Positions 1-64,000 of a stretch of DNA of 64,000 nt are shown piece after piece; position 1 is the first letter of the stretch; each line of letters opens with the position of its first letter. The notes beneath the pieces are model-generated. The model saw only the letters and a list, made by a program, of their open reading frames with translations, had not been told where the DNA came from and did no database searches. This DNA is from Solobacterium sp. GTDB lineage: Bacteria; Bacillota_I; Bacilli_A; Erysipelotrichales; Erysipelotrichaceae. The DNA lies in assembly GCA_017512725.1 (NCBI GenBank), contig JAFWEW010000031.1, positions 62,001-126,000 of the forward strand. The letters run 5' to 3'. Made by a program: the position numbers and the translations under genes.

Positions 1-2
1 AG

Positions 3-194
3 GTTAACGGCGGACTGAAGCCGGACTGGAAGCGAATCATAGATGACGCGATTTCGAACATGAAAGACTACGGACAGTCCAAAGATGTCCTGCTGCGAAT
101 GCTGGAACGAAGCAGAAACAGTATCGACATTAACATTGAAAATGATTCAGAGTACAGCGTAGTAATCGAGTATATCAACTCTCACTGGGACTGA
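3..194 (+). CDS. C-terminal fragment of an unknown protein
   Basis: An open frame enters the window from the left and runs 63 codons to a TGA. The visible tail is hydrophilic and mixed-charge, with no motif I recognise. It has no start in the window, so it is a truncated view of an upstream gene and not a complete small gene. A hairpin terminator follows about 30 bases later, so it is probably the last gene of its transcript. No function can be assigned. Confidence 0.55.
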   Translation, partial: VNGGLKPDWKRIIDDAISNMKDYGQSKDVLLRMLERSRNSIDINIENDSEYSVVIEYINSHWD

Positions 195-222
195 TCCGGA
201 CCATTTGTACCGCCCGGCATAC

Positions 223-250
223 AAAGGGATGCGAGTTCATCCCTTTTCTT
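223..250. terminator. Bidirectional intrinsic terminator
   Basis: A perfect 9-bp stem (AAAGGGATG / CATCCCTTT) with a 6-base loop is followed by a T-rich tract on the plus strand and preceded by A residues. It sits between the plus-strand fragment and the convergent minus-strand gene. The stop codon of the minus-strand gene lies at the loop and stem edge, so both transcripts can end here. Confidence 0.7.
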
Positions 251-1727
251 CTGCGGCTTCATACAGTTTCTGAAGCACCTTTACCATTGCGTACGTATCC
301 AGTTCACAGTACTTCAGCAGGTGCTGACGGGCTTCCTCCAGTGCCTTTGGATCCATACTGCTCATGAGTTTGAAGGTATCAGAGGCTTCCCGGCCGTTAT
401 GGACTCCTTCCAGGTTCTGATAATCCAGTTCCGGATCCCCCGGGAATAATGCCGGAAGAACATACTTGATGGAGTAAGACCCCTGCATCGCTTTGTTGTT
501 GTACCAGTTCTGCTGGAAGGGAACGATGAGGTCTTTGATATTGTCATGGATGCTCATGAGATGACGGCTGAGATCCGGGAACAGTTCTGCCAGTTCCTTT
601 ATCCGCGATTTTTCAAAGGTCATACTGTAGGCAAGAACGCAGACATCATCGGGGATATCTTTACATAACTGCTCTGCCAGACCTCTTCTTGGATCTTTAT
701 ACGGATAAGCAAGATATTCTTTGTGATAGAGTTTCCCGTTCTGTTTCTTCTGATAATGGAGCGAGTACTGAAACGGGATCTGGTCATAAGGCGAAGAATA
801 ATCATACAGAGGCACGGCAGGCTGGAACGACTCAAAGTCCAGGAAGTACAGCGGGTAGGTAATGTCCTGAAGGTACTGCCGGATGGATTCCCTGTTGATC
901 CGGTCCGGAAGATCTTCCAGCTCATAGCTCACCTGCATCGCGGCCTGTTTTCCCAATGCGCCGGACGCATGAAGATCCTCATAGGATACCAGTCCCTGAT
1001 CGTACAGCTTTGTTTTGGTGTTCAGCTGGGTCCGTTTCAGATCAAAGACGTTCGGTTTTGGCAGTGCTTTTGAGCAGTAGGGCCAGAATCCGCATCCATA
1101 TGGAGAAAAGCACTGTGCTCCAAGGTTCTGTTCCGGTTCCTTCCGCTTCCGCATGTACCGGCGGAAGGATTCAATGTTTTCTTCAACGCTGTGGTGGTTC
1201 CCAACTGCGATTTCCGTAAGGTCTTCAAAGGTAAACAGTTCCTTCAGGTTCAGTTCTCCAATGCGTACATATTCCCGGTTTAAGTGAACCAGACATGCCC
1301 GCTTTACCTGACAGCCAAGCTGGGTAAGAACATAAACCTGATAGGATACATCATCGATGTAAATATCATGAATTGCGGTAGAACTTTTCACTTCATACAG
1401 CTCCACCTGTTTTCTTCCCAGATTCTTCAGGATATCCACACTGCAGAAAAGACCGTCATACGAAAACGATGCCTCACAGATGACAGGTGTTTTCCTGCGG
1501 ATCAGTTCTTCGGTCGTATGGATCATTTCGGAAGGATTTCCATAAGGGACCTCAGTGAAATCCCCGAATAATCCCATGGCAAGATCGCCGACTTCATTGC
1601 CGGTCTGAAGCACCGCTTCATTCATGACGGAGTCATCAAAAACCTCCGGCTTATACTGTTTCAGCCAGAGCATTTTCGGGCATTGGACCGCATTGCAGTA
1701 TCTGGTTTTCGATAATGTGAATGGCAT
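237..1727 (-). CDS. DUF2779 domain protein (Cas4/RecB-like N-terminus)
   Basis: A 496-residue protein of the DUF2779 family. The N-terminus has a cysteine pair (C11, C16) and a cluster CFSPYGCGFWPYC near residue 206. This layout is like the Fe-S-binding cysteines of Cas4/RecB-type nucleases. The C-terminal half carries YFLDFES near residue 295 and a closing YCELDTYAM, the acidic residues expected of an RNase H-like (DEDD) fold; this is the DUF2779 module. A nuclease role in DNA or RNA metabolism is inferred from the family. There is no CRISPR array or cas gene nearby. A WYL regulator lies 47 bases upstream on the same strand, possibly co-transcribed. Confidence 0.8.
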   Translation of the reverse strand: MPFTLSKTRYCNAVQCPKMLWLKQYKPEVFDDSVMNEAVLQTGNEVGDLAMGLFGDFTEVPYGNPSEMIHTTEELIRRKTPVICEASFSYDGLFCSVDILKNLGRKQVELYEVKSSTAIHDIYIDDVSYQVYVLTQLGCQVKRACLVHLNREYVRIGELNLKELFTFEDLTEIAVGNHHSVEENIESFRRYMRKRKEPEQNLGAQCFSPYGCGFWPYCSKALPKPNVFDLKRTQLNTKTKLYDQGLVSYEDLHASGALGKQAAMQVSYELEDLPDRINRESIRQYLQDITYPLYFLDFESFQPAVPLYDYSSPYDQIPFQYSLHYQKKQNGKLYHKEYLAYPYKDPRRGLAEQLCKDIPDDVCVLAYSMTFEKSRIKELAELFPDLSRHLMSIHDNIKDLIVPFQQNWYNNKAMQGSYSIKYVLPALFPGDPELDYQNLEGVHNGREASDTFKLMSSMDPKALEEARQHLLKYCELDTYAMVKVLQKLYEAAEEKG

Positions 1728-1774
1728 TGATCGGCTCTCCGTTTCAGTTGGTGGCAGGATCTGCGCGCAGGGGT

Positions 1775-2749
1775 CTACTTTTTATATCGCTTCATCGAAT
1801 CACTCAGGATCTGAGTCATCTGCTGACGTAGTTCTGCCGGTTCCACGATTTCCGCCGCATCCAGGTACTGCTGGGCAAACAGCAACAGGCCGGAGGAACT
1901 GCCTTTGACGTGAAGGGTAAAGTGATTTTCATCCTCCGGAAGGATCCTGCAGTCAGTGCCGAAGGTATCGATGACATGATCCAGTACGCGTTTCTCACAG
2001 CGGATCACCGCATTGACCGGTTCATCGTTGAACATATAGTACATATTCCGGGCATACTCATACGCATCCAGATCGTTTGACAGGGCAGGAACTTTCCGGT
2101 CTTCAATGATTCCGATATTGGTCATCCGGTCGATCCGGTAATGGGCAAAGCCTTCATGATGATCACTGGTAGAAATGAGATAGGCACGGGAATCCCGGTA
2201 GACAATGAACCGCGGTTCTACCTCATACGGCTTTTCCCGGCGGGCAACCAGCTTCTTCTGTTCATTGTAGTGAAGGTAAGTGAAACGGATCGGACGACGT
2301 TTTTCAATTGCGGAAGAGATCACGGCAATGTTTTCCAATAACAGGTTATGACTGCTTTTGCCGGTCTTGGGCATATAGACCTTATCGGTATATTCATGGC
2401 TCTGGGCAGTGCTCAGAGTAGCCAGAAGCTTATCTATGATCTGCTTGCTTTCTTTGGCAGATATAAAGTTGCTGGAGTGTACCGCATTGCACAGCAGGAA
2501 CACTTCCGGCTTGGTAAACTGATGTTCTTCCAGGTAATAGCCTTTTCCATTTTCCTGCCAGGTGCTGATCTTATGGCCGTATTGTTTTAAGAGCTCAACG
2601 TTGGCATATAATGTGCGCCGCTCCAGGGTCAGATCGTATTCTGATTCAAGAATGGAAGTCAGGTTTTTCGTACTGAGAACATGATCCTCATCGGTATTCT
2701 TTTTCAGTACTTCCAGTAAAGCAAGGGGCAGTTCTTTCTTGTCCGCCAT
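1775..2749 (-). CDS. WYL-domain transcriptional regulator
   Basis: A 324-residue protein with an N-terminal winged-helix domain (residues about 8-70) followed by a WYL domain. The central part (I-R-F-T-Y-L-H-Y, then VEPRFIVYRDSRAYLI) matches the WYL sensor core. WYL proteins bind nucleotides or nucleic acids and act as ligand-responsive regulators, often near nuclease or defence genes. The start is set at the ATG with GGAGG nine bases upstream; a longer frame with seven extra residues lacks a ribosome-binding site. It lies directly upstream of the DUF2779 gene on the same strand, so it may control that gene. Confidence 0.85.
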   Translation of the reverse strand: MADKKELPLALLEVLKKNTDEDHVLSTKNLTSILESEYDLTLERRTLYANVELLKQYGHKISTWQENGKGYYLEEHQFTKPEVFLLCNAVHSSNFISAKESKQIIDKLLATLSTAQSHEYTDKVYMPKTGKSSHNLLLENIAVISSAIEKRRPIRFTYLHYNEQKKLVARREKPYEVEPRFIVYRDSRAYLISTSDHHEGFAHYRIDRMTNIGIIEDRKVPALSNDLDAYEYARNMYYMFNDEPVNAVIRCEKRVLDHVIDTFGTDCRILPEDENHFTLHVKGSSSGLLLFAQQYLDAAEIVEPAELRQQMTQILSDSMKRYKK

Positions 2750-2874
2750 AATGGTATTCCTCCAGTGCAATAATATTCATTTAATTAATGTGTTCTTTTA
2801 TTTCATGGCAGTTTTTTTGTAGCAGATACATTTTTATTATACAGTTGGCAGCTGAGCCTGGGGAGGAAGACGAT

Positions 2875-3180
2875 GTGACGATTCTGACAAATGGGATCCT
2901 GCGGAAGGGATTGGTTTCTGCCGGGATCCTGTGCATCACTCTTGCGGCGGTGCATTTCCTGAAAACGACAAAAGCATCCATCATGACCTGTGCGGTCATA
3001 TTCTGTCTGGTAGACGGTTACTGGTCGCTGTTTGGAATTGCCTGTCTGATTCAGAGAACAGGCGATATCTGGAAGAACGGGCTGGACCGGAAAAGTGTTC
3101 TCGAGTTCAGTGGGTATATCCTTCTGATGTATCTGCCGTTTCTCTGTTATCTCATAAGTGTCCGGATGTGGAACGGGTGA
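2875..3180 (+). CDS. Small three-helix membrane protein
   Basis: A 101-residue protein starting at a GTG preceded by GGGGAGG eight bases upstream. The frame stays open further 5' but without a convincing site. Three hydrophobic stretches are visible: about residues 8-28, a second around 37-60, and a third from about 78 to 95. It ends shortly after, so most of the protein is membrane-embedded. No family is recognised. It is divergent from the WYL gene. A lipoprotein gene follows after about 170 bases. Confidence 0.6.
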   Translation: MTILTNGILRKGLVSAGILCITLAAVHFLKTTKASIMTCAVIFCLVDGYWSLFGIACLIQRTGDIWKNGLDRKSVLEFSGYILLMYLPFLCYLISVRMWNG

Positions 3181-3352
3181 CATGCCGGCATACGGTTTCC
3201 GTATGAGGAACGTCCATGCGGTAACGAATACGATAGAATATAGAAAACAAGAGTTACAGTCCGGACTGGAAACAGAGTGCTGTTTTGGATCGGACTGCGA
3301 ATCGATTGAGCGAATCTGAGAGTGTATCATTCTGATGTGAGAAGGAGACAAT

Positions 3353-3877
3353 ATGAAACGAAATGCTGTTGTAAAACAAATCATCGCACTGACGGTTCTG
3401 TTTGTACTTGCCGCATGCAGTCCGAAAGACAACATCATCGGCCCGAGAACGGAAGATGCCTGGAAAAAATGGGAAGAAGATCAGAAAGTGCTGAAGGAAA
3501 CCTGGGGTGACACAGAAGTGTATGCCTATATTCAGACCATTCTGGAGGATCTCCAGAATGTGAATGCCAATGTGGTATTCAAGGATGATTTCTCAACCGA
3601 AACCGAAAGTGAAGATCTGACTGCTTTGACGAAACTGTATGAAGATATGCACTACAGTGATGAGATCTCACTGGATGAGTTCCTGACCAAGCTGAAAAAC
3701 TCCGATGTTCGCTGGATCGTCGGCGGAGCGCCGGATCTCGACAGCATCGAAGACAAGGGTGACGGGGTCTATGACGTAAGACTGCTGTATTATCCGAACG
3801 TGGATTCTCTGATGGCGGTAAATGTAACGGTACGTACCGAAGCGGACGGTGCCTTCCATCTGGATTTCGGGAAATAA
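3353..3877 (+). CDS. Small lipoprotein of unknown function
   Basis: A 174-residue protein with a type II signal peptide: basic MKR start, hydrophobic core and lipobox LAAC near residue 22. It should be lipid-anchored on the outer face of the membrane. The mature part is acidic with no enzyme motif; a central segment with DEISLDEF and a C-terminal beta-rich half suggest a small soluble domain. A ribosome-binding site (AGAAGGAG) sits just upstream of the ATG. It is followed by another lipoprotein gene on the same strand. Confidence 0.7.
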   Translation: MKRNAVVKQIIALTVLFVLAACSPKDNIIGPRTEDAWKKWEEDQKVLKETWGDTEVYAYIQTILEDLQNVNANVVFKDDFSTETESEDLTALTKLYEDMHYSDEISLDEFLTKLKNSDVRWIVGGAPDLDSIEDKGDGVYDVRLLYYPNVDSLMAVNVTVRTEADGAFHLDFGK

Positions 3878-3985
3878 CCGAAACGGGTTTTGTTTCTTTT
3901 GCGGCGGGACAGGACATGCCTGTTCCGCTGTTTCTGTTTTTTCGAGTATGTTGTATTCATAAGAATTATTGGCAAGGAGGCGGAA

Positions 3986-5974
3986 ATGAAATCGGTCACG
4001 TTGTTTTTTGCCCTGTGCATGTCACTCATCCTTTCATCCTGTGCGGGATCCGTTCCAAAACCATCCGAACCGGAGGAGACAGAACCTTCCGGTACTTCAG
4101 AACCGACTGAGCCATCGGATGTGCCCGTAGCGCTTCAGCCCCAGGAAGCCGGGGATGTAAATATCAGTACGCTTGTTCCGGTATCATTTCCGGAATGGAA
4201 AGGCTATACCGATGACACGCTGGTGCTCAACAGTATGTACAGCTTTCCCGGCTATCACGGGCAGGGGAAACTGTATTTCCGGACAGCGGATACGGTAGAG
4301 CAGTTCCGCATGTATATCAACGGGCATCCGGTCAATACAGAAGGACTTGCGGGAGAAACGCTCTGGGTCCTTGATTTTTCCGATTGTTCGATTAACGGAA
4401 TGAACACCGTACAGGTATCCAATATTATGCCCGCTGATCAGAAGAATGCGGTCACCCTGTATGCTCCGTATCCGGAAGTACTGGAGGGGACGCCGGAATT
4501 AGAAGGGATCAATCCGGATGCACTGGCACTGATTACCGATATTATCGAGACCGATATTGAAAACGGATTTACCAGTGCACAGCTTTCGATCATCCGCAAC
4601 GGAAGACTGGTTTATGAAAAGGCATGGGGGAACGTAAACTCGTATCTGCCGGACGGGTCACCCTGTACCGACAGTGCGAAGGTCACGACCGACACGCTGT
4701 ATGACCTTGCCTCGGTTACCAAGATGTTCGCGACAAACTATGCGCTTCAGAAACTTGTAACGGATGGAAAGATCGACATTGACGCTAAGATAACGGATTT
4801 TCTCGGAGAGGAATTTGTGAATGAAACAATTCAGGTACCGGTCGATACCAATGGGGCAGTTAAGGATCTGAGTGTACTTCCGGATCTGGAGACGATCAAA
4901 TCCTGGAAGGCAGAGCTGACGGTTCGGGATCTGCTCCGCCATCAGGGCGGGTTCCCGGCAGATCCGAAATACGGTGCTCCGAAACTGTACCGGAAAGATG
5001 TGGCCAAAGAAGACTATCCCGATAATCCGCTGTTTGCCGGGAATGAAGTCGGAGAGACAACCCGTGCAAATACGATTTCGATGATCTGTAAGACTCCGCT
5101 GGACTATGAACCTGGAACGAAAACGGTCTATTCCGATGTGGATTATATGATTCTCGGATATGTCGTTGAACAGGTGACAGGAGAAGATCTGGATACCTGG
5201 CTGAAACAGAATATCTATGAACCGATCGGTCTTTCTCATCTGACCTTTAACCCGCTTCAGCACGGGTACCGGAAGGAAGATTGTGCGGCAACGGAATTAA
5301 ACGGCAATACCAGAGACGGACTGCTGGATTTTGACGGGTTCCGCACGGAGACGATTCAGGGTGAAGTACATGATGAGAAAGCCTGGTACTGCATGGCTGG
5401 GGTTTCCGGTCACGCCGGCCTGTTTTCAAACGCAACAGATCTGGCAAAACTGGCATCGATCATGTTAAGCGGAGGTTATGGGGATCATCGCTTCTTCTCC
5501 CGTAATGTAATGGATCTGTTTACCGCTCCGAAATCGATAAATGATGCGCACTGGGGTCTTGGATGGTGGCGGGAAGGAGATAATGACCGGGCCTGGTACT
5601 TCGGTACCGAATCTGCCTCCGGCACCATAGGACATCAGGGATGGACCGGTACGCTGGTCATGATCGATCCGGATCATGACCTGGTAATCGCGTATCTTAC
5701 AAACAAGATCAACTCGCCGGTAACCGATTCTTACGGAAATCCGAACCGTTTTGACGGCGGCTATTATACCGCCAGTACACTCGGGTTCGTACCGGAGATC
5801 CTTTCGATCGGAATGGACAGCGATGAGGATATCCATGATCAGATTCGGGACCTGACTGCAGATATGGCAGAAGAAGCACTGAAACTGATTCCGGAGGGCG
5901 TGTCACTGGACAGTGACCATCCGGCTGCTCGCAATGCCCGCGCAAAGATCCAGCTGAAAAGTCATTACGAATAA
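3986..5974 (+). CDS. Lipoprotein serine hydrolase, beta-lactamase/CubicO family
   Basis: A 662-residue secreted lipoprotein: signal peptide with lipobox LSSC, then a Pro/Glu/Ser/Thr-rich linker, a beta-rich N-terminal region, and a class C beta-lactamase-like domain from about residue 190. Catalytic motifs are present: SVTK (Ser near 243, the SxxK nucleophile), YSD near 382 (the YxN position, Asn replaced by Asp) and HQG near 550. The family holds esterases, D-aminopeptidases and PBP-like proteins; the substrate cannot be told. AAGGAGG lies upstream of the chosen ATG; a longer in-frame start at 3890 lacks this and would bury the signal peptide. It is more likely an esterase or peptidase than a resistance enzyme. 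Confidence 0.85.
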   Translation: MKSVTLFFALCMSLILSSCAGSVPKPSEPEETEPSGTSEPTEPSDVPVALQPQEAGDVNISTLVPVSFPEWKGYTDDTLVLNSMYSFPGYHGQGKLYFRTADTVEQFRMYINGHPVNTEGLAGETLWVLDFSDCSINGMNTVQVSNIMPADQKNAVTLYAPYPEVLEGTPELEGINPDALALITDIIETDIENGFTSAQLSIIRNGRLVYEKAWGNVNSYLPDGSPCTDSAKVTTDTLYDLASVTKMFATNYALQKLVTDGKIDIDAKITDFLGEEFVNETIQVPVDTNGAVKDLSVLPDLETIKSWKAELTVRDLLRHQGGFPADPKYGAPKLYRKDVAKEDYPDNPLFAGNEVGETTRANTISMICKTPLDYEPGTKTVYSDVDYMILGYVVEQVTGEDLDTWLKQNIYEPIGLSHLTFNPLQHGYRKEDCAATELNGNTRDGLLDFDGFRTETIQGEVHDEKAWYCMAGVSGHAGLFSNATDLAKLASIMLSGGYGDHRFFSRNVMDLFTAPKSINDAHWGLGWWREGDNDRAWYFGTESASGTIGHQGWTGTLVMIDPDHDLVIAYLTNKINSPVTDSYGNPNRFDGGYYTASTLGFVPEILSIGMDSDEDIHDQIRDLTADMAEEALKLIPEGVSLDSDHPAARNARAKIQLKSHYE

Positions 5975-6130
5975 GCGGATCGGACTGGAGACAGAAGCCG
6001 GTAAACGGAGAGAACGTAAGGTTTTGCATTATCATCTGTTATCGATAATGAATTTTCAAAGAAAGCGTAAACCATGAGGAATCAGGAATGCGCTTTTTAA
6101 AATGCAATTTCCGACGCCTGCATATCATGA

Positions 6131-6190
6131 AAAATAGTGAAAAAATAGTGAAGTTATTATGAAGTTTTCTGGCATGGTTCCGATATAATA
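6131..6190 (+). promoter_or_regulatory. Putative promoter with tandem repeat ahead of fic
   Basis: A TATAAT at 6184-6189 is a good -10 box for the Fic gene; the -35 is weak. Just upstream, AAAATAGTGA occurs twice in tandem with an 11-bp period (6131-6140 and 6142-6151). One helical turn between copies suggests a protein-binding site. The assignment as an operator is an inference. Confidence 0.4.
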
Positions 6191-6207
6191 ACCTTAAGGG
6201 ATTTGGC

Positions 6208-7305
6208 ATGATTAAAGCGATTCTGAACAATGAAATTCTCAGGTATATAACAGAAATCGAAAAAAACCGTTATCGGGTTTCTGCTGTAAAGATGTCTCGC
6301 TCTGTTGCCGGCAGGCTTCGGAAGAATTCAAAAAAGAAAAGTTCATACGCATCAACTAAAATCGAAGGGAATCCCCTTTCTGAGAAACAGGTTGATGAAG
6401 TGATTGATCGGGATGAAAGAAAGCATTTCTTAAAGCCTGAGCAGGAAGTGAGGAATTATTTTCTTGCGCTTCAGTTTCTGGAAGAAAAGGCGAAAAAGAA
6501 AGAGAAGTTTTCGAAAAAACTGATTCTTGATGTGCAGAAATACGTAGAGAAAGGGGCATCAAAAGAAAAGACAGGACTTCGCGGGCCGATGCCGCCCGGT
6601 GTACTTTTTGCCGTGTATGATTCGGAAACGGGACAACCGGATTATATTCCACCGGAGTATTCCGATATTCCGGGATTATTAGATGAACTGGTGGAATATG
6701 TGAATTCAACGGATGACCATCCGCTTATTGTTGCGGCGATTGTTCATTATCAGCTTGTGACAATCCATCCTTTTGAAGACGGCAATGGAAGAACTGCGCG
6801 CCTCCTTTCGGGGTATGTTCTAGATGTAAATGGATATGGGTTTAACGGGATAGGTTCTTTGGAAGAGTATTTTGCTTATGATGTGAATGAATACTATGAA
6901 TCCATTCAAATGGGATTGCCGGCACTGTACTACTCCGGCAGAAATGATCCGCCGCATCCTGAAATATGGATAAACTATTTTCTCCGAATGGTTCTGCTGT
7001 ATTCAGGAAAGGTTTGCGAACTGTCAGAAGGTTCGAATACGGAGGAAATAACAGGGAGCCTTTCTCATCTGAAACAAAAAGAGAAAGAACTGCTGCTGTT
7101 TCTTATAAACCACTACAAAAGAGAATTCACGCCGATTGAAGTCAGCAGGGAATTTGGGGTAACAAACAGAACGATCATTAACAGACTGTCCGTACTTGCT
7201 AAGAACGGATTTGTTGAGCCTGTTATGGCAAAAGAGCGCATCAGATCCTATAAGCTCAGTGATTTTACAAACGATCACGAAAAAGAATTAAAGAAATCCC
7301 TGTAA
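6208..7305 (+). CDS. Fic-family protein (adenylyltransferase-like)
   Basis: A 365-residue Fic protein. The active-site loop HPFEDGNGRTAR (His near 187) matches HPFx(D/E)GNGRxxR fully, so AMP transfer from ATP to a target hydroxyl is expected. An inhibitory motif S-T-K-I-E-G-N lies in the N-terminal helix (near 48-54), the class II arrangement in which Glu blocks ATP binding. A C-terminal winged-helix-like segment (about 300-350: ITGSLSHL, FTPIEVSREF, TNRTIINRL) suggests DNA binding and autoregulation. The gene is visibly richer in A/T than its neighbours, which suggests transfer. It has a weak ribosome-binding site. No antitoxin gene is adjacent, which fits a self-inhibited class. Confidence 0.9.
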   Translation: MIKAILNNEILRYITEIEKNRYRVSAVKMSRSVAGRLRKNSKKKSSYASTKIEGNPLSEKQVDEVIDRDERKHFLKPEQEVRNYFLALQFLEEKAKKKEKFSKKLILDVQKYVEKGASKEKTGLRGPMPPGVLFAVYDSETGQPDYIPPEYSDIPGLLDELVEYVNSTDDHPLIVAAIVHYQLVTIHPFEDGNGRTARLLSGYVLDVNGYGFNGIGSLEEYFAYDVNEYYESIQMGLPALYYSGRNDPPHPEIWINYFLRMVLLYSGKVCELSEGSNTEEITGSLSHLKQKEKELLLFLINHYKREFTPIEVSREFGVTNRTIINRLSVLAKNGFVEPVMAKERIRSYKLSDFTNDHEKELKKSL

Positions 7306-7369
7306 TGAAGCAGATTTATAATTATTATTGTTGTACACCAGTATTAAAACAAAAGAAGGGAGCCGGTCT

Positions 7370-10300
7370 ATGACTCAGAAAAAAGACGGCGTCTCACTGC
7401 GGACAATTTATGCATGGATTATTGTGGCAGCGTTTCTTCTGTCCGGTGCGATGTTTTATACCACCAGCCGACTGACAGAAACGTTTGAAAGCCTCAGTGA
7501 GACAACGGAAGATCAGATTGCTTTGGAAAAGGCAGCGCGCAAACTGATGGATGCGTCAGATTATCTGACGGAACGGGCGCAGCGTTTTACCGTGGATGGA
7601 GATACCCGGTTCCTGAATGAATATTTCACGGAAGTGTATGAGACAAAACGCCGGGAAGATGCGATCGAAAAGATGTCTGCAGACCCGAAAATCAAAGAAG
7701 TACTGGAACAGCTCCAGGAGGCAATGGATGAATCCGTGGCGCTGATGAATAAAGAGTATTATGCGATGCGGCTTGTCATCGATGCGAAGGGCTATTCTGC
7801 GGTGCCGGAGGCGCTGAAACAGGTGGAACTGCGGGAAGAGGATCAGGCACTTTCACCCGAAGAGAAGATGCGGGAGGCGACAAAGCTGGTACTCGGAGAT
7901 GAATACTACAGCGAGAAGGAAAGTATCCGTGCGGATATGCAGGAAAGCCTGGATGCACTGGAATCTCTGACCCGGAACCGGGAATCACAGGCGATGGAGA
8001 ATTTCCGGAAAACGCTGAAACTCGCACGGTTCATGATCCTTCTGCAGATTTTCGGAACCCTGTTCCTGATCGGTCTTACCCTGCATCTTGGCATTAATCC
8101 GATCCTTGGGGCAGTCGGGCGGATCCGGGATGACCGGCCGATCCGGGAAACCGGAGCCAAGGAGTTCCGCTATCTTGCGCATGCGTACAATGATCTGAAC
8201 CGACGTCTGAATGATGAAAAGGAACTGCTGAAAGAGGCATCGGAGACCGATGCCCTGACCGGCATCCGCAACCGGATGGCATTACGGAATGACTATGACT
8301 GCTATTTTGGTCATGAAGTCACGGTAATGCTGATGGATCTCGACAACTTCAAACAGATCAACGATACCTATGGCCATGAAGCAGGAGACCATGCCCTGAG
8401 TGAGACCGGCCGGCTGCTGGTACAAGCCTTTCAGAAAGAACACTGTTACCGCTATGGCGGAGATGAATTCCTGATCATCGCACCGGATTATTCCGAGGCA
8501 GAATTCGTCCGGAAACTGAATACCATGGTGGAAAAGCGTCCGGTGATTGAAAAAGACGGAGAAATGATTCCGATCGGATATTCCTATGGGTATGTCCATG
8601 GCCTGCTGGATGACGATCACAGTCTGAGAGAACTGTTCTCAGAAGCAGACCAGAAGATGTACCAGATCAAAAACAGCAAGCAGAAGCCTGCAGAGAACTA
8701 CCGAAATAAGACAACAAGTGAAGAACCGGCGGCCAAACCGGCGGAATACACGGCAGCTGAGATGAAGAAGCTTCTCGAAAGCGCATCCCAGAAATATGAT
8801 CTGGCCCGGGTCGTGGATCCGATCGAGTGCCGGATTCTCGAGATTGGCAGCGACGGCGCGGTCAGCCGGAAACACAAGTGCTACGGAATCTGGAATTCCG
8901 ATCAGAAGTGCGTGAACTGTTCCAGTGCACTGGCATGCAGGACCGGATGTCGTCAGGTAAAAACAGAATCCTTCAAGGACCAGCTGTACCATATTGAGTC
9001 CAACCCGGTTCGTCTGAAACTGCCGGACGGCGGTGCGTATGATGCGGTCATGGAACTTGTTTCCATTGATAAAGAGAACCAGAATGCACCTGCGGCGAAT
9101 GACCGTGCGGCAGAAAACCGGAACAACCGCGGCGTTCGATTCCTTGCCCGTCATGACAGTCTGACCAATGTACTCAACCCGAATGCCTTCTCGGAACTGT
9201 GCCGGGAAGCGATGACGAAGAACCCGGATCTGCCCTGGATCATGATCACCAGCAATATCATGAACTTCCGGCTGGTCAATACCTTGTTTGGCTCGCAGAG
9301 AGGCAATGAGGTAATCGTAAGGAATGCGGCCGTGCTGCAGGAGATCGCTGATATTTCAAACGGTTTCTGCGGAAGACTTGGCAATGATCAGTTTGCGCTG
9401 CTGCTTCCAAAGGGAATGTACCGGGAAGAGCAGCTGAGGAATGCCGCAGGAATGCTGAAGGAAGAATTCAGCAGCGGCCAGTATACCTTCCGTATCCACT
9501 TTGGTGTCTATGAGGTGGAAGATTCTTCCGTTCCGATCTCCGTGATGTGTGACCGGGCAAATACGGCACTGCGTACCATCCATGAGAATGTCCGGGAAAC
9601 GATCGCTTATTTCACCGATGACATGATGAAGAAGATCCTGTTTGAACAGGAAGTCATCAGCAGTTTTGAACAGGCGCTTGAGGAGAGACAGTTTGAGATG
9701 TACCTGCAGCCGCTGGCTTCCGCAGAAGGAAGGATCAGCGGTGCAGAAGCACTGGTACGCTGGAGACGGCCGGACGGCACGCTCATCATGCCGGGAGATT
9801 TTGTTGAGACGCTGGAGAATGCCGGACTCATTCATCATCTGGACAGATACATCTGGGAATGTGCAGCCCGTCAGATCAAAGAATGGCAGGACACCGGGAT
9901 CGAAGACCTTACGATATCGGTAAATATGTCGGTAAAGGATCTCTACAACATGGATGTCTATGCAGTTCTGAATGAACTGGTAGAACGCTATGCGATTCCG
10001 ATCGGAAGACTGAAGGTTGAAATTACGGAAACGGCACTGCTGGAAGATCCGCAGAGCGGCATCGAAGTGATTTCCAAGCTGCGCCGGAAAGGCTTCTTCA
10101 TTGAAATCGACGATTTCGGAAAAGGCTATTCTTCTCTGAGCCTGCTGAAGGATATCCATGCGGATGTCCTGAAGATCGATATGAGCCTGCTTCATGAGAT
10201 CGAACACCGGGAACGCAACCGGATGATTCTCGAATCCATTATCAATATGGCAGTTTCCCTCGGCATGGAAGTAATCGCAGAGGGTGTTGAAACGGAAAAA

Positions 10301-10429
10301 CAGCTGCAGACCCTGAAAGACATGGGCTGTTCGGTATTCCAGGGATATTACTTTTCAAAGCCGATCCCGACAAAGGACTTTGATGAAAAATATACCGTTC
10401 CCGGGAAAGGAGGAGGTGTGACGTGCTGA
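7370..10429 (+). CDS. Membrane GGDEF-GGDEF-EAL cyclic-di-GMP protein
   Basis: About 1019 residues. A membrane helix (14-34), a helical extracytoplasmic domain with a long coiled region (to about 215) and a second helix (about 220-244) form a sensor module. Then come a GGDEF domain with intact GGDEF (near 362), a linker domain with a Cys cluster (C-x9-C-x2-C-x5-C-x3-C, about 502-527), a second degenerate GGDEF (GNDQF near 668) and a C-terminal EAL domain (about 774-1010). The EAL domain keeps EAL, VNMS, EITE, DDFG, LKID, AEGVE and QGYYF, so phosphodiesterase activity is likely. It overlaps the next gene by 7 bases. AAGGGAG upstream supports the start at MTQKKD. Confidence 0.9.
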   Translation: MTQKKDGVSLRTIYAWIIVAAFLLSGAMFYTTSRLTETFESLSETTEDQIALEKAARKLMDASDYLTERAQRFTVDGDTRFLNEYFTEVYETKRREDAIEKMSADPKIKEVLEQLQEAMDESVALMNKEYYAMRLVIDAKGYSAVPEALKQVELREEDQALSPEEKMREATKLVLGDEYYSEKESIRADMQESLDALESLTRNRESQAMENFRKTLKLARFMILLQIFGTLFLIGLTLHLGINPILGAVGRIRDDRPIRETGAKEFRYLAHAYNDLNRRLNDEKELLKEASETDALTGIRNRMALRNDYDCYFGHEVTVMLMDLDNFKQINDTYGHEAGDHALSETGRLLVQAFQKEHCYRYGGDEFLIIAPDYSEAEFVRKLNTMVEKRPVIEKDGEMIPIGYSYGYVHGLLDDDHSLRELFSEADQKMYQIKNSKQKPAENYRNKTTSEEPAAKPAEYTAAEMKKLLESASQKYDLARVVDPIECRILEIGSDGAVSRKHKCYGIWNSDQKCVNCSSALACRTGCRQVKTESFKDQLYHIESNPVRLKLPDGGAYDAVMELVSIDKENQNAPAANDRAAENRNNRGVRFLARHDSLTNVLNPNAFSELCREAMTKNPDLPWIMITSNIMNFRLVNTLFGSQRGNEVIVRNAAVLQEIADISNGFCGRLGNDQFALLLPKGMYREEQLRNAAGMLKEEFSSGQYTFRIHFGVYEVEDSSVPISVMCDRANTALRTIHENVRETIAYFTDDMMKKILFEQEVISSFEQALEERQFEMYLQPLASAEGRISGAEALVRWRRPDGTLIMPGDFVETLENAGLIHHLDRYIWECAARQIKEWQDTGIEDLTISVNMSVKDLYNMDVYAVLNELVERYAIPIGRLKVEITETALLEDPQSGIEVISKLRRKGFFIEIDDFGKGYSSLSLLKDIHADVLKIDMSLLHEIEHRERNRMILESIINMAVSLGMEVIAEGVETEKQLQTLKDMGCSVFQGYYFSKPIPTKDFDEKYTVPGKGGGVTC

Positions 10430-12642
10430 AAAACAAGCGATTGATAAAATTGACCGTCTCGCTGTTTGCGGTGCTCTCGTGCCTCCTGATGATGCTTACG
10501 GTATCCGGAGAAGAGGACAAAGAAGTACTGGTCATTGGCGTGCCGGCTGACCGCACTCCGGTATTCTATGTGGATGAAGCATCCGATGAGATTGTAGGTA
10601 TTGGCGTGGACGTGATGCGGATCGCAGCCAAAAACGCCGGCTATGAACCGGTCTTTGTGGACTTGCAGGAAGCCACGCTGAAAGATGCGCTGGATTCCGA
10701 TGCCTATGATGTGGTCATGCCGTTTGGAAGTGCAATCTCCAGTACCGAAGGGAAACAGAGCATTGTTAGCGAGAGCCTGATCGAGACGCCGTTTACTTTT
10801 GTGACGGAGAAGAACCGGAACCTGTCACAGTTTCGGAATCTCAAGGTCGGCATGCTGAGATCACAGAGCGGAGTAGCGGAAACGGTCCGTCAGCGTTATC
10901 CCGGCATCACCATCAGCACGTATGAAACGATGGATGAATGCGTGAAGGCGCTGCGCGGGAAAAAGGTCGATGCACTGCTTCATAATTCCTATGTCTGGAG
11001 CTATATTCTTCAGAAACCGTCCTATTCGGATCTAAAAATACAGCCGGCTGCCGTGTTCTCCATGGAATTCCGGGCCGGAACACTGGATACTCCAAAAGGA
11101 CAGGAAATAATGGAGCGTCTGAACCAGGGAATCGGAAAGATTACGGATACACAGCGTCAGGCAATCGCACTGGACTATACCTCACGGAGGCTGTACCGGT
11201 ATGATCTATCGGATTATCTGTATCAGTACAAGCTGGTACTGCTGGTATTCCTGCTTCTGCTTGTCTCTCTGATCGCATTTGCGATGCGGCGGCAGAAAGC
11301 GGCATCCAGAAAACGGGAAGAACAGATCCGTCAGCTGGTCGATATTGATCCTTTGACCAATATGCTCAGCATGAACGGGTTCCGCAAACGGGTAGAAGAA
11401 CTTCTGCACACCCATCCGGATATTCAGTATCTGATTACCTACAACAACGTACGCAACTTCAAATTCATCAATGACAGTCTGGGCCGGGAAGCGGGAGACG
11501 ATCTTCTCCGCTTCTGGGGCAGAAAGCTCCTGGAGAATCTTTCGGAAGAAGAAACGGCATGCCGTATTACAGCAGATCACTTTGCGATTCTGAGAAGGAT
11601 CCAGGATGAAGAAAAGATCAAACAGGATGAACGGAACATTATTGAACCGGTACGGAACTTCTTCATCGATCAGGGCAAGGGAACCCGTGTTCAGATCTGT
11701 ACCGGCATCTATGTTCTGACACCGGAAGACTATCAGAAGATCGATGTGGATAAGACGCTGGATTTTGCCCGGCTGGCAGAACAGCGTCTGCGCAATACAC
11801 GAAAAGACGGATATGAATTCTACAACCCGGAAGAGTGGAAACGCGGAAAGCAGGTAGCGGATGTATGCGGCCGTCTGCCGGTGGCGATCCGGGAAAAAGA
11901 ACTGCAGGTCTGGTACCAGCCGCAGGTGAATTATGAGACAGGAGAAATCATCGGTGCAGAAGCACTGTGCCGCTGGAACCACGACAAGCTGGGCTGGCTG
12001 CGGCCTTCCGAATTTATTCCGATTCTGGAAGAAGCGGGACTGATCTATGATCTGGACTGCTATATGTGGAACCAGGTCTGTCAGGATCTGCAGCGCTGGA
12101 ACCAGCAGGGACAGCACCGTACGGTTTCGGTAAACCTGTCACGCTGTGACATCCGGGAAGAGCTGAATATTCCAGGACAGTTCTTTGATCTGATCAAAGC
12201 GTATGATCTTACACCGGACCAGCTCCGGATCGAAATAACGGAAAGCGCATTTGCGGAGAATCCGGAACTGCTGATCCGGATGACCGTGAAGCTGCGGGAA
12301 TTTGGCTTCCAGGTTGAAATGGATGATTTCGGCAGCGGCTATTCTTCCCTGCATATGCTGAAGGAAGTTCCGGTCGACCGCATCAAACTGGATCTCGACT
12401 TCCTCTCCGGTGCCGGAGATCCGGAACGCGGCCGTATCATTATCAGCCATGTGGTACAGCTGGTTCAGTCTCTGGGCATGAATCTGATTGCGGAAGGTGT
12501 GGAGAATGTTTCGCAGGCAAATTTCCTGAAGAGCAGAGGCTGTATCGAGATGCAGGGCTTCTATTTCTATAAACCGATGTCTTCAAGTGAGTTTGAAGAA
12601 CTGGGGGAAAAACCGTCTTCCAAAAATCCGGAACCGAAATAA
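10423..12642 (+). CDS. Solute-binding sensor with degenerate GGDEF and active-type EAL
   Basis: 739 residues. The signal/anchor peptide at the N-terminus is followed by an extracellular bacterial solute-binding family 3 domain (about 30-260), a membrane helix (266-290), a degenerate GGDEF domain (TADHF near 383 in place of GGDEF) and an EAL domain (about 485-730). The EAL domain keeps GAEAL, VNLS, EITE, MDDFG, IKLD, AEGVE and QGFYF. It is probably a ligand-gated c-di-GMP phosphodiesterase sensing an amino acid-like solute (inference from domain). It starts with GTG inside the previous gene, with GGAGGAGG upstream, so translation is coupled. Confidence 0.9.
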   Translation: MLKNKRLIKLTVSLFAVLSCLLMMLTVSGEEDKEVLVIGVPADRTPVFYVDEASDEIVGIGVDVMRIAAKNAGYEPVFVDLQEATLKDALDSDAYDVVMPFGSAISSTEGKQSIVSESLIETPFTFVTEKNRNLSQFRNLKVGMLRSQSGVAETVRQRYPGITISTYETMDECVKALRGKKVDALLHNSYVWSYILQKPSYSDLKIQPAAVFSMEFRAGTLDTPKGQEIMERLNQGIGKITDTQRQAIALDYTSRRLYRYDLSDYLYQYKLVLLVFLLLLVSLIAFAMRRQKAASRKREEQIRQLVDIDPLTNMLSMNGFRKRVEELLHTHPDIQYLITYNNVRNFKFINDSLGREAGDDLLRFWGRKLLENLSEEETACRITADHFAILRRIQDEEKIKQDERNIIEPVRNFFIDQGKGTRVQICTGIYVLTPEDYQKIDVDKTLDFARLAEQRLRNTRKDGYEFYNPEEWKRGKQVADVCGRLPVAIREKELQVWYQPQVNYETGEIIGAEALCRWNHDKLGWLRPSEFIPILEEAGLIYDLDCYMWNQVCQDLQRWNQQGQHRTVSVNLSRCDIREELNIPGQFFDLIKAYDLTPDQLRIEITESAFAENPELLIRMTVKLREFGFQVEMDDFGSGYSSLHMLKEVPVDRIKLDLDFLSGAGDPERGRIIISHVVQLVQSLGMNLIAEGVENVSQANFLKSRGCIEMQGFYFYKPMSSSEFEELGEKPSSKNPEPK

Positions 12643-12688
12643 CAAAACACAGGGGAATCCTGTATAAGAGGTTAGACTTAATAGAGAG

Positions 12689-12714
12689 CAGCAGGATGTG
12701 ACCTGCTGTTTTCT
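12689..12714 (+). terminator. Intrinsic terminator after the c-di-GMP pair
   Basis: CAGCAGG and CCTGCTG form a 7-bp stem with a 6-base loop, followed by TTTTC. It lies 47 bases beyond the stop of the second EAL gene and ends that two-gene operon. Confidence 0.75.
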
Positions 12715-12839
12715 GTACATGCCGGCATGAAACCTGACCAGAAGGGTCCGACCGGAAACGAATCGGAATACAAGATATTTGTGCTTGTAGTTTTTGGAAC
12801 AAATGAAATAATAAGGAAGAACTAACGGAAAGAATAAGT

Positions 12840-13955
12840 GTGAACGATATGGACAAGATAAAAAAACAACTGAATTTCTGGCGCTGTGCCGCGATTCTGG
12901 AACTCATTGCGCTGATTGTGCTCGGTTTCGTTTTTACAACCGGTACCGGTGTAAAGCCAGAGGAACCGAAATCCGAAAATACTGCTGAGGTACTTTCGCT
13001 CTGGACGGAAGGATCTGCCCCGAAGCAGCAGCTGATCGATTATGTAAATGCGGTTACGGATGAGAACAGTCCGGACTTTATTCCGGTCGAAGACCGGATC
13101 GCGGTATTTGATATGGACGGCACGCTGACCTGTGAGACGTATTATACGTATTACGACACGATGATGTTCATTGAATACTGTCTCCATGATCATCCGGACC
13201 GTGTCTCCGATGAACTGAAGGCAGCAGCTGCGGAAATCAAGCCGGGATATCTTGCGGATGAAGCGCTTGCCCGCAATTTTGCGAAAGCATATGCCGGTAT
13301 GACCGTTGAGGAATTCTATAACTATGCGGTCGAGTTTGGAAAGAAGAAGACCGCCAGTTTCAACAATATGCGATACATTGACAACTGCTATCTGCCGATG
13401 GTCGAACTTGTAAAGTATCTGTATGACAATGACTTTACGGTTTATGTCATCAGCGGTACGGAACGTACAACAACCCGTGCAATCGTTGCGAATACGCCGC
13501 TCAATGCGTACGTTACACCGGAACATGTCATCGGTACGGATTTTGAGGTCAAGGAAGCCGGTCATGAGGATGAAGCTTCCAACATGAATTACAAATATGA
13601 GAATGGAGATCAGCTCGTACTGACAGGCGGATTCGTACAGAAGAACCTCAACGGCAACAAGGCGATCTATATCGATCAGGAAATCGGCCAGCGTCCGGTA
13701 CTTGCCTTTGGCAACAGCGGCAGTGACACCAGTATGCTGAATTATACGATTGATTCAAGAAACCCGTATAAGGCAGAGGCATACATGATCGTTGCGGATG
13801 ATAACGTAAGAGAATGGGGCACGCAGAACTGGGAAGAGAAGTCTGCGGAATACCGCGAAAAAGGCTATACACCGATTTCCATGAAGGATGACTTTTCAGT
13901 CATCTATCCCGAAGGAATTACAAAGGCAGAACAGCAGTACGTACCGGCAGAGTAA
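12840..13955 (+). CDS. Membrane-anchored HAD-superfamily phosphatase
   Basis: 371 residues. An N-terminal membrane helix (about 13-33) is followed by a HAD hydrolase domain on the outer side. Motif I is FDMDGTL (near 99), motif II is VISGTE, and motif IV is FGNSGSDTS. The order and spacing resemble phosphoserine-phosphatase-like HAD proteins, so a secreted acid phosphatase role is likely; the substrate is unknown. The GTG start is supported by GGAAAG seven bases upstream; an ATG three codons later is the alternative. It has its own transcription unit after the terminator of the EAL operon. Confidence 0.8.
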   Translation: MNDMDKIKKQLNFWRCAAILELIALIVLGFVFTTGTGVKPEEPKSENTAEVLSLWTEGSAPKQQLIDYVNAVTDENSPDFIPVEDRIAVFDMDGTLTCETYYTYYDTMMFIEYCLHDHPDRVSDELKAAAAEIKPGYLADEALARNFAKAYAGMTVEEFYNYAVEFGKKKTASFNNMRYIDNCYLPMVELVKYLYDNDFTVYVISGTERTTTRAIVANTPLNAYVTPEHVIGTDFEVKEAGHEDEASNMNYKYENGDQLVLTGGFVQKNLNGNKAIYIDQEIGQRPVLAFGNSGSDTSMLNYTIDSRNPYKAEAYMIVADDNVREWGTQNWEEKSAEYREKGYTPISMKDDFSVIYPEGITKAEQQYVPAE

Positions 13956-14021
13956 TGGTTCGGTTCCGGAGCGATCAAAGAAACATACGTTGAGAACGAC
14001 AGGTTTGTATCGATGGAACAA

Positions 14022-14139
14022 AAAGTGTCGCACAATCCTCATCCTCTGGGGGCGGGATCAGCGGCGCTTTTTCTGTGACAGAATACTGTTCATAGCACAT
14101 CCGCTCGGACCGAAGGGGTTGAAGTGTTCGTGACACTTT
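14022..14139. repeat. Inverted repeat pair flanking a gene-poor stretch
   Basis: AAAGTGTC at 14022-14029 is repeated inverted as GACACTTT at 14132-14139, with weaker similarity extending inward. The enclosed 100 bases hold no convincing gene. It may be the remnant of a small mobile element or simply a long-loop structure in the leader of the acetyltransferase gene. Confidence 0.3.
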
Positions 14140-14180
14140 CTAGAATGGTCTTTACCAGACCGGTACAGGAGGAAAACCAT

Positions 14181-14729
14181 ATGTCACTGAATGAATACAT
14201 CGATCACAAACCAACCATTGAAACCGATCGTCTGATCTTAAGGCCGCTGTTACCTTCGGATACAGATGCACTTAAGGAATGGATGCCTGACAAATCCATA
14301 TACACATACTGGGGCAAAAACCCGGGCAGAGCGGAAAAAGATCCGGCTCTTTTGTTTGAAAAAATAGCAAAACCAGCAAAGAGCTTTCATCTGGGAATCG
14401 CAGATAAGAGAACCAACAAGGTGATTGGCGATATCTGGGTGTATCGGATCGAACAGAACCGGATGGCAACAGTCGCATTAAGACTGGCGAAAAAGGTTCA
14501 TGGCAGAGGATATGGAACGGAAAGTCTTTCAGCCATGACAAAGTTTTGTTTTGAAAAAACCGAATTGAAACGGCTTTGGACAGAAGTGGACGTAAGGAAC
14601 ACTGCTTCCTGCCGGATTCTGGAAAAATGCGGTTATACCAGAGAAGGTCTGATCCGGCAGGGAAGAATGGTCAATACATGGTGTGATTATTATATTTACG
14701 GAATTCTCGATACTGACTTTCGGATATAG
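14181..14729 (+). CDS. GNAT acetyltransferase, RimJ/RimL type
   Basis: 182 residues. The family start IETDRLILRPL and the acetyl-CoA-binding segment K-K-V-H-G-R-G-Y-G-T-E followed by NTASCRILEKCGYTREG identify a RimJ/RimL-like N-acetyltransferase. These acetylate protein N-termini or small amines; the substrate here is unknown. AGGAGG eight bases before the ATG fixes the start. A convergent gene lies downstream, separated by a hairpin. Confidence 0.88.
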   Translation: MSLNEYIDHKPTIETDRLILRPLLPSDTDALKEWMPDKSIYTYWGKNPGRAEKDPALLFEKIAKPAKSFHLGIADKRTNKVIGDIWVYRIEQNRMATVALRLAKKVHGRGYGTESLSAMTKFCFEKTELKRLWTEVDVRNTASCRILEKCGYTREGLIRQGRMVNTWCDYYIYGILDTDFRI

Positions 14730-14785
14730 CTTTTTCAGGTGATGAGAATTTCAGCTTCGGAACCCATCTTCATCCGGGCAAACAA

Positions 14786-14845
14786 AAATGCAGGTATTCA
14801 GATCATATCAGAAGTCTCTTAACCTGCATTTGGGTTTTGTTTCCG
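14786..14845. terminator. Long-loop hairpin, likely terminator
   Basis: AAATGCAGGT and ACCTGCATTT form a 10-bp stem around a 26-base loop between two convergent genes, followed by a GGGTTTTGTTT tract. The long loop lowers confidence, but the place is right for a terminator serving the acetyltransferase gene. Confidence 0.5.
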
Positions 14846-14881
14846 GAACATTCATATGTCTGAGGCTGCAGGATGAATCAC

Positions 14882-15976
14882 TTATTTTTTCTGTGCCAGG
14901 TACCATGCGATCAGATCATCCGTCACTTCTCCATAAGACTGTATTCCGCTTTCTTCGGAAAAGGTTTTTAGATACGTATCATTGATGTGATCCGAAACTT
15001 CCTGAAGCGGAGAATCGTAGGAGTCATATACAGACCTGGTATCGCTCCGGTCAAGGAACAGCAGGCGGCCGCCTTCTGTTTCAAGATACTGTTCCTTCAG
15101 CTGAAGGCACTGTTCCGGCTGAACCGAATACAGAGAAGAATAACAGTAAGCAAATGCAGAATAATACCCGCTGTACAGGAAACGGATATCATCGCTTTGC
15201 ACACAGGCAAGAAAGGCGGCAAAGTTCGCTTCTTCTTCACTGGCAATGCCAAGCCGGTGTGCGGCTTCATGAGCCATGGTATAGGGCATCGGTGCAGAAG
15301 GAACGGATAGCGGAACCCCGGCTTCTCCGCTCAGGGGCATAAACATGCCGATGATGCCGTTGTACATCAGGTATTCTCCGACTACCGTCAGTTTCTTGAC
15401 CGGCAGATTCGATCCCTGCAGGACCGGGTATTGTTTTCCAAGATCTTCATAGATGGATCCTGCTTCCTGTGCAAGCGCATTGAAGTCCGACCGCAGAAGA
15501 TGTCCTTCAATATCCCGGTCCATCCGCAGTGCATAGTCAGACGCTTTCTGAAGATAGAATTCACAGGCTTCATACAGTACCTCGGTTTCATACATCTGTA
15601 CGTCATATCCCAGTTCTTCTGCTAACGGCGGTGCATAATGATTCAGCATCCATCCAAGAACGGCTTCGGAAAGAAGAACCGATACGATCAGAAGCAGAGA
15701 TGTGAACCAGGCGAAAAACCGCTTATGGTTCCGAATGGTATGGATCAGGGTCAGTATTACGGCAAGAATCAGAAACGGCAGGAGGAAATCCCATACTGCA
15801 CCCGGGCAGAACGAAACCATCCGCGACAGGAAAAAGATCCACTGCTTGGAGAAATTACGGTAAGCAGGGAAAAAGAAATCCGGAAAATGCAGGAACAGGA
15901 TCATTGCCGTACCATCCAGCAGAACCAGAAACACCGCGGCTGTCAGTCGGATCACATCGTTCTTTTTCATCCACAT
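14882..15976 (-). CDS. DUF3810 membrane metalloprotease-like protein
   Basis: 364 residues. Three membrane helices fill the first 115 residues (about 11-30, 60-80 and 90-112). The soluble part has MAHEAAHRLGIASEEEANF, a zinc-protease motif (HExxH form HEAAH with a downstream Glu in EEEAN). This is the DUF3810 family, thought to be membrane-bound gluzincin-like peptidases. Substrate unknown. The start has no strong ribosome-binding site; ATG two codons later is equally possible. The gene is preceded by a promoter and a structured leader ending in a terminator (see 16006-16137), so expression is probably attenuated. Confidence 0.82.
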   Translation of the reverse strand: MWMKKNDVIRLTAAVFLVLLDGTAMILFLHFPDFFFPAYRNFSKQWIFFLSRMVSFCPGAVWDFLLPFLILAVILTLIHTIRNHKRFFAWFTSLLLIVSVLLSEAVLGWMLNHYAPPLAEELGYDVQMYETEVLYEACEFYLQKASDYALRMDRDIEGHLLRSDFNALAQEAGSIYEDLGKQYPVLQGSNLPVKKLTVVGEYLMYNGIIGMFMPLSGEAGVPLSVPSAPMPYTMAHEAAHRLGIASEEEANFAAFLACVQSDDIRFLYSGYYSAFAYCYSSLYSVQPEQCLQLKEQYLETEGGRLLFLDRSDTRSVYDSYDSPLQEVSDHINDTYLKTFSEESGIQSYGEVTDDLIAWYLAQKK

Positions 15977-16005
15977 TATTGTAACGGCAGAATGCAGAAA
16001 GCCAT

Positions 16006-16137
16006 AAAAAAACCGCAGGACTTTCTGCGGGGAGTTGGTATATATTCACACGCTTGTTTCCAAGCGCGACTGGCGATATATATTACACATCTGACGTTGT
16101 CAGATGAGGCTTGCGTCATTGTCTGGTACCTGACACC
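16006..16137 (-). ncRNA. Structured leader RNA ending in an intrinsic terminator
   Basis: On the minus strand, about 130 bases between a strong promoter and the DUF3810 start fold into several hairpins. These are CATCTGAC/GTCAGATG (8 bp), CGCTTG/CAAGCG closed by a GAAA tetraloop inside a TATATAT/ATATATA stem, and a final CCGCAG/CTGCGG stem followed by seven T (16006-16030). The gene start lies only about 30 bases past the terminator. This is the architecture of a riboswitch or attenuator, or a short sRNA. I cannot match it to a known class. Confidence 0.55.
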
Positions 16138-16143
16138 TCGATG

Positions 16144-16172
16144 ATAATAACGTTGTCTGACGGGGCCGTCAA
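16144..16172 (-). promoter_or_regulatory. Sigma-A promoter of the leader RNA
   Basis: Minus strand: -35 TTGACG (16172-16167), 17-base spacer, -10 TATTAT (16149-16144). Transcription should start near 16137 and run into the structured leader of the DUF3810 gene. Confidence 0.65.
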
Positions 16173-16320
16173 GCGAAAAATGAATCTTTTTGCGATGTAA
16201 GCGTTCCCAGATGGAAGAAACCGAACAATAACGTACAGAATAAGCAGAGAACCGGTTCGGGATACCAGAAGATGCGGCAGAGGAGAAGGGATGCTATTCT
16301 GGTGAGGGGAGATATTGAAG

Positions 16321-17391
16321 ATGGAAAAATGGAAGGCTTTTCTGGAACGGAAGAACATTGTGTTTTCCGCAAAACGGTATGGCATTGAAGCGTTAGGCGC
16401 CATGGCACAGGGTCTGTTCTGTTCGCTTCTGATCGGTACGATCCTGAAGACACTCGGACAGCAGATCGGATGGTCAACGCTTGTGGATATTGGCACCTAT
16501 GCAATGAGTGTCTCCGGTCCGGCCATGGCAGTGGCAATCGGCTATGCGCTGAAAGCAGATCCGATGGTTCTGTTTTCGCTTGCGGCAGTCGGATGGGCAG
16601 CGAATGCCGAAGGCGGAGCAGGCGGACCGCTTGCGGTACTGGTAATTGCGATTATTGCCTGTGAATGCGGAAAGATGGTTTCAAAGGAAACGAAGATCGA
16701 TATCCTTGTAACACCGGCCGTAACGATTTTTATCGGTGTAGCACTTGCCAAATGGATTGCGCCGCCAATCGGTACTGCGGCATCGTCCTTTGGCATTCTG
16801 ATCGATCAGGCAACGAAACTGCAGCCGTTCTGGATGGGCATTGCAGTATCGGTACTGGTCGGAATTGCACTGACCCTGCCGATCTCTTCTGCGGCAATCT
16901 GTTCGGTACTGGCTCTGACCGGTCTTGCGGGCGGAGCGGCAGTTGCGGGATGCTGCGCACAGATGGTTGGCTTTGCGGTCATGTCATTTAGGGAAAACGG
17001 AGTCGGCGGTCTCATCAGTCAGGGTCTTGGAACTTCGATGCTGCAGATGCCGAATATCGTGAAGAATCCACGGGTGTGGATCGCACCGATCATCACCTCT
17101 GCGATTACCGGACCAATCGCAACCTGTCTGTTCCATCTGGAAATGAATGGTGCGCCAATCAATTCCGGTATGGGTACCTGCGGACTGTGCGGGCAGATAG
17201 GTGTCTGGACCGGATGGCTTGCGCCAAGTGAAGCGGCAGCGGCACGCGGTGCTGTGGCAATCACACCGGGTGTAATGGACTGGACAGGCCTGATCCTGAT
17301 TTCGTTTATTCTTCCGGCTGTTATAACACCGCTGATCTATTATGCCTGCCGGAAACTGAACTGGGTCCATGAAGGGGATCTGAAACTGTAA
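16321..17391 (+). CDS. PTS EIIC-like membrane permease (PTS_EIIC_2 type)
   Basis: 356 residues, almost entirely hydrophobic with about nine or ten membrane spans. There are long Gly/Ala-rich helices, conserved patches (LGAMAQGLFCSLLIGTI, PINSGMGTCGLCGQIG) and a short cytoplasmic tail. It resembles the PTS_EIIC_2 family of sugar-permease-like proteins, which often lack linked EIIA/EIIB genes; none is seen here. The substrate is unknown. GAGGGGAG lies about ten bases before the ATG; a TTG two codons upstream is the other possible start. Confidence 0.8.
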   Translation: MEKWKAFLERKNIVFSAKRYGIEALGAMAQGLFCSLLIGTILKTLGQQIGWSTLVDIGTYAMSVSGPAMAVAIGYALKADPMVLFSLAAVGWAANAEGGAGGPLAVLVIAIIACECGKMVSKETKIDILVTPAVTIFIGVALAKWIAPPIGTAASSFGILIDQATKLQPFWMGIAVSVLVGIALTLPISSAAICSVLALTGLAGGAAVAGCCAQMVGFAVMSFRENGVGGLISQGLGTSMLQMPNIVKNPRVWIAPIITSAITGPIATCLFHLEMNGAPINSGMGTCGLCGQIGVWTGWLAPSEAAAARGAVAITPGVMDWTGLILISFILPAVITPLIYYACRKLNWVHEGDLKL

Positions 17392-17561
17392 GGAATACAG
17401 ATCGACACTACTATATTTATTTGGATAATTAATCGATAGATTGTGGGCGAACCGCAGCTCTTTCATACAACAGAATCGGATTTACAGCTTCTGGGAAGTA
17501 CTGTTTTCGTAAAGATATTGTTCAGCCGGTTTCACGCGACATAATGAAAAGGAGATGGGGA

Positions 17562-18011
17562 ATGGAATTTCGACCGGAAAAATGACTTGGTTTCGGATTG
17601 ATGCGTCTGCCTCTGAAGGACAGATCGAATGCGGCGGATATCGATGTAGAACAGGTAAAAGCAATGGTAGACCTGTTTCTGGAAAAAGGGTTTACGTATT
17701 TCGATACGGCATGGATGTACAACGCTTTTGCCAGTGAAGGCTGTGTAAAAGAAGCACTGACCTCAAGACATCCAAGAGAAAGCTATACACTGGCCACGAA
17801 ACTGCACTGCGGTTTTATTGAGACGGAAGAAGACAGAGACAAGATCTTCAACGCTCAGCTGGAGAAGACTGGGGCTGGGTATTTTGACTATTATCTGATA
17901 CACGGTATTGAAGGCGAAATGCTTGAGAAATATGAGCGTCTTCACTGTTTTGAGTGGCTGCTGGAAAAGAAAAAGCAGGGCCTTGTAAAACATGCGGGAT
18001 TCTCATTTCAC
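17562..18011 (+). pseudogene. 5' part of aldo/keto reductase, stop codon and IS-disrupted
   Basis: Starting at the ATG behind AAGGAG, the frame reads MEFRPEK, then TGA (17583-17585), then continues L-G-F-G-L-M-R-L-P-L. That is the normal N-terminus of a ferredoxin-type aldo/keto reductase. CGA (Arg) to TGA is the simplest explanation. The catalytic region follows (FDTAWMYNAF with Asp and Tyr; TKLHCGF; YFDYYLIHGI). The frame is cut after F-S-F-H (18009-18011) by an IS200/IS605 element; the other half resumes at 20269. The internal ATG at 17601 could still start a short product, but the gene is broken twice. Confidence 0.85.
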
Positions 18012-18152
18012 AACAATCAGGCGAGGAAGCCCGTCACTTCAGTGATCGGGAGGAATCGCCTTTTGTTGTCATTATTTGACGCAAAAATGAATTAGATATG
18101 AATAGAATATCTAATGCATGAATGCTATAATATTCTTAAAGAAATACACTAT

Positions 18153-18551
18153 ATGAATGATTCCTATACGCGCAAAAAAGGACTGGTTTATAAAAACCAA
18201 TTCCATATCATTTTCTGTCCGAAATACAGACGTCCCGTTCTCGTTGATGGTGTGGATGAACGCCTGAAAGAGATCCTTTTCTCTACAGCTTCAGAATTCG
18301 ATGCGTCTATTAAGGCGATGGAAGTAATGCCGGATCATGTTCATCTGTTTGTGGAGTTAGATCCTCGTGTTCCTCTCCATCAGTTCATAAAGGCTCTGAA
18401 AGGAAGATCATCCAGGATCCTGCGGGAAGAGTTTCCCTGGCTGAAAAGCCGCATCCCTTCGCTTTGGACCAGAAGTTATTTCTGCTGTACGATCGGTCAT
18501 ATTTCGGAAGATACCATTCGTCGTTATATTGAGGAACAGAAACATGCCTAG
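18153..18551 (+). CDS. tnpA: IS200/IS605 transposase TnpA (Y1 HUH enzyme)
   Basis: 132 residues, the usual size for TnpA. The HUH motif is DHVHLFVEL (His-Val-His near 62-64) and the catalytic tyrosine is in RRYIEEQKH near residue 125. It cuts and joins single-stranded DNA at the hairpin ends in a peel-and-paste reaction. The start at MNDSYTRK is chosen because the family begins near there; an earlier in-frame ATG adds 13 unrelated residues. The 3' end overlaps tnpB by 8 bases, coupling translation. Confidence 0.92.
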   Translation: MNDSYTRKKGLVYKNQFHIIFCPKYRRPVLVDGVDERLKEILFSTASEFDASIKAMEVMPDHVHLFVELDPRVPLHQFIKALKGRSSRILREEFPWLKSRIPSLWTRSYFCCTIGHISEDTIRRYIEEQKHA

Positions 18552-19998
18552 ATATGAACGTACCGATTCATTTACTCTGACGATTGAAGCAGATATTAAA
18601 GATCGAGCTTATGTAGAGAAGTATTTCCGTGTACTGGATCAGATCTATAACGGATGCCTTGATGTCGCACTGAAGCGACTTCATAAGCTTCAAATGGACC
18701 CTGAATACCAGAAGCTTGTAAAGGACAAAACCATCAAAGGACGCAGTAAGAAGATTCATGAGAAGCAGATTGAATATGGTTATACAGAGTATCAGCTTCA
18801 TGAAAAAGCAGCAGAGATGAAACACCATTTCTCAGATATCGTCGGAATCGATGAATGCCAGAAGCAGGCTACGAAAGCATTTCGCGCTGTAGAAAAGATT
18901 CGGTTTCATCAGGCAGACTCTGTGCGGCATCACAGCAGATATGATGACACTTCAGTGGAAGGGAAATCAAAGAACTCTGCATTGAATTATCGGAAAGGTC
19001 TTCTGTATATAGGGAAAACCCACCGTTATGAGATCATCATCAAGCCCGATGATGCATACGCACAGGAAGCGATCCGAAATAATCGCTTAAAATATGTCCG
19101 GCTATTAAGAAAAACAATACGCGGAAAGACAAGATACTTCGTCCAGCTGGTGTTGAGAGGAACTCCTCCGAGAAAACATGAATATGGTCCGGATTCTGTT
19201 GTGACAGGCCTTGATGTAGGCGTTTCTACCGCCGCGGAAGTGTCGATAAATCATGTTGAGCTGCATGAACTGGGTCCTGATATTCCTGTAATTGACGCTG
19301 AGATCCGAAGAATTAACCGGGCAATGGATCGAAGCAGAAGAGCTTCAAATCCGGAATATTTCAATGAGGATGGAACGATTCGAAAAGGAAGAAAGAAATG
19401 GCATTACTCAAACAGATATGCACGGATGCGGAAGAAGCGCAAAGAACTGTATCGGAAGCGGGCATTACAGCTGAAAACGTCGCATGAGATGCTTGCCAAC
19501 GAAATACTTGAAAGAAGTACGACAGTCATTTGCGAGACTATGAATTACCGGGCTCTGCAGAAACGATCTAAGAAGACAACCCATAATAGCAGAAACGGCA
19601 GATTCAACCGTAAATCAAGATTTGGTAAAGCTCTCGCAAATCATGCGCCATCCATGTTTGAACAGCTGCTTGATCAGAAGCTTCATTACATTGGAAAAGA
19701 ATTGATTCGAACAGATACGGCAAAGATCCGCGCATCTCAGATCAATCATGTAAATGGAGAAGCGATCAAGAAAAATCTAAGTGTACGAAAGTTTGAAATA
19801 GATGGGAATATCGTTCAGCGTGATCTATATTCTGCATTTATTACAGGTCATACAGTTTATTCCTCAGAGGATTCATTGAAACCGGATATGGTTGATTTTG
19901 AATCTTGTGCAAACGATTTTGAAACCTTTCTCATTTTTCAGGACAGAGAACTGAAGAGCATAGCAAACACTACTAATCTCAGCTGGTATATCAGCTGA
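18544..19998 (+). CDS. tnpB: TnpB RNA-guided endonuclease, variant without zinc finger
   Basis: 484 residues. RuvC motifs: I in TGLDVGVST (Asp near 223), II in VICETMNY (Glu near 331), III in VQRDLYSAF (Asp near 427). The usual CxxC...CxxC zinc finger between motifs II and III is absent; instead the segment reads ASQINHVNGEAIKKNLSVRKF. All three acidic residues are kept, so nuclease activity is plausible. It starts inside tnpA behind GAGGAACAG. In characterised systems TnpB uses a right-end (omega) RNA to cut the donor joint; that role here is inferred. Confidence 0.88.
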   Translation: MPRYERTDSFTLTIEADIKDRAYVEKYFRVLDQIYNGCLDVALKRLHKLQMDPEYQKLVKDKTIKGRSKKIHEKQIEYGYTEYQLHEKAAEMKHHFSDIVGIDECQKQATKAFRAVEKIRFHQADSVRHHSRYDDTSVEGKSKNSALNYRKGLLYIGKTHRYEIIIKPDDAYAQEAIRNNRLKYVRLLRKTIRGKTRYFVQLVLRGTPPRKHEYGPDSVVTGLDVGVSTAAEVSINHVELHELGPDIPVIDAEIRRINRAMDRSRRASNPEYFNEDGTIRKGRKKWHYSNRYARMRKKRKELYRKRALQLKTSHEMLANEILERSTTVICETMNYRALQKRSKKTTHNSRNGRFNRKSRFGKALANHAPSMFEQLLDQKLHYIGKELIRTDTAKIRASQINHVNGEAIKKNLSVRKFEIDGNIVQRDLYSAFITGHTVYSSEDSLKPDMVDFESCANDFETFLIFQDRELKSIANTTNLSWYIS

Positions 19999-20268
19999 GA
20001 TACAAACCGAGCTGATCTCTCAATAAAGATCCGGCTGAGTGACTGTGCAGTCGTTAGGCGGAAACGAAAATGTACAGCAGGTCATATATACGCATGTAAA
20101 TATGGCCGGGCTGAAGCAGCATCCTTCCTACGAAGCAGTTCCGCAATAGATCAATAGTAACTGTCAGCGCCAAAGCTAAATGCGGTTGATTTCATTGATC
20201 GTGATGAACTTTGGAAAAGCAGTAAATACTTTGAGAACCCCGTGACTTTAGTCATCGGGAGCAGTCAG
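19999..20268 (+). ncRNA. Possible omega RNA region at the IS right end
   Basis: 270 non-coding bases lie between the tnpB stop and the IS boundary, rich in short hairpins and ending in the right-end hairpin. In known TnpB systems the guide scaffold comes from exactly this place and the guide is the host sequence just outside, here beginning GATACCCCGG. Only the position and structure support this. Confidence 0.4.
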
Positions 20269-20955
20269 GATACCCCGGAGATGCTGGAACAGATTCTGAC
20301 AAAACATCCGGAAATGGAATTCGTACAGCTGCAGATCAACTATCTTGACTGGGAAAGCGAATGGATCCGGTCAAGAGCCTGTTATGAAATGGCGGCCAAA
20401 TATGACAAACCGGTTATTGTTATGGAGCCGGCAAAAGGCGCAACCCTTGCAAAGGTGCCGGCAGAAGTGGAACAGATGTTCAAAGCCTATGACCCTTCAT
20501 ATTCAAATGCCAGCTGGGCGATCCGGTTTGTGGCGAGTCTGCCCAATGTCATGGTAGTGCTGTCCGGTATGAGCAGTCTCGAACAGATGAAAGACAACCT
20601 CAGCTATATGGAAAACTTCAAGCCGTTAACGGAAGAAGAAAAAGCCATGTGCTTTAAGGCTGCTGAAATCATTAACAGCCAGACAGCGATTCCGTGTACG
20701 GCATGTTCCTACTGCACAGAAGGATGCCCGATGCATATCTGTATTCCGAAATACTTCTTGATCTACAATGAGGATATGAGGGAACACCTGGAAGAAAAAG
20801 GGTGGACAATCAATTTTTCCAACTACGACACACTGACAAAGCAGTTTGGCAAAGCGAGTGACTGCATTGCCTGCGGTCAGTGTGAAAGCGTGTGCCCGCA
20901 GCATCTTTCCATCATTGAGTATCTGAAAGAGGTTGCCGCACACTACGAACATTAA
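20269..20955 (+). pseudogene. 3' part of the aldo/keto reductase with 4Fe-4S motifs
   Basis: Continuation of the interrupted reductase, in frame with the 5' part once the IS is removed (D-T-P-E-M-L-E-Q-I-L). It holds the end of the AKR barrel (MEFVQLQINYLDWES, PVIVMEPAKG) and a C-terminal dicluster ferredoxin-like tail: CTACSYCTEGCP and CIACGQCESVCP, two CxxCxxCxxxCP sets. The intact family uses NAD(P)H or ferredoxin-linked electrons for carbonyl reduction. It might be translated from a start inside the IS right end, but would lack the active site. Confidence 0.85.
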
Positions 20956-20981
20956 AGCGGAAGGAAAGTGCCGGATCCGCT

Positions 20982-22199
20982 GTGAACAGTTTTACGACGG
21001 ATCGCAGTCTTTCGCAGAATTCTCAAAAACAGATGAAACCGATACAACGGATTGCCGTCTGGATCCCGAATCTGTCCGGGACCAGCGGCGGGGCAGAAAT
21101 CTATCTGTTAAATCTTGCCGGAATTCTTCAGGAAGAAGGCGAGGTTTTTATACTGACTGCAAGACGGGAAAATGCTGAGGAAACCGTTAAGCATGCATTC
21201 CTGAAATATGAAATGCCGGAGTTTCCGGTCCGGTATGTGGAAGATTCGGAAATCACTGACCGCAGTAAGTTTGCAGAACAACTGCTGAATAAGGAAACCC
21301 AACAGCACCAGTCCATCAAACTGGTATTGGAGGAACTCGGTATCGATCTGTTTATCAACGGAACATACGGGAATCTCTGCGGGTTTGAAGGGATAAGGAA
21401 CTGGCATATCGTGCATTTCCCGGTCAGACCGATAGAAGATGATCAATTTAAGATACATGTACAGGAGTATCTTCTTTCCTATGATCACTTCTTCTGCAAT
21501 TCCGAATTTACGGCAGGCTGGTTCGAACGGTATTACGGAAGGAAAGCGGAAGTACTGTATCCCCCGATTGATCTCGAGCCGGTCGATCCGGCAGACATCG
21601 CAAAGAAAGAACACATGATCATGACCTCCGGCCGCATTGTTCCGGCAAAGAAACTGCTGGAGATGGTACATGCCTTCCGCAGATTGTACGAACAGGGCAT
21701 TCTGAATTATCGGTTCGTGATTGCCGGACTGACTGATGAGAGCCGGAAGGACTATCTCAAACAGCTGAAGTCAGAATCAGCCGGACTACCGGTCGAACTT
21801 GTTACCGATCTGCCCCGGAATGAACTGATCGGATACTACCGGAAGGCGAAATACTACTGGCATGCGATGGGCCTTGGGGTTTCTGAAGAGAACCCGTTAA
21901 AAATGGAGCACTTTGGCATGACGACCGCAGAAGCGATGACCTGCGGCTGTGTTCCGATCGTGATCGATCAGGGCGGCCAGAAAGAAATTGTCCCTGCAGG
22001 CATGGGTCTTCGCTTTTCCACGGAAGAAGAGCTCGCAGACAGGACAGCGGCTTTGATCCGGGATCCGCAGCGGACAGAATCCCTTGCATATGCGGCTGTT
22101 CAAAGCGCCCGGCGCTTTGGCCTGGACCGGTTCCGCACGCAGGTTCTCCATGCATTACATGAACAGGCAGAATCGTTGACAGAACCGAAGGAACTGTAA
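20982..22199 (+). CDS. GT4-family glycosyltransferase
   Basis: 405 residues. The N-terminal Rossmann domain begins IAVWIPNLSGTSGGAEIYL, the Gly-rich acceptor-side loop. The C-terminal domain has TSGRIVPAKKL and the EX7E motif EHFGMTTAE followed by A-M-T-C-G-C-V-P-I-V, typical of GT4 enzymes using nucleotide sugars. It probably adds sugar to a glycolipid or surface polymer; substrate unknown. The GTG start follows AAGGAAAG; the ATG at residue 18 is the alternative but lacks a site. It lies 26 bases after the broken reductase and 13 before the HAD gene, so the three were probably one operon. Confidence 0.85.
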   Translation: MNSFTTDRSLSQNSQKQMKPIQRIAVWIPNLSGTSGGAEIYLLNLAGILQEEGEVFILTARRENAEETVKHAFLKYEMPEFPVRYVEDSEITDRSKFAEQLLNKETQQHQSIKLVLEELGIDLFINGTYGNLCGFEGIRNWHIVHFPVRPIEDDQFKIHVQEYLLSYDHFFCNSEFTAGWFERYYGRKAEVLYPPIDLEPVDPADIAKKEHMIMTSGRIVPAKKLLEMVHAFRRLYEQGILNYRFVIAGLTDESRKDYLKQLKSESAGLPVELVTDLPRNELIGYYRKAKYYWHAMGLGVSEENPLKMEHFGMTTAEAMTCGCVPIVIDQGGQKEIVPAGMGLRFSTEEELADRTAALIRDPQRTESLAYAAVQSARRFGLDRFRTQVLHALHEQAESLTEPKEL

Positions 22200-22212
22200 T
22201 AATCTTGCGCAA

Positions 22213-23013
22213 ATGAGTATTTTATTTTTAGACATCGATGACACCCTGCTTTCACATCAGACATTTACAGTTCCGGAAAGTGCCAGAAGAGGACTTCAGC
22301 TTGCAAAGGAACGCGGACATCAGCTGTTTCTGTGCAGCGGACGGTTTGAGAAGGGATTGGGCGAATACTATGACCCGGATCTGTTTGACGGTCTTGTCGC
22401 AAGTTCCGGTGCAGCCGGTATTTACCATCAGAAGGTAATATACCGCCATTTTCTTGATGAAGAAGATGCACGGAAGATCTTCGCAATCACAGAAGAATAT
22501 GGGATTGGTCTTTTCGTACATAGCCCGGAATACAACCGGATGAACCAGTACGCGTATGAGCGGCTTGCGGTAATCCTTCAACGGGATGAAGATGCCATGC
22601 GGGAACTTGGGATCCGGCGGCTGAACGGGTTCCCGGAAGAACCGGTTATTAAGATGGATATTTTCTATCGGAAAGACAGCCCGCTGAAGGAAATTCTCGC
22701 AGCGATGCCGGAAAAAACGGATGTGATTTCCCATATTAATCCCGACAAAGATGATTTCGGCAGTGAAGTAACCCGGAAAGGCATCAATAAAGGAAGCGGT
22801 ATCCGGGAAACACTGCAGTATCTGAATGCCGATCAAAAAGATGCCTATGGGTTCGGAGATTCGGCAAATGATATTCCGATGTTACAGGCATGCGGAACTG
22901 GCATTGCCATGGGGAATGGGACACAGAGTGTAAAGGAAGCGGCTGACTATATCACAACGGATATTGACGAAGACGGAATCTGGAATGCCCTGAAACATTT
23001 CCGGCTGATCTGA
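22213..23013 (+). CDS. Cof-type HAD-IIB phosphatase
   Basis: 266 residues. Motif I is FLDIDDTLL at the very start; motif II is LFLCSGR; the Lys in the cap/III region is in EVTRKGINKGSGI; motif IV is GFGDSANDIPML. This is the Cof family of cytoplasmic phosphatases acting on sugar phosphates, FMN or nucleotides. It follows the glycosyltransferase by 13 bases, so a sugar phosphate is a reasonable guess but not shown. Confidence 0.9.
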   Translation: MSILFLDIDDTLLSHQTFTVPESARRGLQLAKERGHQLFLCSGRFEKGLGEYYDPDLFDGLVASSGAAGIYHQKVIYRHFLDEEDARKIFAITEEYGIGLFVHSPEYNRMNQYAYERLAVILQRDEDAMRELGIRRLNGFPEEPVIKMDIFYRKDSPLKEILAAMPEKTDVISHINPDKDDFGSEVTRKGINKGSGIRETLQYLNADQKDAYGFGDSANDIPMLQACGTGIAMGNGTQSVKEAADYITTDIDEDGIWNALKHFRLI

Positions 23014-23029
23014 AATCGTTCCAAACATC

Positions 23030-23056
23030 CAGCTGGCAGAAGTGCCGGCTGTTTTT
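23030..23056 (+). terminator. Intrinsic terminator (plus strand)
   Basis: CAGCTGGCA / TGCCGGCTG (9 bp with one G-U pair), four-base loop, then TTTTT. It ends the glycosyltransferase-HAD unit. Confidence 0.8.
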
Positions 23057-23061
23057 AAATG

Positions 23062-23087
23062 AAAAAGAGCTGTGAAGACCACAGCTC
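23062..23087 (-). terminator. Intrinsic terminator of the nitrogen operon
   Basis: GAGCTGTG / CACAGCTC (8 bp), five-base loop, followed on the minus strand by TTTTT. The last codons of asnB overlap the stem. Confidence 0.8.
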
Positions 23088-24669
23088 AGACTCCGGATTT
23101 TCCATAGTTGGACAGGTACCGTGCACTTGGATCACTGACTCTGCAGCCATCCCAGCTCTGGTTCGGCAGCCAGAAGTCGATGATCATGTCTGCCATGCCC
23201 GGATAGAACTGTTCAAAGATCTGCCGGTACAGGAGGCTTTCCTTTGTATAAGGAGGTTTGTAGTCAAATGTGGAATACAGTGCCTCTGCCTCCTCATCGG
23301 TATACAGTTCTTCCGCATAGGCTTTGATGTCCTCGACCAGCGAGTGTCCGACGGCATCGGAGAACGCAGCCTTGTCTCTCAGACGGATCGATTCCGGCAG
23401 AAGGTTTTCACCGGCAAAGGCAGTCCGAAGCAGATACTTTCCCATTCCGTAAGTATTCATCTTCATCGCAGGATCAATTGCCATGACATAGCGTACAAAC
23501 GCAAGATCGCCGAAGGGAACACGGCTTTCCAGAGAGTTGGAAGAGATGCACCGGTCCGCCCGCAGTACATCGTACATGTGAATCTCATGGATCCGTTTCT
23601 CAGCTTCCTTCTGAAAACTGTTTGGGTCCGGCGCAAAATCCGTGTATTTGTATCCGAACAGTTCATCGCTGATCTCTCCGGTGAACAGTACGCGGATATC
23701 TGTATTCTCATGGATGTATTTGCAGAGAAGATACATTCCAAGGGAAGCACGGATCGTCGTGATATCCCAGGTTGCCAGTGCCTTGATGACAGCAGGAAGT
23801 GCTTCCAGCACATCCTCTCTGGTGATCATTACTTCGGTATGATCGGAACCAATGAATTCCGCAACCTCTCTTGCATACTTGAGATCGATCGCATCTTTTT
23901 CCATTCCGATCGCAAATGTCCGGATCGGTTTATCCGAATACTTCTGGGCAATTGCACAGACAAGCGAACTGTCCAGACCTCCGCTCAGCAGGTACCCGAC
24001 CGGCACATCGGAGTCCATCCGTTTTTTGACTCCTTCGACCAGCAGATCACGGATCTTTCCGGTAACGGTACCAAGATCGTCTTTGTAATAAGGCAGATGT
24101 GCTTTTTCAATGGATTCATATGCGTGGAATTTCCCGTCGAGATAATAAGTTCCAGGAGGGAATGGCTTGATGTGGTTTGCAATCGGCATCAGGGAAGCGG
24201 GTGTGCTTCCAAAGCAGATCTCGTTGTGTTCTGTAAAGCCGTAAAACATCGGGCGGATGCCGATCGGGTCTCTCGCAGCGATGAAGGTATCCTTTTCTGC
24301 ATCATAGATGACACAGACAAACTCTGCGTCCAGCATCGAAAACATATCTGTACCGTACTTCTCATACATGGGAAGAATCAGTTCACAGTCACTGCCGGAC
24401 TGCAGATCGTATTCCGGAAGAAGCGTTTCCTTCATGGTCCGGAATCCGTACAGTTCGCCATTGCATACCGCAAGATTGCCGTTTCGTTCAAATGGCTGCA
24501 TTCCTCTCGAATTAAGCCCCATGATGGCAAGACGCCGAAATCCCATCAGCCCCTGACCGGCATTTCGGATCCGCCAGTCATCCGGGCCCCGGTCTTTCAG
24601 TGTTTCCAGACCTTTTTCAAACGCTTCGAGTTCCGTTTCCGGACCGCAGCTTACCAGTATTCCGCACAT
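23086..24669 (-). CDS. asnB: Asparagine synthase (glutamine-hydrolysing)
   Basis: 527 residues, near the size of AsnB. The N-terminal class II amidotransferase starts MCGI, with Cys2 as nucleophile; RRLAIMG and NGELYG line the glutamine site. The synthetase half has the PP-loop SGGLDSS near residue 227. It makes asparagine from aspartate, ATP and glutamine-derived ammonia. It is the last gene of a minus-strand operon glnA-ANTAR-gltB-gltD-asnB, 21 bases after gltD, and uses the glutamine those genes produce. Confidence 0.93.
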   Translation of the reverse strand: MCGILVSCGPETELEAFEKGLETLKDRGPDDWRIRNAGQGLMGFRRLAIMGLNSRGMQPFERNGNLAVCNGELYGFRTMKETLLPEYDLQSGSDCELILPMYEKYGTDMFSMLDAEFVCVIYDAEKDTFIAARDPIGIRPMFYGFTEHNEICFGSTPASLMPIANHIKPFPPGTYYLDGKFHAYESIEKAHLPYYKDDLGTVTGKIRDLLVEGVKKRMDSDVPVGYLLSGGLDSSLVCAIAQKYSDKPIRTFAIGMEKDAIDLKYAREVAEFIGSDHTEVMITREDVLEALPAVIKALATWDITTIRASLGMYLLCKYIHENTDIRVLFTGEISDELFGYKYTDFAPDPNSFQKEAEKRIHEIHMYDVLRADRCISSNSLESRVPFGDLAFVRYVMAIDPAMKMNTYGMGKYLLRTAFAGENLLPESIRLRDKAAFSDAVGHSLVEDIKAYAEELYTDEEAEALYSTFDYKPPYTKESLLYRQIFEQFYPGMADMIIDFWLPNQSWDGCRVSDPSARYLSNYGKSGV

Positions 24670-24690
24670 ACATCCACCTCTTCTGTTTTC

Positions 24691-26127
24691 TTAAAGCAGG
24701 TTCGTATAGCCCATGAGCCACCGGTCTGCTTCTTTTGCGCACTGCATTCCTTCGCGGATTGCCCATACAACAAGTGACTGCCCGCGATGCATGTCACCTG
24801 CGGTAAAGATCCCTTCCACATTTGTCGCATAGCTTCCGGGTTCCGTTTCCACGGTATTCCGTTTTGTCAGCGCGATCCCCACCGATGCAGGAAGCTCCGT
24901 TTCACATCCGGTGAAACCCGCCGCAATGATCAGCAGGGTGCAGGGGATCGTTTCCCGCTGCTCACTGACCTTCAGGCTGCCGTTTTCAAATGTGACATCG
25001 GCGATCTCCACTTCTTTCAGCATACCGTCTTCACTGTGCAGTGCAGTGATCGTCTTTGCGAACAGACGGGGATCGCTTCCGTAGTATTCGATTGCCTCCA
25101 GCTGACCGTAGTCCGTTTTCAGAACTTTCGGCCACTGCGGCCAGGGGTTATCTGGCTGCCGCTCTTCCGGCAGCCGGGGCATCATCTCAATCTGTGTTAC
25201 CGAAGACGCCTTCTGGCGGATACAGGAAGCCAGGCAGTCGTTTCCGGTATCGCCGCCGCCAAGGATCACAACATCTTTTCCTTCTGCGATCGCAAAACCA
25301 TCAAGGAACATGCTCAGAAACTTCACCGCCGGCAGGATGCCTTCGGTTGTTTCAATTCCTTCCAGATCGGGGATCCTTGCCTTCTTCGCACCGCATGCAA
25401 GTATGACCGCATCATACTCCTGTTTCAGCTCTTCCAGTGTAAGATCGGTTCCGATCTCGACACCGGTCCGGAATACAACACCTTCTTCTTCCATCAGTTT
25501 CTTCCGGCGCAGTACAACCTGCTTGTCCAGCTTCATGTTCGGAATGCCGAACATGAGCAGACCGCCGATCTCCCGGTCCCGTTCAAAGACCGTTACGGTA
25601 TGACCGCGTTTGTTCAGCCGGTCCGCTGCAGCAAGCCCCGAAGGCCCGCTGCCGACGACGGCCACGTTTTTGCCGGAGCGGACCGCAGGAATCTGCGGTT
25701 CCATCAGACCATGGGCAAATCCGTATTCAATCAGATAGAATTCGTTATTCTGAATGGTAACGGGTTCTCCGTCAATTCCGTTGATACATGCCTTTTCACA
25801 CAGGGCCGGACAGACTCTGCCGGTGAATTCCGGGAAGGGGTTCATCCGAATGAGCCGCTTCAGTCCATGAGCGTCGATTCCCCGATAGATAGCATCGTTC
25901 CATTCCGGGATGAGATTGTATAGAGGACACCCGGTCGTCATCCGCTCCAGGGTGATGGCTGACTGACAGTAGGGCACGCCGCAGTTCATACAGCGGGCAG
26001 CCTGCTGTCTCCGGTCTTCTTCTCTGAGCGGAACGTGGATCTCCTGATGATCCAGGATCCTTTCGCGGACCGGACGGACCGTATCCGCTTTTCTGCGGTA
26101 CTGCAGAAATCCGTTAGGCTTTCCCAT
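24691..26127 (-). CDS. gltD: Glutamate synthase small subunit
   Basis: 478 residues. N-terminal cysteines (CMNCGVPYC, GCPLYN, CPALCEKACI) hold two 4Fe-4S clusters. Then come an FAD site VVGSGPSGLAAA and an NADPH site VVILGGGDTGNDC. It passes electrons from NADPH to the large subunit for glutamate formation. GGGAGG lies six bases before the chosen ATG; another ATG directly before it (26130) would give the classic ATGA overlap with the gltB stop. Either way the two genes are coupled. Confidence 0.95.
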   Translation of the reverse strand: MGKPNGFLQYRRKADTVRPVRERILDHQEIHVPLREEDRRQQAARCMNCGVPYCQSAITLERMTTGCPLYNLIPEWNDAIYRGIDAHGLKRLIRMNPFPEFTGRVCPALCEKACINGIDGEPVTIQNNEFYLIEYGFAHGLMEPQIPAVRSGKNVAVVGSGPSGLAAADRLNKRGHTVTVFERDREIGGLLMFGIPNMKLDKQVVLRRKKLMEEEGVVFRTGVEIGTDLTLEELKQEYDAVILACGAKKARIPDLEGIETTEGILPAVKFLSMFLDGFAIAEGKDVVILGGGDTGNDCLASCIRQKASSVTQIEMMPRLPEERQPDNPWPQWPKVLKTDYGQLEAIEYYGSDPRLFAKTITALHSEDGMLKEVEIADVTFENGSLKVSEQRETIPCTLLIIAAGFTGCETELPASVGIALTKRNTVETEPGSYATNVEGIFTAGDMHRGQSLVVWAIREGMQCAKEADRWLMGYTNLL

Positions 26128-29100
26128 CATGAACCTCCCTGTTCTCTGGAAAATTCCAGGAACGCTTCCATCTCGGCATCCTTTCCGGAAATTCCCTGTT
26201 CTTCAAACCGGGAGATCCGCTCCAGGATATTCTGATAAGGTGCCGGTATGATCTTCTTGAAATGCGGGAACCAGGTTTCCGGGTCATCCAGAATCTGTTT
26301 CGCAAGCGGTGAACGGGTCTCCTTCAGGTAATCCTCAAGGATCTCGGTCAGCTGCCGGACATCGTATTTGTCCTTCACTTCCTTGAGCAGAAGCGACTCT
26401 TTGCTGAGGTTCCGGTAAAGCACGTGGTCTTCATCCAGAACATAGGCGGTTCCCCCGCTCATTCCGGCTGCGAAGTTTTTCCCGGTCTTGCCGAGAATCA
26501 CTGCCGTTCCGCCGGTCATATACTCAAGACCGTGATCGCCGCATCCTTCACAGACGGCTAATGCACCGCTGTTGCGGACACAGAACCGCTCGCCGACTTC
26601 TCCGGCGAAATACGCCTTGCCGGAGGTTGCGCCATAGAGCAGAACGTTTCCTGCGATGATATTATCCCGCCAGGAATACGGTGCGTTCTCCGGCGGAGTG
26701 ATAATGAGTTTTCCGCCTGAGAGGCCCTTTCCGGCGTAATCATTCGTATCGCCGTAAAGCCGCAGGGTAAGACCTTTGGGGATAAATGCACCGAAGGACT
26801 GTCCGCCGCTGCCGGTGGCGATGACGGTATAGGAATCATCGGCCAGAGAGGATCCGTATTTCCGCGTGATCCTTGAACCCAGCAGGGTTCCGGCGGTACG
26901 GTTCATCGTACGCAGGTGCACACGGGTCTGATGTTTTTTGCGGCCTTCTTTGCAGGATTCAAACCACGGGATCAAGACAGACGAATCCAGAGAATCCTTC
27001 AGTTTGAAATCAAAGACTTCGGAAGGCTCGAAATGTTTTGTGCCGGCAAACCGGGTGAGAAGGGAGAGGTCATATTCCTCATAGCCTTCCTTTATCTTTA
27101 AGCATTCGGAATGCCCGATCATTTCATTGATCGAATGGAACCCGAGTTCTGCCATGATCGCACGTACTTCTTCCGCAATGAACAGCATGTAATTCATGAC
27201 GTGTTCCGGCTTTCCCTTGAACCGCTTGCGCAGTTCCTCGTTCTGCGTGGCAATGCCGAACGGGCAGGTGTCTTTGGAACAGACGCGCATCATCATACAG
27301 CCAAGGGAAACGAGAACGCCGGTTGCGAAGGCAAACTCTTCCGCACCAAGCATGCATGCCGAGACGACATCTCTGCCGCTCATCAGCTTGCCGTCGGTCT
27401 GCAGGATGACTTTTTCACGCAGACCGTTTTCGATCAGAGCGCGGTGTGCCTGAGCGATGCCGAGTTCCCATGGCAGTCCCGCATGATGAATGGAACTGTA
27501 AGGGGCAGCACCGGTACCGCCGTCGTTGCCGGAGATCAGGATTACCTGTGCGCCTGCCTTGGCAACGCCGCAGGCAATTGTGCCGACTCCGTTTTCACTG
27601 ACCAGCTTGACGGAAATGCGTGCGTCATCATTGGCATTTTTCAGATCAAAGATCAGCTGCGCAAGATCTTCAATCGAATAGATATCGTGGTGCGGAGGAG
27701 GGGAGATCAGCGATACGCCCGGCGTACAGAATCTGGTTTCCGCAACCCACGGATAGACCTTCGTGCCGGGAAGGTGTCCGCCTTCTCCGGGCTTGGCACC
27801 CTGTGCCATCTTGATCTGAATCTCTGAAGCACTGGAAAGATAGGCACTGGTGACTCCGAAACGGCCGGAAGCGACCTGCTTGATTGCCGAATTGCGGATC
27901 GTTCCAAACCGGGCGGGATCTTCTCCGCCTTCACCCGTATTGGAACGCGCATGGAGCGTATTCATCGCAACCGCGATCGTTTCATGGGCTTCTTTGGAGA
28001 GCGAACCAAACGACATCGCACCGCTGCTGAAACGCTTTACGATTTCTTCTGCCGGTTCGGTTTCTGAAATATCAATTGGATCCCGGTCGGAAGAGAACGT
28101 GAACAGATCTCTCAGCCGGTGCGGCTTCATCTGCTCGAGCAATGCGGTATATTCTTTGAACCGCTCATAGGAGCCTTCCCGTACCGCACGCTGCAGGGCA
28201 ACGATCGTCTCCGGGGAGTAAAGGTGTTCGTGCGCTGTCGCATTGGAGCGCAGACTGTGATAGCCGACGCTGTCCAGCGTTGTATCGGTGGCCAGGCCCA
28301 GCGGATCGAACGCATGTTCATGACGGTAGTTGATATCCTGTTCGATCTGCGGGATGCCGATTCTGCCAGCATTGCAGATAACACCGGTAAAGTAGGTATC
28401 AATGAATTCCTGTGTGAGTCCCAGAGCCTCAAAGATCCTTGCGGACTGATAGGACTGGATCGAGGAAACACCCATCTTGGCAGCGGTCTTGACGATGCCG
28501 CCCAGAATTGCACTGTTGTAGTCATCGATTGCTGTGTGATAATCCTTGTCCAGAATGCCGAGGTCGATCAGCTCAACGATGCATTCCTGTGCGAGATAAG
28601 GGTAGATCGCCTTTGCGCCGAAGCCGAGCAGTGCGGCACAGTGATGAACCGTGCGCGGTTCACCGCTCTCCACGATCAGGGAAAGCTGTGTGCTCTTTTT
28701 GGTGACGACCATGTGCTGTTCCACAGCGGATACCGCAAGCAGGCTGGGAATCGCGACATGGTTCTCATCAACGCCGCGGTCACTCAGTACGAGGATGTTG
28801 GCACCTTCCCGATAAGCGGTGTCACAGCTGATGCACAGCTGTTCGATCGCTTTCTTCAGTGAGGTGTTCCGGTAATACAGCATCTTGATCGTACGGCATT
28901 TGAGATGTTCGTCATCCAGTGCCTTGATTTTCATCATGTCGGTTCCGGTCAGGATCGGATTGGTAATTTCCAGAACGGTACAGTTGGTGCTCTTGTGTTC
29001 CAGAAGGTTCCCCTGGGAACCAAGGTATACCGTGGTATCGATGACAACTTTTTCCCGGATCGAATCGATTGGCGGGTTGGTGACCTGGGCGAACCGCTGG

Positions 29101-30626
29101 TAGAAACAGCTGAACAGGTTCTCGTGTTTGTCGGAGAACATCGCCAGCGGAATATCGTGCCCCATGGAAGCGGTAGGCTCTACGCCGTTTACCGCCATCG
29201 GAAGCAGAATATCCTTTACATCCTCATAGGAATACCCGAAGACCTTATACAGCTTGTCCCGGATCTCCTGGGGATAAAAGGGGAGTTTGTGATTTGGAAT
29301 CTTCAGCTCGCTGAGACGGCGCAGGTGCAGGTTCAGCCATTCGCCGTACGGATATGCGCTGATATACTGCTTTTTGCATTCTTCGTCGTAGAAGATCTTT
29401 CCTTTGACCGTATCCGCAAGCAGGATCTTACCCGGCATCAGCCGTGATTTCTGAATAATGTGTTCTTCCGGAATATCCAGTACGCCGACTTCCGAAGAGA
29501 GAATCAGTTTTCCCTGATCGGTCACATAATACCGGGAAGGGCGCAGGCCGTTGCGGTCCAGGCAGGCACCGACGACATCGCCGTCGGTAAAGAGAATCGC
29601 AGCCGGTCCGTCCCAGGGTTCCATCATGGTTGCGTAGTAATGGTAAAAGTCTTTCTTTTCCTGCGGCATCGCATCATTGTGCTTCCAGGGTTCCGGAATC
29701 ATGACCATCAGTGCCAGCGGCAGATCCATTCCGCACATGTACATGAATTCCAGTGTATTGTCGACCATGGCGGAATCGGACCCGCGGTCACTGATTACCG
29801 GATAGATCCGGTCCGTACAGGTTTCTGCCCAGTCGGAATGCATGGTTTCTTCTCTTGCGAGCATGCGGTCCCGGTTGCCGGCGATGGTGTTGATCTCACC
29901 GTTATGTGCGATCATCCGATACGGATGGGCACGTTCCCAGCTTGGATTTGTATTGGTGGAAAAACGGGAATGGACAACTGCGATCGCCGTTTCGAAATCC
30001 GGATCCTGCAGATCTTCATAAAAGTCACGGAGCTGGTTTACCAGGAACATTCCTTTATAGACAATCGTTCTGGAGGAAAGCGAAACAACATAGGTATTGT
30101 TGTTTCCCTGTTCAAACTCTCTGCGGGAAATATAAAGCATCCGGTCAAACGCCAGTCCCTTCGGCACATCTGCAGGCTTCTCTACGAATACCTGCATAAT
30201 CCTTGGCATATTGGCCAGTGCCCGTTCCCCGAGGATCCCGCTGCGGCAGGGAACCTCCCGCCAGCCGAGGACCTTCAGTCCGTTTTTCTGGCTGATCACT
30301 TCAAACATGCGCTGTGAAATGACCCGCTCGACACGGTTCTGGGGAAGGAAAAACATGCCGACCGCATATTCTCTGCTTCCGCCCAGTATAATGCCTTCCT
30401 TCTTGGCCGCTTTTGCGAAAAAACGGTGTGAGATCTGAAGAAGAATGCCGACGCCGTCTCCGACTTTTCCGCTGGCATCTCTGCCTGCACGATGATCCAG
30501 TTTCTCGACGATCGTCAGGGCTTCATCCAGAACGGTATGGTCGGCTGCGCCGCTGATATTTACGACTGCACCGATCCCGCAGGCATCGTGCTCTTCAGGC
30601 AATGCAAATCTCTCTGTATGTTTCAT
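26127..30626 (-). CDS. gltB: Glutamate synthase large subunit
   Basis: 1499 residues, the normal GltB size. A short propeptide precedes the catalytic Cys in EEHDACGIGAV, which becomes the N-terminus after cleavage. Order: class II amidotransferase (to about 430), central domain, FMN/synthase domain with AQGAKPGEGGHLPG and the 3Fe-4S cysteines CMMMRVCSKDTCPFG, then the GXGXG beta-helix domain. It converts 2-oxoglutarate and glutamine to two glutamates. The start at MKHTERF has GAGAGGA nine bases upstream; 16 further upstream residues in the open frame are not family-like. Confidence 0.96.
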   Translation of the reverse strand: MKHTERFALPEEHDACGIGAVVNISGAADHTVLDEALTIVEKLDHRAGRDASGKVGDGVGILLQISHRFFAKAAKKEGIILGGSREYAVGMFFLPQNRVERVISQRMFEVISQKNGLKVLGWREVPCRSGILGERALANMPRIMQVFVEKPADVPKGLAFDRMLYISRREFEQGNNNTYVVSLSSRTIVYKGMFLVNQLRDFYEDLQDPDFETAIAVVHSRFSTNTNPSWERAHPYRMIAHNGEINTIAGNRDRMLAREETMHSDWAETCTDRIYPVISDRGSDSAMVDNTLEFMYMCGMDLPLALMVMIPEPWKHNDAMPQEKKDFYHYYATMMEPWDGPAAILFTDGDVVGACLDRNGLRPSRYYVTDQGKLILSSEVGVLDIPEEHIIQKSRLMPGKILLADTVKGKIFYDEECKKQYISAYPYGEWLNLHLRRLSELKIPNHKLPFYPQEIRDKLYKVFGYSYEDVKDILLPMAVNGVEPTASMGHDIPLAMFSDKHENLFSCFYQRFAQVTNPPIDSIREKVVIDTTVYLGSQGNLLEHKSTNCTVLEITNPILTGTDMMKIKALDDEHLKCRTIKMLYYRNTSLKKAIEQLCISCDTAYREGANILVLSDRGVDENHVAIPSLLAVSAVEQHMVVTKKSTQLSLIVESGEPRTVHHCAALLGFGAKAIYPYLAQECIVELIDLGILDKDYHTAIDDYNSAILGGIVKTAAKMGVSSIQSYQSARIFEALGLTQEFIDTYFTGVICNAGRIGIPQIEQDINYRHEHAFDPLGLATDTTLDSVGYHSLRSNATAHEHLYSPETIVALQRAVREGSYERFKEYTALLEQMKPHRLRDLFTFSSDRDPIDISETEPAEEIVKRFSSGAMSFGSLSKEAHETIAVAMNTLHARSNTGEGGEDPARFGTIRNSAIKQVASGRFGVTSAYLSSASEIQIKMAQGAKPGEGGHLPGTKVYPWVAETRFCTPGVSLISPPPHHDIYSIEDLAQLIFDLKNANDDARISVKLVSENGVGTIACGVAKAGAQVILISGNDGGTGAAPYSSIHHAGLPWELGIAQAHRALIENGLREKVILQTDGKLMSGRDVVSACMLGAEEFAFATGVLVSLGCMMMRVCSKDTCPFGIATQNEELRKRFKGKPEHVMNYMLFIAEEVRAIMAELGFHSINEMIGHSECLKIKEGYEEYDLSLLTRFAGTKHFEPSEVFDFKLKDSLDSSVLIPWFESCKEGRKKHQTRVHLRTMNRTAGTLLGSRITRKYGSSLADDSYTVIATGSGGQSFGAFIPKGLTLRLYGDTNDYAGKGLSGGKLIITPPENAPYSWRDNIIAGNVLLYGATSGKAYFAGEVGERFCVRNSGALAVCEGCGDHGLEYMTGGTAVILGKTGKNFAAGMSGGTAYVLDEDHVLYRNLSKESLLLKEVKDKYDVRQLTEILEDYLKETRSPLAKQILDDPETWFPHFKKIIPAPYQNILERISRFEEQGISGKDAEMEAFLEFSREQGGS

Positions 30627-30660
30627 GTCTGGATTCCTCTCTTTCCGGTCCCAGTGCAGT

Positions 30661-30700
30661 AAAAACAGAAACACGGCTTCTTCAGCCGGATCTCTGTTTT
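30661..30700 (-). terminator. Terminator-like hairpin in the ANTAR-gltB gap
   Basis: Directly after the ANTAR stop codon, AAAACAGA pairs with TCTGTTTT, with an inner CGGCT/AGCCG stem. The 3' arm runs into a T tract (minus strand). It lies 35 bases before the gltB start and could reduce read-through into gltB or be a second antitermination target. Confidence 0.55.
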
Positions 30701-31228
30701 TTAAAGTTCCCTGTTTTCCAGAATTCTTTTTGCGACAAGTTCCATCCGGATCCCGAACCGCATGCTTTGTCTCTGCATAAAGCGATGCGCCTGCGGTTCC
30801 GTGAACCCTTTCGTTTCGACAAGGTATTCCTTGGCTTTCGTAATCAGCTCACTGGTCTTCGGTTCCCGGCTGGGCAGTTTCTGATAATGAAGCTGGATCA
30901 TCATCTCGACTGCCGCCTGGATGACAGGCCGGCTGGAAGGAAGCGGGAGGCGGAAGATCCGTTTTGAGACAATCTGATTCAGCTGTTCCGGCTTTGCCAG
31001 ACACAGGATCTCAATATTCTCATTCAGGTCTTCTGCGAAGCTTTCCAGCAGCCGGTCGTTCAGACGGTACCCGCTGACAAGAATTCCATCCTGATATGTG
31101 CTGTAGGTTCGAATCACCTCGTCACCGGAGGTACATACACGGGCTATTTCATAGCCGCTGTCCCTCAGTATTCCGGCAATCTGTTCGGCTGTATCGATGC
31201 GTGAAAAGCAAACAGTGATTTTTGCCAT
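30701..31228 (-). CDS. ANTAR-domain regulator with pseudo-receiver
   Basis: 175 residues. Residues 1-115 have a response-regulator-like fold, but the acidic pocket is missing (CFSRID for the usual DD pair) and the phospho-acceptor position reads ILVSGY, without Asp. Residues 120-172 form an ANTAR domain (ELITKAKEYLVETKGF, AHRFMQRQSM). ANTAR proteins bind paired RNA hairpins and prevent termination. It sits 14 bases after glnA and before gltB; both have leader terminators, so it probably controls this operon. It must be signalled by something other than phosphorylation, for example protein contact. Confidence 0.85.
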   Translation of the reverse strand: MAKITVCFSRIDTAEQIAGILRDSGYEIARVCTSGDEVIRTYSTYQDGILVSGYRLNDRLLESFAEDLNENIEILCLAKPEQLNQIVSKRIFRLPLPSSRPVIQAAVEMMIQLHYQKLPSREPKTSELITKAKEYLVETKGFTEPQAHRFMQRQSMRFGIRMELVAKRILENREL

Positions 31229-31242
31229 AAGGAGAACCCTTA

Positions 31243-32574
31243 TCAGTACATCATCAGATATTTGTTAACTTCCCAGTCACTGACGGCGGTACGGTACTCA
31301 TCCCATTCCGCATACTTGCCTTCGGTGTACTGAGTGATAATATGCTTCCCCAGCGTATTGCATACCAGTTCGTCTTCCAGCATTTTGTCCAGAGCTTCTT
31401 TCAGGGAGTAAGGAAGACTTCTGATATTCTTTGCCTTCCGTTCTTCTTCCGTCATGGCAAAGATGTTCTCCAGAATTTCTTCAGGCGGTACAAGACCCTT
31501 CTCAATTCCATCCAGTCCGGCCATGAGGCAGACAGCCAGTTCAAGATACGGGTTGCAGGAAGGATCCGGGCACCGGAGCTCTACGCGGGTCCCCTGGCCT
31601 CTCGCGGCAGGGATCCGGATCAGAGCAGAACGGTTGCTGGCGGACCAGGAAAGATAACAGGGAGCTTCATATCCGGGAACCAGACGCTTGTAGCTGTTGA
31701 CAAGCGGATTGGTAATCGCGGTCATGGATTCGATGTGAGCGAGGATTCCGGCAATAAAGGAATACGCTTCTTTTGACAGTCCGAGCGGATCGGACGGATC
31801 TGCAAATACGTTCTTGCCATCCCGGAACAGTGACATATTTGTGTGCATGCCGCTGCCGTTGATTCCGAAGATCGGCTTCGGCATGAAGGTAGCGTGCAGA
31901 CCGTTCTTCTGTGCGATGGTCTTTACGGCAAACTTGAAGGTCATGACATTGTCTGCGGTCTTCAGTGCATCCGCATACTTGAAATCAATCTCATGCTGGC
32001 CGCGTGCAACCTCATGGTGGCTGGCTTCTACTTCATATCCCATCTTCTCCAGCATCATGCAGATCTCACGTCTGGTGGATCCGCCATGATCCAGCGGGTC
32101 AAGATCGAAGTATCCGGCATCATCATTTGTCTGTGTTGTCGGCAGGCCCTTGTCATCGGTTTCGAACAGGAAGAATTCACATTCCGGACCGACATTGAAG
32201 GAATAACCCTTTTCTTCCGCAATCTTCAGTACTTTCTTCAGGGTGCTGCGCGGATCTCCTTCAAACGGAGTCCCGTCCGGAAGATAGACATCACAGATCA
32301 TGCGTGCAACTTTTCCCTGCTGCGGGCGCCACGGAAGGGTGGTATAGGAATCAAGATCCGGATGAAGATACATATCCGATTCATTGATCCGAACGAATCC
32401 TTCAATGGAGCTGCCGTCAATCATGATTTCGTTATTGACAGCCTTTCGGATCTGAGAAGCGGTAATAGCGACATTCTTCAGTCTTCCGAAAACGTCTGTA
32501 AACTGCATGCGGATGAATTCAACATCACCTTCCTCAACAAACTTGATAATGTCTTCTTTTGAGTATTTGCTCAT
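31243..32574 (-). CDS. glnA: Glutamine synthetase type I
   Basis: 443 residues, the size of the GSI-alpha type. Signature regions: DGSSIEGF, the ATP-binding GINGSGMHTNMSLF and the substrate loop NSYKRLVPGYEAP. It makes glutamine from glutamate, ammonia and ATP in the cytoplasm. The start has GGAGGG eight bases upstream; the frame is open another 44 codons but through the leader terminator. It is the first gene of the nitrogen operon, with a GlnR-like operator and a leader terminator upstream. Confidence 0.96.
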   Translation of the reverse strand: MSKYSKEDIIKFVEEGDVEFIRMQFTDVFGRLKNVAITASQIRKAVNNEIMIDGSSIEGFVRINESDMYLHPDLDSYTTLPWRPQQGKVARMICDVYLPDGTPFEGDPRSTLKKVLKIAEEKGYSFNVGPECEFFLFETDDKGLPTTQTNDDAGYFDLDPLDHGGSTRREICMMLEKMGYEVEASHHEVARGQHEIDFKYADALKTADNVMTFKFAVKTIAQKNGLHATFMPKPIFGINGSGMHTNMSLFRDGKNVFADPSDPLGLSKEAYSFIAGILAHIESMTAITNPLVNSYKRLVPGYEAPCYLSWSASNRSALIRIPAARGQGTRVELRCPDPSCNPYLELAVCLMAGLDGIEKGLVPPEEILENIFAMTEEERKAKNIRSLPYSLKEALDKMLEDELVCNTLGKHIITQYTEGKYAEWDEYRTAVSDWEVNKYLMMY

Positions 32575-32594
32575 ATCGATATCCCTCCAATCCC

Positions 32595-32643
32595 CAAAAA
32601 AGAAAGAGCAAGAAGCACCCATTGATCGGGGCACCCTTGCTCT
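32595..32643 (-). terminator. Leader terminator (attenuator) of glnA
   Basis: Minus strand: AGAGCAAG pairs with CTTGCTCT (8 bp), then TTTCTTTTTT. It sits between the promoter and the ribosome-binding site of glnA. Competing pairing is possible upstream (CCCAT in the 5' leader with ATGGG inside the hairpin), which would act as an antiterminator. An ANTAR protein encoded two genes away is the natural candidate effector (inference). Confidence 0.7.
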
Positions 32644-32652
32644 GATGGGTCT

Positions 32653-32694
32653 ATAGTAATGAATTGTCTGTAAAATGTCAACACCATTTACAGA
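32653..32694 (-). promoter_or_regulatory. glnA promoter with GlnR/TnrA-like operator
   Basis: Minus strand: -35 TTGACA (32681-32676), 17-base spacer, -10 TACTAT (32658-32653). Overlapping the -35 is TGTAAATGGTGTTGACA (32692-32676), a perfect match to the Bacillus GlnR/TnrA consensus TGTNAN7TNACA. It lies within a wider 8-bp inverted repeat TCTGTAAA/TTTACAGA (32668-32694). GlnR represses glnA when nitrogen is plentiful in Bacilli. No glnR gene is in the window. Confidence 0.7.
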
Positions 32695-32858
32695 AAATGT
32701 TTTCAATTCTGATTCCAGAAATGAAACATTTTCATTTACCTGTTTTTTGCCTGCGAGTCTTCCGGAAGAACTGCACCGTCAGGGCAGATCCGGTAACTGT
32801 TAATGCATGGAAGCAGGTGATTCATTCCGTATAAATGTATGTAAGGGAAAATAATTTT

Positions 32859-33326
32859 ATGGAAGACAATAAGAAAATTGAAAATGAAGATCTCGAACAG
32901 GTTGGCGGAGGCAGGTATGTTCGTCCCCCTCGCCATCATCTGTACCAGGAAATTGAGACAATGATTCCGGAAGAAGTGAGATTAAAACTCCGCGGCGCAG
33001 AAAGCGTGGCGGATTCGAAACGGATTCTCGCTGAAAACGGACTCAATGTTAATATGATTGAACAGAAGATTGAGGCTGCGAATTTAGCGCCGAAGACGGT
33101 TGGCCTGGCCGCAATGCCGGATGATGCCCTTGAAAACATTGCCGGAGGGTTTGATTTCTACGGGAGTGAAATAAAATGCTCATGCGGAAACAACAATCCA
33201 GGAGAATTCATGGTTTATCCGCCATTCTATCTTCCGGATTACAAATGCTATCTGAGATGTGACAGATGCCGCAGGTACATTTTCATTCGTAATGATGGGG
33301 AAGTTTTCTTCGATCAGCCAGTTTAA
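32859..33326 (+). CDS. Double-glycine-leader protein with C-terminal Cys motif
   Basis: 155 residues. The start MEDNKKIENEDLEQVGGG resembles a bacteriocin-type leader (L-x-x-V-x-G-G), so cleavage after GG near residue 17 by a PCAT exporter is possible. A second such site, ALENIAGG, occurs near residue 100. The tail has CSCG and CYLRCDRC, a likely zinc-binding set. The middle resembles no family I know. AAGGGA ten bases before the ATG supports this start. A second double-glycine gene follows. No exporter or modification gene is nearby, so the product, secreted or cytoplasmic, is uncertain. Confidence 0.6.
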   Translation: MEDNKKIENEDLEQVGGGRYVRPPRHHLYQEIETMIPEEVRLKLRGAESVADSKRILAENGLNVNMIEQKIEAANLAPKTVGLAAMPDDALENIAGGFDFYGSEIKCSCGNNNPGEFMVYPPFYLPDYKCYLRCDRCRRYIFIRNDGEVFFDQPV

Positions 33327-33427
33327 AACACACCATTTCAGGCCGTATCTGCTGGCCGCTTCTTAACGGATATGGAAAAAACAGAAATAAAACATATAAA
33401 TATATGACAGAACAGGAGGAAAGTATC

Positions 33428-33655
33428 ATGGAAACCGTAAAAATCAGACTGACGGATCAAGAACTGGATCAGATCATCGGCGGAGTCACGGTAGAAAAGA
33501 TTATTCCTATGAACGGCATTCAGACGCTGGTCTGGATGAGCAAGGGAGATGCGGTGAATATACCTGACTATAATCGCCCCGGCAAAGGAACAAACACCGG
33601 TAAGGATGTTCCGGGACATAATGATGATATCCTGCCGGGAAATCCAACCAGATAA
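33428..33655 (+). CDS. Putative double-glycine-leader peptide
   Basis: 75 residues. METVKIRLTDQELDQIIGG is a good match to the double-glycine leader pattern (L-x-x-x-E-L-x-x-I-x-G-G), with the cut expected after residue 19. The remaining 56 residues are polar, Gly/Pro/Asn-rich towards the end, without Cys. AGGAGG nine bases before the ATG fixes the start. It lies about 100 bases after the previous double-glycine gene and before a strong terminator. It is a candidate secreted peptide or signal; no immunity or transport gene is visible. Confidence 0.65.
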   Translation: METVKIRLTDQELDQIIGGVTVEKIIPMNGIQTLVWMSKGDAVNIPDYNRPGKGTNTGKDVPGHNDDILPGNPTR

Positions 33656-33693
33656 TGGCGGAGGACTCTGAAATCCGATAATCCAGAATTGAA

Positions 33694-33743
33694 AAAGACG
33701 GCTGTGTCTCCTCAGTAACAGAGGGAATCATCAGCCGTCTTTT
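33694..33743. terminator. Bidirectional intrinsic terminator
   Basis: AAAGACGGCTG / CAGCCGTCTTT form an 11-bp stem around a 27-base loop, with T tracts on both strands. It separates the peptide gene from the convergent lipoprotein gene. Confidence 0.8.
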
Positions 33744-33834
33744 GCTTTTCGCATTAATACCATGTATGCAGATCGGAAACCGGTGAGGAAATCACATGCA
33801 TTCCTGAAACGATGCGTTCCGGGAGAGAATCCGG

Positions 33835-35166
33835 TCAGCCTTTGCTGATGGTGATTTCTTCCAGTTCATAGGAACCGTCCATTCCGCTCTGGGAAAGGGC
33901 ATAGTATTTTTCGGTTCCGTCGAGTTCGGTATAGCAGATGCCGTTGTTTGGAATTGAACCGATAAAGCTCAGCTTAGCGCTGATCGGGTGTTCCGGATAG
34001 AAACGGTCGGTCCGGAAGACTTCTTTTGCGTCGAATACCGGAATGCCGTTGGTTCCTTCATCTGCATAGGTCAGGGAAAGAATCCGGAAGTTATCGAGGT
34101 TCTTTCTGGTGAAGAAGATTACTTCCGTACCGTTTTTAGCTCCGGTATCCGCATAGACCAGATCGTTTTCATTGGTAAGCAGATCACCGGGTTTATAAGC
34201 AAAGACAGTATTCGTGTCGTCATACGGCAGAAGGTCTCCATATCGGAACATGGAGCTTTCAGTTGCCTCATAGAAGCCATATCCAAGGTAATCCATATAG
34301 TCGAATACGGTGACGGTTCCTTTCTTGTCAGTTGTGACACGGACCAGGTAAGGGGAGATACTGCCGATCGTCATATTCGAATTCGGAAGGATACGCCACT
34401 GGATATCTTCTGCGACCGGATAATCCAGCGCAAACCGATGCGCTGTATAATCCGGAATCAGTTTCAGAGCGGTGGTTTCTTCATCATACATCTGTTCCTC
34501 AAAGGATTCCGTATCCACTTTCTGAAGCGAGACGGTCTCTTTATCCCGGACCCAGCAGAAGGCATAGAAGGTATCGTCCTTGATCAGCTCTTCCGCTGCT
34601 TCATCCAGTTCTTCCGGTTCCCGTACGAAGATCCAGAAGTACTGCAGATCCTGAAAATCAATATTCAGCTGGTCCATGCCGAAATAGGAGATACCGTTGC
34701 CAAGCTCCCGCAGTGCCAGGAACTCCGTCTGATTGTGATTGGCATATAAGACCTGGAAATCAACCGGAAAAGCGAGAACATCCGCTTCACTGGCTTTTGC
34801 CGGATGTGCTTCTTTTGGATCAACCGTGATCTTTGTGATGTTGTCTTCCCCGATATCATAGATATCCCCAAAGGTGATCTCCGAGACGGAGTCACTGTTC
34901 CGGATCATATCTTTGACCATCATCTTATTGTCTTCAAAGGTAACCGTGATGCCGGTCGTCTCATTTGAATACAGTTCTCCCTTCGGGAGCAGCTTCCAGT
35001 TTCCCTGAAGGAGCTCTGACAGAGTCTTTGTTTCAATTGCAGGTGTTTCCGGTACTTCGGATACCTGTACCGGAGCAGGTTCTTTGGTTTCAACGGGCTG
35101 TTCCTGGGATTTCCCGCAGCCCAGCAGCATTACCACTGATAACAGCACAAGTGTGATTTTTTTCAT
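33835..35166 (-). CDS. Large lipoprotein of unknown function
   Basis: 443 residues. Signal peptide MKKITLVLLSVVMLLGC, lipobox LLGC, then a Pro/Glu/Val/Thr-rich linker to about residue 45. The mature part is beta-rich and acidic; a segment such as LLQGNWKLLP near residue 52 resembles the lipocalin-like DUF starts found in secreted Firmicute lipoproteins. No catalytic motif is seen. It should be anchored outside the membrane. It is divergent from the HEAT-like gene, with about 120 bases between starts, and has AGGAGG before its ATG. Confidence 0.75.
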   Translation of the reverse strand: MKKITLVLLSVVMLLGCGKSQEQPVETKEPAPVQVSEVPETPAIETKTLSELLQGNWKLLPKGELYSNETTGITVTFEDNKMMVKDMIRNSDSVSEITFGDIYDIGEDNITKITVDPKEAHPAKASEADVLAFPVDFQVLYANHNQTEFLALRELGNGISYFGMDQLNIDFQDLQYFWIFVREPEELDEAAEELIKDDTFYAFCWVRDKETVSLQKVDTESFEEQMYDEETTALKLIPDYTAHRFALDYPVAEDIQWRILPNSNMTIGSISPYLVRVTTDKKGTVTVFDYMDYLGYGFYEATESSMFRYGDLLPYDDTNTVFAYKPGDLLTNENDLVYADTGAKNGTEVIFFTRKNLDNFRILSLTYADEGTNGIPVFDAKEVFRTDRFYPEHPISAKLSFIGSIPNNGICYTELDGTEKYYALSQSGMDGSYELEEITISKG

Positions 35167-35284
35167 GGCTCGTTTCCTCCTGGTGAATGAAAAAAGCTAT
35201 AAATAATAATTACTATAATTTTCACAGGAAGGGAACAGTGTAATACTATTGGAATTAGACGAAATTTATGAGGGTGGAAATACA

Positions 35285-36790
35285 ATGAACAGCAAACCGT
35301 TATTTCAGATCATTTCAGAAGCGATGGAAGAGGATGAACTTCCAAAAGATTTTTCTTTGCCGCCGCTCAGTGAGGATGCGAATGCGCTTCGATGGCAGGA
35401 TGGCGCAATGGATGGCGTTGCCCTGTACCACATGGGATTTCCGAGGCTTCAGGAAGAAAACCGGGAGCGGATGATCCAGGCCGTAAAGGCGATCGCAGCT
35501 CAGGACTTTGAGAAAGCAGATGCACTGTTTGAAGTGCTTGGCAAAGAGATGCATGCCCTGAGCATGATCGATGAACTGCAGCAGTATATCATTGCCCATA
35601 AAGAGGAAGTTCCTGCAGGCCGGATCTTTCAATATGGCGTCCATGCCCTTTTGGATTCCAGTGACCGGGAAGTCGTGAAGTTTGGTCTGTCCTTTCTGGA
35701 AATGCTTGTGACCGATGACCAGGAAGAACTGAAACGGGCGATCCGTATTGTTGGTCTCTGTGAGGAGTTCACGCTGTTTGCCTTGTTTGTCATGGCCCGC
35801 TGGAGCGAGAAAAACGAAGAGATATTCGAGCTGGCAAAAATGGTTCACGGCTGGGGAAGGATCCATGCGGTGGACCGGCTGGAACCGGAGACGGAAGAGA
35901 TCCGGCGGTGGTTCCTGCTGGATGGCGTCCACAACAATGTCATGCCTTCTTATTCTGCACTGGTGTGCTGGAAGAAATCCGATGCGGAGACGGTACTGAA
36001 GAACGGACCGACGGACGAAGAATTCTCCGGCATCCGGGATATCATCGAAGGGCTTATCGATGAAGGCCCGGTACGGGGAATCTCCGGGATCGAAAATGCG
36101 GAAGAAATGATTCTTCAGTTCCTGGAAGAAGCGGGGAAGAGGACGCTGGCGTTAAGGGATTATGAAGTGATCTATGATATCCTCGGGCACTTTGAGGAAG
36201 GACCAGTTCCTGGCGCGGCAAAGAAACTGCTTGAAACGGATACCTGCCGGAACCTGGTAATGGATGCCGTACGGCAGGGCAGGGACATCTCTCTTGCATC
36301 TTATCTGGAACTGGATTACAAACCGGTTCTGATGGAGCGGATGTGGGATTCCTTTGAAGAGAACTACTGGCACTGCAAAGAGCTGATGAAGGACAATGCC
36401 TGCAAAGACGAGGTGATGGATCTGTTCCGGAGCCATCTGGCCCTGGAGACAATCAAGGCAGAACCGACGAAGACACTGGGGCTTGGGCCGTCCTATCAGA
36501 ACGAACAGGCGCTGGAATGCCTGGTACAGGAACTGGCCGGCTATCCGATGGAAGGACTGGAGTTTATCGAAACTGCACTGCAGGCAGAGCCGGTTCGGAC
36601 CAGAAACATCGCACTGAATGCGCTGGAGAGCTGGGTCATCTCCAGTGAAAAACCGCTTTCGGAGATCCTGCCGGAGTTCCAGGATCTGCTTCTGCGGCTG
36701 CGAGAGATTGAACCGGATGAAAACGTCCGGAACCGGATGGAACAGCTGACATCCGGGTGCGTTTCGTTTGACCGGAAAATTAAGAGGTGA
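35285..36790 (+). CDS. HEAT-repeat-like cytoplasmic protein
   Basis: 501 residues, acidic, nearly all alpha-helical, with no signal peptide or membrane segment. Successive helix pairs (for example REVVKFGLSFLEMLV, DEVMDLFRSHLALETI, VRTRNIALNALESWV near the C-terminus) look like HEAT/ARM-type repeats, a protein-interaction scaffold. No enzyme motif is found. GAGGGTGG seven or so bases before the ATG supports this start. Function unknown. Confidence 0.7.
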   Translation: MNSKPLFQIISEAMEEDELPKDFSLPPLSEDANALRWQDGAMDGVALYHMGFPRLQEENRERMIQAVKAIAAQDFEKADALFEVLGKEMHALSMIDELQQYIIAHKEEVPAGRIFQYGVHALLDSSDREVVKFGLSFLEMLVTDDQEELKRAIRIVGLCEEFTLFALFVMARWSEKNEEIFELAKMVHGWGRIHAVDRLEPETEEIRRWFLLDGVHNNVMPSYSALVCWKKSDAETVLKNGPTDEEFSGIRDIIEGLIDEGPVRGISGIENAEEMILQFLEEAGKRTLALRDYEVIYDILGHFEEGPVPGAAKKLLETDTCRNLVMDAVRQGRDISLASYLELDYKPVLMERMWDSFEENYWHCKELMKDNACKDEVMDLFRSHLALETIKAEPTKTLGLGPSYQNEQALECLVQELAGYPMEGLEFIETALQAEPVRTRNIALNALESWVISSEKPLSEILPEFQDLLLRLREIEPDENVRNRMEQLTSGCVSFDRKIKR

Positions 36791-36814
36791 TTAATTCCAA
36801 AAAACAGTTCAAGG

Positions 36815-36840
36815 CCGGCAGTCAATGGCTGCCGGACTTT
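36815..36840 (+). terminator. Hairpin terminator
   Basis: CCGGCAG / CTGCCGG, 7-bp stem, 7-base loop, then a short T-rich tail. It lies between the HEAT-like gene and a convergent membrane protein gene. Confidence 0.6.
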
Positions 36841-36880
36841 CATACTCAGTTCCATGCATGAATGACAAAACGCTGACCGC

Positions 36881-37855
36881 TCAATTTCCGTCTGGGTCTG
36901 TTTTGTCGTTTTCTTCTGAGTCCTTCTGCGGTTCGGTATTCGCTTGTTTTTCCGCTTTCTTCTGCATGCGGTTCTGTTTCTCCTGATAGGAATCCAGTGC
37001 CCCTCTGACGTAAGCGTTTGTCAGCTTCTCAAGCGGGATGTTATAACGCTTTGACATCAGAATGAAGATATCGAGCGGGATCGTCAGTTCGGAACCCGAA
37101 CATTTCCTTCCGATACTGCGGCCAAGGCCAAAGGATTCAATCAGCAGTTCGATTTCGTCCAGATCGTCTGTCCACAATGCGGAGATTTTTTCCCAGCTTC
37201 TCTCTGCATGTTTGTTCTGGATGTAACGAAGGGCTCTTGAAACCGCATAGCCCAGTATCAGCATCGCCAGCATGCTCAGCCATGCCGGAGTGTAAGCTGT
37301 CGCCATGTAAAAATCCGACCACCCGCCATGATCTTTTCCAATACAGACGACCATGATGAAATAAACGATCATGTACGTCCAGAAGGGAACCAGTGCGTGC
37401 ATGTTATCCAGTTTGTTAAAGGCAATACCGGTTTCGACACATTGAAACAGCACGACCGTCAGAAACGGCGTCACAATATGGAGCCAGAAATTGGTTCCGG
37501 TTACTGCCATACTGCCCTGAATAGGCCAGATGAACAGAAGGGTTGTTACCATCGTGATGGCGACACAGGTTGCCCCGGCGTACTGGAACAGTACGACCCA
37601 ACGGGGAAGAACGAACCGTTTCTTCCGGATTCCTTCTGCCGCATAGGGAATCATAAATGCTGCGCCGATCGCAGACAGGAAATTGGAGAGCACCGTGAAA
37701 TAATGAAACGGGTGTTCATTGGTCCTGCTGTACGTATCGACCTTAATGATGATTGCGGAAATGGTGAAGATAAACACCAGAATGCCGGCAATCAGCGCAA
37801 CCCTGCTTCGGGTTTGTTCCAGATCGATCAGATATTGATTCTTTTTACGTTTCAT
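36881..37855 (-). CDS. Pr6Pr-like membrane protein
   Basis: 324 residues. About six membrane helices (from near 20 to 215), with the pattern HPFHYFTVLSNFLSAIGA and a TGTNFWLHIVTPFL loop typical of the Pr6Pr/FAR-17a-like family. A cytoplasmic C-terminal domain of about 100 residues includes a helical region (DEIELLIESFGLG, LTIPLDIFILMSKRY) and ends in a charged Lys/Glu/Asp tail. Function unknown. It is the last of four consecutive minus-strand genes starting with the HD-GYP gene. Confidence 0.7.
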   Translation of the reverse strand: MKRKKNQYLIDLEQTRSRVALIAGILVFIFTISAIIIKVDTYSRTNEHPFHYFTVLSNFLSAIGAAFMIPYAAEGIRKKRFVLPRWVVLFQYAGATCVAITMVTTLLFIWPIQGSMAVTGTNFWLHIVTPFLTVVLFQCVETGIAFNKLDNMHALVPFWTYMIVYFIMVVCIGKDHGGWSDFYMATAYTPAWLSMLAMLILGYAVSRALRYIQNKHAERSWEKISALWTDDLDEIELLIESFGLGRSIGRKCSGSELTIPLDIFILMSKRYNIPLEKLTNAYVRGALDSYQEKQNRMQKKAEKQANTEPQKDSEENDKTDPDGN

Positions 37856-37881
37856 AGACAGTTCATTTCTCTGATATCGAA

Positions 37882-38982
37882 TTATGGATTAAGGGTTATT
37901 ACTTCGTAATTGCAGTGTGCCACAGTCCGGAAGGGAAAGTACCATCCGGCAATACCGGGGCTCACATACAGATCCGTGCTGCCAACCTTGTATTCTCCCA
38001 CGATATTGGTTACCCCAAGCCGGTATACATATTGCAGCGGGAAGAACTGTCCGCCATGGGTGTGTCCGGAAAGCTGAAGATCGGCACCTGTTTCCATAAT
38101 GTCTGACTCATTATACGGCGAGTGATCAACACAGATGACATATGCTTCATCCGGGCGGGAAGGAAGATCCCGAACCGCTTTGCGGGCATTGCCCGCACTG
38201 ACATCTTCCCGTCCAAGTACTGCAAGATCATTCGAAATCACGGTTACTTCATCTTTCAAAATCGTGATTCCGTTTTCCTGAATCGTTTCCTCGAGTTCTT
38301 CCGGGGTATAAGATGCACCGCCGATGAAGTCTGCATGTTCCTGCCGGTCATGGTTGCCATAGCAGTAGTAGACCGGAACACCAAGCTTTCCGAATGCTTC
38401 ATAGATATAGTGCATCTGTTCTGAAGTAGTGCGGTCATCGGTTATATCACCGCCCAGCAAGACAAACTCCGGTTTCAGTTCTGCAATTTCATACAGGGCT
38501 TTTTCAACCGTTGCTTCACTCTGCGGGTTTCCGTAATGAAGGTCTGCCAGGAAGACAAATGTATGAGAGTCTTTCAGTTTTTCGGAAGTATACGAATGAT
38601 TCTTTGGAAGGATGACCTCCATATTGATTGTTCCATAAATCACAAACACCGTGGTCAGGATCAAGCTGATCACAGTGACTGCTCTGGCATGAGAATGATC
38701 CTGGATCAGGGTGAGGATCGCCCCGGCAAGATCCGCCAGCGCATCACAAAGAAGAACAGCATACAATACCACAGGAAGATACCAGAGATTCCAGAAGATC
38801 CTGCTGCAGAATGCCATCGAACAAAACGCCAGCGCCACCGCCGCAAATGCTTTGATGAGAAATCCAAGAAAGTAATAGATCCATTTCTTCTCTTTTGTGC
38901 GGATCCCTTTTTGAAGCAGCTGCAGAATAACCTCAACGGAAATGACGCAGGCAAACCAGGAAATATATTTCACAATAGTCAT
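37882..38982 (-). CDS. Membrane-anchored metallophosphoesterase (YkuE/YaeI-like)
   Basis: 366 residues. Four membrane helices cover about residues 5-125. The catalytic domain has the family motifs: LADLHYG (D-x-H), LLGGDITDD (GD), YGNHDR (GNHD) and SGHTHGGQ (GHTH). These coordinate two metal ions for phosphoester cleavage. Homologues such as YkuE act on lipid or cell-wall phosphoesters; the substrate here is unknown. It lies 26 bases before the Pr6Pr-like gene. Confidence 0.9.
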   Translation of the reverse strand: MTIVKYISWFACVISVEVILQLLQKGIRTKEKKWIYYFLGFLIKAFAAVALAFCSMAFCSRIFWNLWYLPVVLYAVLLCDALADLAGAILTLIQDHSHARAVTVISLILTTVFVIYGTINMEVILPKNHSYTSEKLKDSHTFVFLADLHYGNPQSEATVEKALYEIAELKPEFVLLGGDITDDRTTSEQMHYIYEAFGKLGVPVYYCYGNHDRQEHADFIGGASYTPEELEETIQENGITILKDEVTVISNDLAVLGREDVSAGNARKAVRDLPSRPDEAYVICVDHSPYNESDIMETGADLQLSGHTHGGQFFPLQYVYRLGVTNIVGEYKVGSTDLYVSPGIAGWYFPFRTVAHCNYEVITLNP

Positions 38983-39071
38983 ATTTATTGTTTCTTCTTT
39001 CGTAAGTATGGATGCAGTTTATGGTAAAGGAGCAGGAAAGATCTGTTCTTCCTGTCTGGGTATATACAGTA

Positions 39072-39614
39072 TCAGCGTCTCAGCAGGGAAACGCGCTGGC
39101 CGCTTTCATCAATGGTTTCGATACAATCGAAGCCTTCTTCAAGCGCAGGGATCTCCAGAGAGCAGCTCAGTCTGCGAATGACTGCTTCACCGAGCTGACG
39201 CGTTCGGCTTCTGTCACGCGCAATTGACACCTCGAGCGGAGTATCGAAATAGAGTCCGTGGATCAAAGCATAAGGAGAGAAATCATTGATCACCCGGCTT
39301 CGGTTCTTACGGGTCAGATGGATCCCGTCATAGCCGACATTTATTCCTTCTTTCAGAAGGTGCAATGCTCTTTCTTTTGCTTCGCTCCAGACAAATCTGT
39401 TGCAGAGATTCTGTTTCTCTGACTGGTCCATGGAAGAAACATCATATCCATGAGCAGTCAGATAATCGTCCGAGATCTGGATCCCTGCATCTCCGAAAAA
39501 CTCGGCACGGATAGCATCGCCGCAGACAACGTGCAGATCCGGAATTTTCGAAAAGTAGGTTGACTTGCCGGATCCCGGCAGACCAATTGCCAGATACAAA
39601 ACCGGTTTTCCCAT
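39072..39614 (-). CDS. AAA/P-loop nucleotide kinase-like protein
   Basis: 180 residues. GLPGSGKST near residue 10 is a Walker A loop. The following CGDAIRAEFFGD, and INVGYDGIHLTRKNR further on, match polynucleotide kinase/zeta-toxin-like AAA_33 proteins. It probably phosphorylates a small molecule or nucleic acid end. The start at MGKPVLY has GGAAAGGAAAG just upstream; 24 residues of open frame before it lack a good site. It follows the HD-GYP gene by 22 bases. Confidence 0.85.
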   Translation of the reverse strand: MGKPVLYLAIGLPGSGKSTYFSKIPDLHVVCGDAIRAEFFGDAGIQISDDYLTAHGYDVSSMDQSEKQNLCNRFVWSEAKERALHLLKEGINVGYDGIHLTRKNRSRVINDFSPYALIHGLYFDTPLEVSIARDRSRTRQLGEAVIRRLSCSLEIPALEEGFDCIETIDESGQRVSLLRR

Positions 39615-39636
39615 AACTTTCCTTTCCATGCGCGCA

Positions 39637-41409
39637 TCAATCGAGAGAGCGGTAGTACGCTTCAAGCTTTGGACGGGCACTGACATAATACTGCTTCAGT
39701 GCAGGATCAAAGTGCTGTCCCATTCCTTCCATCATGATTCCATTCGCTTTTTCAAATGACATGGCTTCTTTGTACACACGTTTGCTTACAAGCGCATCAT
39801 AGACATCGGCGATTGCCATGATTCTTGCCTCGAGAGGAATCGCTTCTCCCCTGAGGCCTTCCGGATAACCGCTGCCATCCATGCGCTCATGGTGATAGTG
39901 GGCAACATTCTCTGCCAGCCGGCGGAATTCATCATCATCGGTATCCTTCAGGATCTCATGTACGATGCGGGCACCTTCTGCCGCATGTACTTTCATCTTC
40001 TCGAATTCTTCCGGTGTGAAGCGTCCGGGTTTTCTCAGGATCGCATCATCAACCGAAATCTTTCCGAGGTCATGCATCGGAGCGGCTTTGATCAGATCAT
40101 TGCAGAATTTATCGGGCATCCGGAAGGAAGGATCTTTCCACATCTCCTCGATCAGGATGCGTACACCTTCACTGGTACGCTTGATATGGCCGCCGGTGGA
40201 ATTGTCACGGCTTTCAACCATGGTAGCCATGGAGAGAATCAGCCGGTTATGCATCGCAACCAGATTCGCAGTCTTTTTCGCAACTTCCGATTCAAGGTCT
40301 GCCTGATATTTCTGGTTCCGGGTATCATCCTGAATCATGAACTGATAACCGGTATTGCTGTAACCGTCATACAGATTCTGAATATTGATGGCGTAGATGG
40401 GAGACTCCTCATTCCGCTGGTAGTAAAACACATCATCGGCTTCCGGTTCGGTCTTTTTAACAGGTTCATCCAGGGCATCAATGATCTGTTCCAGATCTTT
40501 CTTCGGCTCAGGTTTTTTCGGGAGTGCTTCCTGCTTTTTCCGGAATTCCTCCAGATGGCTGAGAAACAGATCGGAGATCAGCCTGTTTCGGTTGACCGGC
40601 AGGTCTACCGTGAGTTCCAGCAGCTCCGGAAATGCCTTCTGGGCAGCAGTGTTACTGCCGATATAATTCCCTTTGCGATCAAAGGAGACAAAACCGGTGG
40701 ATTCCGCCTGCAGCAGAGAGTCGGTTGCGGTATCGCTGACATCGTACAGACTTATACGGCGGATGATCGCCAGATACATGATCTGGGCAAACACATAGCC
40801 CAATGGAACAAACTCGATGTCCGAGCGGATAAACTGTTTTCCAAAATAACAGATCACGGTAACCAGTTCCGGCAGGAACAGAAGCAGCAGGATCTTTCGG
40901 GATACCTGCTTCTTTTTGAAATAGGCATAAATGATCGTTCCAAGACCAAGCAGGAAACAGATCAGAACGGTAATGTAGAAGAAGGTATGGGCGGGACCGT
41001 ATTCCCGGTAGAGAACCCCATGGCCGTCAACGATCGAAAAGGAAAGATTCTTATAGAAATACGGCTTGTATCCGGCCGTGAGAACCATGGCATAACAGAA
41101 CGCAAAAACGGTCAAACCGATGATGCGTCCGGTCCGTTTGACAGGAATATTACACAGACTGAAGATGCTCAGGGTGAGGAAATAAATCAGAAAACATCCG
41201 CCGAGAAAGATCTGTTTCATGGAGATGACGGCAGTCTGCAGGTTTTGGGAGAAGGATAGAAAGACATATCCGAGATTGACAATCGGAATCAGAAAAAAAA
41301 CCAGCGTCAGGGATGTTTCAAAATGCTTATGCCAGTGGAATGCATAAATGATCGTCAGAATAAATGAAACCAGAAATGTTATAAGGTAAAATCTGCTGAC
41401 AAAATCCAT
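39637..41409 (-). CDS. 7TM-PAS-HD-GYP phosphodiesterase
   Basis: 590 residues. Seven membrane helices (to about 225) form a 7TM sensor as in the histidine-kinase N-terminal 7TM domain. A PAS-like domain follows (LLQAESTGFVSFDRKGNYI), then an HD domain: HIKRTS, MHDLGKI, and HHERMDGSGYPEGL, which includes the GYP signature. HD-GYP enzymes hydrolyse c-di-GMP. The ligand sensed is unknown. A TATAAT (41444-41439) and GAGG upstream fit its own promoter. It joins the two EAL proteins earlier in the window as a third c-di-GMP gene. Confidence 0.9.
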   Translation of the reverse strand: MDFVSRFYLITFLVSFILTIIYAFHWHKHFETSLTLVFFLIPIVNLGYVFLSFSQNLQTAVISMKQIFLGGCFLIYFLTLSIFSLCNIPVKRTGRIIGLTVFAFCYAMVLTAGYKPYFYKNLSFSIVDGHGVLYREYGPAHTFFYITVLICFLLGLGTIIYAYFKKKQVSRKILLLLFLPELVTVICYFGKQFIRSDIEFVPLGYVFAQIMYLAIIRRISLYDVSDTATDSLLQAESTGFVSFDRKGNYIGSNTAAQKAFPELLELTVDLPVNRNRLISDLFLSHLEEFRKKQEALPKKPEPKKDLEQIIDALDEPVKKTEPEADDVFYYQRNEESPIYAINIQNLYDGYSNTGYQFMIQDDTRNQKYQADLESEVAKKTANLVAMHNRLILSMATMVESRDNSTGGHIKRTSEGVRILIEEMWKDPSFRMPDKFCNDLIKAAPMHDLGKISVDDAILRKPGRFTPEEFEKMKVHAAEGARIVHEILKDTDDDEFRRLAENVAHYHHERMDGSGYPEGLRGEAIPLEARIMAIADVYDALVSKRVYKEAMSFEKANGIMMEGMGQHFDPALKQYYVSARPKLEAYYRSLD

Positions 41410-41610
41410 AGTGATTCCTCGTATTTAAGGTACAAATAATTATAATTGCTGATAATTACTTCATAAAGCAAAACCGGTCACAGTCAAAACAAAGATTCGT
41501 TTTCATTTGTGCCGGTTCACGCGTTATTCTGCAATTAAAAATTGCATGAATGTGATGTGTTTTCAGGGCTGTTGTTACATCTGAAACGTCCTACAAATCA
41601 GGACTGAGTG

Positions 41611-41638
41611 CTGACAAATACTGAAATACAGGTATAAT
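41611..41638 (+). promoter_or_regulatory. Promoter of the small membrane protein gene
   Basis: CTGACA (41611-41616), 16-base spacer, TATAAT (41633-41638), about 50 bases before the start codon. The rest of the 280-base divergent gap holds no gene; it is A/T rich with a promoter-like TATAAT for the minus-strand HD-GYP gene. Confidence 0.6.
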
Positions 41639-41690
41639 ATCACCCATAGGCAGGAAGCATTCCTGCAGTAGCTGAAAAGGGGGTAAACTT

Positions 41691-42146
41691 ATGGAGTTAT
41701 CAACAGCTAAGAAAATTTTAAAAGTAGCAGGTATCTTATCGATTATCGAAGGCATTTTCGTCCTGATTCTTGGACTTTTGGCAGTATTCGGTTCCGGATA
41801 CGCAGCACAGAACATGCCTGAAATGCAGACCAATCCGGATTATCAGACTGCAGCCGGAGTATTGATCGTCGGCAGCATCGCTCTGATTATCGGCGGAATC
41901 TTCACAATCGTTCAGGGTGGCTTCTCCGTCGCTGCATCCAAGAATGGCAAGCATGCGATGACCGCACTTGTTCTTGCGATCATTACACTGGTTTCTTCTA
42001 TTTACAGCAACGTCAGTAACTTCACTTCCTCAGGTGTCACTACTTCCAGCGTTATCTCACTGATTCTCTCGATCATCATTTCTCTGCTGATCTGCTTCGC
42101 GGCAAATACCGTAAGAGTTGCCTACAAGGAAGGCAGAGATCAGTAA
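41691..42146 (+). CDS. Four-helix small membrane protein
   Basis: 151 residues with about four membrane helices (about 12-36, 57-80, 90-107, 118-143) and short polar loops. It resembles small DUF-type tetraspan proteins of Firmicutes, with no catalytic motif. GGGGGT lies before the ATG. It is monocistronic: its own promoter upstream and a terminator 30 bases downstream. Function unknown. Confidence 0.75.
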   Translation: MELSTAKKILKVAGILSIIEGIFVLILGLLAVFGSGYAAQNMPEMQTNPDYQTAAGVLIVGSIALIIGGIFTIVQGGFSVAASKNGKHAMTALVLAIITLVSSIYSNVSNFTSSGVTTSSVISLILSIIISLLICFAANTVRVAYKEGRDQ

Positions 42147-42175
42147 TCGTTCTGATCGGTTAAGATTCAAAACAG

Positions 42176-42211
42176 AACCGCGGTTTTCAACAGAAGACGG
42201 CGGTTTTTTTT
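42176..42211 (+). terminator. Intrinsic terminator
   Basis: AACCGC / GCGGTT stem with an 18-base loop, then eight T. It ends the small membrane protein transcript. Confidence 0.75.
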
Positions 42212-42295
42212 GTATACCGAATAGAACAGGTATAATTACAGAAAGAAAGCATCGTATTAAAAGATAACGATAATGGAATCTTGGGAGGAACAGTG

Positions 42296-42592
42296 ATGCA
42301 GTATATGATTCGTGCTCTGGATGGCAGGAACATGCTGGAGAAACGGCTTGCGGTGCGCGCACAGCACCTGGAAAATCTTCAGAAGATCAAAGGAACAATT
42401 CTCTGTGCCGGAGGACTTCTTGATGAAGAAGGAAAAATGAAAGGCTCCACTCTGGTAATCGACTTTGAATCGGAAGATGCGCTGAAGGAGTATCTGAAGT
42501 CAGAGCCGTATATCGCCGAACAGGTCTGGGAAGATGTGGAAGTATCCCGAATGAATGTAGTGCTTCTCAACGGAGAGAAAGTCGGAAAGTGA
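42296..42592 (+). CDS. YciI-family small protein
   Basis: 98 residues with the YciI ferredoxin-like fold: start MQYMIRALD, R-x-x-H in R-A-Q-H-L, central GTILCAGGLLDEEGKMKGST, and DPYxxA-like EPYIAEQVWEDVEV. Family members are small dimeric proteins, possibly enzymes on cyclic or dehalogenation substrates; function unclear. GGGAGG upstream supports the start. A GTG directly before the ATG is the alternative. It is followed by the DUF6508 gene after about 37 bases. Confidence 0.85.
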   Translation: MQYMIRALDGRNMLEKRLAVRAQHLENLQKIKGTILCAGGLLDEEGKMKGSTLVIDFESEDALKEYLKSEPYIAEQVWEDVEVSRMNVVLLNGEKVGK

Positions 42593-42629
42593 GAATCGCT
42601 TTTTCCGGCTGATGAAAGGCGGGGAGAGT

Positions 42630-43034
42630 ATGTACGAAAAACTGATTGCGTATCTGCCATCTTTAAACGGAGAAAAACATGGTAAATGGGTAAGCGGGAA
42701 ATCAAAGGATCCATCCGCTTCTCCGTTTGGTTTTCTCATGTATGACCGTACAGGCGACGGTATTATGCACGAAGTTTACCGGATTGTTGACCGTTACCCG
42801 CAGATGGGTCTGAACCGGTATCAGGAAATCCTTGAGAAGAACGGCATTCACTGGAACAAACAGGAAATGAAAGAGGCGGATGTCTCAAAATGGGATGACC
42901 AGGGTGTGGTGGCTTTGCTGGTGGGAATCCTTCGGGCAGACCGTTTCGTCGAGGGAGTCTACAAAGAGTTCCTGGAGAACGGCTGTATCCGGAGATGGAT
43001 CGAACGGCTGAAAGAAATCGACGCAGAGAAATAA
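42630..43034 (+). CDS. DUF6508-like small cytoplasmic protein
   Basis: 134 residues, polar, with YEKLIAYLPSL at the start and a helical C-terminus rich in Lys/Glu. The pattern matches what I recall as DUF6508; no function is known. GGGGAG five bases before the ATG supports this start. Two hairpins follow the stop. Confidence 0.65.
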   Translation: MYEKLIAYLPSLNGEKHGKWVSGKSKDPSASPFGFLMYDRTGDGIMHEVYRIVDRYPQMGLNRYQEILEKNGIHWNKQEMKEADVSKWDDQGVVALLVGILRADRFVEGVYKEFLENGCIRRWIERLKEIDAEK

Positions 43035-43036
43035 AA

Positions 43037-43098
43037 GATTCTGCCGAAGAAGCAGAATCAGATTCAGTATGGAAGACCGGAGATCCGGTTTTCTTTTG
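43037..43098. terminator. Paired hairpins between convergent genes
   Basis: First GATTCTGC/GCAGAATC (43037-43059) without a T run, then GAAGACCGG/CCGGTTTTC (43072-43093) with T-rich flank on the plus strand. They separate the plus-strand gene from azlD. Confidence 0.55.
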
Positions 43099-43100
43099 TT

Positions 43101-43430
43101 TCAGAACACCATCTGAACCAGAACCATATAGGTAATGGTTCCAATCAGCACACTGAAGATCGTATGGCGTTTCCACAGGTAGGTTCCTGTTACGACGGAC
43201 AATGCCAGGAGCTCTGGCAGACCATATGGTTTCTGTGCAACATTGACATCCTTCAGACAGTAAACGATCAGAAGTCCCATGGCGGTATAAGGAACTGTTT
43301 TGCCAAGGTAAAGGATGTAGGGCGGAATGTGTTCTTTTCTTCCGAAGATCAGTACGGGCAGAATCCTTGTCGCAAGGGTAACCGCACCGATGGTGAACAG
43401 GATGAGCATGGCATGTACTTCTCTTGTCAT
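43101..43430 (-). CDS. azlD: AzlD-like small subunit of branched-chain amino acid exporter
   Basis: 109 residues, three to four membrane helices. The segment TLATRILPVLIFGRK followed by YLGKTVPYTAMGLLIVYC is typical of AzlD. It works with AzlC in exporting branched-chain amino acids or analogues. It begins one base after the azlC stop, so the pair is translated together. Confidence 0.9.
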   Translation of the reverse strand: MTREVHAMLILFTIGAVTLATRILPVLIFGRKEHIPPYILYLGKTVPYTAMGLLIVYCLKDVNVAQKPYGLPELLALSVVTGTYLWKRHTIFSVLIGTITYMVLVQMVF

Positions 43431-43431
43431 A

Positions 43432-44136
43432 TCAGACCTCCTCTTCCAGTTCCTTACGCTTTACCGTCAGAACGGTAATGATGATCATCATGGCCGGTAT
43501 CAGAAACAGATCTTTTCCAAACAGGATTCGGCAGATCAGCGTTGCGAAGAGACCAAGCAGGGCAGGCGTGTGATTTTTCTGGTCGATCCACTGCTGGAGG
43601 AATACGGTTGTAAACAGAGCAGTCATCGCAAAATCGATGCCGGTCGAATTAAATGTCAGAAGCGTACCGATCCATCCCCCGAGAAAGGACCCGAGGATCC
43701 AGGAAGACTGGTTGAATAACGTAACAAGAAGACGGTAATTGCTGAGATTTGCGCCTTCCGGAAGAAGATCCCGGCTTAACATGGCATAGGTCTCATCACA
43801 TAATGCGTAATACAGATACCACTTACGGCTTCCTTCATTCCGGTAGCGTCCGATCATAGAGATGCTGAAGAAGATATGACGGGCGGAAACCATGAGTGCT
43901 GTTATAGCGGCCATCAGAAATGATCCGGTTTCCAGAAAGGAAACACTGACGAACTGAGCGGTACCGCTGAAAATCACAATACCGGAAAACAGCGACCAGA
44001 ACGGTCCGAAACCATGTTTCTGCATCAGTATCCCGTATCCGGTTCCAAGCACAACAAATGTCACCATAATTGGCAGGGAGGTATTCAGTGCGGCTTTGAC
44101 ATCCGTTCCGGTAACGAACGGTCTCTTGTTTTTCAT
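43432..44136 (-). CDS. azlC: AzlC-family branched-chain amino acid exporter
   Basis: About 234 residues with seven or so membrane helices. Family hallmarks: LPIMVTFVVLGTGYGILM at the start, FSGTAQFVSVSF, and the ARHIFFSISMIGRY loop. It forms a two-component exporter with AzlD downstream. No clear ribosome-binding site is visible; the ATG at MKNKRP is chosen, and TTG three codons upstream is possible. Confidence 0.9.
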   Translation of the reverse strand: MKNKRPFVTGTDVKAALNTSLPIMVTFVVLGTGYGILMQKHGFGPFWSLFSGIVIFSGTAQFVSVSFLETGSFLMAAITALMVSARHIFFSISMIGRYRNEGSRKWYLYYALCDETYAMLSRDLLPEGANLSNYRLLVTLFNQSSWILGSFLGGWIGTLLTFNSTGIDFAMTALFTTVFLQQWIDQKNHTPALLGLFATLICRILFGKDLFLIPAMMIIITVLTVKRKELEEEV

Positions 44137-44333
44137 ATGAGCCAATATAGCATTTCTGTACCTGCATTACATGGAATGTGATTCACATATAGGGTATTTC
44201 TACAAAAGAGAAATTCTTTGCCGGTGCTGGCTGATCTCTGAAGGTTGAAATGTTCAGCAAAAATTCAGATAAAAAGATTGAATTTGCAGTAAAAAATGAG
44301 TAGTCTTTATCTGTTTCAAGGAGGAAAGAAAAA

Positions 44334-44813
44334 ATGAAGAACAACAAATTCCTGTCCGTACTGGCAGTAGGTGCGCTCGCTATGAGCATGGCTGCCTGCA
44401 AAACAGCAGAGACTGCTGCTCCTGAAGCAACAGCCGAAACCGAAACTGAAACGACAACCGAAAACAACAAAGCTGCGATCGTCGGTTCCTGGCAGCTCTC
44501 CAAGGTTCTCGTCTCTGAAACAGAAGGCGAAGATCCTGCAGAGGTTGAGGAAGCAGATCACGCATCCATGTTCAGTGAGAAGGAAAACGTCTATACCTTT
44601 AATGAAGACGGCACCGGAACACTGCTGGTTGTAGCAGGTGCTGATCAGGCGGAAGAAGAACTTACCTGGGTGACCGATCCGGAAGGTACCTACACCGTTA
44701 CCGGCTCGAATGCAGAGACCTATATCTATGATCCGGTTGAGGATGTTCTGATGAGAGAATACATCGGCAGCGATCCTTACATCCACGTAGTAACTGTATT
44801 CGCACGCAAGTAA
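44334..44813 (+). CDS. Small lipoprotein of unknown function
   Basis: 159 residues: signal peptide with lipobox MAAC near residue 22, an Ala/Glu/Thr-rich linker to about 48, and a compact beta-rich domain starting IVGSWQLSKV, like lipocalin-type DUFs of secreted proteins. The mature part is acidic. AAGGAGG precedes the ATG and a strong terminator follows, so it is a single-gene transcript. Confidence 0.75.
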   Translation: MKNNKFLSVLAVGALAMSMAACKTAETAAPEATAETETETTTENNKAAIVGSWQLSKVLVSETEGEDPAEVEEADHASMFSEKENVYTFNEDGTGTLLVVAGADQAEEELTWVTDPEGTYTVTGSNAETYIYDPVEDVLMREYIGSDPYIHVVTVFARK

Positions 44814-44831
44814 TCAAACCGCAATGAACGG

Positions 44832-44884
44832 AAAGAGACGTTTATCGGCAATGAATGAAACTGCCGGAGAAGCGTCTCTTTTTT
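44832..44884 (+). terminator. Intrinsic terminator
   Basis: AAGAGACG / CGTCTCTT outer stem with an inner CGGCA/TGCCG stem, followed by a T run. It closes the lipoprotein transcript. Confidence 0.8.
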
Positions 44885-44959
44885 CTGTGCTGTTTACGGA
44901 ACGGCTTGGAAGCAGAATAATAGTAAAAGGTAAATAACAAAACAGCAGGAGTACGAACG

Positions 44960-45781
44960 ATGAGCTATTTTGAACTGCGCAATGGCGAAAAACTGTATTA
45001 CGAAGATACCGGAAAAGGAGAACAGACCATCATCCTGATGCATGGCTGGACCAGCACGCATGAAGTATTCTCTCCCTGTATTCCGGAAATCAGCCAGAAA
45101 GCCAGATGCATTGCCTATGACCACAGAGGGCACGGAAAGAGCAAAGATGCGAATCATGACCATGTGACCATGGATACCCTCGCATCCGATCTGAATGAAC
45201 TGATTCAGGGACTTGGTCTGAAGGATGTCACACTGCTTGGCTGGTCCATGGGAGCCGGCGTTGCCATGAACTACATGTCGGTCTACGGATGCGATGCACT
45301 GTGTAGGGTGATACTTTGCGATATGACGCCGAAACAGCTGAATGATGAGACCTGGCACCTTGGACTGTATCAGGGGAAATATACCGAAGAGGACAGGAAA
45401 TTGGATGCAGGAAAAGATTTCTTCTCGGCATACAAAACGTTTGCGATCGGCGCCGTTCCAAAACTTGCAAAAATCCCTGGCTTCCTTCTGAAACGACCGC
45501 TGAAGAAAATCCTCGCAGAGTGCGATGAGAAAACCCTGAAGAGTCTTTCGGCATCCATGAAGGAGAAAGACTATCGGGAAAGTGTAGAACGGATTACGGT
45601 ACCGGTGACTTATTTCTATGCCGTGCCCGGTTCCCTGTTTTCACCAGAGCTGGCAGACTGGTACAGGGAACATGTACATACCGCATATGAAGCGGTGCCG
45701 TTTGAGAACAGCACCCATATGCTGATCAAGGATCATCCGGAACAGTTTGCGAAGGAAGTCATTAAGGTTCTCGAACAGTAA
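44960..45781 (+). CDS. Alpha/beta hydrolase
   Basis: 273 residues of the alpha/beta hydrolase fold. LMHGWTSTHEVF forms the oxyanion region, GWSMG (near 96-100) carries the nucleophile Ser, and ENSTHMLIKDHPE near 252 carries the His. The acid is probably in the region near 220-235. It is cytoplasmic with no signal peptide. Likely an esterase, peptidase or C-C hydrolase; substrate unknown. It begins a plus-strand run of five genes. Confidence 0.9.
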   Translation: MSYFELRNGEKLYYEDTGKGEQTIILMHGWTSTHEVFSPCIPEISQKARCIAYDHRGHGKSKDANHDHVTMDTLASDLNELIQGLGLKDVTLLGWSMGAGVAMNYMSVYGCDALCRVILCDMTPKQLNDETWHLGLYQGKYTEEDRKLDAGKDFFSAYKTFAIGAVPKLAKIPGFLLKRPLKKILAECDEKTLKSLSASMKEKDYRESVERITVPVTYFYAVPGSLFSPELADWYREHVHTAYEAVPFENSTHMLIKDHPEQFAKEVIKVLEQ

Positions 45782-45843
45782 AACCCAGAAGATGTACGGA
45801 AACCGGAAACGGTTTGAAACGAAGGATAAAAGGAATGTGAACT

Positions 45844-46776
45844 ATGAAATGGAAACTGTGGAATGTGAGCCGACTGGTGACAGCGGCACTTGCGGCTGGG
45901 ATCCTGCTTGCGGGATGTTCTGAGAAAAAAGAAGAGGAAAAGACGGCAGAGGAGAAAAACGAAACGATGAAAGTTCTGGTAGATACGGTAAAGACAGATG
46001 AATTCACAATGGATTACTGCCGGTTCGGGAATGGTGAAAAGGTTCTTGTGGCAATACCCGGGCTGAGTGTTCAGAGTATTATGCCGTCTGCAGAAGCGAT
46101 CGCAGACGCTTATAAAGCAATGACGGATGATTATACGCTTTACTTCTTTGACCGGAGAAAGAATCACCCGGATCCCTATACGATAGAAGATATGGCTCGT
46201 GATACTGCGGCGGCCGTACGTGAACTTGGAATTGAACAGGCAGACTTCCTGGGGGCATCTCAGGGCGGCATGATCGCACAGGAAATCGCAATCCATAATC
46301 CGGAACTTGTTCATAAGCTGATTCTTGGTTCTTCGTCCGCCTGTGTCGGAGAAGAACAGTACAAGACGCTGAACGAATGGGTTGAACTTGCAAAGGCGAA
46401 TGACGCATTGAACCTGTATCTGGCATTTGGAGAAGCAGTCTATCCGCCGGAAGTATTTGAGAATTCAAAAGAAATGCTGGCAGATGCGGCCGGGACGGTT
46501 ACCGAAGAAGAACTGGCCAGTTTCGTTGTTATTGCCGAAGCCACAAAAGGGTTTGATGTTTCGGATCAGCTTGATACGATTACCTGCCCGGTTCTGATCC
46601 TTGGATCGGAAGATGACCGGGTCCTTGGGGCAGAGGCATCGCGAAAGCTGGCAGAAGGGCTGAAAAACAGTTCTCATTGCGAACTGTACATGTATGACGG
46701 GTATGGTCATGCGGCCTATGATCTGGCGCCGGATTACAAGGAGCGCATGCTGAAATTCCTCCTTGCGGAAGAATAA
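45844..46776 (+). CDS. Lipoprotein alpha/beta hydrolase
   Basis: 310 residues. N-terminal signal peptide with lipobox LAGC near residue 23 and a charged linker, so the enzyme is anchored outside the membrane. Nucleophile in GASQGG (near 139-144), acid in LGSEDDRV, His in YDGYGHAAYD. It is a second hydrolase right after the first, probably in the same transcript but on the other side of the membrane. Confidence 0.88.
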   Translation: MKWKLWNVSRLVTAALAAGILLAGCSEKKEEEKTAEEKNETMKVLVDTVKTDEFTMDYCRFGNGEKVLVAIPGLSVQSIMPSAEAIADAYKAMTDDYTLYFFDRRKNHPDPYTIEDMARDTAAAVRELGIEQADFLGASQGGMIAQEIAIHNPELVHKLILGSSSACVGEEQYKTLNEWVELAKANDALNLYLAFGEAVYPPEVFENSKEMLADAAGTVTEEELASFVVIAEATKGFDVSDQLDTITCPVLILGSEDDRVLGAEASRKLAEGLKNSSHCELYMYDGYGHAAYDLAPDYKERMLKFLLAEE

Positions 46777-46779
46777 GCA

Positions 46780-47496
46780 ATGAAATTCATTGTGTTTGTA
46801 TTAACCGCACTGCTTGCCGGATTCATTCAGGGAATCGCAGGCTTTGGAAGCGGACCGATTCAGATGATGACGTATCCACTGTTCTGGGCATTGCCGGCAG
46901 CGGCAGCGATTTCCGTCAGTGTTTCGGTTCCTTTGAATCTGGATATGATGATGACATATCGGCAGGAACTGCAGTGGAGGAAGGTATTGTTGCCGGCGAT
47001 TCCCTACATGGTGATCTGCTCGGCTGCCATAAGTCTGTCACAGCAGGCGGACCGGGCAGTGATGAAAAAGGTATTTGGTGTTTTCCTGATCCTGCTGGCG
47101 GTATATTATCTCTTCTTCCGGCAGGATCCGAAAACACCGATGAATCTTCCCAAAGCGATTGTCTACGTTGTGATCTCAGCGCTCTGTGATGCGTTTTTCG
47201 GAATCGGCGGACCGCTGATGGTCCTGTATTTTCTCAGTGAAACCTCTTCAACGAAAGAATATCTGGGTACCGTTGCGGCATTCTTTTTCATCAATGGTGT
47301 TTACAATACCGGTTATCGAATTTTCTGCGGAATACTGACTCTGGAACATCTCCCGTATATCGCTGTCGGTATCGTGGTCATACTTGCAGGAGTAACGATT
47401 GCCCACCGCCTGGTAGATAAACTGGATGAGCATCTCCTGAAACGAATCACTTATGTCATGATCGGTGTGACCGGAGTAATTAATCTGTTTTCATGA
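46780..47496 (+). CDS. TauE/SafE-family membrane transporter
   Basis: 238 residues, about seven to eight membrane helices. The N-terminal helix begins A-G-F-I-Q-G-I-A-G-F-G-S-G-P, the classic TauE/SafE motif; a second, DAFFGIGGPLMVLYFL, mirrors it. Family members export sulfite, sulfoacetate or other organic anions. It starts three bases after the preceding hydrolase stop, so the genes are coupled. Confidence 0.9.
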   Translation: MKFIVFVLTALLAGFIQGIAGFGSGPIQMMTYPLFWALPAAAAISVSVSVPLNLDMMMTYRQELQWRKVLLPAIPYMVICSAAISLSQQADRAVMKKVFGVFLILLAVYYLFFRQDPKTPMNLPKAIVYVVISALCDAFFGIGGPLMVLYFLSETSSTKEYLGTVAAFFFINGVYNTGYRIFCGILTLEHLPYIAVGIVVILAGVTIAHRLVDKLDEHLLKRITYVMIGVTGVINLFS

Positions 47497-47509
47497 AAAG
47501 AGAAATAGG

Positions 47510-48025
47510 ATGATAAAAAACGAACTGCAGATCCGCGAACTGATGCCGGAAGATGCGAAAGCAATTCTTGCGTTTACAAAAAGAGTCGGCGGAGAAACCG
47601 ATAATCTGACATTTGGCTCCAATGGGATTCCGATCTCGGAAGCGGCCGAACAAACCTTTCTTGCGGCAGTGCATGAGGATCCAAAATCCATCATGCTTGG
47701 TGTTTTCAGAGACAATGAACTGATCGCAGATGGAAGTATCCATTCTCTGCCGCGGAGAATGTCGCATCGTGCGGAATTTGGAATAACTGTGGTCCGGGAT
47801 GAATGGAACAAAGGAATCGGAAGTATTCTGATGGAAAAGCTGATTGGATTTGCGAAAGAGGCTGGAATTGAGATCATCAATCTGGAAGTCCGGGCGGATA
47901 ACCGAAACGCGATTCATCTCTACGAAAAATACGGGTTCCGTCATATCGGAACTTCACCTGCATATTTCAAAATCGGCGGAGAATACATCGATTTTGAAAT
48001 CATGTATCTTGATCTGAGAGGATGA
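47510..48025 (+). CDS. GNAT acetyltransferase
   Basis: 171 residues. WNKGIGSILMEKLIGFA is the acetyl-CoA loop, and LEVRADNRNAIHLYEKYGFRHIG is the usual GNAT beta5/alpha4 region. The substrate is unknown. Its stop overlaps or nearly touches the next gene, and it lies 13 bases after the TauE-like gene. Confidence 0.9.
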   Translation: MIKNELQIRELMPEDAKAILAFTKRVGGETDNLTFGSNGIPISEAAEQTFLAAVHEDPKSIMLGVFRDNELIADGSIHSLPRRMSHRAEFGITVVRDEWNKGIGSILMEKLIGFAKEAGIEIINLEVRADNRNAIHLYEKYGFRHIGTSPAYFKIGGEYIDFEIMYLDLRG

Positions 48026-48030
48026 AAACA

Positions 48031-49359
48031 ATGAGCCTGATAGGAACAATGCTGAAAACCCGAAACGGCGATAACTGGCCAAGGGAAAAACTGGAAGCAG
48101 TACAGCAGAAACGTCTCAGAAAACTTGTGGATTATGCTCGAGAAAACAGTCCGTATTATCAGGAGCGTTATGCAGATATCGGCACGGAATATACGCTGCG
48201 TGATCTGCATCCGGTGGCCAAGTCGGAGATGATGGCAAATTTTGATAATGTTCTGACCGACCGGCGTATCACGATGGAACGAATTGATGCGTTCACACAG
48301 GACCTCGATCATATCGGACGAAAGATCGATGATCACTATCTGATTTTCAAAACATCCGGATCGACCGGCAACCCGGCAGTGGTACTGTACGATCAGCAGA
48401 TGATCGATGTTTCATCAGCGGTAGCGGCATTCCGTACCTTTGCCCGCAAAGAAGATTTCCAAACGTTTATGAAACACGGAAAAAAGACAGCAGGGGTATT
48501 TGCGGATTACGGGTTCTATCTGGCCTGCGGAATGTCACGGTACCTGCAGCTGAAAATGCCGCATCAGAAAACCAAGATCACCGTGGATGTAAATGCGCCG
48601 GAATCCGAGATCATAAAACAGCTGAATGACTTTCAGCCTTCCATGCTGAGCGGCTATCCTTCCAATCTTGCGCTGCTGGCAGATTTTGAAGATCTGGATA
48701 TCCATCCGGATGTTGTTATTACAGGCGGAGAGCTTCTGACCGATGAAATACGTGAAAAGCTGACAAAGAAGTTCGGGTGTTATGTTCAGACCCATTACTC
48801 CTGTACGGAAGGCGGAGAGATCGCCTGTGAATGTGCAGAAAAGCATCTGCACATCAACGAAGACTGGGTCATTGTAGAACCGGTCGATCAGAATTATCAG
48901 CCGGTCCCGTTCAACGAGCAGTCGGACAAAGTTCTGATTACCAATCTGGCCAATTACATCCAGCCGTTTATCCGTTATGAATTAACAGACCGCATCATCG
49001 TCCATGATGAAAAATGCAGCTGCGGAAGAAACACGCGGTGGCTGGAGATTGAAGGGCGGACCGATGATATTCTTGAATTCTGTGACGGGGTAAGGATTGC
49101 GCCAATGTCCCTGTATAAAATTCTGGAGGAAGTAAAACCGATCCGAAGATTTCAGCTGGTCCAGCGATCAAAAGATGCGGTAGAGGTGAGAGTCCTTGCC
49201 GATCAGCCGGAAGCGGCATTTGAAGAAGCACGCAGAGATCTGGACGCATTTTTCCAAAGTAAGGGACTGAAGGTGAAAATCAACTTCTCAGGGATCCCTC
49301 CACAGGCAGATCCGGTCAGCGGCAAGTTCAAGCACATTTACAAAGAGTTTTCAGAGTAA
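48031..49359 (+). CDS. Phenylacetate-CoA ligase/F390 synthetase-like protein
   Basis: 442 residues of the AMP-forming adenylate superfamily. ENSPYYQERYADI at the start, the P-loop TSGSTGNPAVV near 114, and a C-terminal LEIEGRTDDILEF are as in coenzyme F390 synthetase/PaaK-like proteins. It likely adenylates a carboxylate; substrate unknown. AGAGG lies nine bases before this ATG; an ATG nine bases further upstream overlaps the GNAT stop but has no spacing for a ribosome site. Confidence 0.85.
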   Translation: MSLIGTMLKTRNGDNWPREKLEAVQQKRLRKLVDYARENSPYYQERYADIGTEYTLRDLHPVAKSEMMANFDNVLTDRRITMERIDAFTQDLDHIGRKIDDHYLIFKTSGSTGNPAVVLYDQQMIDVSSAVAAFRTFARKEDFQTFMKHGKKTAGVFADYGFYLACGMSRYLQLKMPHQKTKITVDVNAPESEIIKQLNDFQPSMLSGYPSNLALLADFEDLDIHPDVVITGGELLTDEIREKLTKKFGCYVQTHYSCTEGGEIACECAEKHLHINEDWVIVEPVDQNYQPVPFNEQSDKVLITNLANYIQPFIRYELTDRIIVHDEKCSCGRNTRWLEIEGRTDDILEFCDGVRIAPMSLYKILEEVKPIRRFQLVQRSKDAVEVRVLADQPEAAFEEARRDLDAFFQSKGLKVKINFSGIPPQADPVSGKFKHIYKEFSE

Positions 49360-49521
49360 GAAAATACCGTCTTTTTTCTCAGAACGAAATTGTTGGATCT
49401 ATTTTCTTTCCGCAGATTAAAGGCGGTTGCGATAAAATCATCGATAGACATAGCTATTGTCTGATCCTCCTTGTCTGGTGTTCACCTGTAGCAAGATGAA
49501 TATCGGCATGGAGGTTTTTTC

Positions 49522-49587
49522 ATGAAGCGAGACAACCCACAGGAATTATTGGAGCTTCCCTCAGGCGATAATAGTGGGGCATTATAA
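49522..49587 (+). CDS. 21-codon leader ORF coupled to the MFS gene
   Basis: ATG behind GGAGG opens a 21-codon frame (MKRDNPQELLELPSGDNSGAL) whose TAA overlaps the start ATG of the MFS gene (TAATG). The MFS gene has no good ribosome-binding site of its own, so its translation probably depends on this ORF. Upstream, CCTCC near 49465 could pair with this GGAGG, hinting at a translational-attenuation leader. The peptide itself has no known family. Confidence 0.5.
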   Translation: MKRDNPQELLELPSGDNSGAL

Positions 49588-50852
49588 TGAATAAGATGAT
49601 GAAACTGTTTGATCAGTACCGCGGATTACGAAAAGAAATCTATATTCTCTTTTTTGGCCGGGTCGTTACCAACCTCGGCAGTATGATCTGGCCGGTCATG
49701 ACAATGATCCTCAGCCAGAAGCTGGGTCTTTCTGCTGCTGAAATATCGTATTTCTTTGTCGGAGCTTCTTTGATTATTCTGCCGGCAAATATCATCGGCG
49801 GAAAGCTTGCGGACCGGTATAACAAAAAGTGGGTAATCGTAGCCTGTGACACCGTAAGCATTTTCTGTTTCTTTGTCAGTGCAGCGGTACCGCTTGGACT
49901 TGGAACCATCTTCCTCTTTGTGCTTGCGGGAGCCCTGCAAAGCGTCGAATATCCTTCCTATGAAGCACTGTTTGCGGATCTTTCAACAACCAACGACCGG
50001 GACCGTGCCTTCTCACTGGAATATCTTGGCGGTAATCTCGGCCTGATCCTCTCCCCGACCATCGCGGGGCTTCTGTTTCAGAATTATCTGTGGCTCAGCT
50101 TTCTGATCAGCGGGATTTCCATTGCCTGCTCAACAATACTGATTGCAGTATTCATAAAAGACATTACCCCGGTAGAAGATACGGGCGAAAAAGCGGTCTA
50201 TCAGGAGAAAAAAGATGATGTGAGTGTTCTCGGAGTCCTCCGGGAAAATCCGCTGCTGTTGCTGTTTCTTGTGTGCGGAGCACTATACAATGCGGCCTAC
50301 ATGCAGTACACCTACATCATGCCGCTGGATATGGCTTCCGTTCATGGAGAGAACGGAGCGTTTCTGTTTGGAACGGTCACCAGCCTCAACTGCATAACCG
50401 TTGTGCTTTTTACACCCATTATTACGAAGGTATTCTCGAACATGAGAGATGCCGGAAAAATGATTACCGGAAGGATCCTCATCTTTGCGGGATATCTGGT
50501 ATTTCTGCTGTTTCTGGGATTTGTACCATCTTACTATCTGGCTATGCTCATCTTTACCTGGGGCGAGATCTTTTCCGCAATCTCAGAAGGACCGTATGTA
50601 TCTGTCCGGATACCTGCAAGTCATCGGGGAAGAGTAAATGGAATCATGAGCGTTGTTTACACCATATTTTTGATTCTGGTTGAACTGTCTGTTGGTCAGA
50701 TCTATGACCGCGCCGGATCGCACTGGACATGGGTGTTCATAATGACGGTCGTACTGATTTCGATCCTGCTGGCAGTTCTGCTGAAGACGAAAGATCGTAA
50801 AGCATATCCGAAACTGTATGAAGAAGGAAAGGAGAATTTCGAAGACGCATGA
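49587..50852 (+). CDS. MFS transporter (probable drug or metabolite exporter)
   Basis: 421 residues with 12 predicted membrane helices and the MFS loop GGKLADRYNKKWV between helices 2 and 3. The layout is like the drug:H+ antiporter type. It may export toxins or peptides; substrate unknown. The short ORF upstream is coupled to it; the stop overlaps the next gene by 4 bases (ATGA). Confidence 0.9.
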   Translation: MNKMMKLFDQYRGLRKEIYILFFGRVVTNLGSMIWPVMTMILSQKLGLSAAEISYFFVGASLIILPANIIGGKLADRYNKKWVIVACDTVSIFCFFVSAAVPLGLGTIFLFVLAGALQSVEYPSYEALFADLSTTNDRDRAFSLEYLGGNLGLILSPTIAGLLFQNYLWLSFLISGISIACSTILIAVFIKDITPVEDTGEKAVYQEKKDDVSVLGVLRENPLLLLFLVCGALYNAAYMQYTYIMPLDMASVHGENGAFLFGTVTSLNCITVVLFTPIITKVFSNMRDAGKMITGRILIFAGYLVFLLFLGFVPSYYLAMLIFTWGEIFSAISEGPYVSVRIPASHRGRVNGIMSVVYTIFLILVELSVGQIYDRAGSHWTWVFIMTVVLISILLAVLLKTKDRKAYPKLYEEGKENFEDA

Positions 50853-51301
50853 AAACAGCCATCATCTACTACTCCAGACATCATGGAAATACAAAAAAAG
50901 TACTGGATGCTATAACGAAAGCGGATCAGACGGTAACGCTGATTGACGTAACGGAAGTATCTGACGCAGACCTGTCCGGCTATGACTGTATCGGGCTGGC
51001 ATCCGGAATCTACTACAATAATTTTGCCAGACAGATCCTGTCCTTTGCGGAGGAACACCTGCCGGAAAACAAAGCAGTTTTCTTCCTGTATACACATGGA
51101 GCACCGGCAGGAAAGTTTCTGCATGGGATCCGTTCCGTCACAGAGAAGAAACACTGCAGGGAGCTTGGCGAATATGGATGCCTTGGATTCGATACGTTCG
51201 GCCCGTTCAAACTGGTGGGCGGAATTGCCAAAGGCCATCCCGATGCGGATGAGATCAATGCCGCAGTGGACTTTTACCGGATGATCCAGAACAGTCTGTA
51301 G
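50849..51301 (+). CDS. Flavodoxin-family protein
   Basis: 150 residues. TAIIYYSRHHGNTKKVL is the FMN-phosphate loop of flavodoxins. Y-D-C-I-G-L-A-S-G-I and F-L-Y-T-H-G-A-P provide the other FMN-contacting turns. It should carry electrons to an unknown partner. It overlaps the MFS gene by 4 bases, so the two are translated together. Confidence 0.9.
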   Translation: MKTAIIYYSRHHGNTKKVLDAITKADQTVTLIDVTEVSDADLSGYDCIGLASGIYYNNFARQILSFAEEHLPENKAVFFLYTHGAPAGKFLHGIRSVTEKKHCRELGEYGCLGFDTFGPFKLVGGIAKGHPDADEINAAVDFYRMIQNSL

Positions 51302-51333
51302 ATTGGTAAGGTGCAGGTAAGGAGAATAACCAA

Positions 51334-51822
51334 ATGGAGAACTATCGTTTTTTGGAACTGGTGCAGCAGGAAAAAGGCTTTGAATTCTATCAGGCTTTTC
51401 GCGATGAAGTTGACTGGATCATAGGCGGCAAGGAGGATACCTGCTGGTTCGTAATCATGAAGGATCAGTCGGTAAAGGAAATGTACATCGGAACGCTGAA
51501 AGACGGTGTATGGACAGACCGCATGATCAAGGGAAAGGGCAAGAAGAAAACAATCACAGAAATGCCCTCAGAGAGCACCATCCGGCGCGTTGAGGAACGG
51601 GCATACTTCATGCAGGATGCCGATTGGGTATCCGGCAGGAAACCAAAGCTGGTTGAGGACAGCCATCCGCATTATCACTATGTCTACGGGCTTGGTGACA
51701 AGGCACTGGATGTATCGGAAGCGTATGGGGTCAGTATCGGATACAACGATCTGAAAGAACCTTCAGATGCCTTTCATCTGAGATATCTCTATACCGGGGA
51801 AGCAGTGGGTCTGCCGGAATGA
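51334..51822 (+). CDS. Hypothetical cytoplasmic protein
   Basis: 162 residues without signal or membrane segment. Polar and aromatic-rich, with a stretch of basic residues (KGKGKKKTI near 68) and a His/Tyr patch HPHYHYVYG near 110. No family is recognised. AAGGAG upstream of the ATG supports the start. It belongs to the MFS-flavodoxin transcript. Confidence 0.6.
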   Translation: MENYRFLELVQQEKGFEFYQAFRDEVDWIIGGKEDTCWFVIMKDQSVKEMYIGTLKDGVWTDRMIKGKGKKKTITEMPSESTIRRVEERAYFMQDADWVSGRKPKLVEDSHPHYHYVYGLGDKALDVSEAYGVSIGYNDLKEPSDAFHLRYLYTGEAVGLPE

Positions 51823-51830
51823 GGAATGAT

Positions 51831-52268
51831 ATGGAAAAAACAATGAAACGAATCACAGCGAATGCAGGGATTCTTCTGCTTGCGCTTTCGATGATAATGC
51901 TCGCTGCGTGTGGAAAATCGGAATTCGGAGTGACGGAAAACTCGGAAAAACGGATGGTGATCACTGCGGAAAACGCCGCAAAGGATGCCTTCTTTATGGC
52001 TGGATCGCTTTGTGCAGAAGATGGAGAAATGATTGTAATCGCTTCTGGTATTACACGCGGTGAGATCAGAGTTGAAATCGTCCCGGCATCCGGTCAACAG
52101 AGTGATGATGCACTTCCCGATATGAATGGAGAAGCAGTGATTACCGCAAACATCGGAAGCAGCGACGGCATCTCCGGTACCGTTCCTGCCGGTACCTATT
52201 ACGTTCGGGCAGCGGTTCTTGAAAAAGCCACCGGTACGGTAACCATCGAAGCAGTGCCAGGGGAATAA
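51831..52268 (+). CDS. Small lipoprotein
   Basis: 145 residues. Signal peptide with lipobox LAAC near residue 24, then a beta-rich domain. The start behind GAGGA at 51821 is chosen; the ATG at 51819, four codons earlier, overlaps the previous stop (ATGA). The mature part has no enzyme motif. A strong terminator follows, so it ends the transcript. Confidence 0.7.
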   Translation: MEKTMKRITANAGILLLALSMIMLAACGKSEFGVTENSEKRMVITAENAAKDAFFMAGSLCAEDGEMIVIASGITRGEIRVEIVPASGQQSDDALPDMNGEAVITANIGSSDGISGTVPAGTYYVRAAVLEKATGTVTIEAVPGE

Positions 52269-52293
52269 GACGGATCACGACGACAGGGACAGA

Positions 52294-52322
52294 AAAAGCT
52301 CAGCGTTCAGTGCTGAGCTTTT
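52294..52322. terminator. Bidirectional intrinsic terminator
   Basis: AAAAGCTCAGC / GCTGAGCTTTT, 11-bp stem with a 7-base loop and T tracts both ways. It separates the lipoprotein gene from the convergent zinc-ribbon gene. Confidence 0.85.
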
Positions 52323-52359
52323 GTGAAGATAATAATCTGTTTATATTAATGATTGATTC

Positions 52360-53115
52360 TTACTGCATCGGAATCTGGCCGTTGCTCTGATAGGAATCAA
52401 AAGCCTTCTGGGCTTTCGAGGTCGTTGTGAACAGCACAACTCCAAGAATCAGGATCAGCCATCCGCTGAGTGTACCGTTATAGACAAGCGATAACACCAT
52501 GGACAGAATCGCATATGCCAGAACTGCGATTGCACACTTATTGGAATAAGACTTCGAAAACCAGTAACCAAGTCCTGCAAGAATAATCGCATCCAGCGGA
52601 AGCGTTCCGTTGAGCAGTGCGAAAACCAGATTGATTGCCGCAAATACATAAAGGATGATGCCGCTGGTCTTCAAGGTCTTCTGGGTTTTCTCATCACAGA
52701 AGCGCTGAACAAATTCCTTCAGATTGGAAGGTGCAGCTTCGAATGTCGGGTTGATACCAGGTGTGGGCTGCGCATAAGTCGGGCCGGACATCGGACGTAC
52801 TTCTTCCTGAACCGGCATCGGCTGAGGAGCAGGCTGAATCGGAACCTGAGCAGCAATCGTTTGCGGTGCAGGGAATTCCGGAGAAGCAGCAGGCTGTGCT
52901 GCCGGCTCAATCAATTGAAGGGATGCACCGCAGTTCTTGCAGAACAGTTCATCTCCTGTCCGCGGAGTTCCGCATTGCATGCAGACATTCGCAAGTTTTG
53001 CTGGAGCAGGTTCATTCACCGCTGCCGGTGCAGGCGCTGGTTCCAGTTTGGCTCCGCACGCTGTGCAGAACTGTGAATCATCATTCAGTGTTGCGCCGCA
53101 GTTAGGACAAATCAT
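52360..53115 (-). CDS. Zinc-ribbon membrane protein
   Basis: 251 residues. Two zinc ribbons at the N-terminus: CPNCG...CTACG and CMQCG...CKNCG. A Pro/Ala/Gln-rich linker follows to about 120, then a helix and three or four membrane helices (about 150-245). Zinc-ribbon plus membrane proteins are common stress or envelope proteins of Firmicutes. The start has GGAGG before ATGATTTG; ten extra residues upstream in frame lack a site. Function unknown. Confidence 0.8.
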   Translation of the reverse strand: MICPNCGATLNDDSQFCTACGAKLEPAPAPAAVNEPAPAKLANVCMQCGTPRTGDELFCKNCGASLQLIEPAAQPAASPEFPAPQTIAAQVPIQPAPQPMPVQEEVRPMSGPTYAQPTPGINPTFEAAPSNLKEFVQRFCDEKTQKTLKTSGIILYVFAAINLVFALLNGTLPLDAIILAGLGYWFSKSYSNKCAIAVLAYAILSMVLSLVYNGTLSGWLILILGVVLFTTTSKAQKAFDSYQSNGQIPMQ

Positions 53116-53300
53116 AGTTATTTCACCTCCGTGCTGATCATGCACAGAATTATCTTACCATTGAACAGATCATCCTGTGTGTGCAGAAACGGTAATATAG
53201 GAAATTAAGATATCCGGTATCGGGACGAAATATCGAAGGAACCGTCTGAAATGATTCACAAAATCTTATTATTAAAAGAGGGATAATAGAGCAGAAACCT

Positions 53301-54293
53301 ATGATCACAAAACTTTTTATTATACTTGCTGTAATCGCTGTGACTGGCGTGGCTGAGATACTGATCCAGTTTGCCTGGATGATCCGCCAGAACAAAACTG
53401 CTAATAACGTTATGCTTGGAAAAAACCGGTTCGAGGCATTGGGACATCAGGATACAGCGGTTGTACATCCGGTGTACTCCGAAGAAGAAATTGCGGCGGA
53501 TCCGGGCAAATCGACGGTAAAACTATATTATTTTCCGGGTCTGAAAGAGAAAAAGAACCGGTTTGTCGTTATATGCCCGGGCGGGGCTTATGCCGTATGT
53601 GGTTTGAAAACAGAGGGATTCCCATCTGCCGCCCGGCTGAATGAACTGGGTTATATCGCATTTGTACTGGAATACCGCACCGGGAAAAACGGAGGCGGTT
53701 TTGCCGCAATGGATGATCTTGCGGCAGCACTCCGTTACATCAAAGCCCATGCAGAATCCTTTCATGTATCAGCGGATGATTATGCACTGCTTGGTTTTTC
53801 TGCAGGAGGGAACCTGGCTGGTCTCTTTGGTACAGAACAATATGGCTGGGCACGTTATGAGGGAATCCATAAACCTTCCATCCTGTTTCTTTGTTATCCT
53901 TGGTGCAATCTGAATATCCGAAGCATACTTCCGGTAAGAAGCTTCATGTACATTCTGCTGAATGCGATTGGCCACAGATTCCTGATTGGAAAGCATGCGA
54001 CTGCGGAAGAAAAGAAACGGATGCGTATTCCGTGGCAGGTGACGGACAGCTATCCGCCCTGTTACATCATTCATGGAACAAAGGATATCTTTGTTCCGGC
54101 AAAAACACATTCGGAGCAGCTGGCTTCCGCATTGGAGAAAAATGGGGTTAAATACCATTATGAGAAGGCGGAAGGGCTGACACACTGTTACGGCATTGGT
54201 GATGGCACAACCGCTGAAGGCTGGCTTGCCCGTGCAGCTGCGTTCTGGGAGAGCGAATCTTCGGACCGGCAGACAAGCGGAATATCGTCATGA
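53301..54293 (+). CDS. Membrane-anchored alpha/beta hydrolase (acetylesterase-like)
   Basis: 330 residues. An N-terminal membrane helix (5-28) precedes an alpha/beta hydrolase of the BD-FAE/esterase type. CPGGAYAVCG provides the oxyanion hole, GFSAGG (near 166) the nucleophile Ser, HGTKDIFVP the acid, and LTHCYGIG the His. The domain probably faces outward and may deacetylate or cut surface esters. It has a four-base overlap option with the next gene. Confidence 0.87.
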   Translation: MITKLFIILAVIAVTGVAEILIQFAWMIRQNKTANNVMLGKNRFEALGHQDTAVVHPVYSEEEIAADPGKSTVKLYYFPGLKEKKNRFVVICPGGAYAVCGLKTEGFPSAARLNELGYIAFVLEYRTGKNGGGFAAMDDLAAALRYIKAHAESFHVSADDYALLGFSAGGNLAGLFGTEQYGWARYEGIHKPSILFLCYPWCNLNIRSILPVRSFMYILLNAIGHRFLIGKHATAEEKKRMRIPWQVTDSYPPCYIIHGTKDIFVPAKTHSEQLASALEKNGVKYHYEKAEGLTHCYGIGDGTTAEGWLARAAAFWESESSDRQTSGISS

Positions 54294-54304
54294 AGGAGAG
54301 CACA

Positions 54305-54757
54305 ATGGACTATACGACCAGACCAGTCACGATCAGTGATTATGATGCGCTGTATGAACTCTGGAATTCCGTGGAAATGAGCCGTCGTGCACTGAATCCG
54401 GTAGATGATACCCGGGAAGGAATCGATCGCTATCTGAAACGGAATCCGAATACCTGCTTTGCGGCATGCATACAGGATCGGGTCATAGGCGTCATTCTGA
54501 CCGGTCATGACGGGCGAAGGGGCCTGATTCATCATCTGTGTATTCATCCGGATTATCAGCATCTGGGAATCGCAAGCCATCTGTTATCGCTTGCGGAGGA
54601 AGCCCTGAAGCAGGAAGGAATTCAGAAAATCTTCTGTCTTGTGTTTAAGGATAATGAAAAGGCAAATGCGTTCTGGCTGAAACAGGGATATTCCTGCAGA
54701 ACGAATCTGAATTACCGCAACAAAAGTCTCAACGAACAGATCCCATCAGGGGAGTAA
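54305..54757 (+). CDS. GNAT acetyltransferase
   Basis: 150 residues. The acetyl-CoA motif is HLGIASHLLSLAEEALK with following FKDNEKANAFWLKQGY. GNAT substrate unknown. AAGGAG six bases upstream favours this ATG; an ATG at 54290 overlaps the hydrolase stop. Confidence 0.88.
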   Translation: MDYTTRPVTISDYDALYELWNSVEMSRRALNPVDDTREGIDRYLKRNPNTCFAACIQDRVIGVILTGHDGRRGLIHHLCIHPDYQHLGIASHLLSLAEEALKQEGIQKIFCLVFKDNEKANAFWLKQGYSCRTNLNYRNKSLNEQIPSGE

Positions 54758-54780
54758 CAACAAAAAGAGTGGAGGTTGAA

Positions 54781-55092
54781 ATGATTAAGATCTACGGAAT
54801 GCCTACCTGTCCGTACTGCGATTATGTACATGAGCAGGTCAAAGGACGCGAAGACGAGTTTGAGTACATCAATATCGGTGAGAATATCCGGAACATGAGC
54901 GCATTTACTAGAATGCGGGACAGCAGCCCGGTATTTGATCACTCCAAGGAGATCGGAGATGTCGGGATCCCTGCATTTGTTTTCGAAGACGGCAGGATAT
55001 CCATCGATCCGGCAGATGCAGGACTGATTGAGTTTGGTTCTCCCAACGCCTGCTCGATCGAGGATCACAAAAGCGGCCGGAAAGGATGCTGA
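54781..55092 (+). CDS. Glutaredoxin-like protein
   Basis: 103 residues. MIKIYGMPTCPYCDYV has the redox motif CPYC at residues 10-13, and VGIPAFVFEDG near 62 is the conserved cis-Pro region. The protein is slightly longer than glutaredoxins, with extra Cys at positions near 85 and 103. It probably reduces disulfides or glutathione/thiol adducts. GGAGG precedes the ATG. It is followed by the acetolactate decarboxylase gene after about 48 bases. Confidence 0.85.
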   Translation: MIKIYGMPTCPYCDYVHEQVKGREDEFEYINIGENIRNMSAFTRMRDSSPVFDHSKEIGDVGIPAFVFEDGRISIDPADAGLIEFGSPNACSIEDHKSGRKGC

Positions 55093-55140
55093 TGAGAATT
55101 GGTTCCTGAGAAGTACTCAGGATCTTGGAAAGGGAAATCA

Positions 55141-55866
55141 ATGGGCATTTTTCAGATATCAACATTGCAGGCTCTGGCACTGGGTTATTCCAGAGCTGTC
55201 GTCACGGTAAACGAACTGTTAACCCACGGCACCATCGGACTGGGTACCTTTGAGAATGTAAACGGAGAAATGATCGTAGTGGACGGGGAGTGTTACCGTG
55301 CGGAGGAAGATGGAACCGTACGGAAGGCAGATCCGGATATGGGCGTTCCGTTTGCGGCAGTCGCAGCCGAAGAAGATGCGAAAGAATTCAAGGTAGAAAA
55401 CGTCGAATCGATTGAAAAGCTGAAACAATTACTGACGATTTATATCGATGATGAGTTTTCACTGAACAGTATGCATGTCGCCCGGATCGACGGAGATTTT
55501 ATCCGGGTAAATGCACGGTCGGAGGCTCCTTATCGTTCCCACCATGTGGAACTCAAGGATATCCTGGCAAAGACACAGCGGGATTTCATGTTTGAAAATA
55601 TTTCCGGAACCCTCGTGTGTGTTTACTATCCGGATTTCATGGATGGAATCAACGCATCGGGATGGCATATTCATTTCCTGTCACAGGATCATACAAAGGG
55701 CGGACATGTTTTTGATCTGAATCTGATTCAGGGAACCGTCCAGATGCTAAAGATCAACCGGCTTGAAATACAGCTTCCCAGTGAACCGGCATTTGATACC
55801 TATGCACTCAAAGAAGCTTCCGGAAATGATATTAAGAAAGTGGAGCAGGGTAACGGAAAAGATTAA
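55141..55866 (+). CDS. budA: Alpha-acetolactate decarboxylase
   Basis: 241 residues, the family size. YSRAVVTVNELLTHGTIGLGTF is the typical start, followed by NGEMIVVDGECYR, and the metal-binding part is Y-R-S-H-H-V-E-L and GWHIHFLSQDHTKGGHV, whose His residues bind zinc. It converts acetolactate to acetoin, consuming branched-chain precursor or pyruvate overflow. No acetolactate synthase gene is in the window. The start at MGIFQIS follows GGAAAGGG; 14 earlier residues are not family-like. Confidence 0.9.
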   Translation: MGIFQISTLQALALGYSRAVVTVNELLTHGTIGLGTFENVNGEMIVVDGECYRAEEDGTVRKADPDMGVPFAAVAAEEDAKEFKVENVESIEKLKQLLTIYIDDEFSLNSMHVARIDGDFIRVNARSEAPYRSHHVELKDILAKTQRDFMFENISGTLVCVYYPDFMDGINASGWHIHFLSQDHTKGGHVFDLNLIQGTVQMLKINRLEIQLPSEPAFDTYALKEASGNDIKKVEQGNGKD

Positions 55867-55934
55867 GGCATTGATACTTTACGGCAGAGGAACCGCTCTT
55901 TGCCGGCAGGAAACGGTTTTCTTTGTTTAATTGA

Positions 55935-55963
55935 TTGAACCGGTACCGGAAGAAAGTTAGAAT
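55935..55963 (+). promoter_or_regulatory. Sigma-A promoter of a structured leader
   Basis: TTGAAC (55935-55940), 17-base spacer, TAGAAT (55958-55963). Transcription should start near 55969-55971, at the first base of the leader structure. Confidence 0.65.
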
Positions 55964-55968
55964 AATGG

Positions 55969-56079
55969 TGCATCGGAGGACAGTGTGCCGTAGCACAGGG
56001 GATCGTAAGCGTTGGCTTGCAGGCCGCCTGTTGGATAAGATGTCGGGTGAGCCCGGTCTGTTTTTTGGCCGGGTTTTTT
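55969..56079 (+). ncRNA. Structured leader RNA with terminator before GNAT gene
   Basis: About 110 bases from the promoter to an intrinsic terminator. It can fold as a three-way junction: P1 GCATC/GATGT, P2 TGTGC/GCACA with a CGTA loop, and P3 ACAGG/CCTGT enclosing GTAAGC/GCTTGC. Then CCCGG/CCGGG with T run (56052-56079) makes a terminator. The ribosome-binding site of the acetyltransferase gene follows immediately. The plan is that of a riboswitch; I cannot place it in a known class. Confidence 0.55.
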
Positions 56080-56101
56080 ATATCCGGCAGGAGGTATGAA
56101 A

Positions 56102-56644
56102 ATGTGTAAAACAGATGTAATGTTGGTTCCATTAACCGAAGAAGACAGAGAAGCGTTCATTAAAGATAATCAGTGGGCGTTCAAGTATGGTGCGACGAAA
56201 GAATTCGGAATGCGCGATAACCATTTCGAGGAAGAAGGAGAGATCATCTCCAGAGCGACAATCGAGCAGGCCATCGATCATGGCGAAGCGTACCGGATCG
56301 TCTGTGACGGGAAAAAGGTCGGCGGAGTGATTATTCGTGTGGAAGGGAACCGGGGTGACCTTGAGATCCTGTTTGTCAATCCGGATGTTCACAGTAAGGG
56401 GATCGGCTATGCCGCCTGGTGCGCAGTTGAAAAGATGCATCCGGAAGTGGATGTATGGGAAACGGTAACACCGTATTTCGAAACCCGGAACATTCATTTT
56501 TATGTCAACCGATGCGGATTCCATATCGTTGAGTTTTATAACTCACACCATCCTGAACCGAATAATCCCGCTGAAGGACATTATGAAGTGGAAGAAGACG
56601 GATCAATGGACGGGATGTTCCGGTTTGAAAAGAGGATTCGATAA
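56102..56644 (+). CDS. GNAT acetyltransferase under leader control
   Basis: 180 residues. VNPDVHSKGIGYAAWCAVE is the acetyl-CoA loop; FYVNRCGFHIVEF is the GNAT C-terminal part. Substrate unknown. AGGAGG lies seven bases before this ATG; another ATG two codons upstream is only one base from it and is less likely. The gene follows a promoter, a structured leader and a terminator, so its expression is likely to be ligand- or translation-controlled. Confidence 0.88.
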   Translation: MCKTDVMLVPLTEEDREAFIKDNQWAFKYGATKEFGMRDNHFEEEGEIISRATIEQAIDHGEAYRIVCDGKKVGGVIIRVEGNRGDLEILFVNPDVHSKGIGYAAWCAVEKMHPEVDVWETVTPYFETRNIHFYVNRCGFHIVEFYNSHHPEPNNPAEGHYEVEEDGSMDGMFRFEKRIR

Positions 56645-56742
56645 GCGCTGTCAGCTGGAAGGATCTGTTTTCTTTTGCATGTCTGCAAACAAGTATAATG
56701 AGATCAGAACTTCCCCCGGACACAAAAGACCGGGATGAAAGG

Positions 56743-57579
56743 ATGAAGCATATGATCGAGAAAACATACAGCACAAGATGCGGAACGATTCATTACTGGA
56801 CCAATGAAATGACCGGTCCTGCGGCACTTGTATTTCTGCCTGGCCTGACTGCGGATCACCGTCTGTTTGAGAAACAGATTGAATATTTCCAGAATAAGTA
56901 CCGCGTACTCGTATGGGATGCCCCGGGACATGCGGCATCCTGGCCGTTTGAGTTCTCCTTTGACCTGAAAGACAAAGCAGTCTGGCTGGATGAGATCCTG
57001 CAGCAGGAAGGAATCGAATCCCCTGTTATCATCGGACAGTCGATGGGCGGCTATGTGGGGCAGATGTACTCCCAGCTGTATCCGGATAAGCTGAAAGGGT
57101 TTATCTCCATTGATTCTGCACCATTGCAGCGAAAGTATGTAACGGCTGCTGAGATCTGGCTGCTGAAACGGATGGAACCGGTCTATCGTCACTATCCGTG
57201 GAAGTCGCTTCTGAAAACCGGAACCAACGGAGTCGCGGAATCGGAATACGGCAGAAAACTGATGCATGAGATCATGATGACCTATGACGGGGACCAGGAA
57301 CGGTACGCAAAACTCTCCGGTCACGGATTTCAGATGCTGGCAGAAGCGATGGAGGCAGACCTTCCGTATGAACTGAAATGTCCGGCACTTCTGATCTGCG
57401 GTGAAAAAGACCATGCCGGTTCCTGTATCCGCTACAATAAGGCATGGCATAAGGAAACCGGGATCCCGATTGAATGGATCAAAGGGGCGGGTCATAATTC
57501 CAATACCGACAAACCTGAACAGATCAACGGTTTGATTGAGTCATTCGCAGAAAAACTGGATTTGGGTTCGAACGCATAA
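56743..57579 (+). CDS. Alpha/beta hydrolase
   Basis: 278 residues. FLPGLTADHRLF gives the oxyanion loop, GQSMGG (near 103-108) the nucleophile, CGEKDHAG the acid, and GAGHNSN the His. It is cytoplasmic. Start choice is between MKHM and the ATG three codons later, both near AAAGGA. Substrate unknown. Confidence 0.88.
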   Translation: MKHMIEKTYSTRCGTIHYWTNEMTGPAALVFLPGLTADHRLFEKQIEYFQNKYRVLVWDAPGHAASWPFEFSFDLKDKAVWLDEILQQEGIESPVIIGQSMGGYVGQMYSQLYPDKLKGFISIDSAPLQRKYVTAAEIWLLKRMEPVYRHYPWKSLLKTGTNGVAESEYGRKLMHEIMMTYDGDQERYAKLSGHGFQMLAEAMEADLPYELKCPALLICGEKDHAGSCIRYNKAWHKETGIPIEWIKGAGHNSNTDKPEQINGLIESFAEKLDLGSNA

Positions 57580-57616
57580 TAATGATCGGAGCCAGAAAAT
57601 GCCGGCGGATAAATAT

Positions 57617-57653
57617 GTGGGGAGCACCATCGAGGTGATTTCCCACTTTTTTT
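57617..57653 (+). terminator. Intrinsic terminator
   Basis: GTGGG/CCCAC outer and CACC/GGTG inner stem, followed by seven T. It ends the hydrolase transcript. The following 150 bases hold no convincing gene. Confidence 0.8.
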
Positions 57654-57810
57654 ACGGCAAAGAGTTCTGCATCGTACGCAGAGGCTCAAGAAACTTAAAG
57701 CATTTATTGTCAGTAAAAAATTCAGGAGAATATCAGAAGCGAGACAGAATACATAGAATCCAAAAAAGCGTTGCAAATGCAAAGAGCGGCATCAACGTAC
57801 GGAGTAAAGC

Positions 57811-57838
57811 AAAGCCAGCGTCGGAAGGCGCTGGCTTT
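57811..57838. terminator. Bidirectional terminator of the aconitase X operon
   Basis: AAAGCCAGCG / CGCTGGCTTT, 10-bp stem, 8-base loop, with T-rich flank on the minus strand. It lies just beyond the oxidoreductase stop. Confidence 0.75.
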
Positions 57839-57870
57839 AATCCGAGGATTCTATTTCTTTCCGCAGTGAC

Positions 57871-59928
57871 TCAGATCTTCATTGCGGTCTCATAGGCTTT
57901 CCACACTACGGAGCGAAGATTGCCGATGTGATCACAGTCACCGACGAGGTAGGTGTTCCGCTTGCCTGCAGAAGCCAGCGGTGCCGGGAGATAGCCGGTG
58001 GAGGAGATTACGGAATCACAGGAAATCTGAATGTCCTCTCCGTCTTTTGTCTCACAGATGATCGAGTCATCCTTTACTTCCTTCAGCTTTGTTTCAAGGT
58101 AAACAGGTACCTTCTTCCATGCAAAGTATTCTCTGAGGTAAGAGGAGTTGGCCAGGCAGACACCCTTCTGCTTGACGAGATCATCGAGCATTTCGACAAT
58201 GATCGGTTTCTTTCCCTGCAGGAATAACTCATAGGCAATCTCACAGCCGGTGAGACCGCCGCCGATCACGGCTACGGTTTCGCCAACTTCTCTGCCGCGG
58301 AGATAATCGCAGGCTTCGATCATCTTCTCATATCCCGGGATACGCCGCATGATGCGCGGGGTGGAACCGGTTGCGATGATCACCGGATCATTTCCGAATT
58401 CAAGAACAGAGCGTACTTCATAGTTGAAGCGAACTTCGATTCCAAGCTTCTTAATCTCTCTGCGGTACCATTCCAAGAGATCACGCAGCTTGCCCTTGTA
58501 GGATTCAGCACTTGCCGGAATAAACGTTCCGCCAAGGACATCGCTCTTTTCATAGATGATCGGCTTATGCCCGCGCAGTGCGAGAACCCGGGCCGCTTCC
58601 ATTCCGCCGATACCGCCGCCGACCACATGTACGGTCATTGGCTTATCGGTCTTTTTAATGTAGTGCTTGTCTGTCTGCATCGTCTCTGCATTGACGGCAC
58701 ACCTTGCCAGGTGGAGGGAATCCATCAGATCCTGATCATTCGGAACGCCCTTGTAGTGGCACATGTTGAAACAGCCGTTATGGCAGAGAATACACGGGCG
58801 GATGTCCTCTTCCCGCTCTTCCATAAGCTTGGTGACCCACTCCGTATCCGCAAGGAACTGTCTTGCAAAGCCAGCACCGTCGAGCTTTCCTTCTTCAATT
58901 GCTTTTGCGGCGACAGAGGGATCCATACGGCCGGCACAGACAACCGGAATATCACAGAAGTTCCGGATATGTTCAACATCTTCAAGGTTGCAGTTCTCCG
59001 GCATGTAGATCGGCGGATGCGCCCAGTACCAGGCATCATAGGTTCCATTGTCGCAGTTGAGCATGTCGTAGCCCGCATCCTGCAGGTATTTGACAGCCCG
59101 TTCGCTTTCTTCCATGTCACGGCCTGCCTCTTCGTATTCTTCTTCCGGAAGGGCGCCTCTGCGGAATCCCTTGGTTTTGGAGAGCACACTGTAACGGAGA
59201 CTGACCGGGAAATCCTTTCCGCAGGCTTCCTTGATTGCCTGAACGATTTCCACTGCAAAGCGGTAGCGGTTCTCAAAGCTTCCACCGTATTCATCGGTAC
59301 GGTGATTTACATATTTCAGCGTGAACTGATCGAGCAGATAGCCCTCGTGTACGGCATGAATTTCAACACCGTCCACACCGGCTTCCTGAAGCAGCTTTGC
59401 CGTCTTTGCGAACGCTTCGACAAATTCGTGGATCTCTTCTCTGGTCATGGCTCTGGAAGGAACCTTGTCGCTCCAGCGGTTTGGACTTGGCGAGGCACTC
59501 GCAGTGATCTTGTCGAGATCCATGAAAGGCTTGGATACGGTCCGCAGAATCTTGTTGGAATAGAGTGTCTCCATCAGTTCCGAGATCGTAAAGCTTCGGC
59601 CAAAACCGGCAGTCAGCTGAATGAAGAGCTTCGCACCGGTCTTGTGGAATTCCGGCATCCACTGTGCGAGATCGTCGTACATCTTCTTGTTTTTGTACAG
59701 CCATTCGCCGCCCATCGGATTATAGACGGGCTGGCAGCCCGGCAGCACGAGACCGGCATTATTCTTTGCGACGTTATAAATAAACTCTGAACCGGCTTTG
59801 TCAAAGTGGTTCTTTTCCATCCAGCCGAAGAGATCGGTTCCGCCCATCGAAGTCAGAACGATACGGTTCTTGATTTCGAGGTTTCCGATCTTCCACGGCG
59901 TAAATAATGCTTCATATTCCTTTTTCAT
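57871..59928 (-). CDS. Old-yellow-enzyme-family NADH:flavin oxidoreductase with Fe-S and FAD
   Basis: 685 residues, the size of 2,4-dienoyl-CoA-reductase-type enzymes. Order: an FMN-binding TIM barrel (start EALFTPWKIGNLEIKNRIV; HAVHEGYLLDQF), the 4Fe-4S cysteine set (CILCHNGCFNMC, followed by RCAVN) near 395, then an FAD/NAD(P) domain (VVGGGIGGMEAA and VIGGGLTGCEIA). It should reduce an enoate or enone using NAD(P)H. Last gene of the aconitase X operon; its start overlaps the small subunit stop by 4 bases, so the three work together. Confidence 0.9.
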   Translation of the reverse strand: MKKEYEALFTPWKIGNLEIKNRIVLTSMGGTDLFGWMEKNHFDKAGSEFIYNVAKNNAGLVLPGCQPVYNPMGGEWLYKNKKMYDDLAQWMPEFHKTGAKLFIQLTAGFGRSFTISELMETLYSNKILRTVSKPFMDLDKITASASPSPNRWSDKVPSRAMTREEIHEFVEAFAKTAKLLQEAGVDGVEIHAVHEGYLLDQFTLKYVNHRTDEYGGSFENRYRFAVEIVQAIKEACGKDFPVSLRYSVLSKTKGFRRGALPEEEYEEAGRDMEESERAVKYLQDAGYDMLNCDNGTYDAWYWAHPPIYMPENCNLEDVEHIRNFCDIPVVCAGRMDPSVAAKAIEEGKLDGAGFARQFLADTEWVTKLMEEREEDIRPCILCHNGCFNMCHYKGVPNDQDLMDSLHLARCAVNAETMQTDKHYIKKTDKPMTVHVVGGGIGGMEAARVLALRGHKPIIYEKSDVLGGTFIPASAESYKGKLRDLLEWYRREIKKLGIEVRFNYEVRSVLEFGNDPVIIATGSTPRIMRRIPGYEKMIEACDYLRGREVGETVAVIGGGLTGCEIAYELFLQGKKPIIVEMLDDLVKQKGVCLANSSYLREYFAWKKVPVYLETKLKEVKDDSIICETKDGEDIQISCDSVISSTGYLPAPLASAGKRNTYLVGDCDHIGNLRSVVWKAYETAMKI

Positions 59929-60377
59929 TCGCCATCCTCCACCGTAACCGTTCCATCAGTGGCCACGGTAATCTTCATGCCTTCCTTTACATAGTCCAGA
60001 AATTCATCACCCAGATCATCAACCAGCACGATCGGATGATCCGACCAGTTGGCAGTAAGCACAGCACCGGCGACCGCAAGAGTGTCGGCTTTCTTCGGAA
60101 ACAGCATGCATGCCGGTCCGACATTCATGCACGAGGCGCAGTAGAGCACCATTCCGCCGGTGGTGGAACCGATCGTCTCGGGCAGGCAGAGTGCCTTGCC
60201 GGGAATCAGCTTGCCGCAGATCTCAGGATTGTTGATATCCTTGAGAACTCCTTTCGGATTCAGGAACGAACCTGCCGTTTTCAGATTGGCCAGTGTATTG
60301 AATCCGGTATGGGTAACCAGTGCTTCAGCGGTCACATCGCCCGGTACAACCGGACGTCCCTTAAATGTTTTCGTCAT
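59925..60377 (-). CDS. Aconitase X small subunit (swivelling domain)
   Basis: 150 residues of the AcnX swivel-domain family: start KTFKGRPVVPGDVTAEAL, SFLNPKGVLKD, and CASCMNVGPACM in the middle. It closes the active site over the large subunit. In bacteria AcnX members dehydrate cis-3-hydroxy-L-proline; archaeal ones act on mevalonate 5-phosphate. Which applies here is unknown. It overlaps both neighbours by 4 bases. Confidence 0.87.
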   Translation of the reverse strand: MTKTFKGRPVVPGDVTAEALVTHTGFNTLANLKTAGSFLNPKGVLKDINNPEICGKLIPGKALCLPETIGSTTGGMVLYCASCMNVGPACMLFPKKADTLAVAGAVLTANWSDHPIVLVDDLGDEFLDYVKEGMKITVATDGTVTVEDGE

Positions 60378-61651
60378 GAGGCTTTCCCTCCCGTCACAAT
60401 GTCAATCAGCTCCTTCTCGCTGTAAAAGCGGGCTTTGCTGTAATAGCGGAGCTTGTTGGATGCGGTAATGATGCGGATCTTGTCGGTCAGCGGATTCGAG
60501 GTAAAGGACAGCGGGCAGAGGCCGCTTACCGTTACACCGATCTTTTTCAGGTTATCTGCCTTTTCCGGGAACTCGCTGTTAAATGCTTCGATGACATCCG
60601 GTGCAGCGCAGAAGATCATCGGCAGAACCACTTTATCGCGGCCGTTTTTCGCAAGTCCTTCCTTCAGGCGGTCGGTCCAGATACAGAGCTGCTGTTTGGA
60701 AAAATGCGGGCAGCCGGCAAAAGCGAGCTGCGGTTCGCCTTCGCTTTCCCACGGCATGGGATAGCTGGCTTTTACCCGGGCGATCTCTGCATCATCAATC
60801 ACAAATACCTGTGCAGTTTCTTTGATCAGCGATTCCCCGAGGTTTACCGCTTCCGGGGTCAGATGGTCGACATGATAGAGGCCGACGGAACCGTTGGAGG
60901 CGGCAGCTGCGCCCATATCCTTAAGGTAATCCTTTACGGTCTGAGTGAGCTCAGTGCCAAGCAGCCTGTCCAGGCCTTTGATATACGGCACATCTTCGAC
61001 GCATTTGAATCCGATCGCTGAGCCAAGCAGCTGCGGTTCCGGCAGTTCACTGCACTGAACATCGATGATCCAGTCGGCTTTTCTTCCTTGATCCGTAAGC
61101 AGTCCGAACTCCGGCACATAGCCGAGGATGTTCGACATCAGTTCAAGGATGCCGGAGTTGCGGTTACAGCGGGCGCCGATTACCGAGTTGACGTAGGAAA
61201 CGGCTGAGGATTCGGCCCATCCGAGAATATCTCCGTACTTCGGAATATTGCCGACTTCCTCCATGTAAGCCGTACACGTATAGGCATTTTTGTCTTTGAT
61301 GCCCATGCGTTCCCACTGTTTCTCCATTCGCTTCTGATTGGAGAAAATAAGTTTGAACATTGCCTTGTCCGCAAGGCTGACCGGTACATGATCTTCCGTG
61401 CCTCTTGGATCGGTGGTAAATGCCTGGCGCGGAATGGCGCCGCCGTCGGTAAGACGGTCCATGAGATCAAATACCGGTGTCCACGTCATGGATCCGGTTC
61501 CGATCACGGCATGACCCATCGGTCCGGTGATCTTCACCATGCGCTCTGCGCCGAACGCTTCACCGTACATGATCAGCGTCTTCAGCACCTTGCGCATCGC
61601 TTCTCCCTGTTCGCCCCGTTCCACGGACAACAGTTCTTCGTTGAGAATCAT
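60374..61651 (-). CDS. Aconitase X catalytic subunit
   Basis: 425 residues of the AcnX (DUF521) family. Hallmarks: GAERMVKITGPMGHAVIG, MTWTPVFDLMDRL, the segment GARCNRNSGILE near 180, and a Cys in GLCPLSF near 388. These match a hydrolyase that binds an Fe-S cluster. Substrate unknown (hydroxyproline-type dehydration is the bacterial precedent). GGAAGGAG upstream supports the ATG. It is the first gene of the operon AcnX large - AcnX small - OYE oxidoreductase. Confidence 0.9.
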   Translation of the reverse strand: MILNEELLSVERGEQGEAMRKVLKTLIMYGEAFGAERMVKITGPMGHAVIGTGSMTWTPVFDLMDRLTDGGAIPRQAFTTDPRGTEDHVPVSLADKAMFKLIFSNQKRMEKQWERMGIKDKNAYTCTAYMEEVGNIPKYGDILGWAESSAVSYVNSVIGARCNRNSGILELMSNILGYVPEFGLLTDQGRKADWIIDVQCSELPEPQLLGSAIGFKCVEDVPYIKGLDRLLGTELTQTVKDYLKDMGAAAASNGSVGLYHVDHLTPEAVNLGESLIKETAQVFVIDDAEIARVKASYPMPWESEGEPQLAFAGCPHFSKQQLCIWTDRLKEGLAKNGRDKVVLPMIFCAAPDVIEAFNSEFPEKADNLKKIGVTVSGLCPLSFTSNPLTDKIRIITASNKLRYYSKARFYSEKELIDIVTGGKAS

Positions 61652-61697
61652 ACGCTTTGACTCCTTCCAATTATGATTTGCAAATCCTTATAAGCCA

Positions 61698-61783
61698 ATT
61701 GTAGCAGGCTCATGCGTGCAGGAAAGGCCCTTTGCCGGGAAAACCGTTTTTTTTGCGTCAGATTTTGAGAAGTGTGCTAAAAA
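61698..61783. promoter_or_regulatory. Divergent promoter region A with shared motifs
   Basis: Between the aconitase X operon (minus) and the quinone-reductase-like gene (plus). In order it carries TACAAT-type -10 on the minus strand (61703-61698), CATGCGTGCAGG (61711), GCGTCA (61755) and TGTGCTAAAAA (61773). The same three motifs recur at 63338-63398. The -35 boxes are weak, suggesting activator control (inference). Confidence 0.5.
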
Positions 61784-61858
61784 GATTACAGGAAATGAGA
61801 CAAGACTCTTTTCGATGTACCGATTCACAATACGAAAGGAGTCAGATAGGGAGATCGT

Positions 61859-62434
61859 ATGACATTATTTATCAATGCCTGTGTAAGAGAAGAATCGAGA
61901 ACGAAACTGCTTGCGGACTACCTGCTTTCCCGATGGAACGACCGGGTTGAGGAAGTCTGCCTGAGTGAACTCCGGTTCCCCATAACGGATGAATTTTTTC
62001 TGAACAGACGGAACCAGCTGATCGGTGCCGGCGCGTTTCAGGAACATCATTTCGATCTGGCCAATCAGTTTGCACAGGCGGAGCGGATCGTTATCGCGGC
62101 ACCTTACTGGGACCTGTCGTTTCCTGCTTCCCTGAAACAGTACATTGAGTATATTAATGTTCTGGGCATCACATTCTCCTATACGCCGGAAGGCACCCCG
62201 CAGGGACTGTGCAGGGCAAAGGACCTGTACTATGTCTCCAGTGCCGGAGGAACCTTTGTGCCGGAAGAATTCGGGTTCGGCTATATCAAATCCCTGGCCG
62301 AGAATTTTTACGGAATCCCGTCCGTACATCTGATTCAGGCAGCAGGACTGGATATTGACGGGGCGGATGAGGAGGCGATCCTGCGCCGCTGCAGAGAATC
62401 CATCGATTCCCGGTTCCCAAGGGATTCCCACTGA
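61859..62434 (+). CDS. NAD(P)H:quinone reductase/azoreductase-like flavoprotein
   Basis: 191 residues of the flavodoxin-fold NAD(P)H dehydrogenase family. FINACVREESRTKLLAD is the FMN loop, AAPYWDLSFPASLKQYIEYI the flavin/substrate segment, and VSSAGGTF another FMN contact. It resembles FMN-dependent NADH-azoreductases. It is divergent from the AcnX operon and shares promoter motifs with it. Confidence 0.88.
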   Translation: MTLFINACVREESRTKLLADYLLSRWNDRVEEVCLSELRFPITDEFFLNRRNQLIGAGAFQEHHFDLANQFAQAERIVIAAPYWDLSFPASLKQYIEYINVLGITFSYTPEGTPQGLCRAKDLYYVSSAGGTFVPEEFGFGYIKSLAENFYGIPSVHLIQAAGLDIDGADEEAILRRCRESIDSRFPRDSH

Positions 62435-62452
62435 AATACGACAAACAGAAAA

Positions 62453-62502
62453 AAAGAGTGTCTGAGCCAATCCCTGCAGGGACCGGAAACGACACTCTTT
62501 TC
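62453..62502. terminator. Bidirectional intrinsic terminator
   Basis: AAAGAGTGTC / GACACTCTTT, 10-bp stem around a long loop that holds an inner CCTGCAGG palindrome. It lies between the azoreductase-like gene and the convergent cyclase gene. Confidence 0.8.
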
Positions 62503-62519
62503 GATTGGAATGGATCTGC

Positions 62520-63284
62520 TTACTGTTTCGGGGTAACCGCAACGGCACGGACCGGCAGACCGGTAGCGCCTTTGATGCGCGGCCACATGACAAAGATCAG
62601 GGCACCGGCAGGGGCGACACGGTCAAGGTTGTCGAGCACTTCAACCTGCAGTTTTCCGCTGTCCAGCACATACCGTTCGCAGGCAAGATCACCGGCTTTT
62701 GCGGCTTCTGCAGATGCGTCGGTATCGAGGGTTTCATGTCCGTTGGCTGCCGCATTGCGCTCTTCATAGATGAACTTCAGTGCTTCCAGGGACCATCCGG
62801 GGAAGTTTTCACTGCCGTCTTCCGCAATACCGGAAAGCTTGTCCATATCCGGCCAGTTCTTTGCCCAGTCGGTACGGAGGGCGACAAATGCGCCGTCCGG
62901 GATCTGTCCGTATTTCGCTTCATACGCAAGCAGGTCTTCTTTTGTTACCGCATAATGGACATCCTCTTTTACCTTGTCGGTGATGTCGACCACGCAAAGC
63001 GGATACATCATGTTCTCCGTGGAATACGCTTCGGAGAGTTCCCGGTTGCGGACAAAGTGTCCCGGGAAGTCGATGTGTGTACCGAACTGTCCGGGGAACT
63101 TGAATGTCTGAATCAGGCATTCGAGCATCGGGTTGCCCCAGTCGAATACGGTTTTGCATACTTCGACGGAGCCTTCGGGGATGCCGGCCCATACCGGACT
63201 GTCATTGGACATTTCGTGGGAGAGTTCTACCCATTCGTAATTATTCTTCAGATCGTCTGCGAGCTCCCAGAGTTTGTAGGTCAT
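62520..63284 (-). CDS. Cyclase-family metal-dependent hydrolase
   Basis: 254 residues of the cyclase/kynurenine-formamidase-like family. WVELSHEMSNDSPVWAGIP at the start, and the metal motif H-x-D-F-P-G-H: QFGTHIDFPGHFV near 92. A later His/Glu segment completes the site. Family members hydrolyse formamides, lactones or cyclic amides. GGAGGAA precedes the ATG. It is linked to the AcnX locus by shared promoter motifs, so a ring-opening step in that pathway is possible. Confidence 0.88.
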   Translation of the reverse strand: MTYKLWELADDLKNNYEWVELSHEMSNDSPVWAGIPEGSVEVCKTVFDWGNPMLECLIQTFKFPGQFGTHIDFPGHFVRNRELSEAYSTENMMYPLCVVDITDKVKEDVHYAVTKEDLLAYEAKYGQIPDGAFVALRTDWAKNWPDMDKLSGIAEDGSENFPGWSLEALKFIYEERNAAANGHETLDTDASAEAAKAGDLACERYVLDSGKLQVEVLDNLDRVAPAGALIFVMWPRIKGATGLPVRAVAVTPKQ

Positions 63285-63319
63285 GATTCTATTCCTCCTC
63301 TCAGAAATCAGTTGTTTTC

Positions 63320-63408
63320 ATTCTAGCGCAAATAAAACATGCGTGTAGGGGAAGTGCCCGGTTTTCGGCGTCAAAAGAGTACGAAAATGTGCTGAAAATA
63401 CCTATAAT
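63320..63408. promoter_or_regulatory. Divergent promoter region B with the same motifs
   Basis: Between the cyclase gene (minus) and the zinc-ribbon gene (plus). It holds TAGAAT on the minus strand (63325-63320), CATGCGTGTAGG (63338), GCGTCA (63368), TGTGCTGAAAA (63388) and TATAAT (63403) on the plus strand. The order matches region A, though the gap between the first two motifs is about 14 bases shorter. Confidence 0.5.
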
Positions 63409-63445
63409 GGGAAAAAATGAAAAAAAATAATTAAGGAGGTCCGGT

Positions 63446-63928
63446 ATGGATTTGTTTGATAAGCTGTTTCCAAAAAAAGAGAATAAGATCGACAAAGCAC
63501 TTGAAGATGCCTATCAGAGTCTCGTTGGGAATAACCCTGTGACGAAGAAGGTCAACCGCATGATCAACGAGACGGCGGACCAGATTACCGGTTCCCTGGA
63601 AGAAGAACTTTACGGAAGCGCAAAGTCCCTGCCGGGAGAACATGGCGATGTGATTGACAACTTTGAGGAACGGCGGCTGGAATGGGACAGGATGTTTGAC
63701 CAGATCGAAGAGAAAGAGCTCAGTCAGTACAAGATCTGCGAGGCATGCGGCCAGATGGTGCCGTCGGATCGGGAAATCTGTCCGTACTGCGATGTGAAGC
63801 TTCCGGATCATACTGCAGCGGTACGGATCTGTCCGCACTGCGGCGCAAAGAACCGTGCGCTCAATTTCTACTGCACCAGCTGCGGAAAGGACATGGGCCC
63901 GCTTGTGGAAGAGGGCGAAGAGAAATAG
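63446..63928 (+). CDS. Zinc-ribbon protein of unknown function
   Basis: 160 residues, cytoplasmic and acidic. An N-terminal helical half is followed by two zinc ribbons: CEACG..CPYC (near 92-110) and CPHCG..CTSCG (near 128-148). AAGGAGG precedes the ATG. It could be an adaptor or regulator; its promoter region shares motifs with the AcnX locus. A terminator follows. Confidence 0.75.
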   Translation: MDLFDKLFPKKENKIDKALEDAYQSLVGNNPVTKKVNRMINETADQITGSLEEELYGSAKSLPGEHGDVIDNFEERRLEWDRMFDQIEEKELSQYKICEACGQMVPSDREICPYCDVKLPDHTAAVRICPHCGAKNRALNFYCTSCGKDMGPLVEEGEEK

Positions 63929-63938
63929 CCAGACGATG

Positions 63939-63972
63939 AACATGGGGTCTTGTGAATAAGCCTCATGTTTTT
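63939..63972 (+). terminator. Intrinsic terminator
   Basis: AACATGGGG / CCTCATGTT (with one G-U pair), 13-base loop, then TTTTT. It ends the zinc-ribbon transcript. The last 28 bases of the window show no gene. Confidence 0.75.
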
Positions 63973-64000
63973 CACACGTCCGTATTACAATGAATGAAGC

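Follow-up and report, generated by a model that had tools for sequence, protein, structure and literature searches.

The window, by which the whole 64-kb stretch of DNA analysed is meant, carries a structured leader RNA between a promoter and a gene for a GNAT-family N-acetyltransferase. The features of the locus are as follows.

55935..55963, + strand: sigma-70-type promoter, TTGAAC at 55935-55940, a 17-base spacer and TAGAAT at 55958-55963
55970-56079, + strand: conserved structured leader RNA, starting at about 55970
55971..56042, + strand: hairpin 1 of the putative aptamer (pair counts in alignments A1, A3 and A4; covariance-model match)
55971-55974/56039-56042, + strand: P1, CAUC/GAUG, part of hairpin 1
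55975-55978 / 56033-56038, + strand: conserved internal loop GGAG / GGAUAA of hairpin 1, between P1 and P2
55979-55983/56028-56032, + strand: P2, part of hairpin 1
55984..55997, + strand: P3 hairpin with apical loop CGUA at 55989-55992 (stem covariation; loop co-variation with the P5 loop)
55998..56027, + strand: peripheral insertion GGGGAUCG-P4-CAGGCCGC, which makes a three-way junction (comparative alignment)
56006-56010/56015-56019, + strand: P4 with loop GUUG, inside the peripheral insertion
56043..56056, + strand: P5 hairpin UCGGG-UGAG-CCCGG, the putative antiterminator, with loop UGAG at 56048-56051 (covariation; fold of the truncated transcript)
56052..56079, + strand: intrinsic terminator CCCGGUC/GGCCGGG plus six U, arms 56052-56058/56067-56073, hairpin -15.6 kcal/mol
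56090..56094, + strand: Shine-Dalgarno GGAGG, read from the sequence
56102..56644, + strand: GNAT-family N-acetyltransferase gene, 180 aa (Pfam Acetyltransf_1, E 1.3e-6)

The original prediction placed a TTGAAC/TAGAAT promoter with 17-base spacing so that the RNA would begin at P1. Both the sequence and the homologues agree with this placement, as a TANNNT box resembling a -10 element ends 6-9 bases 5' of P1 in 34 of 88 homologues, where 12.5 would be expected. The terminator was likewise expected directly ahead of the ribosome-binding site, and its six U end at 56079, followed by the GGAGG and the GNAT gene. The riboswitch- or attenuator-type layout proposed for the locus thus corresponds to a cis-acting, terminator-controlled leader whose promoter starts the RNA at P1. 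The likelier start of the GNAT gene, judged from the sequence, is the ATG at 56102 rather than the listed open reading frame start at 56096, because the gap from GGAGG is 7 bases for the former versus 1 base for the latter and the homologues agree. A sequence search of the protein against solved structures found no useful relative. An alpha/beta hydrolase gene with its own promoter-like TTGCAT/TATAAT lies 3' of the GNAT gene (56698-57579); in locus L056 the GNAT gene is likewise followed by a hydrolase, 36% identical to that of the window, the sole other such case among the leader loci examined.

Conservation and architecture of the leader

Minimum-energy folding of the complete leader gave a z-score of -2.65 and a fold that differs from the comparative structure, with hairpin 1 misplaced. 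When the transcript was folded only up to 56060, before the 3' arm of the terminator, the minimum-energy fold was the comparative structure, namely hairpin 1 plus P5. Eight other species of the genus carry the leader, mostly before the same GNAT gene, while in one relative (G030) it precedes a MATE gene. The alignment of nine sequences with P1-P5 has 98% of its cells paired and seven pairs changed on both sides, a number reached by 0 of 500 shuffles. The same proportion of paired cells (98%) was obtained for 37 short forms, in which P1 covaries between CAUC/GAUG, CACC/GGUG and CGUC/GACG. In an alignment of 89 distinct sequences, fitted to the covariance model and hence biased towards it, 97.2% of cells are paired, compared with 24-46% in slid controls; both partners vary in 15 of 16 pairs, and covariation is present in every helix. 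The P3 stem, for example, occurs as UGUGC/GCACA, UACGC/GCGUA and UAUGC/GCAUA, and the P5 stem changes from CGGG/CCCG to CGAG/CUCG. Pairing is therefore kept among homologues, and the loss of it that would have counted against the original prediction was not seen.

R2, a covariance model of the 37 short forms from distant bacteria with the window's genus left out, matches the window at 55968-56059 with E=2.4e-9. No other match below E=1 was found in the 64 kb, and the element is present as a single copy in the window's genome. It is near certain that 55970-56079 is a real cis-regulatory RNA.

The core common to all homologues consists of hairpin 1 and P5, whose loops co-vary. An earlier inventory of the structure had listed P1, the CGUA hairpin, a third stem (here 56006-56019) and the terminator, all of which are present, and had overlooked P5. 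The three-way junction that it described does exist, formed by P2, P3 and P4, but as a peripheral elaboration of hairpin 1, since P4 is missing in many homologues. The insertion at 55998-56027 is frequent in the GNAT-linked subtype, absent from the GNAT-linked short forms L056, L259, L261, L282, L284 and L288, and absent from most pump-linked forms. Where it occurs, as in the window and in L258, L262, L278-L281, L283, L285 and L287, GGGGAUCG-P4-CAGGCCGC is nearly invariant across Erysipelotrichales and Clostridia, though the core works without it. Copy number also varies: L331 has a tandem pair of divergent hairpin 1 copies ahead of a MATE gene, and L273/L336 and L274/L337 each represent two elements close to one operon.

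The conserved GGAG of the internal loop is part of a GGAGG (55975-55979) that is followed by a GTG frame staying open in the window. A short open reading frame translated from this site could in principle control the terminator through ribosome stalling, as leader peptides do for some antibiotic-resistance genes. Such a leader-peptide attenuator has a very slim chance of being correct and was rejected on the homologues, among which the frame is not conserved: differences in P4 length are not multiples of three, and the sequence between the conserved ends varies freely with pairing retained. The GGAGG is moreover conserved in Bacteroidales, which rarely use Shine-Dalgarno sequences.

Distribution and downstream genes

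R1, a model built from the nine genus-level sequences, matches 31 of 294 genomes of the window's order, and its matches include short versions without P4 that precede MATE, ABC, GNAT and other genes. Using R2, the element was found in sampled genomes of the window's order (35/274), of the class of Clostridium methylpentosum (18/341) and of the order to which the Oscillospiraceae genome of L119 belongs (39/278). A scan of the collection with a pattern of the 5' and 3' consensus gave at least 80 loci; after chance matches in coding sequence were dropped (about eleven of 84 pattern matches, in unrelated genomes), at least about 73 sites are left. Sites among the matches listed fall in Lachnospiraceae, Oscillospiraceae, Bacteroidales, Coriobacteriia, Spirochaetes and others, and many of the records originate in gut or rumen samples. 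Viral contigs gave one match only, which lies inside a coding region and was taken as chance.

The same GNAT family lies immediately 3' of the leader in about 40 loci. Elsewhere the leader class precedes MATE, ABC and MFS exporters and cytidylate-kinase-like proteins (PF13189), in Clostridia, Bacteroidales, Coriobacteriia and Erysipelotrichales, and outside the window's lineage most members stand before MATE or ABC exporters. These assignments come from a Pfam scan of ten downstream proteins (nine family representatives and one 43-aa protein), with the remainder sorted by eye on sequence similarity. The class is accordingly not GNAT-specific. The MATE, ABC, MFS and GNAT genes are mutually unrelated but fit detoxification; no obvious fit is seen for the cytidylate-kinase-like and glucosidase genes. 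Where the original prediction allowed that the RNA might sense the enzyme's own substrate, such as an antibiotic or amine, the gene set points to some toxic small molecule without singling out a named compound.

Two arrangements stand apart. In L055 and L057 the sole downstream gene seen encodes a basic, helical-looking protein of 43 residues (MNANTKIALLEARLRKLEVRKQYNSGVQQKIRRQ...) with no Pfam match. In L028/L037 (G108) the terminator and the usual start codon are absent just after the leader, and a GTG within the P5 loop region opens the GNAT frame; this may reflect an error of assembly or a form of the switch that acts on translation.

Probable loop-loop contact and proposed switch

The apical loop of hairpin 1 is of the CGNA type and that of P5 of the UGNG type, and the two change together. 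Among the sequences retrieved with the P5 loop left free, counted without regard to kinship, UGCG in P5 occurs with CGCA in 25 cases, CGGA in two and CGUA in one, and UGAG occurs with CGUA in 39 and CGCA in three. The same set holds one UGGG with CCCA, and L335 combines UGUG in P5 with CGUA. CGCA:UGCG and CCCA:UGGG are both full Watson-Crick complements, so the change between them is compensatory. This co-variation implies a kissing contact between hairpin 1 and P5, in which the CGUA loop of P3 would be the partner of the P5 loop in the window. The pairing scheme of the window's subtype is uncertain, as CGUA:UGAG offers three of four pairs (C-G, U.G and A-U) around a G.A opposition.

The loop types do not follow the downstream gene strictly. 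CGCA/UGCG also occurs with GNAT genes (L278, L283 and L285) and CGUA/UGAG with MATE genes (L252, L253 and L279). Since both loop states are found with both genes, the change arose repeatedly or was exchanged between genes. The loops go in concert from CGCA/UGCG to CGUA/UGAG, chiefly among members that precede GNAT genes, and this may mark a change of ligand. With its two loop types the class lends itself to studying how an RNA pocket alters its specificity.

P5 and the terminator share 56052-56056 (CCCGG) and are therefore mutually exclusive; in folding of the whole leader, the terminator outcompetes P5. A second design occurs in L250, L272, L276, L295, L297 and L299, where the 5' arm of the terminator is the GCCGGAUAAGA strand of P1/P2. 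Because the terminator overlaps P5 in one design and P1/P2 in the other, formation of the aptamer opposes termination in both. A stable aptamer would prevent termination either way, which argues for an ON-switch, and this direction fits exporters and a modifying enzyme.

The following course of events is proposed. Transcription would start at P1, and hairpin 1 would fold first and expose its CGUA loop (CGCA elsewhere). The short P5 hairpin would form next, exposing UGAG (UGCG elsewhere). A small-molecule ligand would stabilise the loop-loop contact and so hold P5. Without ligand, the nascent GGCCGGG arm would capture CCCGG, the 3' strand of P5, completing the terminator and stopping transcription before the gene. 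With ligand, the polymerase would read through into the acetyltransferase, or into the exporter in relatives, and the protein would then remove or modify the toxic compound.

The leader has the general features of riboswitches: a structured, covarying 5' leader, non-homologous downstream genes and an expression platform. Many conserved terminator leaders act through a protein or an RNA, and ligand binding is here inferred, as are the ON direction and the kind of compound that would be bound. That an RNA-binding protein or a trans-acting RNA recognises the leader, and not a small molecule, is nevertheless unlikely, given that numerous unrelated genes in several phyla have the element ahead of them, that its conserved unpaired bases (GGAG, GAUAA and the two loops) are typical of aptamers, and that no candidate protein travels with it. 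The leader probably belongs to a riboswitch-like class of wide distribution, as an ON attenuator that blocks an intrinsic terminator ahead of detoxification genes.

Comparison with known riboswitches

Rfam 15, searched at gathering and at permissive thresholds, gave no real match in the window and none in eight divergent homologue loci. Matches to mir-128 and anti-hemB had E above 1 and were dismissed as chance. The literature searched, supplementary alignments of motif screens and subscription journals excepted, yielded no description of the motif. Rfam 15 is without guanidine-IV, and none of its models matches seven guanidine-IV-like leaders found before SMR exporters (L188, L189, L192, L193, L228, L229 and L230), which makes the lack of an Rfam match a poor argument for novelty. 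Whether the class is undescribed is about evenly balanced. The fuller proposal, of an undescribed and widespread riboswitch class of gut anaerobes in which a toxic small molecule, bound through a kissing-loop pocket, turns on exporters or an acetyltransferase, has roughly an even chance of holding.

Guanidine-IV consists of two hairpins with loop-loop pairing, acts as a terminator-preventing ON-switch and has GNAT and MATE genes among its targets (PMC7736828, PMC9788692, PMC11611296). Gd4v, a guanidine-IV variant of extremely similar sequence, lies mostly before a transaminase (PMC9788692). The leader shares with guanidine-IV the loop-joined hairpins, the switch logic, the GNAT and MATE genes and the occurrence in gut bacteria, and from the overlap of the controlled genes a guanidine-like or amine ligand may be guessed. 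It is highly unlikely, on the comparison with the seven leaders, that the leader itself is a guanidine-IV riboswitch or a Gd4v motif with guanidine or a guanidine-like compound as its ligand. These were called guanidine-IV-like by features, not by match to a published sequence: they precede SMR genes in two phyla and carry a GCC/GGC pseudoknot and a conserved terminator tip, in which GGYC and AG are spaced as positions 66-72 of the L. lactis RNA. They differ in sequence from the present class. R3, a model of the seven, recovers its members at about E 1e-12 or better and has no match to the leader class in 30 sources, the window included. R1 and R2 in turn do not match the seven, and they found no leader of the class in 46 SMR loci, gathered from Eggerthellaceae and Clostridia; an SMR search in the window's phylum gave weak matches only. 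Downstream of the leader class no SMR gene (sugE/emrE) and no transaminase (PRK07324) was noticed, these being the commonest targets of guanidine-IV and Gd4v. Published guanidine-IV has a single conserved CG dimer, whereas the leader class has several. As the covariance models do not detect each other's leaders in either direction, the class is not guanidine-IV; nor is it the closely similar Gd4v, whose near-identity to the guanidine-IV consensus outside D1-D4 was not seen for this class in the same model comparisons.

Should the present leader prove to be a riboswitch, its ligand would be a compound that many gut bacteria need to export or acetylate, and it could be tracked down with the RNA, the exporters and the GNAT in combination. 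MATE, ABC and cytidylate-kinase-like proteins that are so far uncharacterised would also acquire a common inducer. The leader would further be a second, apparently unrelated RNA with the kissing-loop-against-terminator design of guanidine-IV.

Among known systems, guanidine-I and guanidine-III (RF00442 and RF01763) resemble the class in controlling efflux and detoxification genes, but Rfam detects them in the SMR control loci and not in the window or the eight homologue loci. Gd4v is likewise a gut-associated orphan, a terminator ON-switch with GNAT and MATE genes downstream, but its guanidine-IV-like sequence and its transaminase target do not hold for the leader class. Guanidine-IV (the mepA or GGAM-1 motif) differs in its conserved bases and in its SMR (sugE) targets, which are not seen here, yet it shares with the class the pairing of two hairpin loops that excludes an intrinsic terminator, the ON direction and the MATE and GNAT genes.
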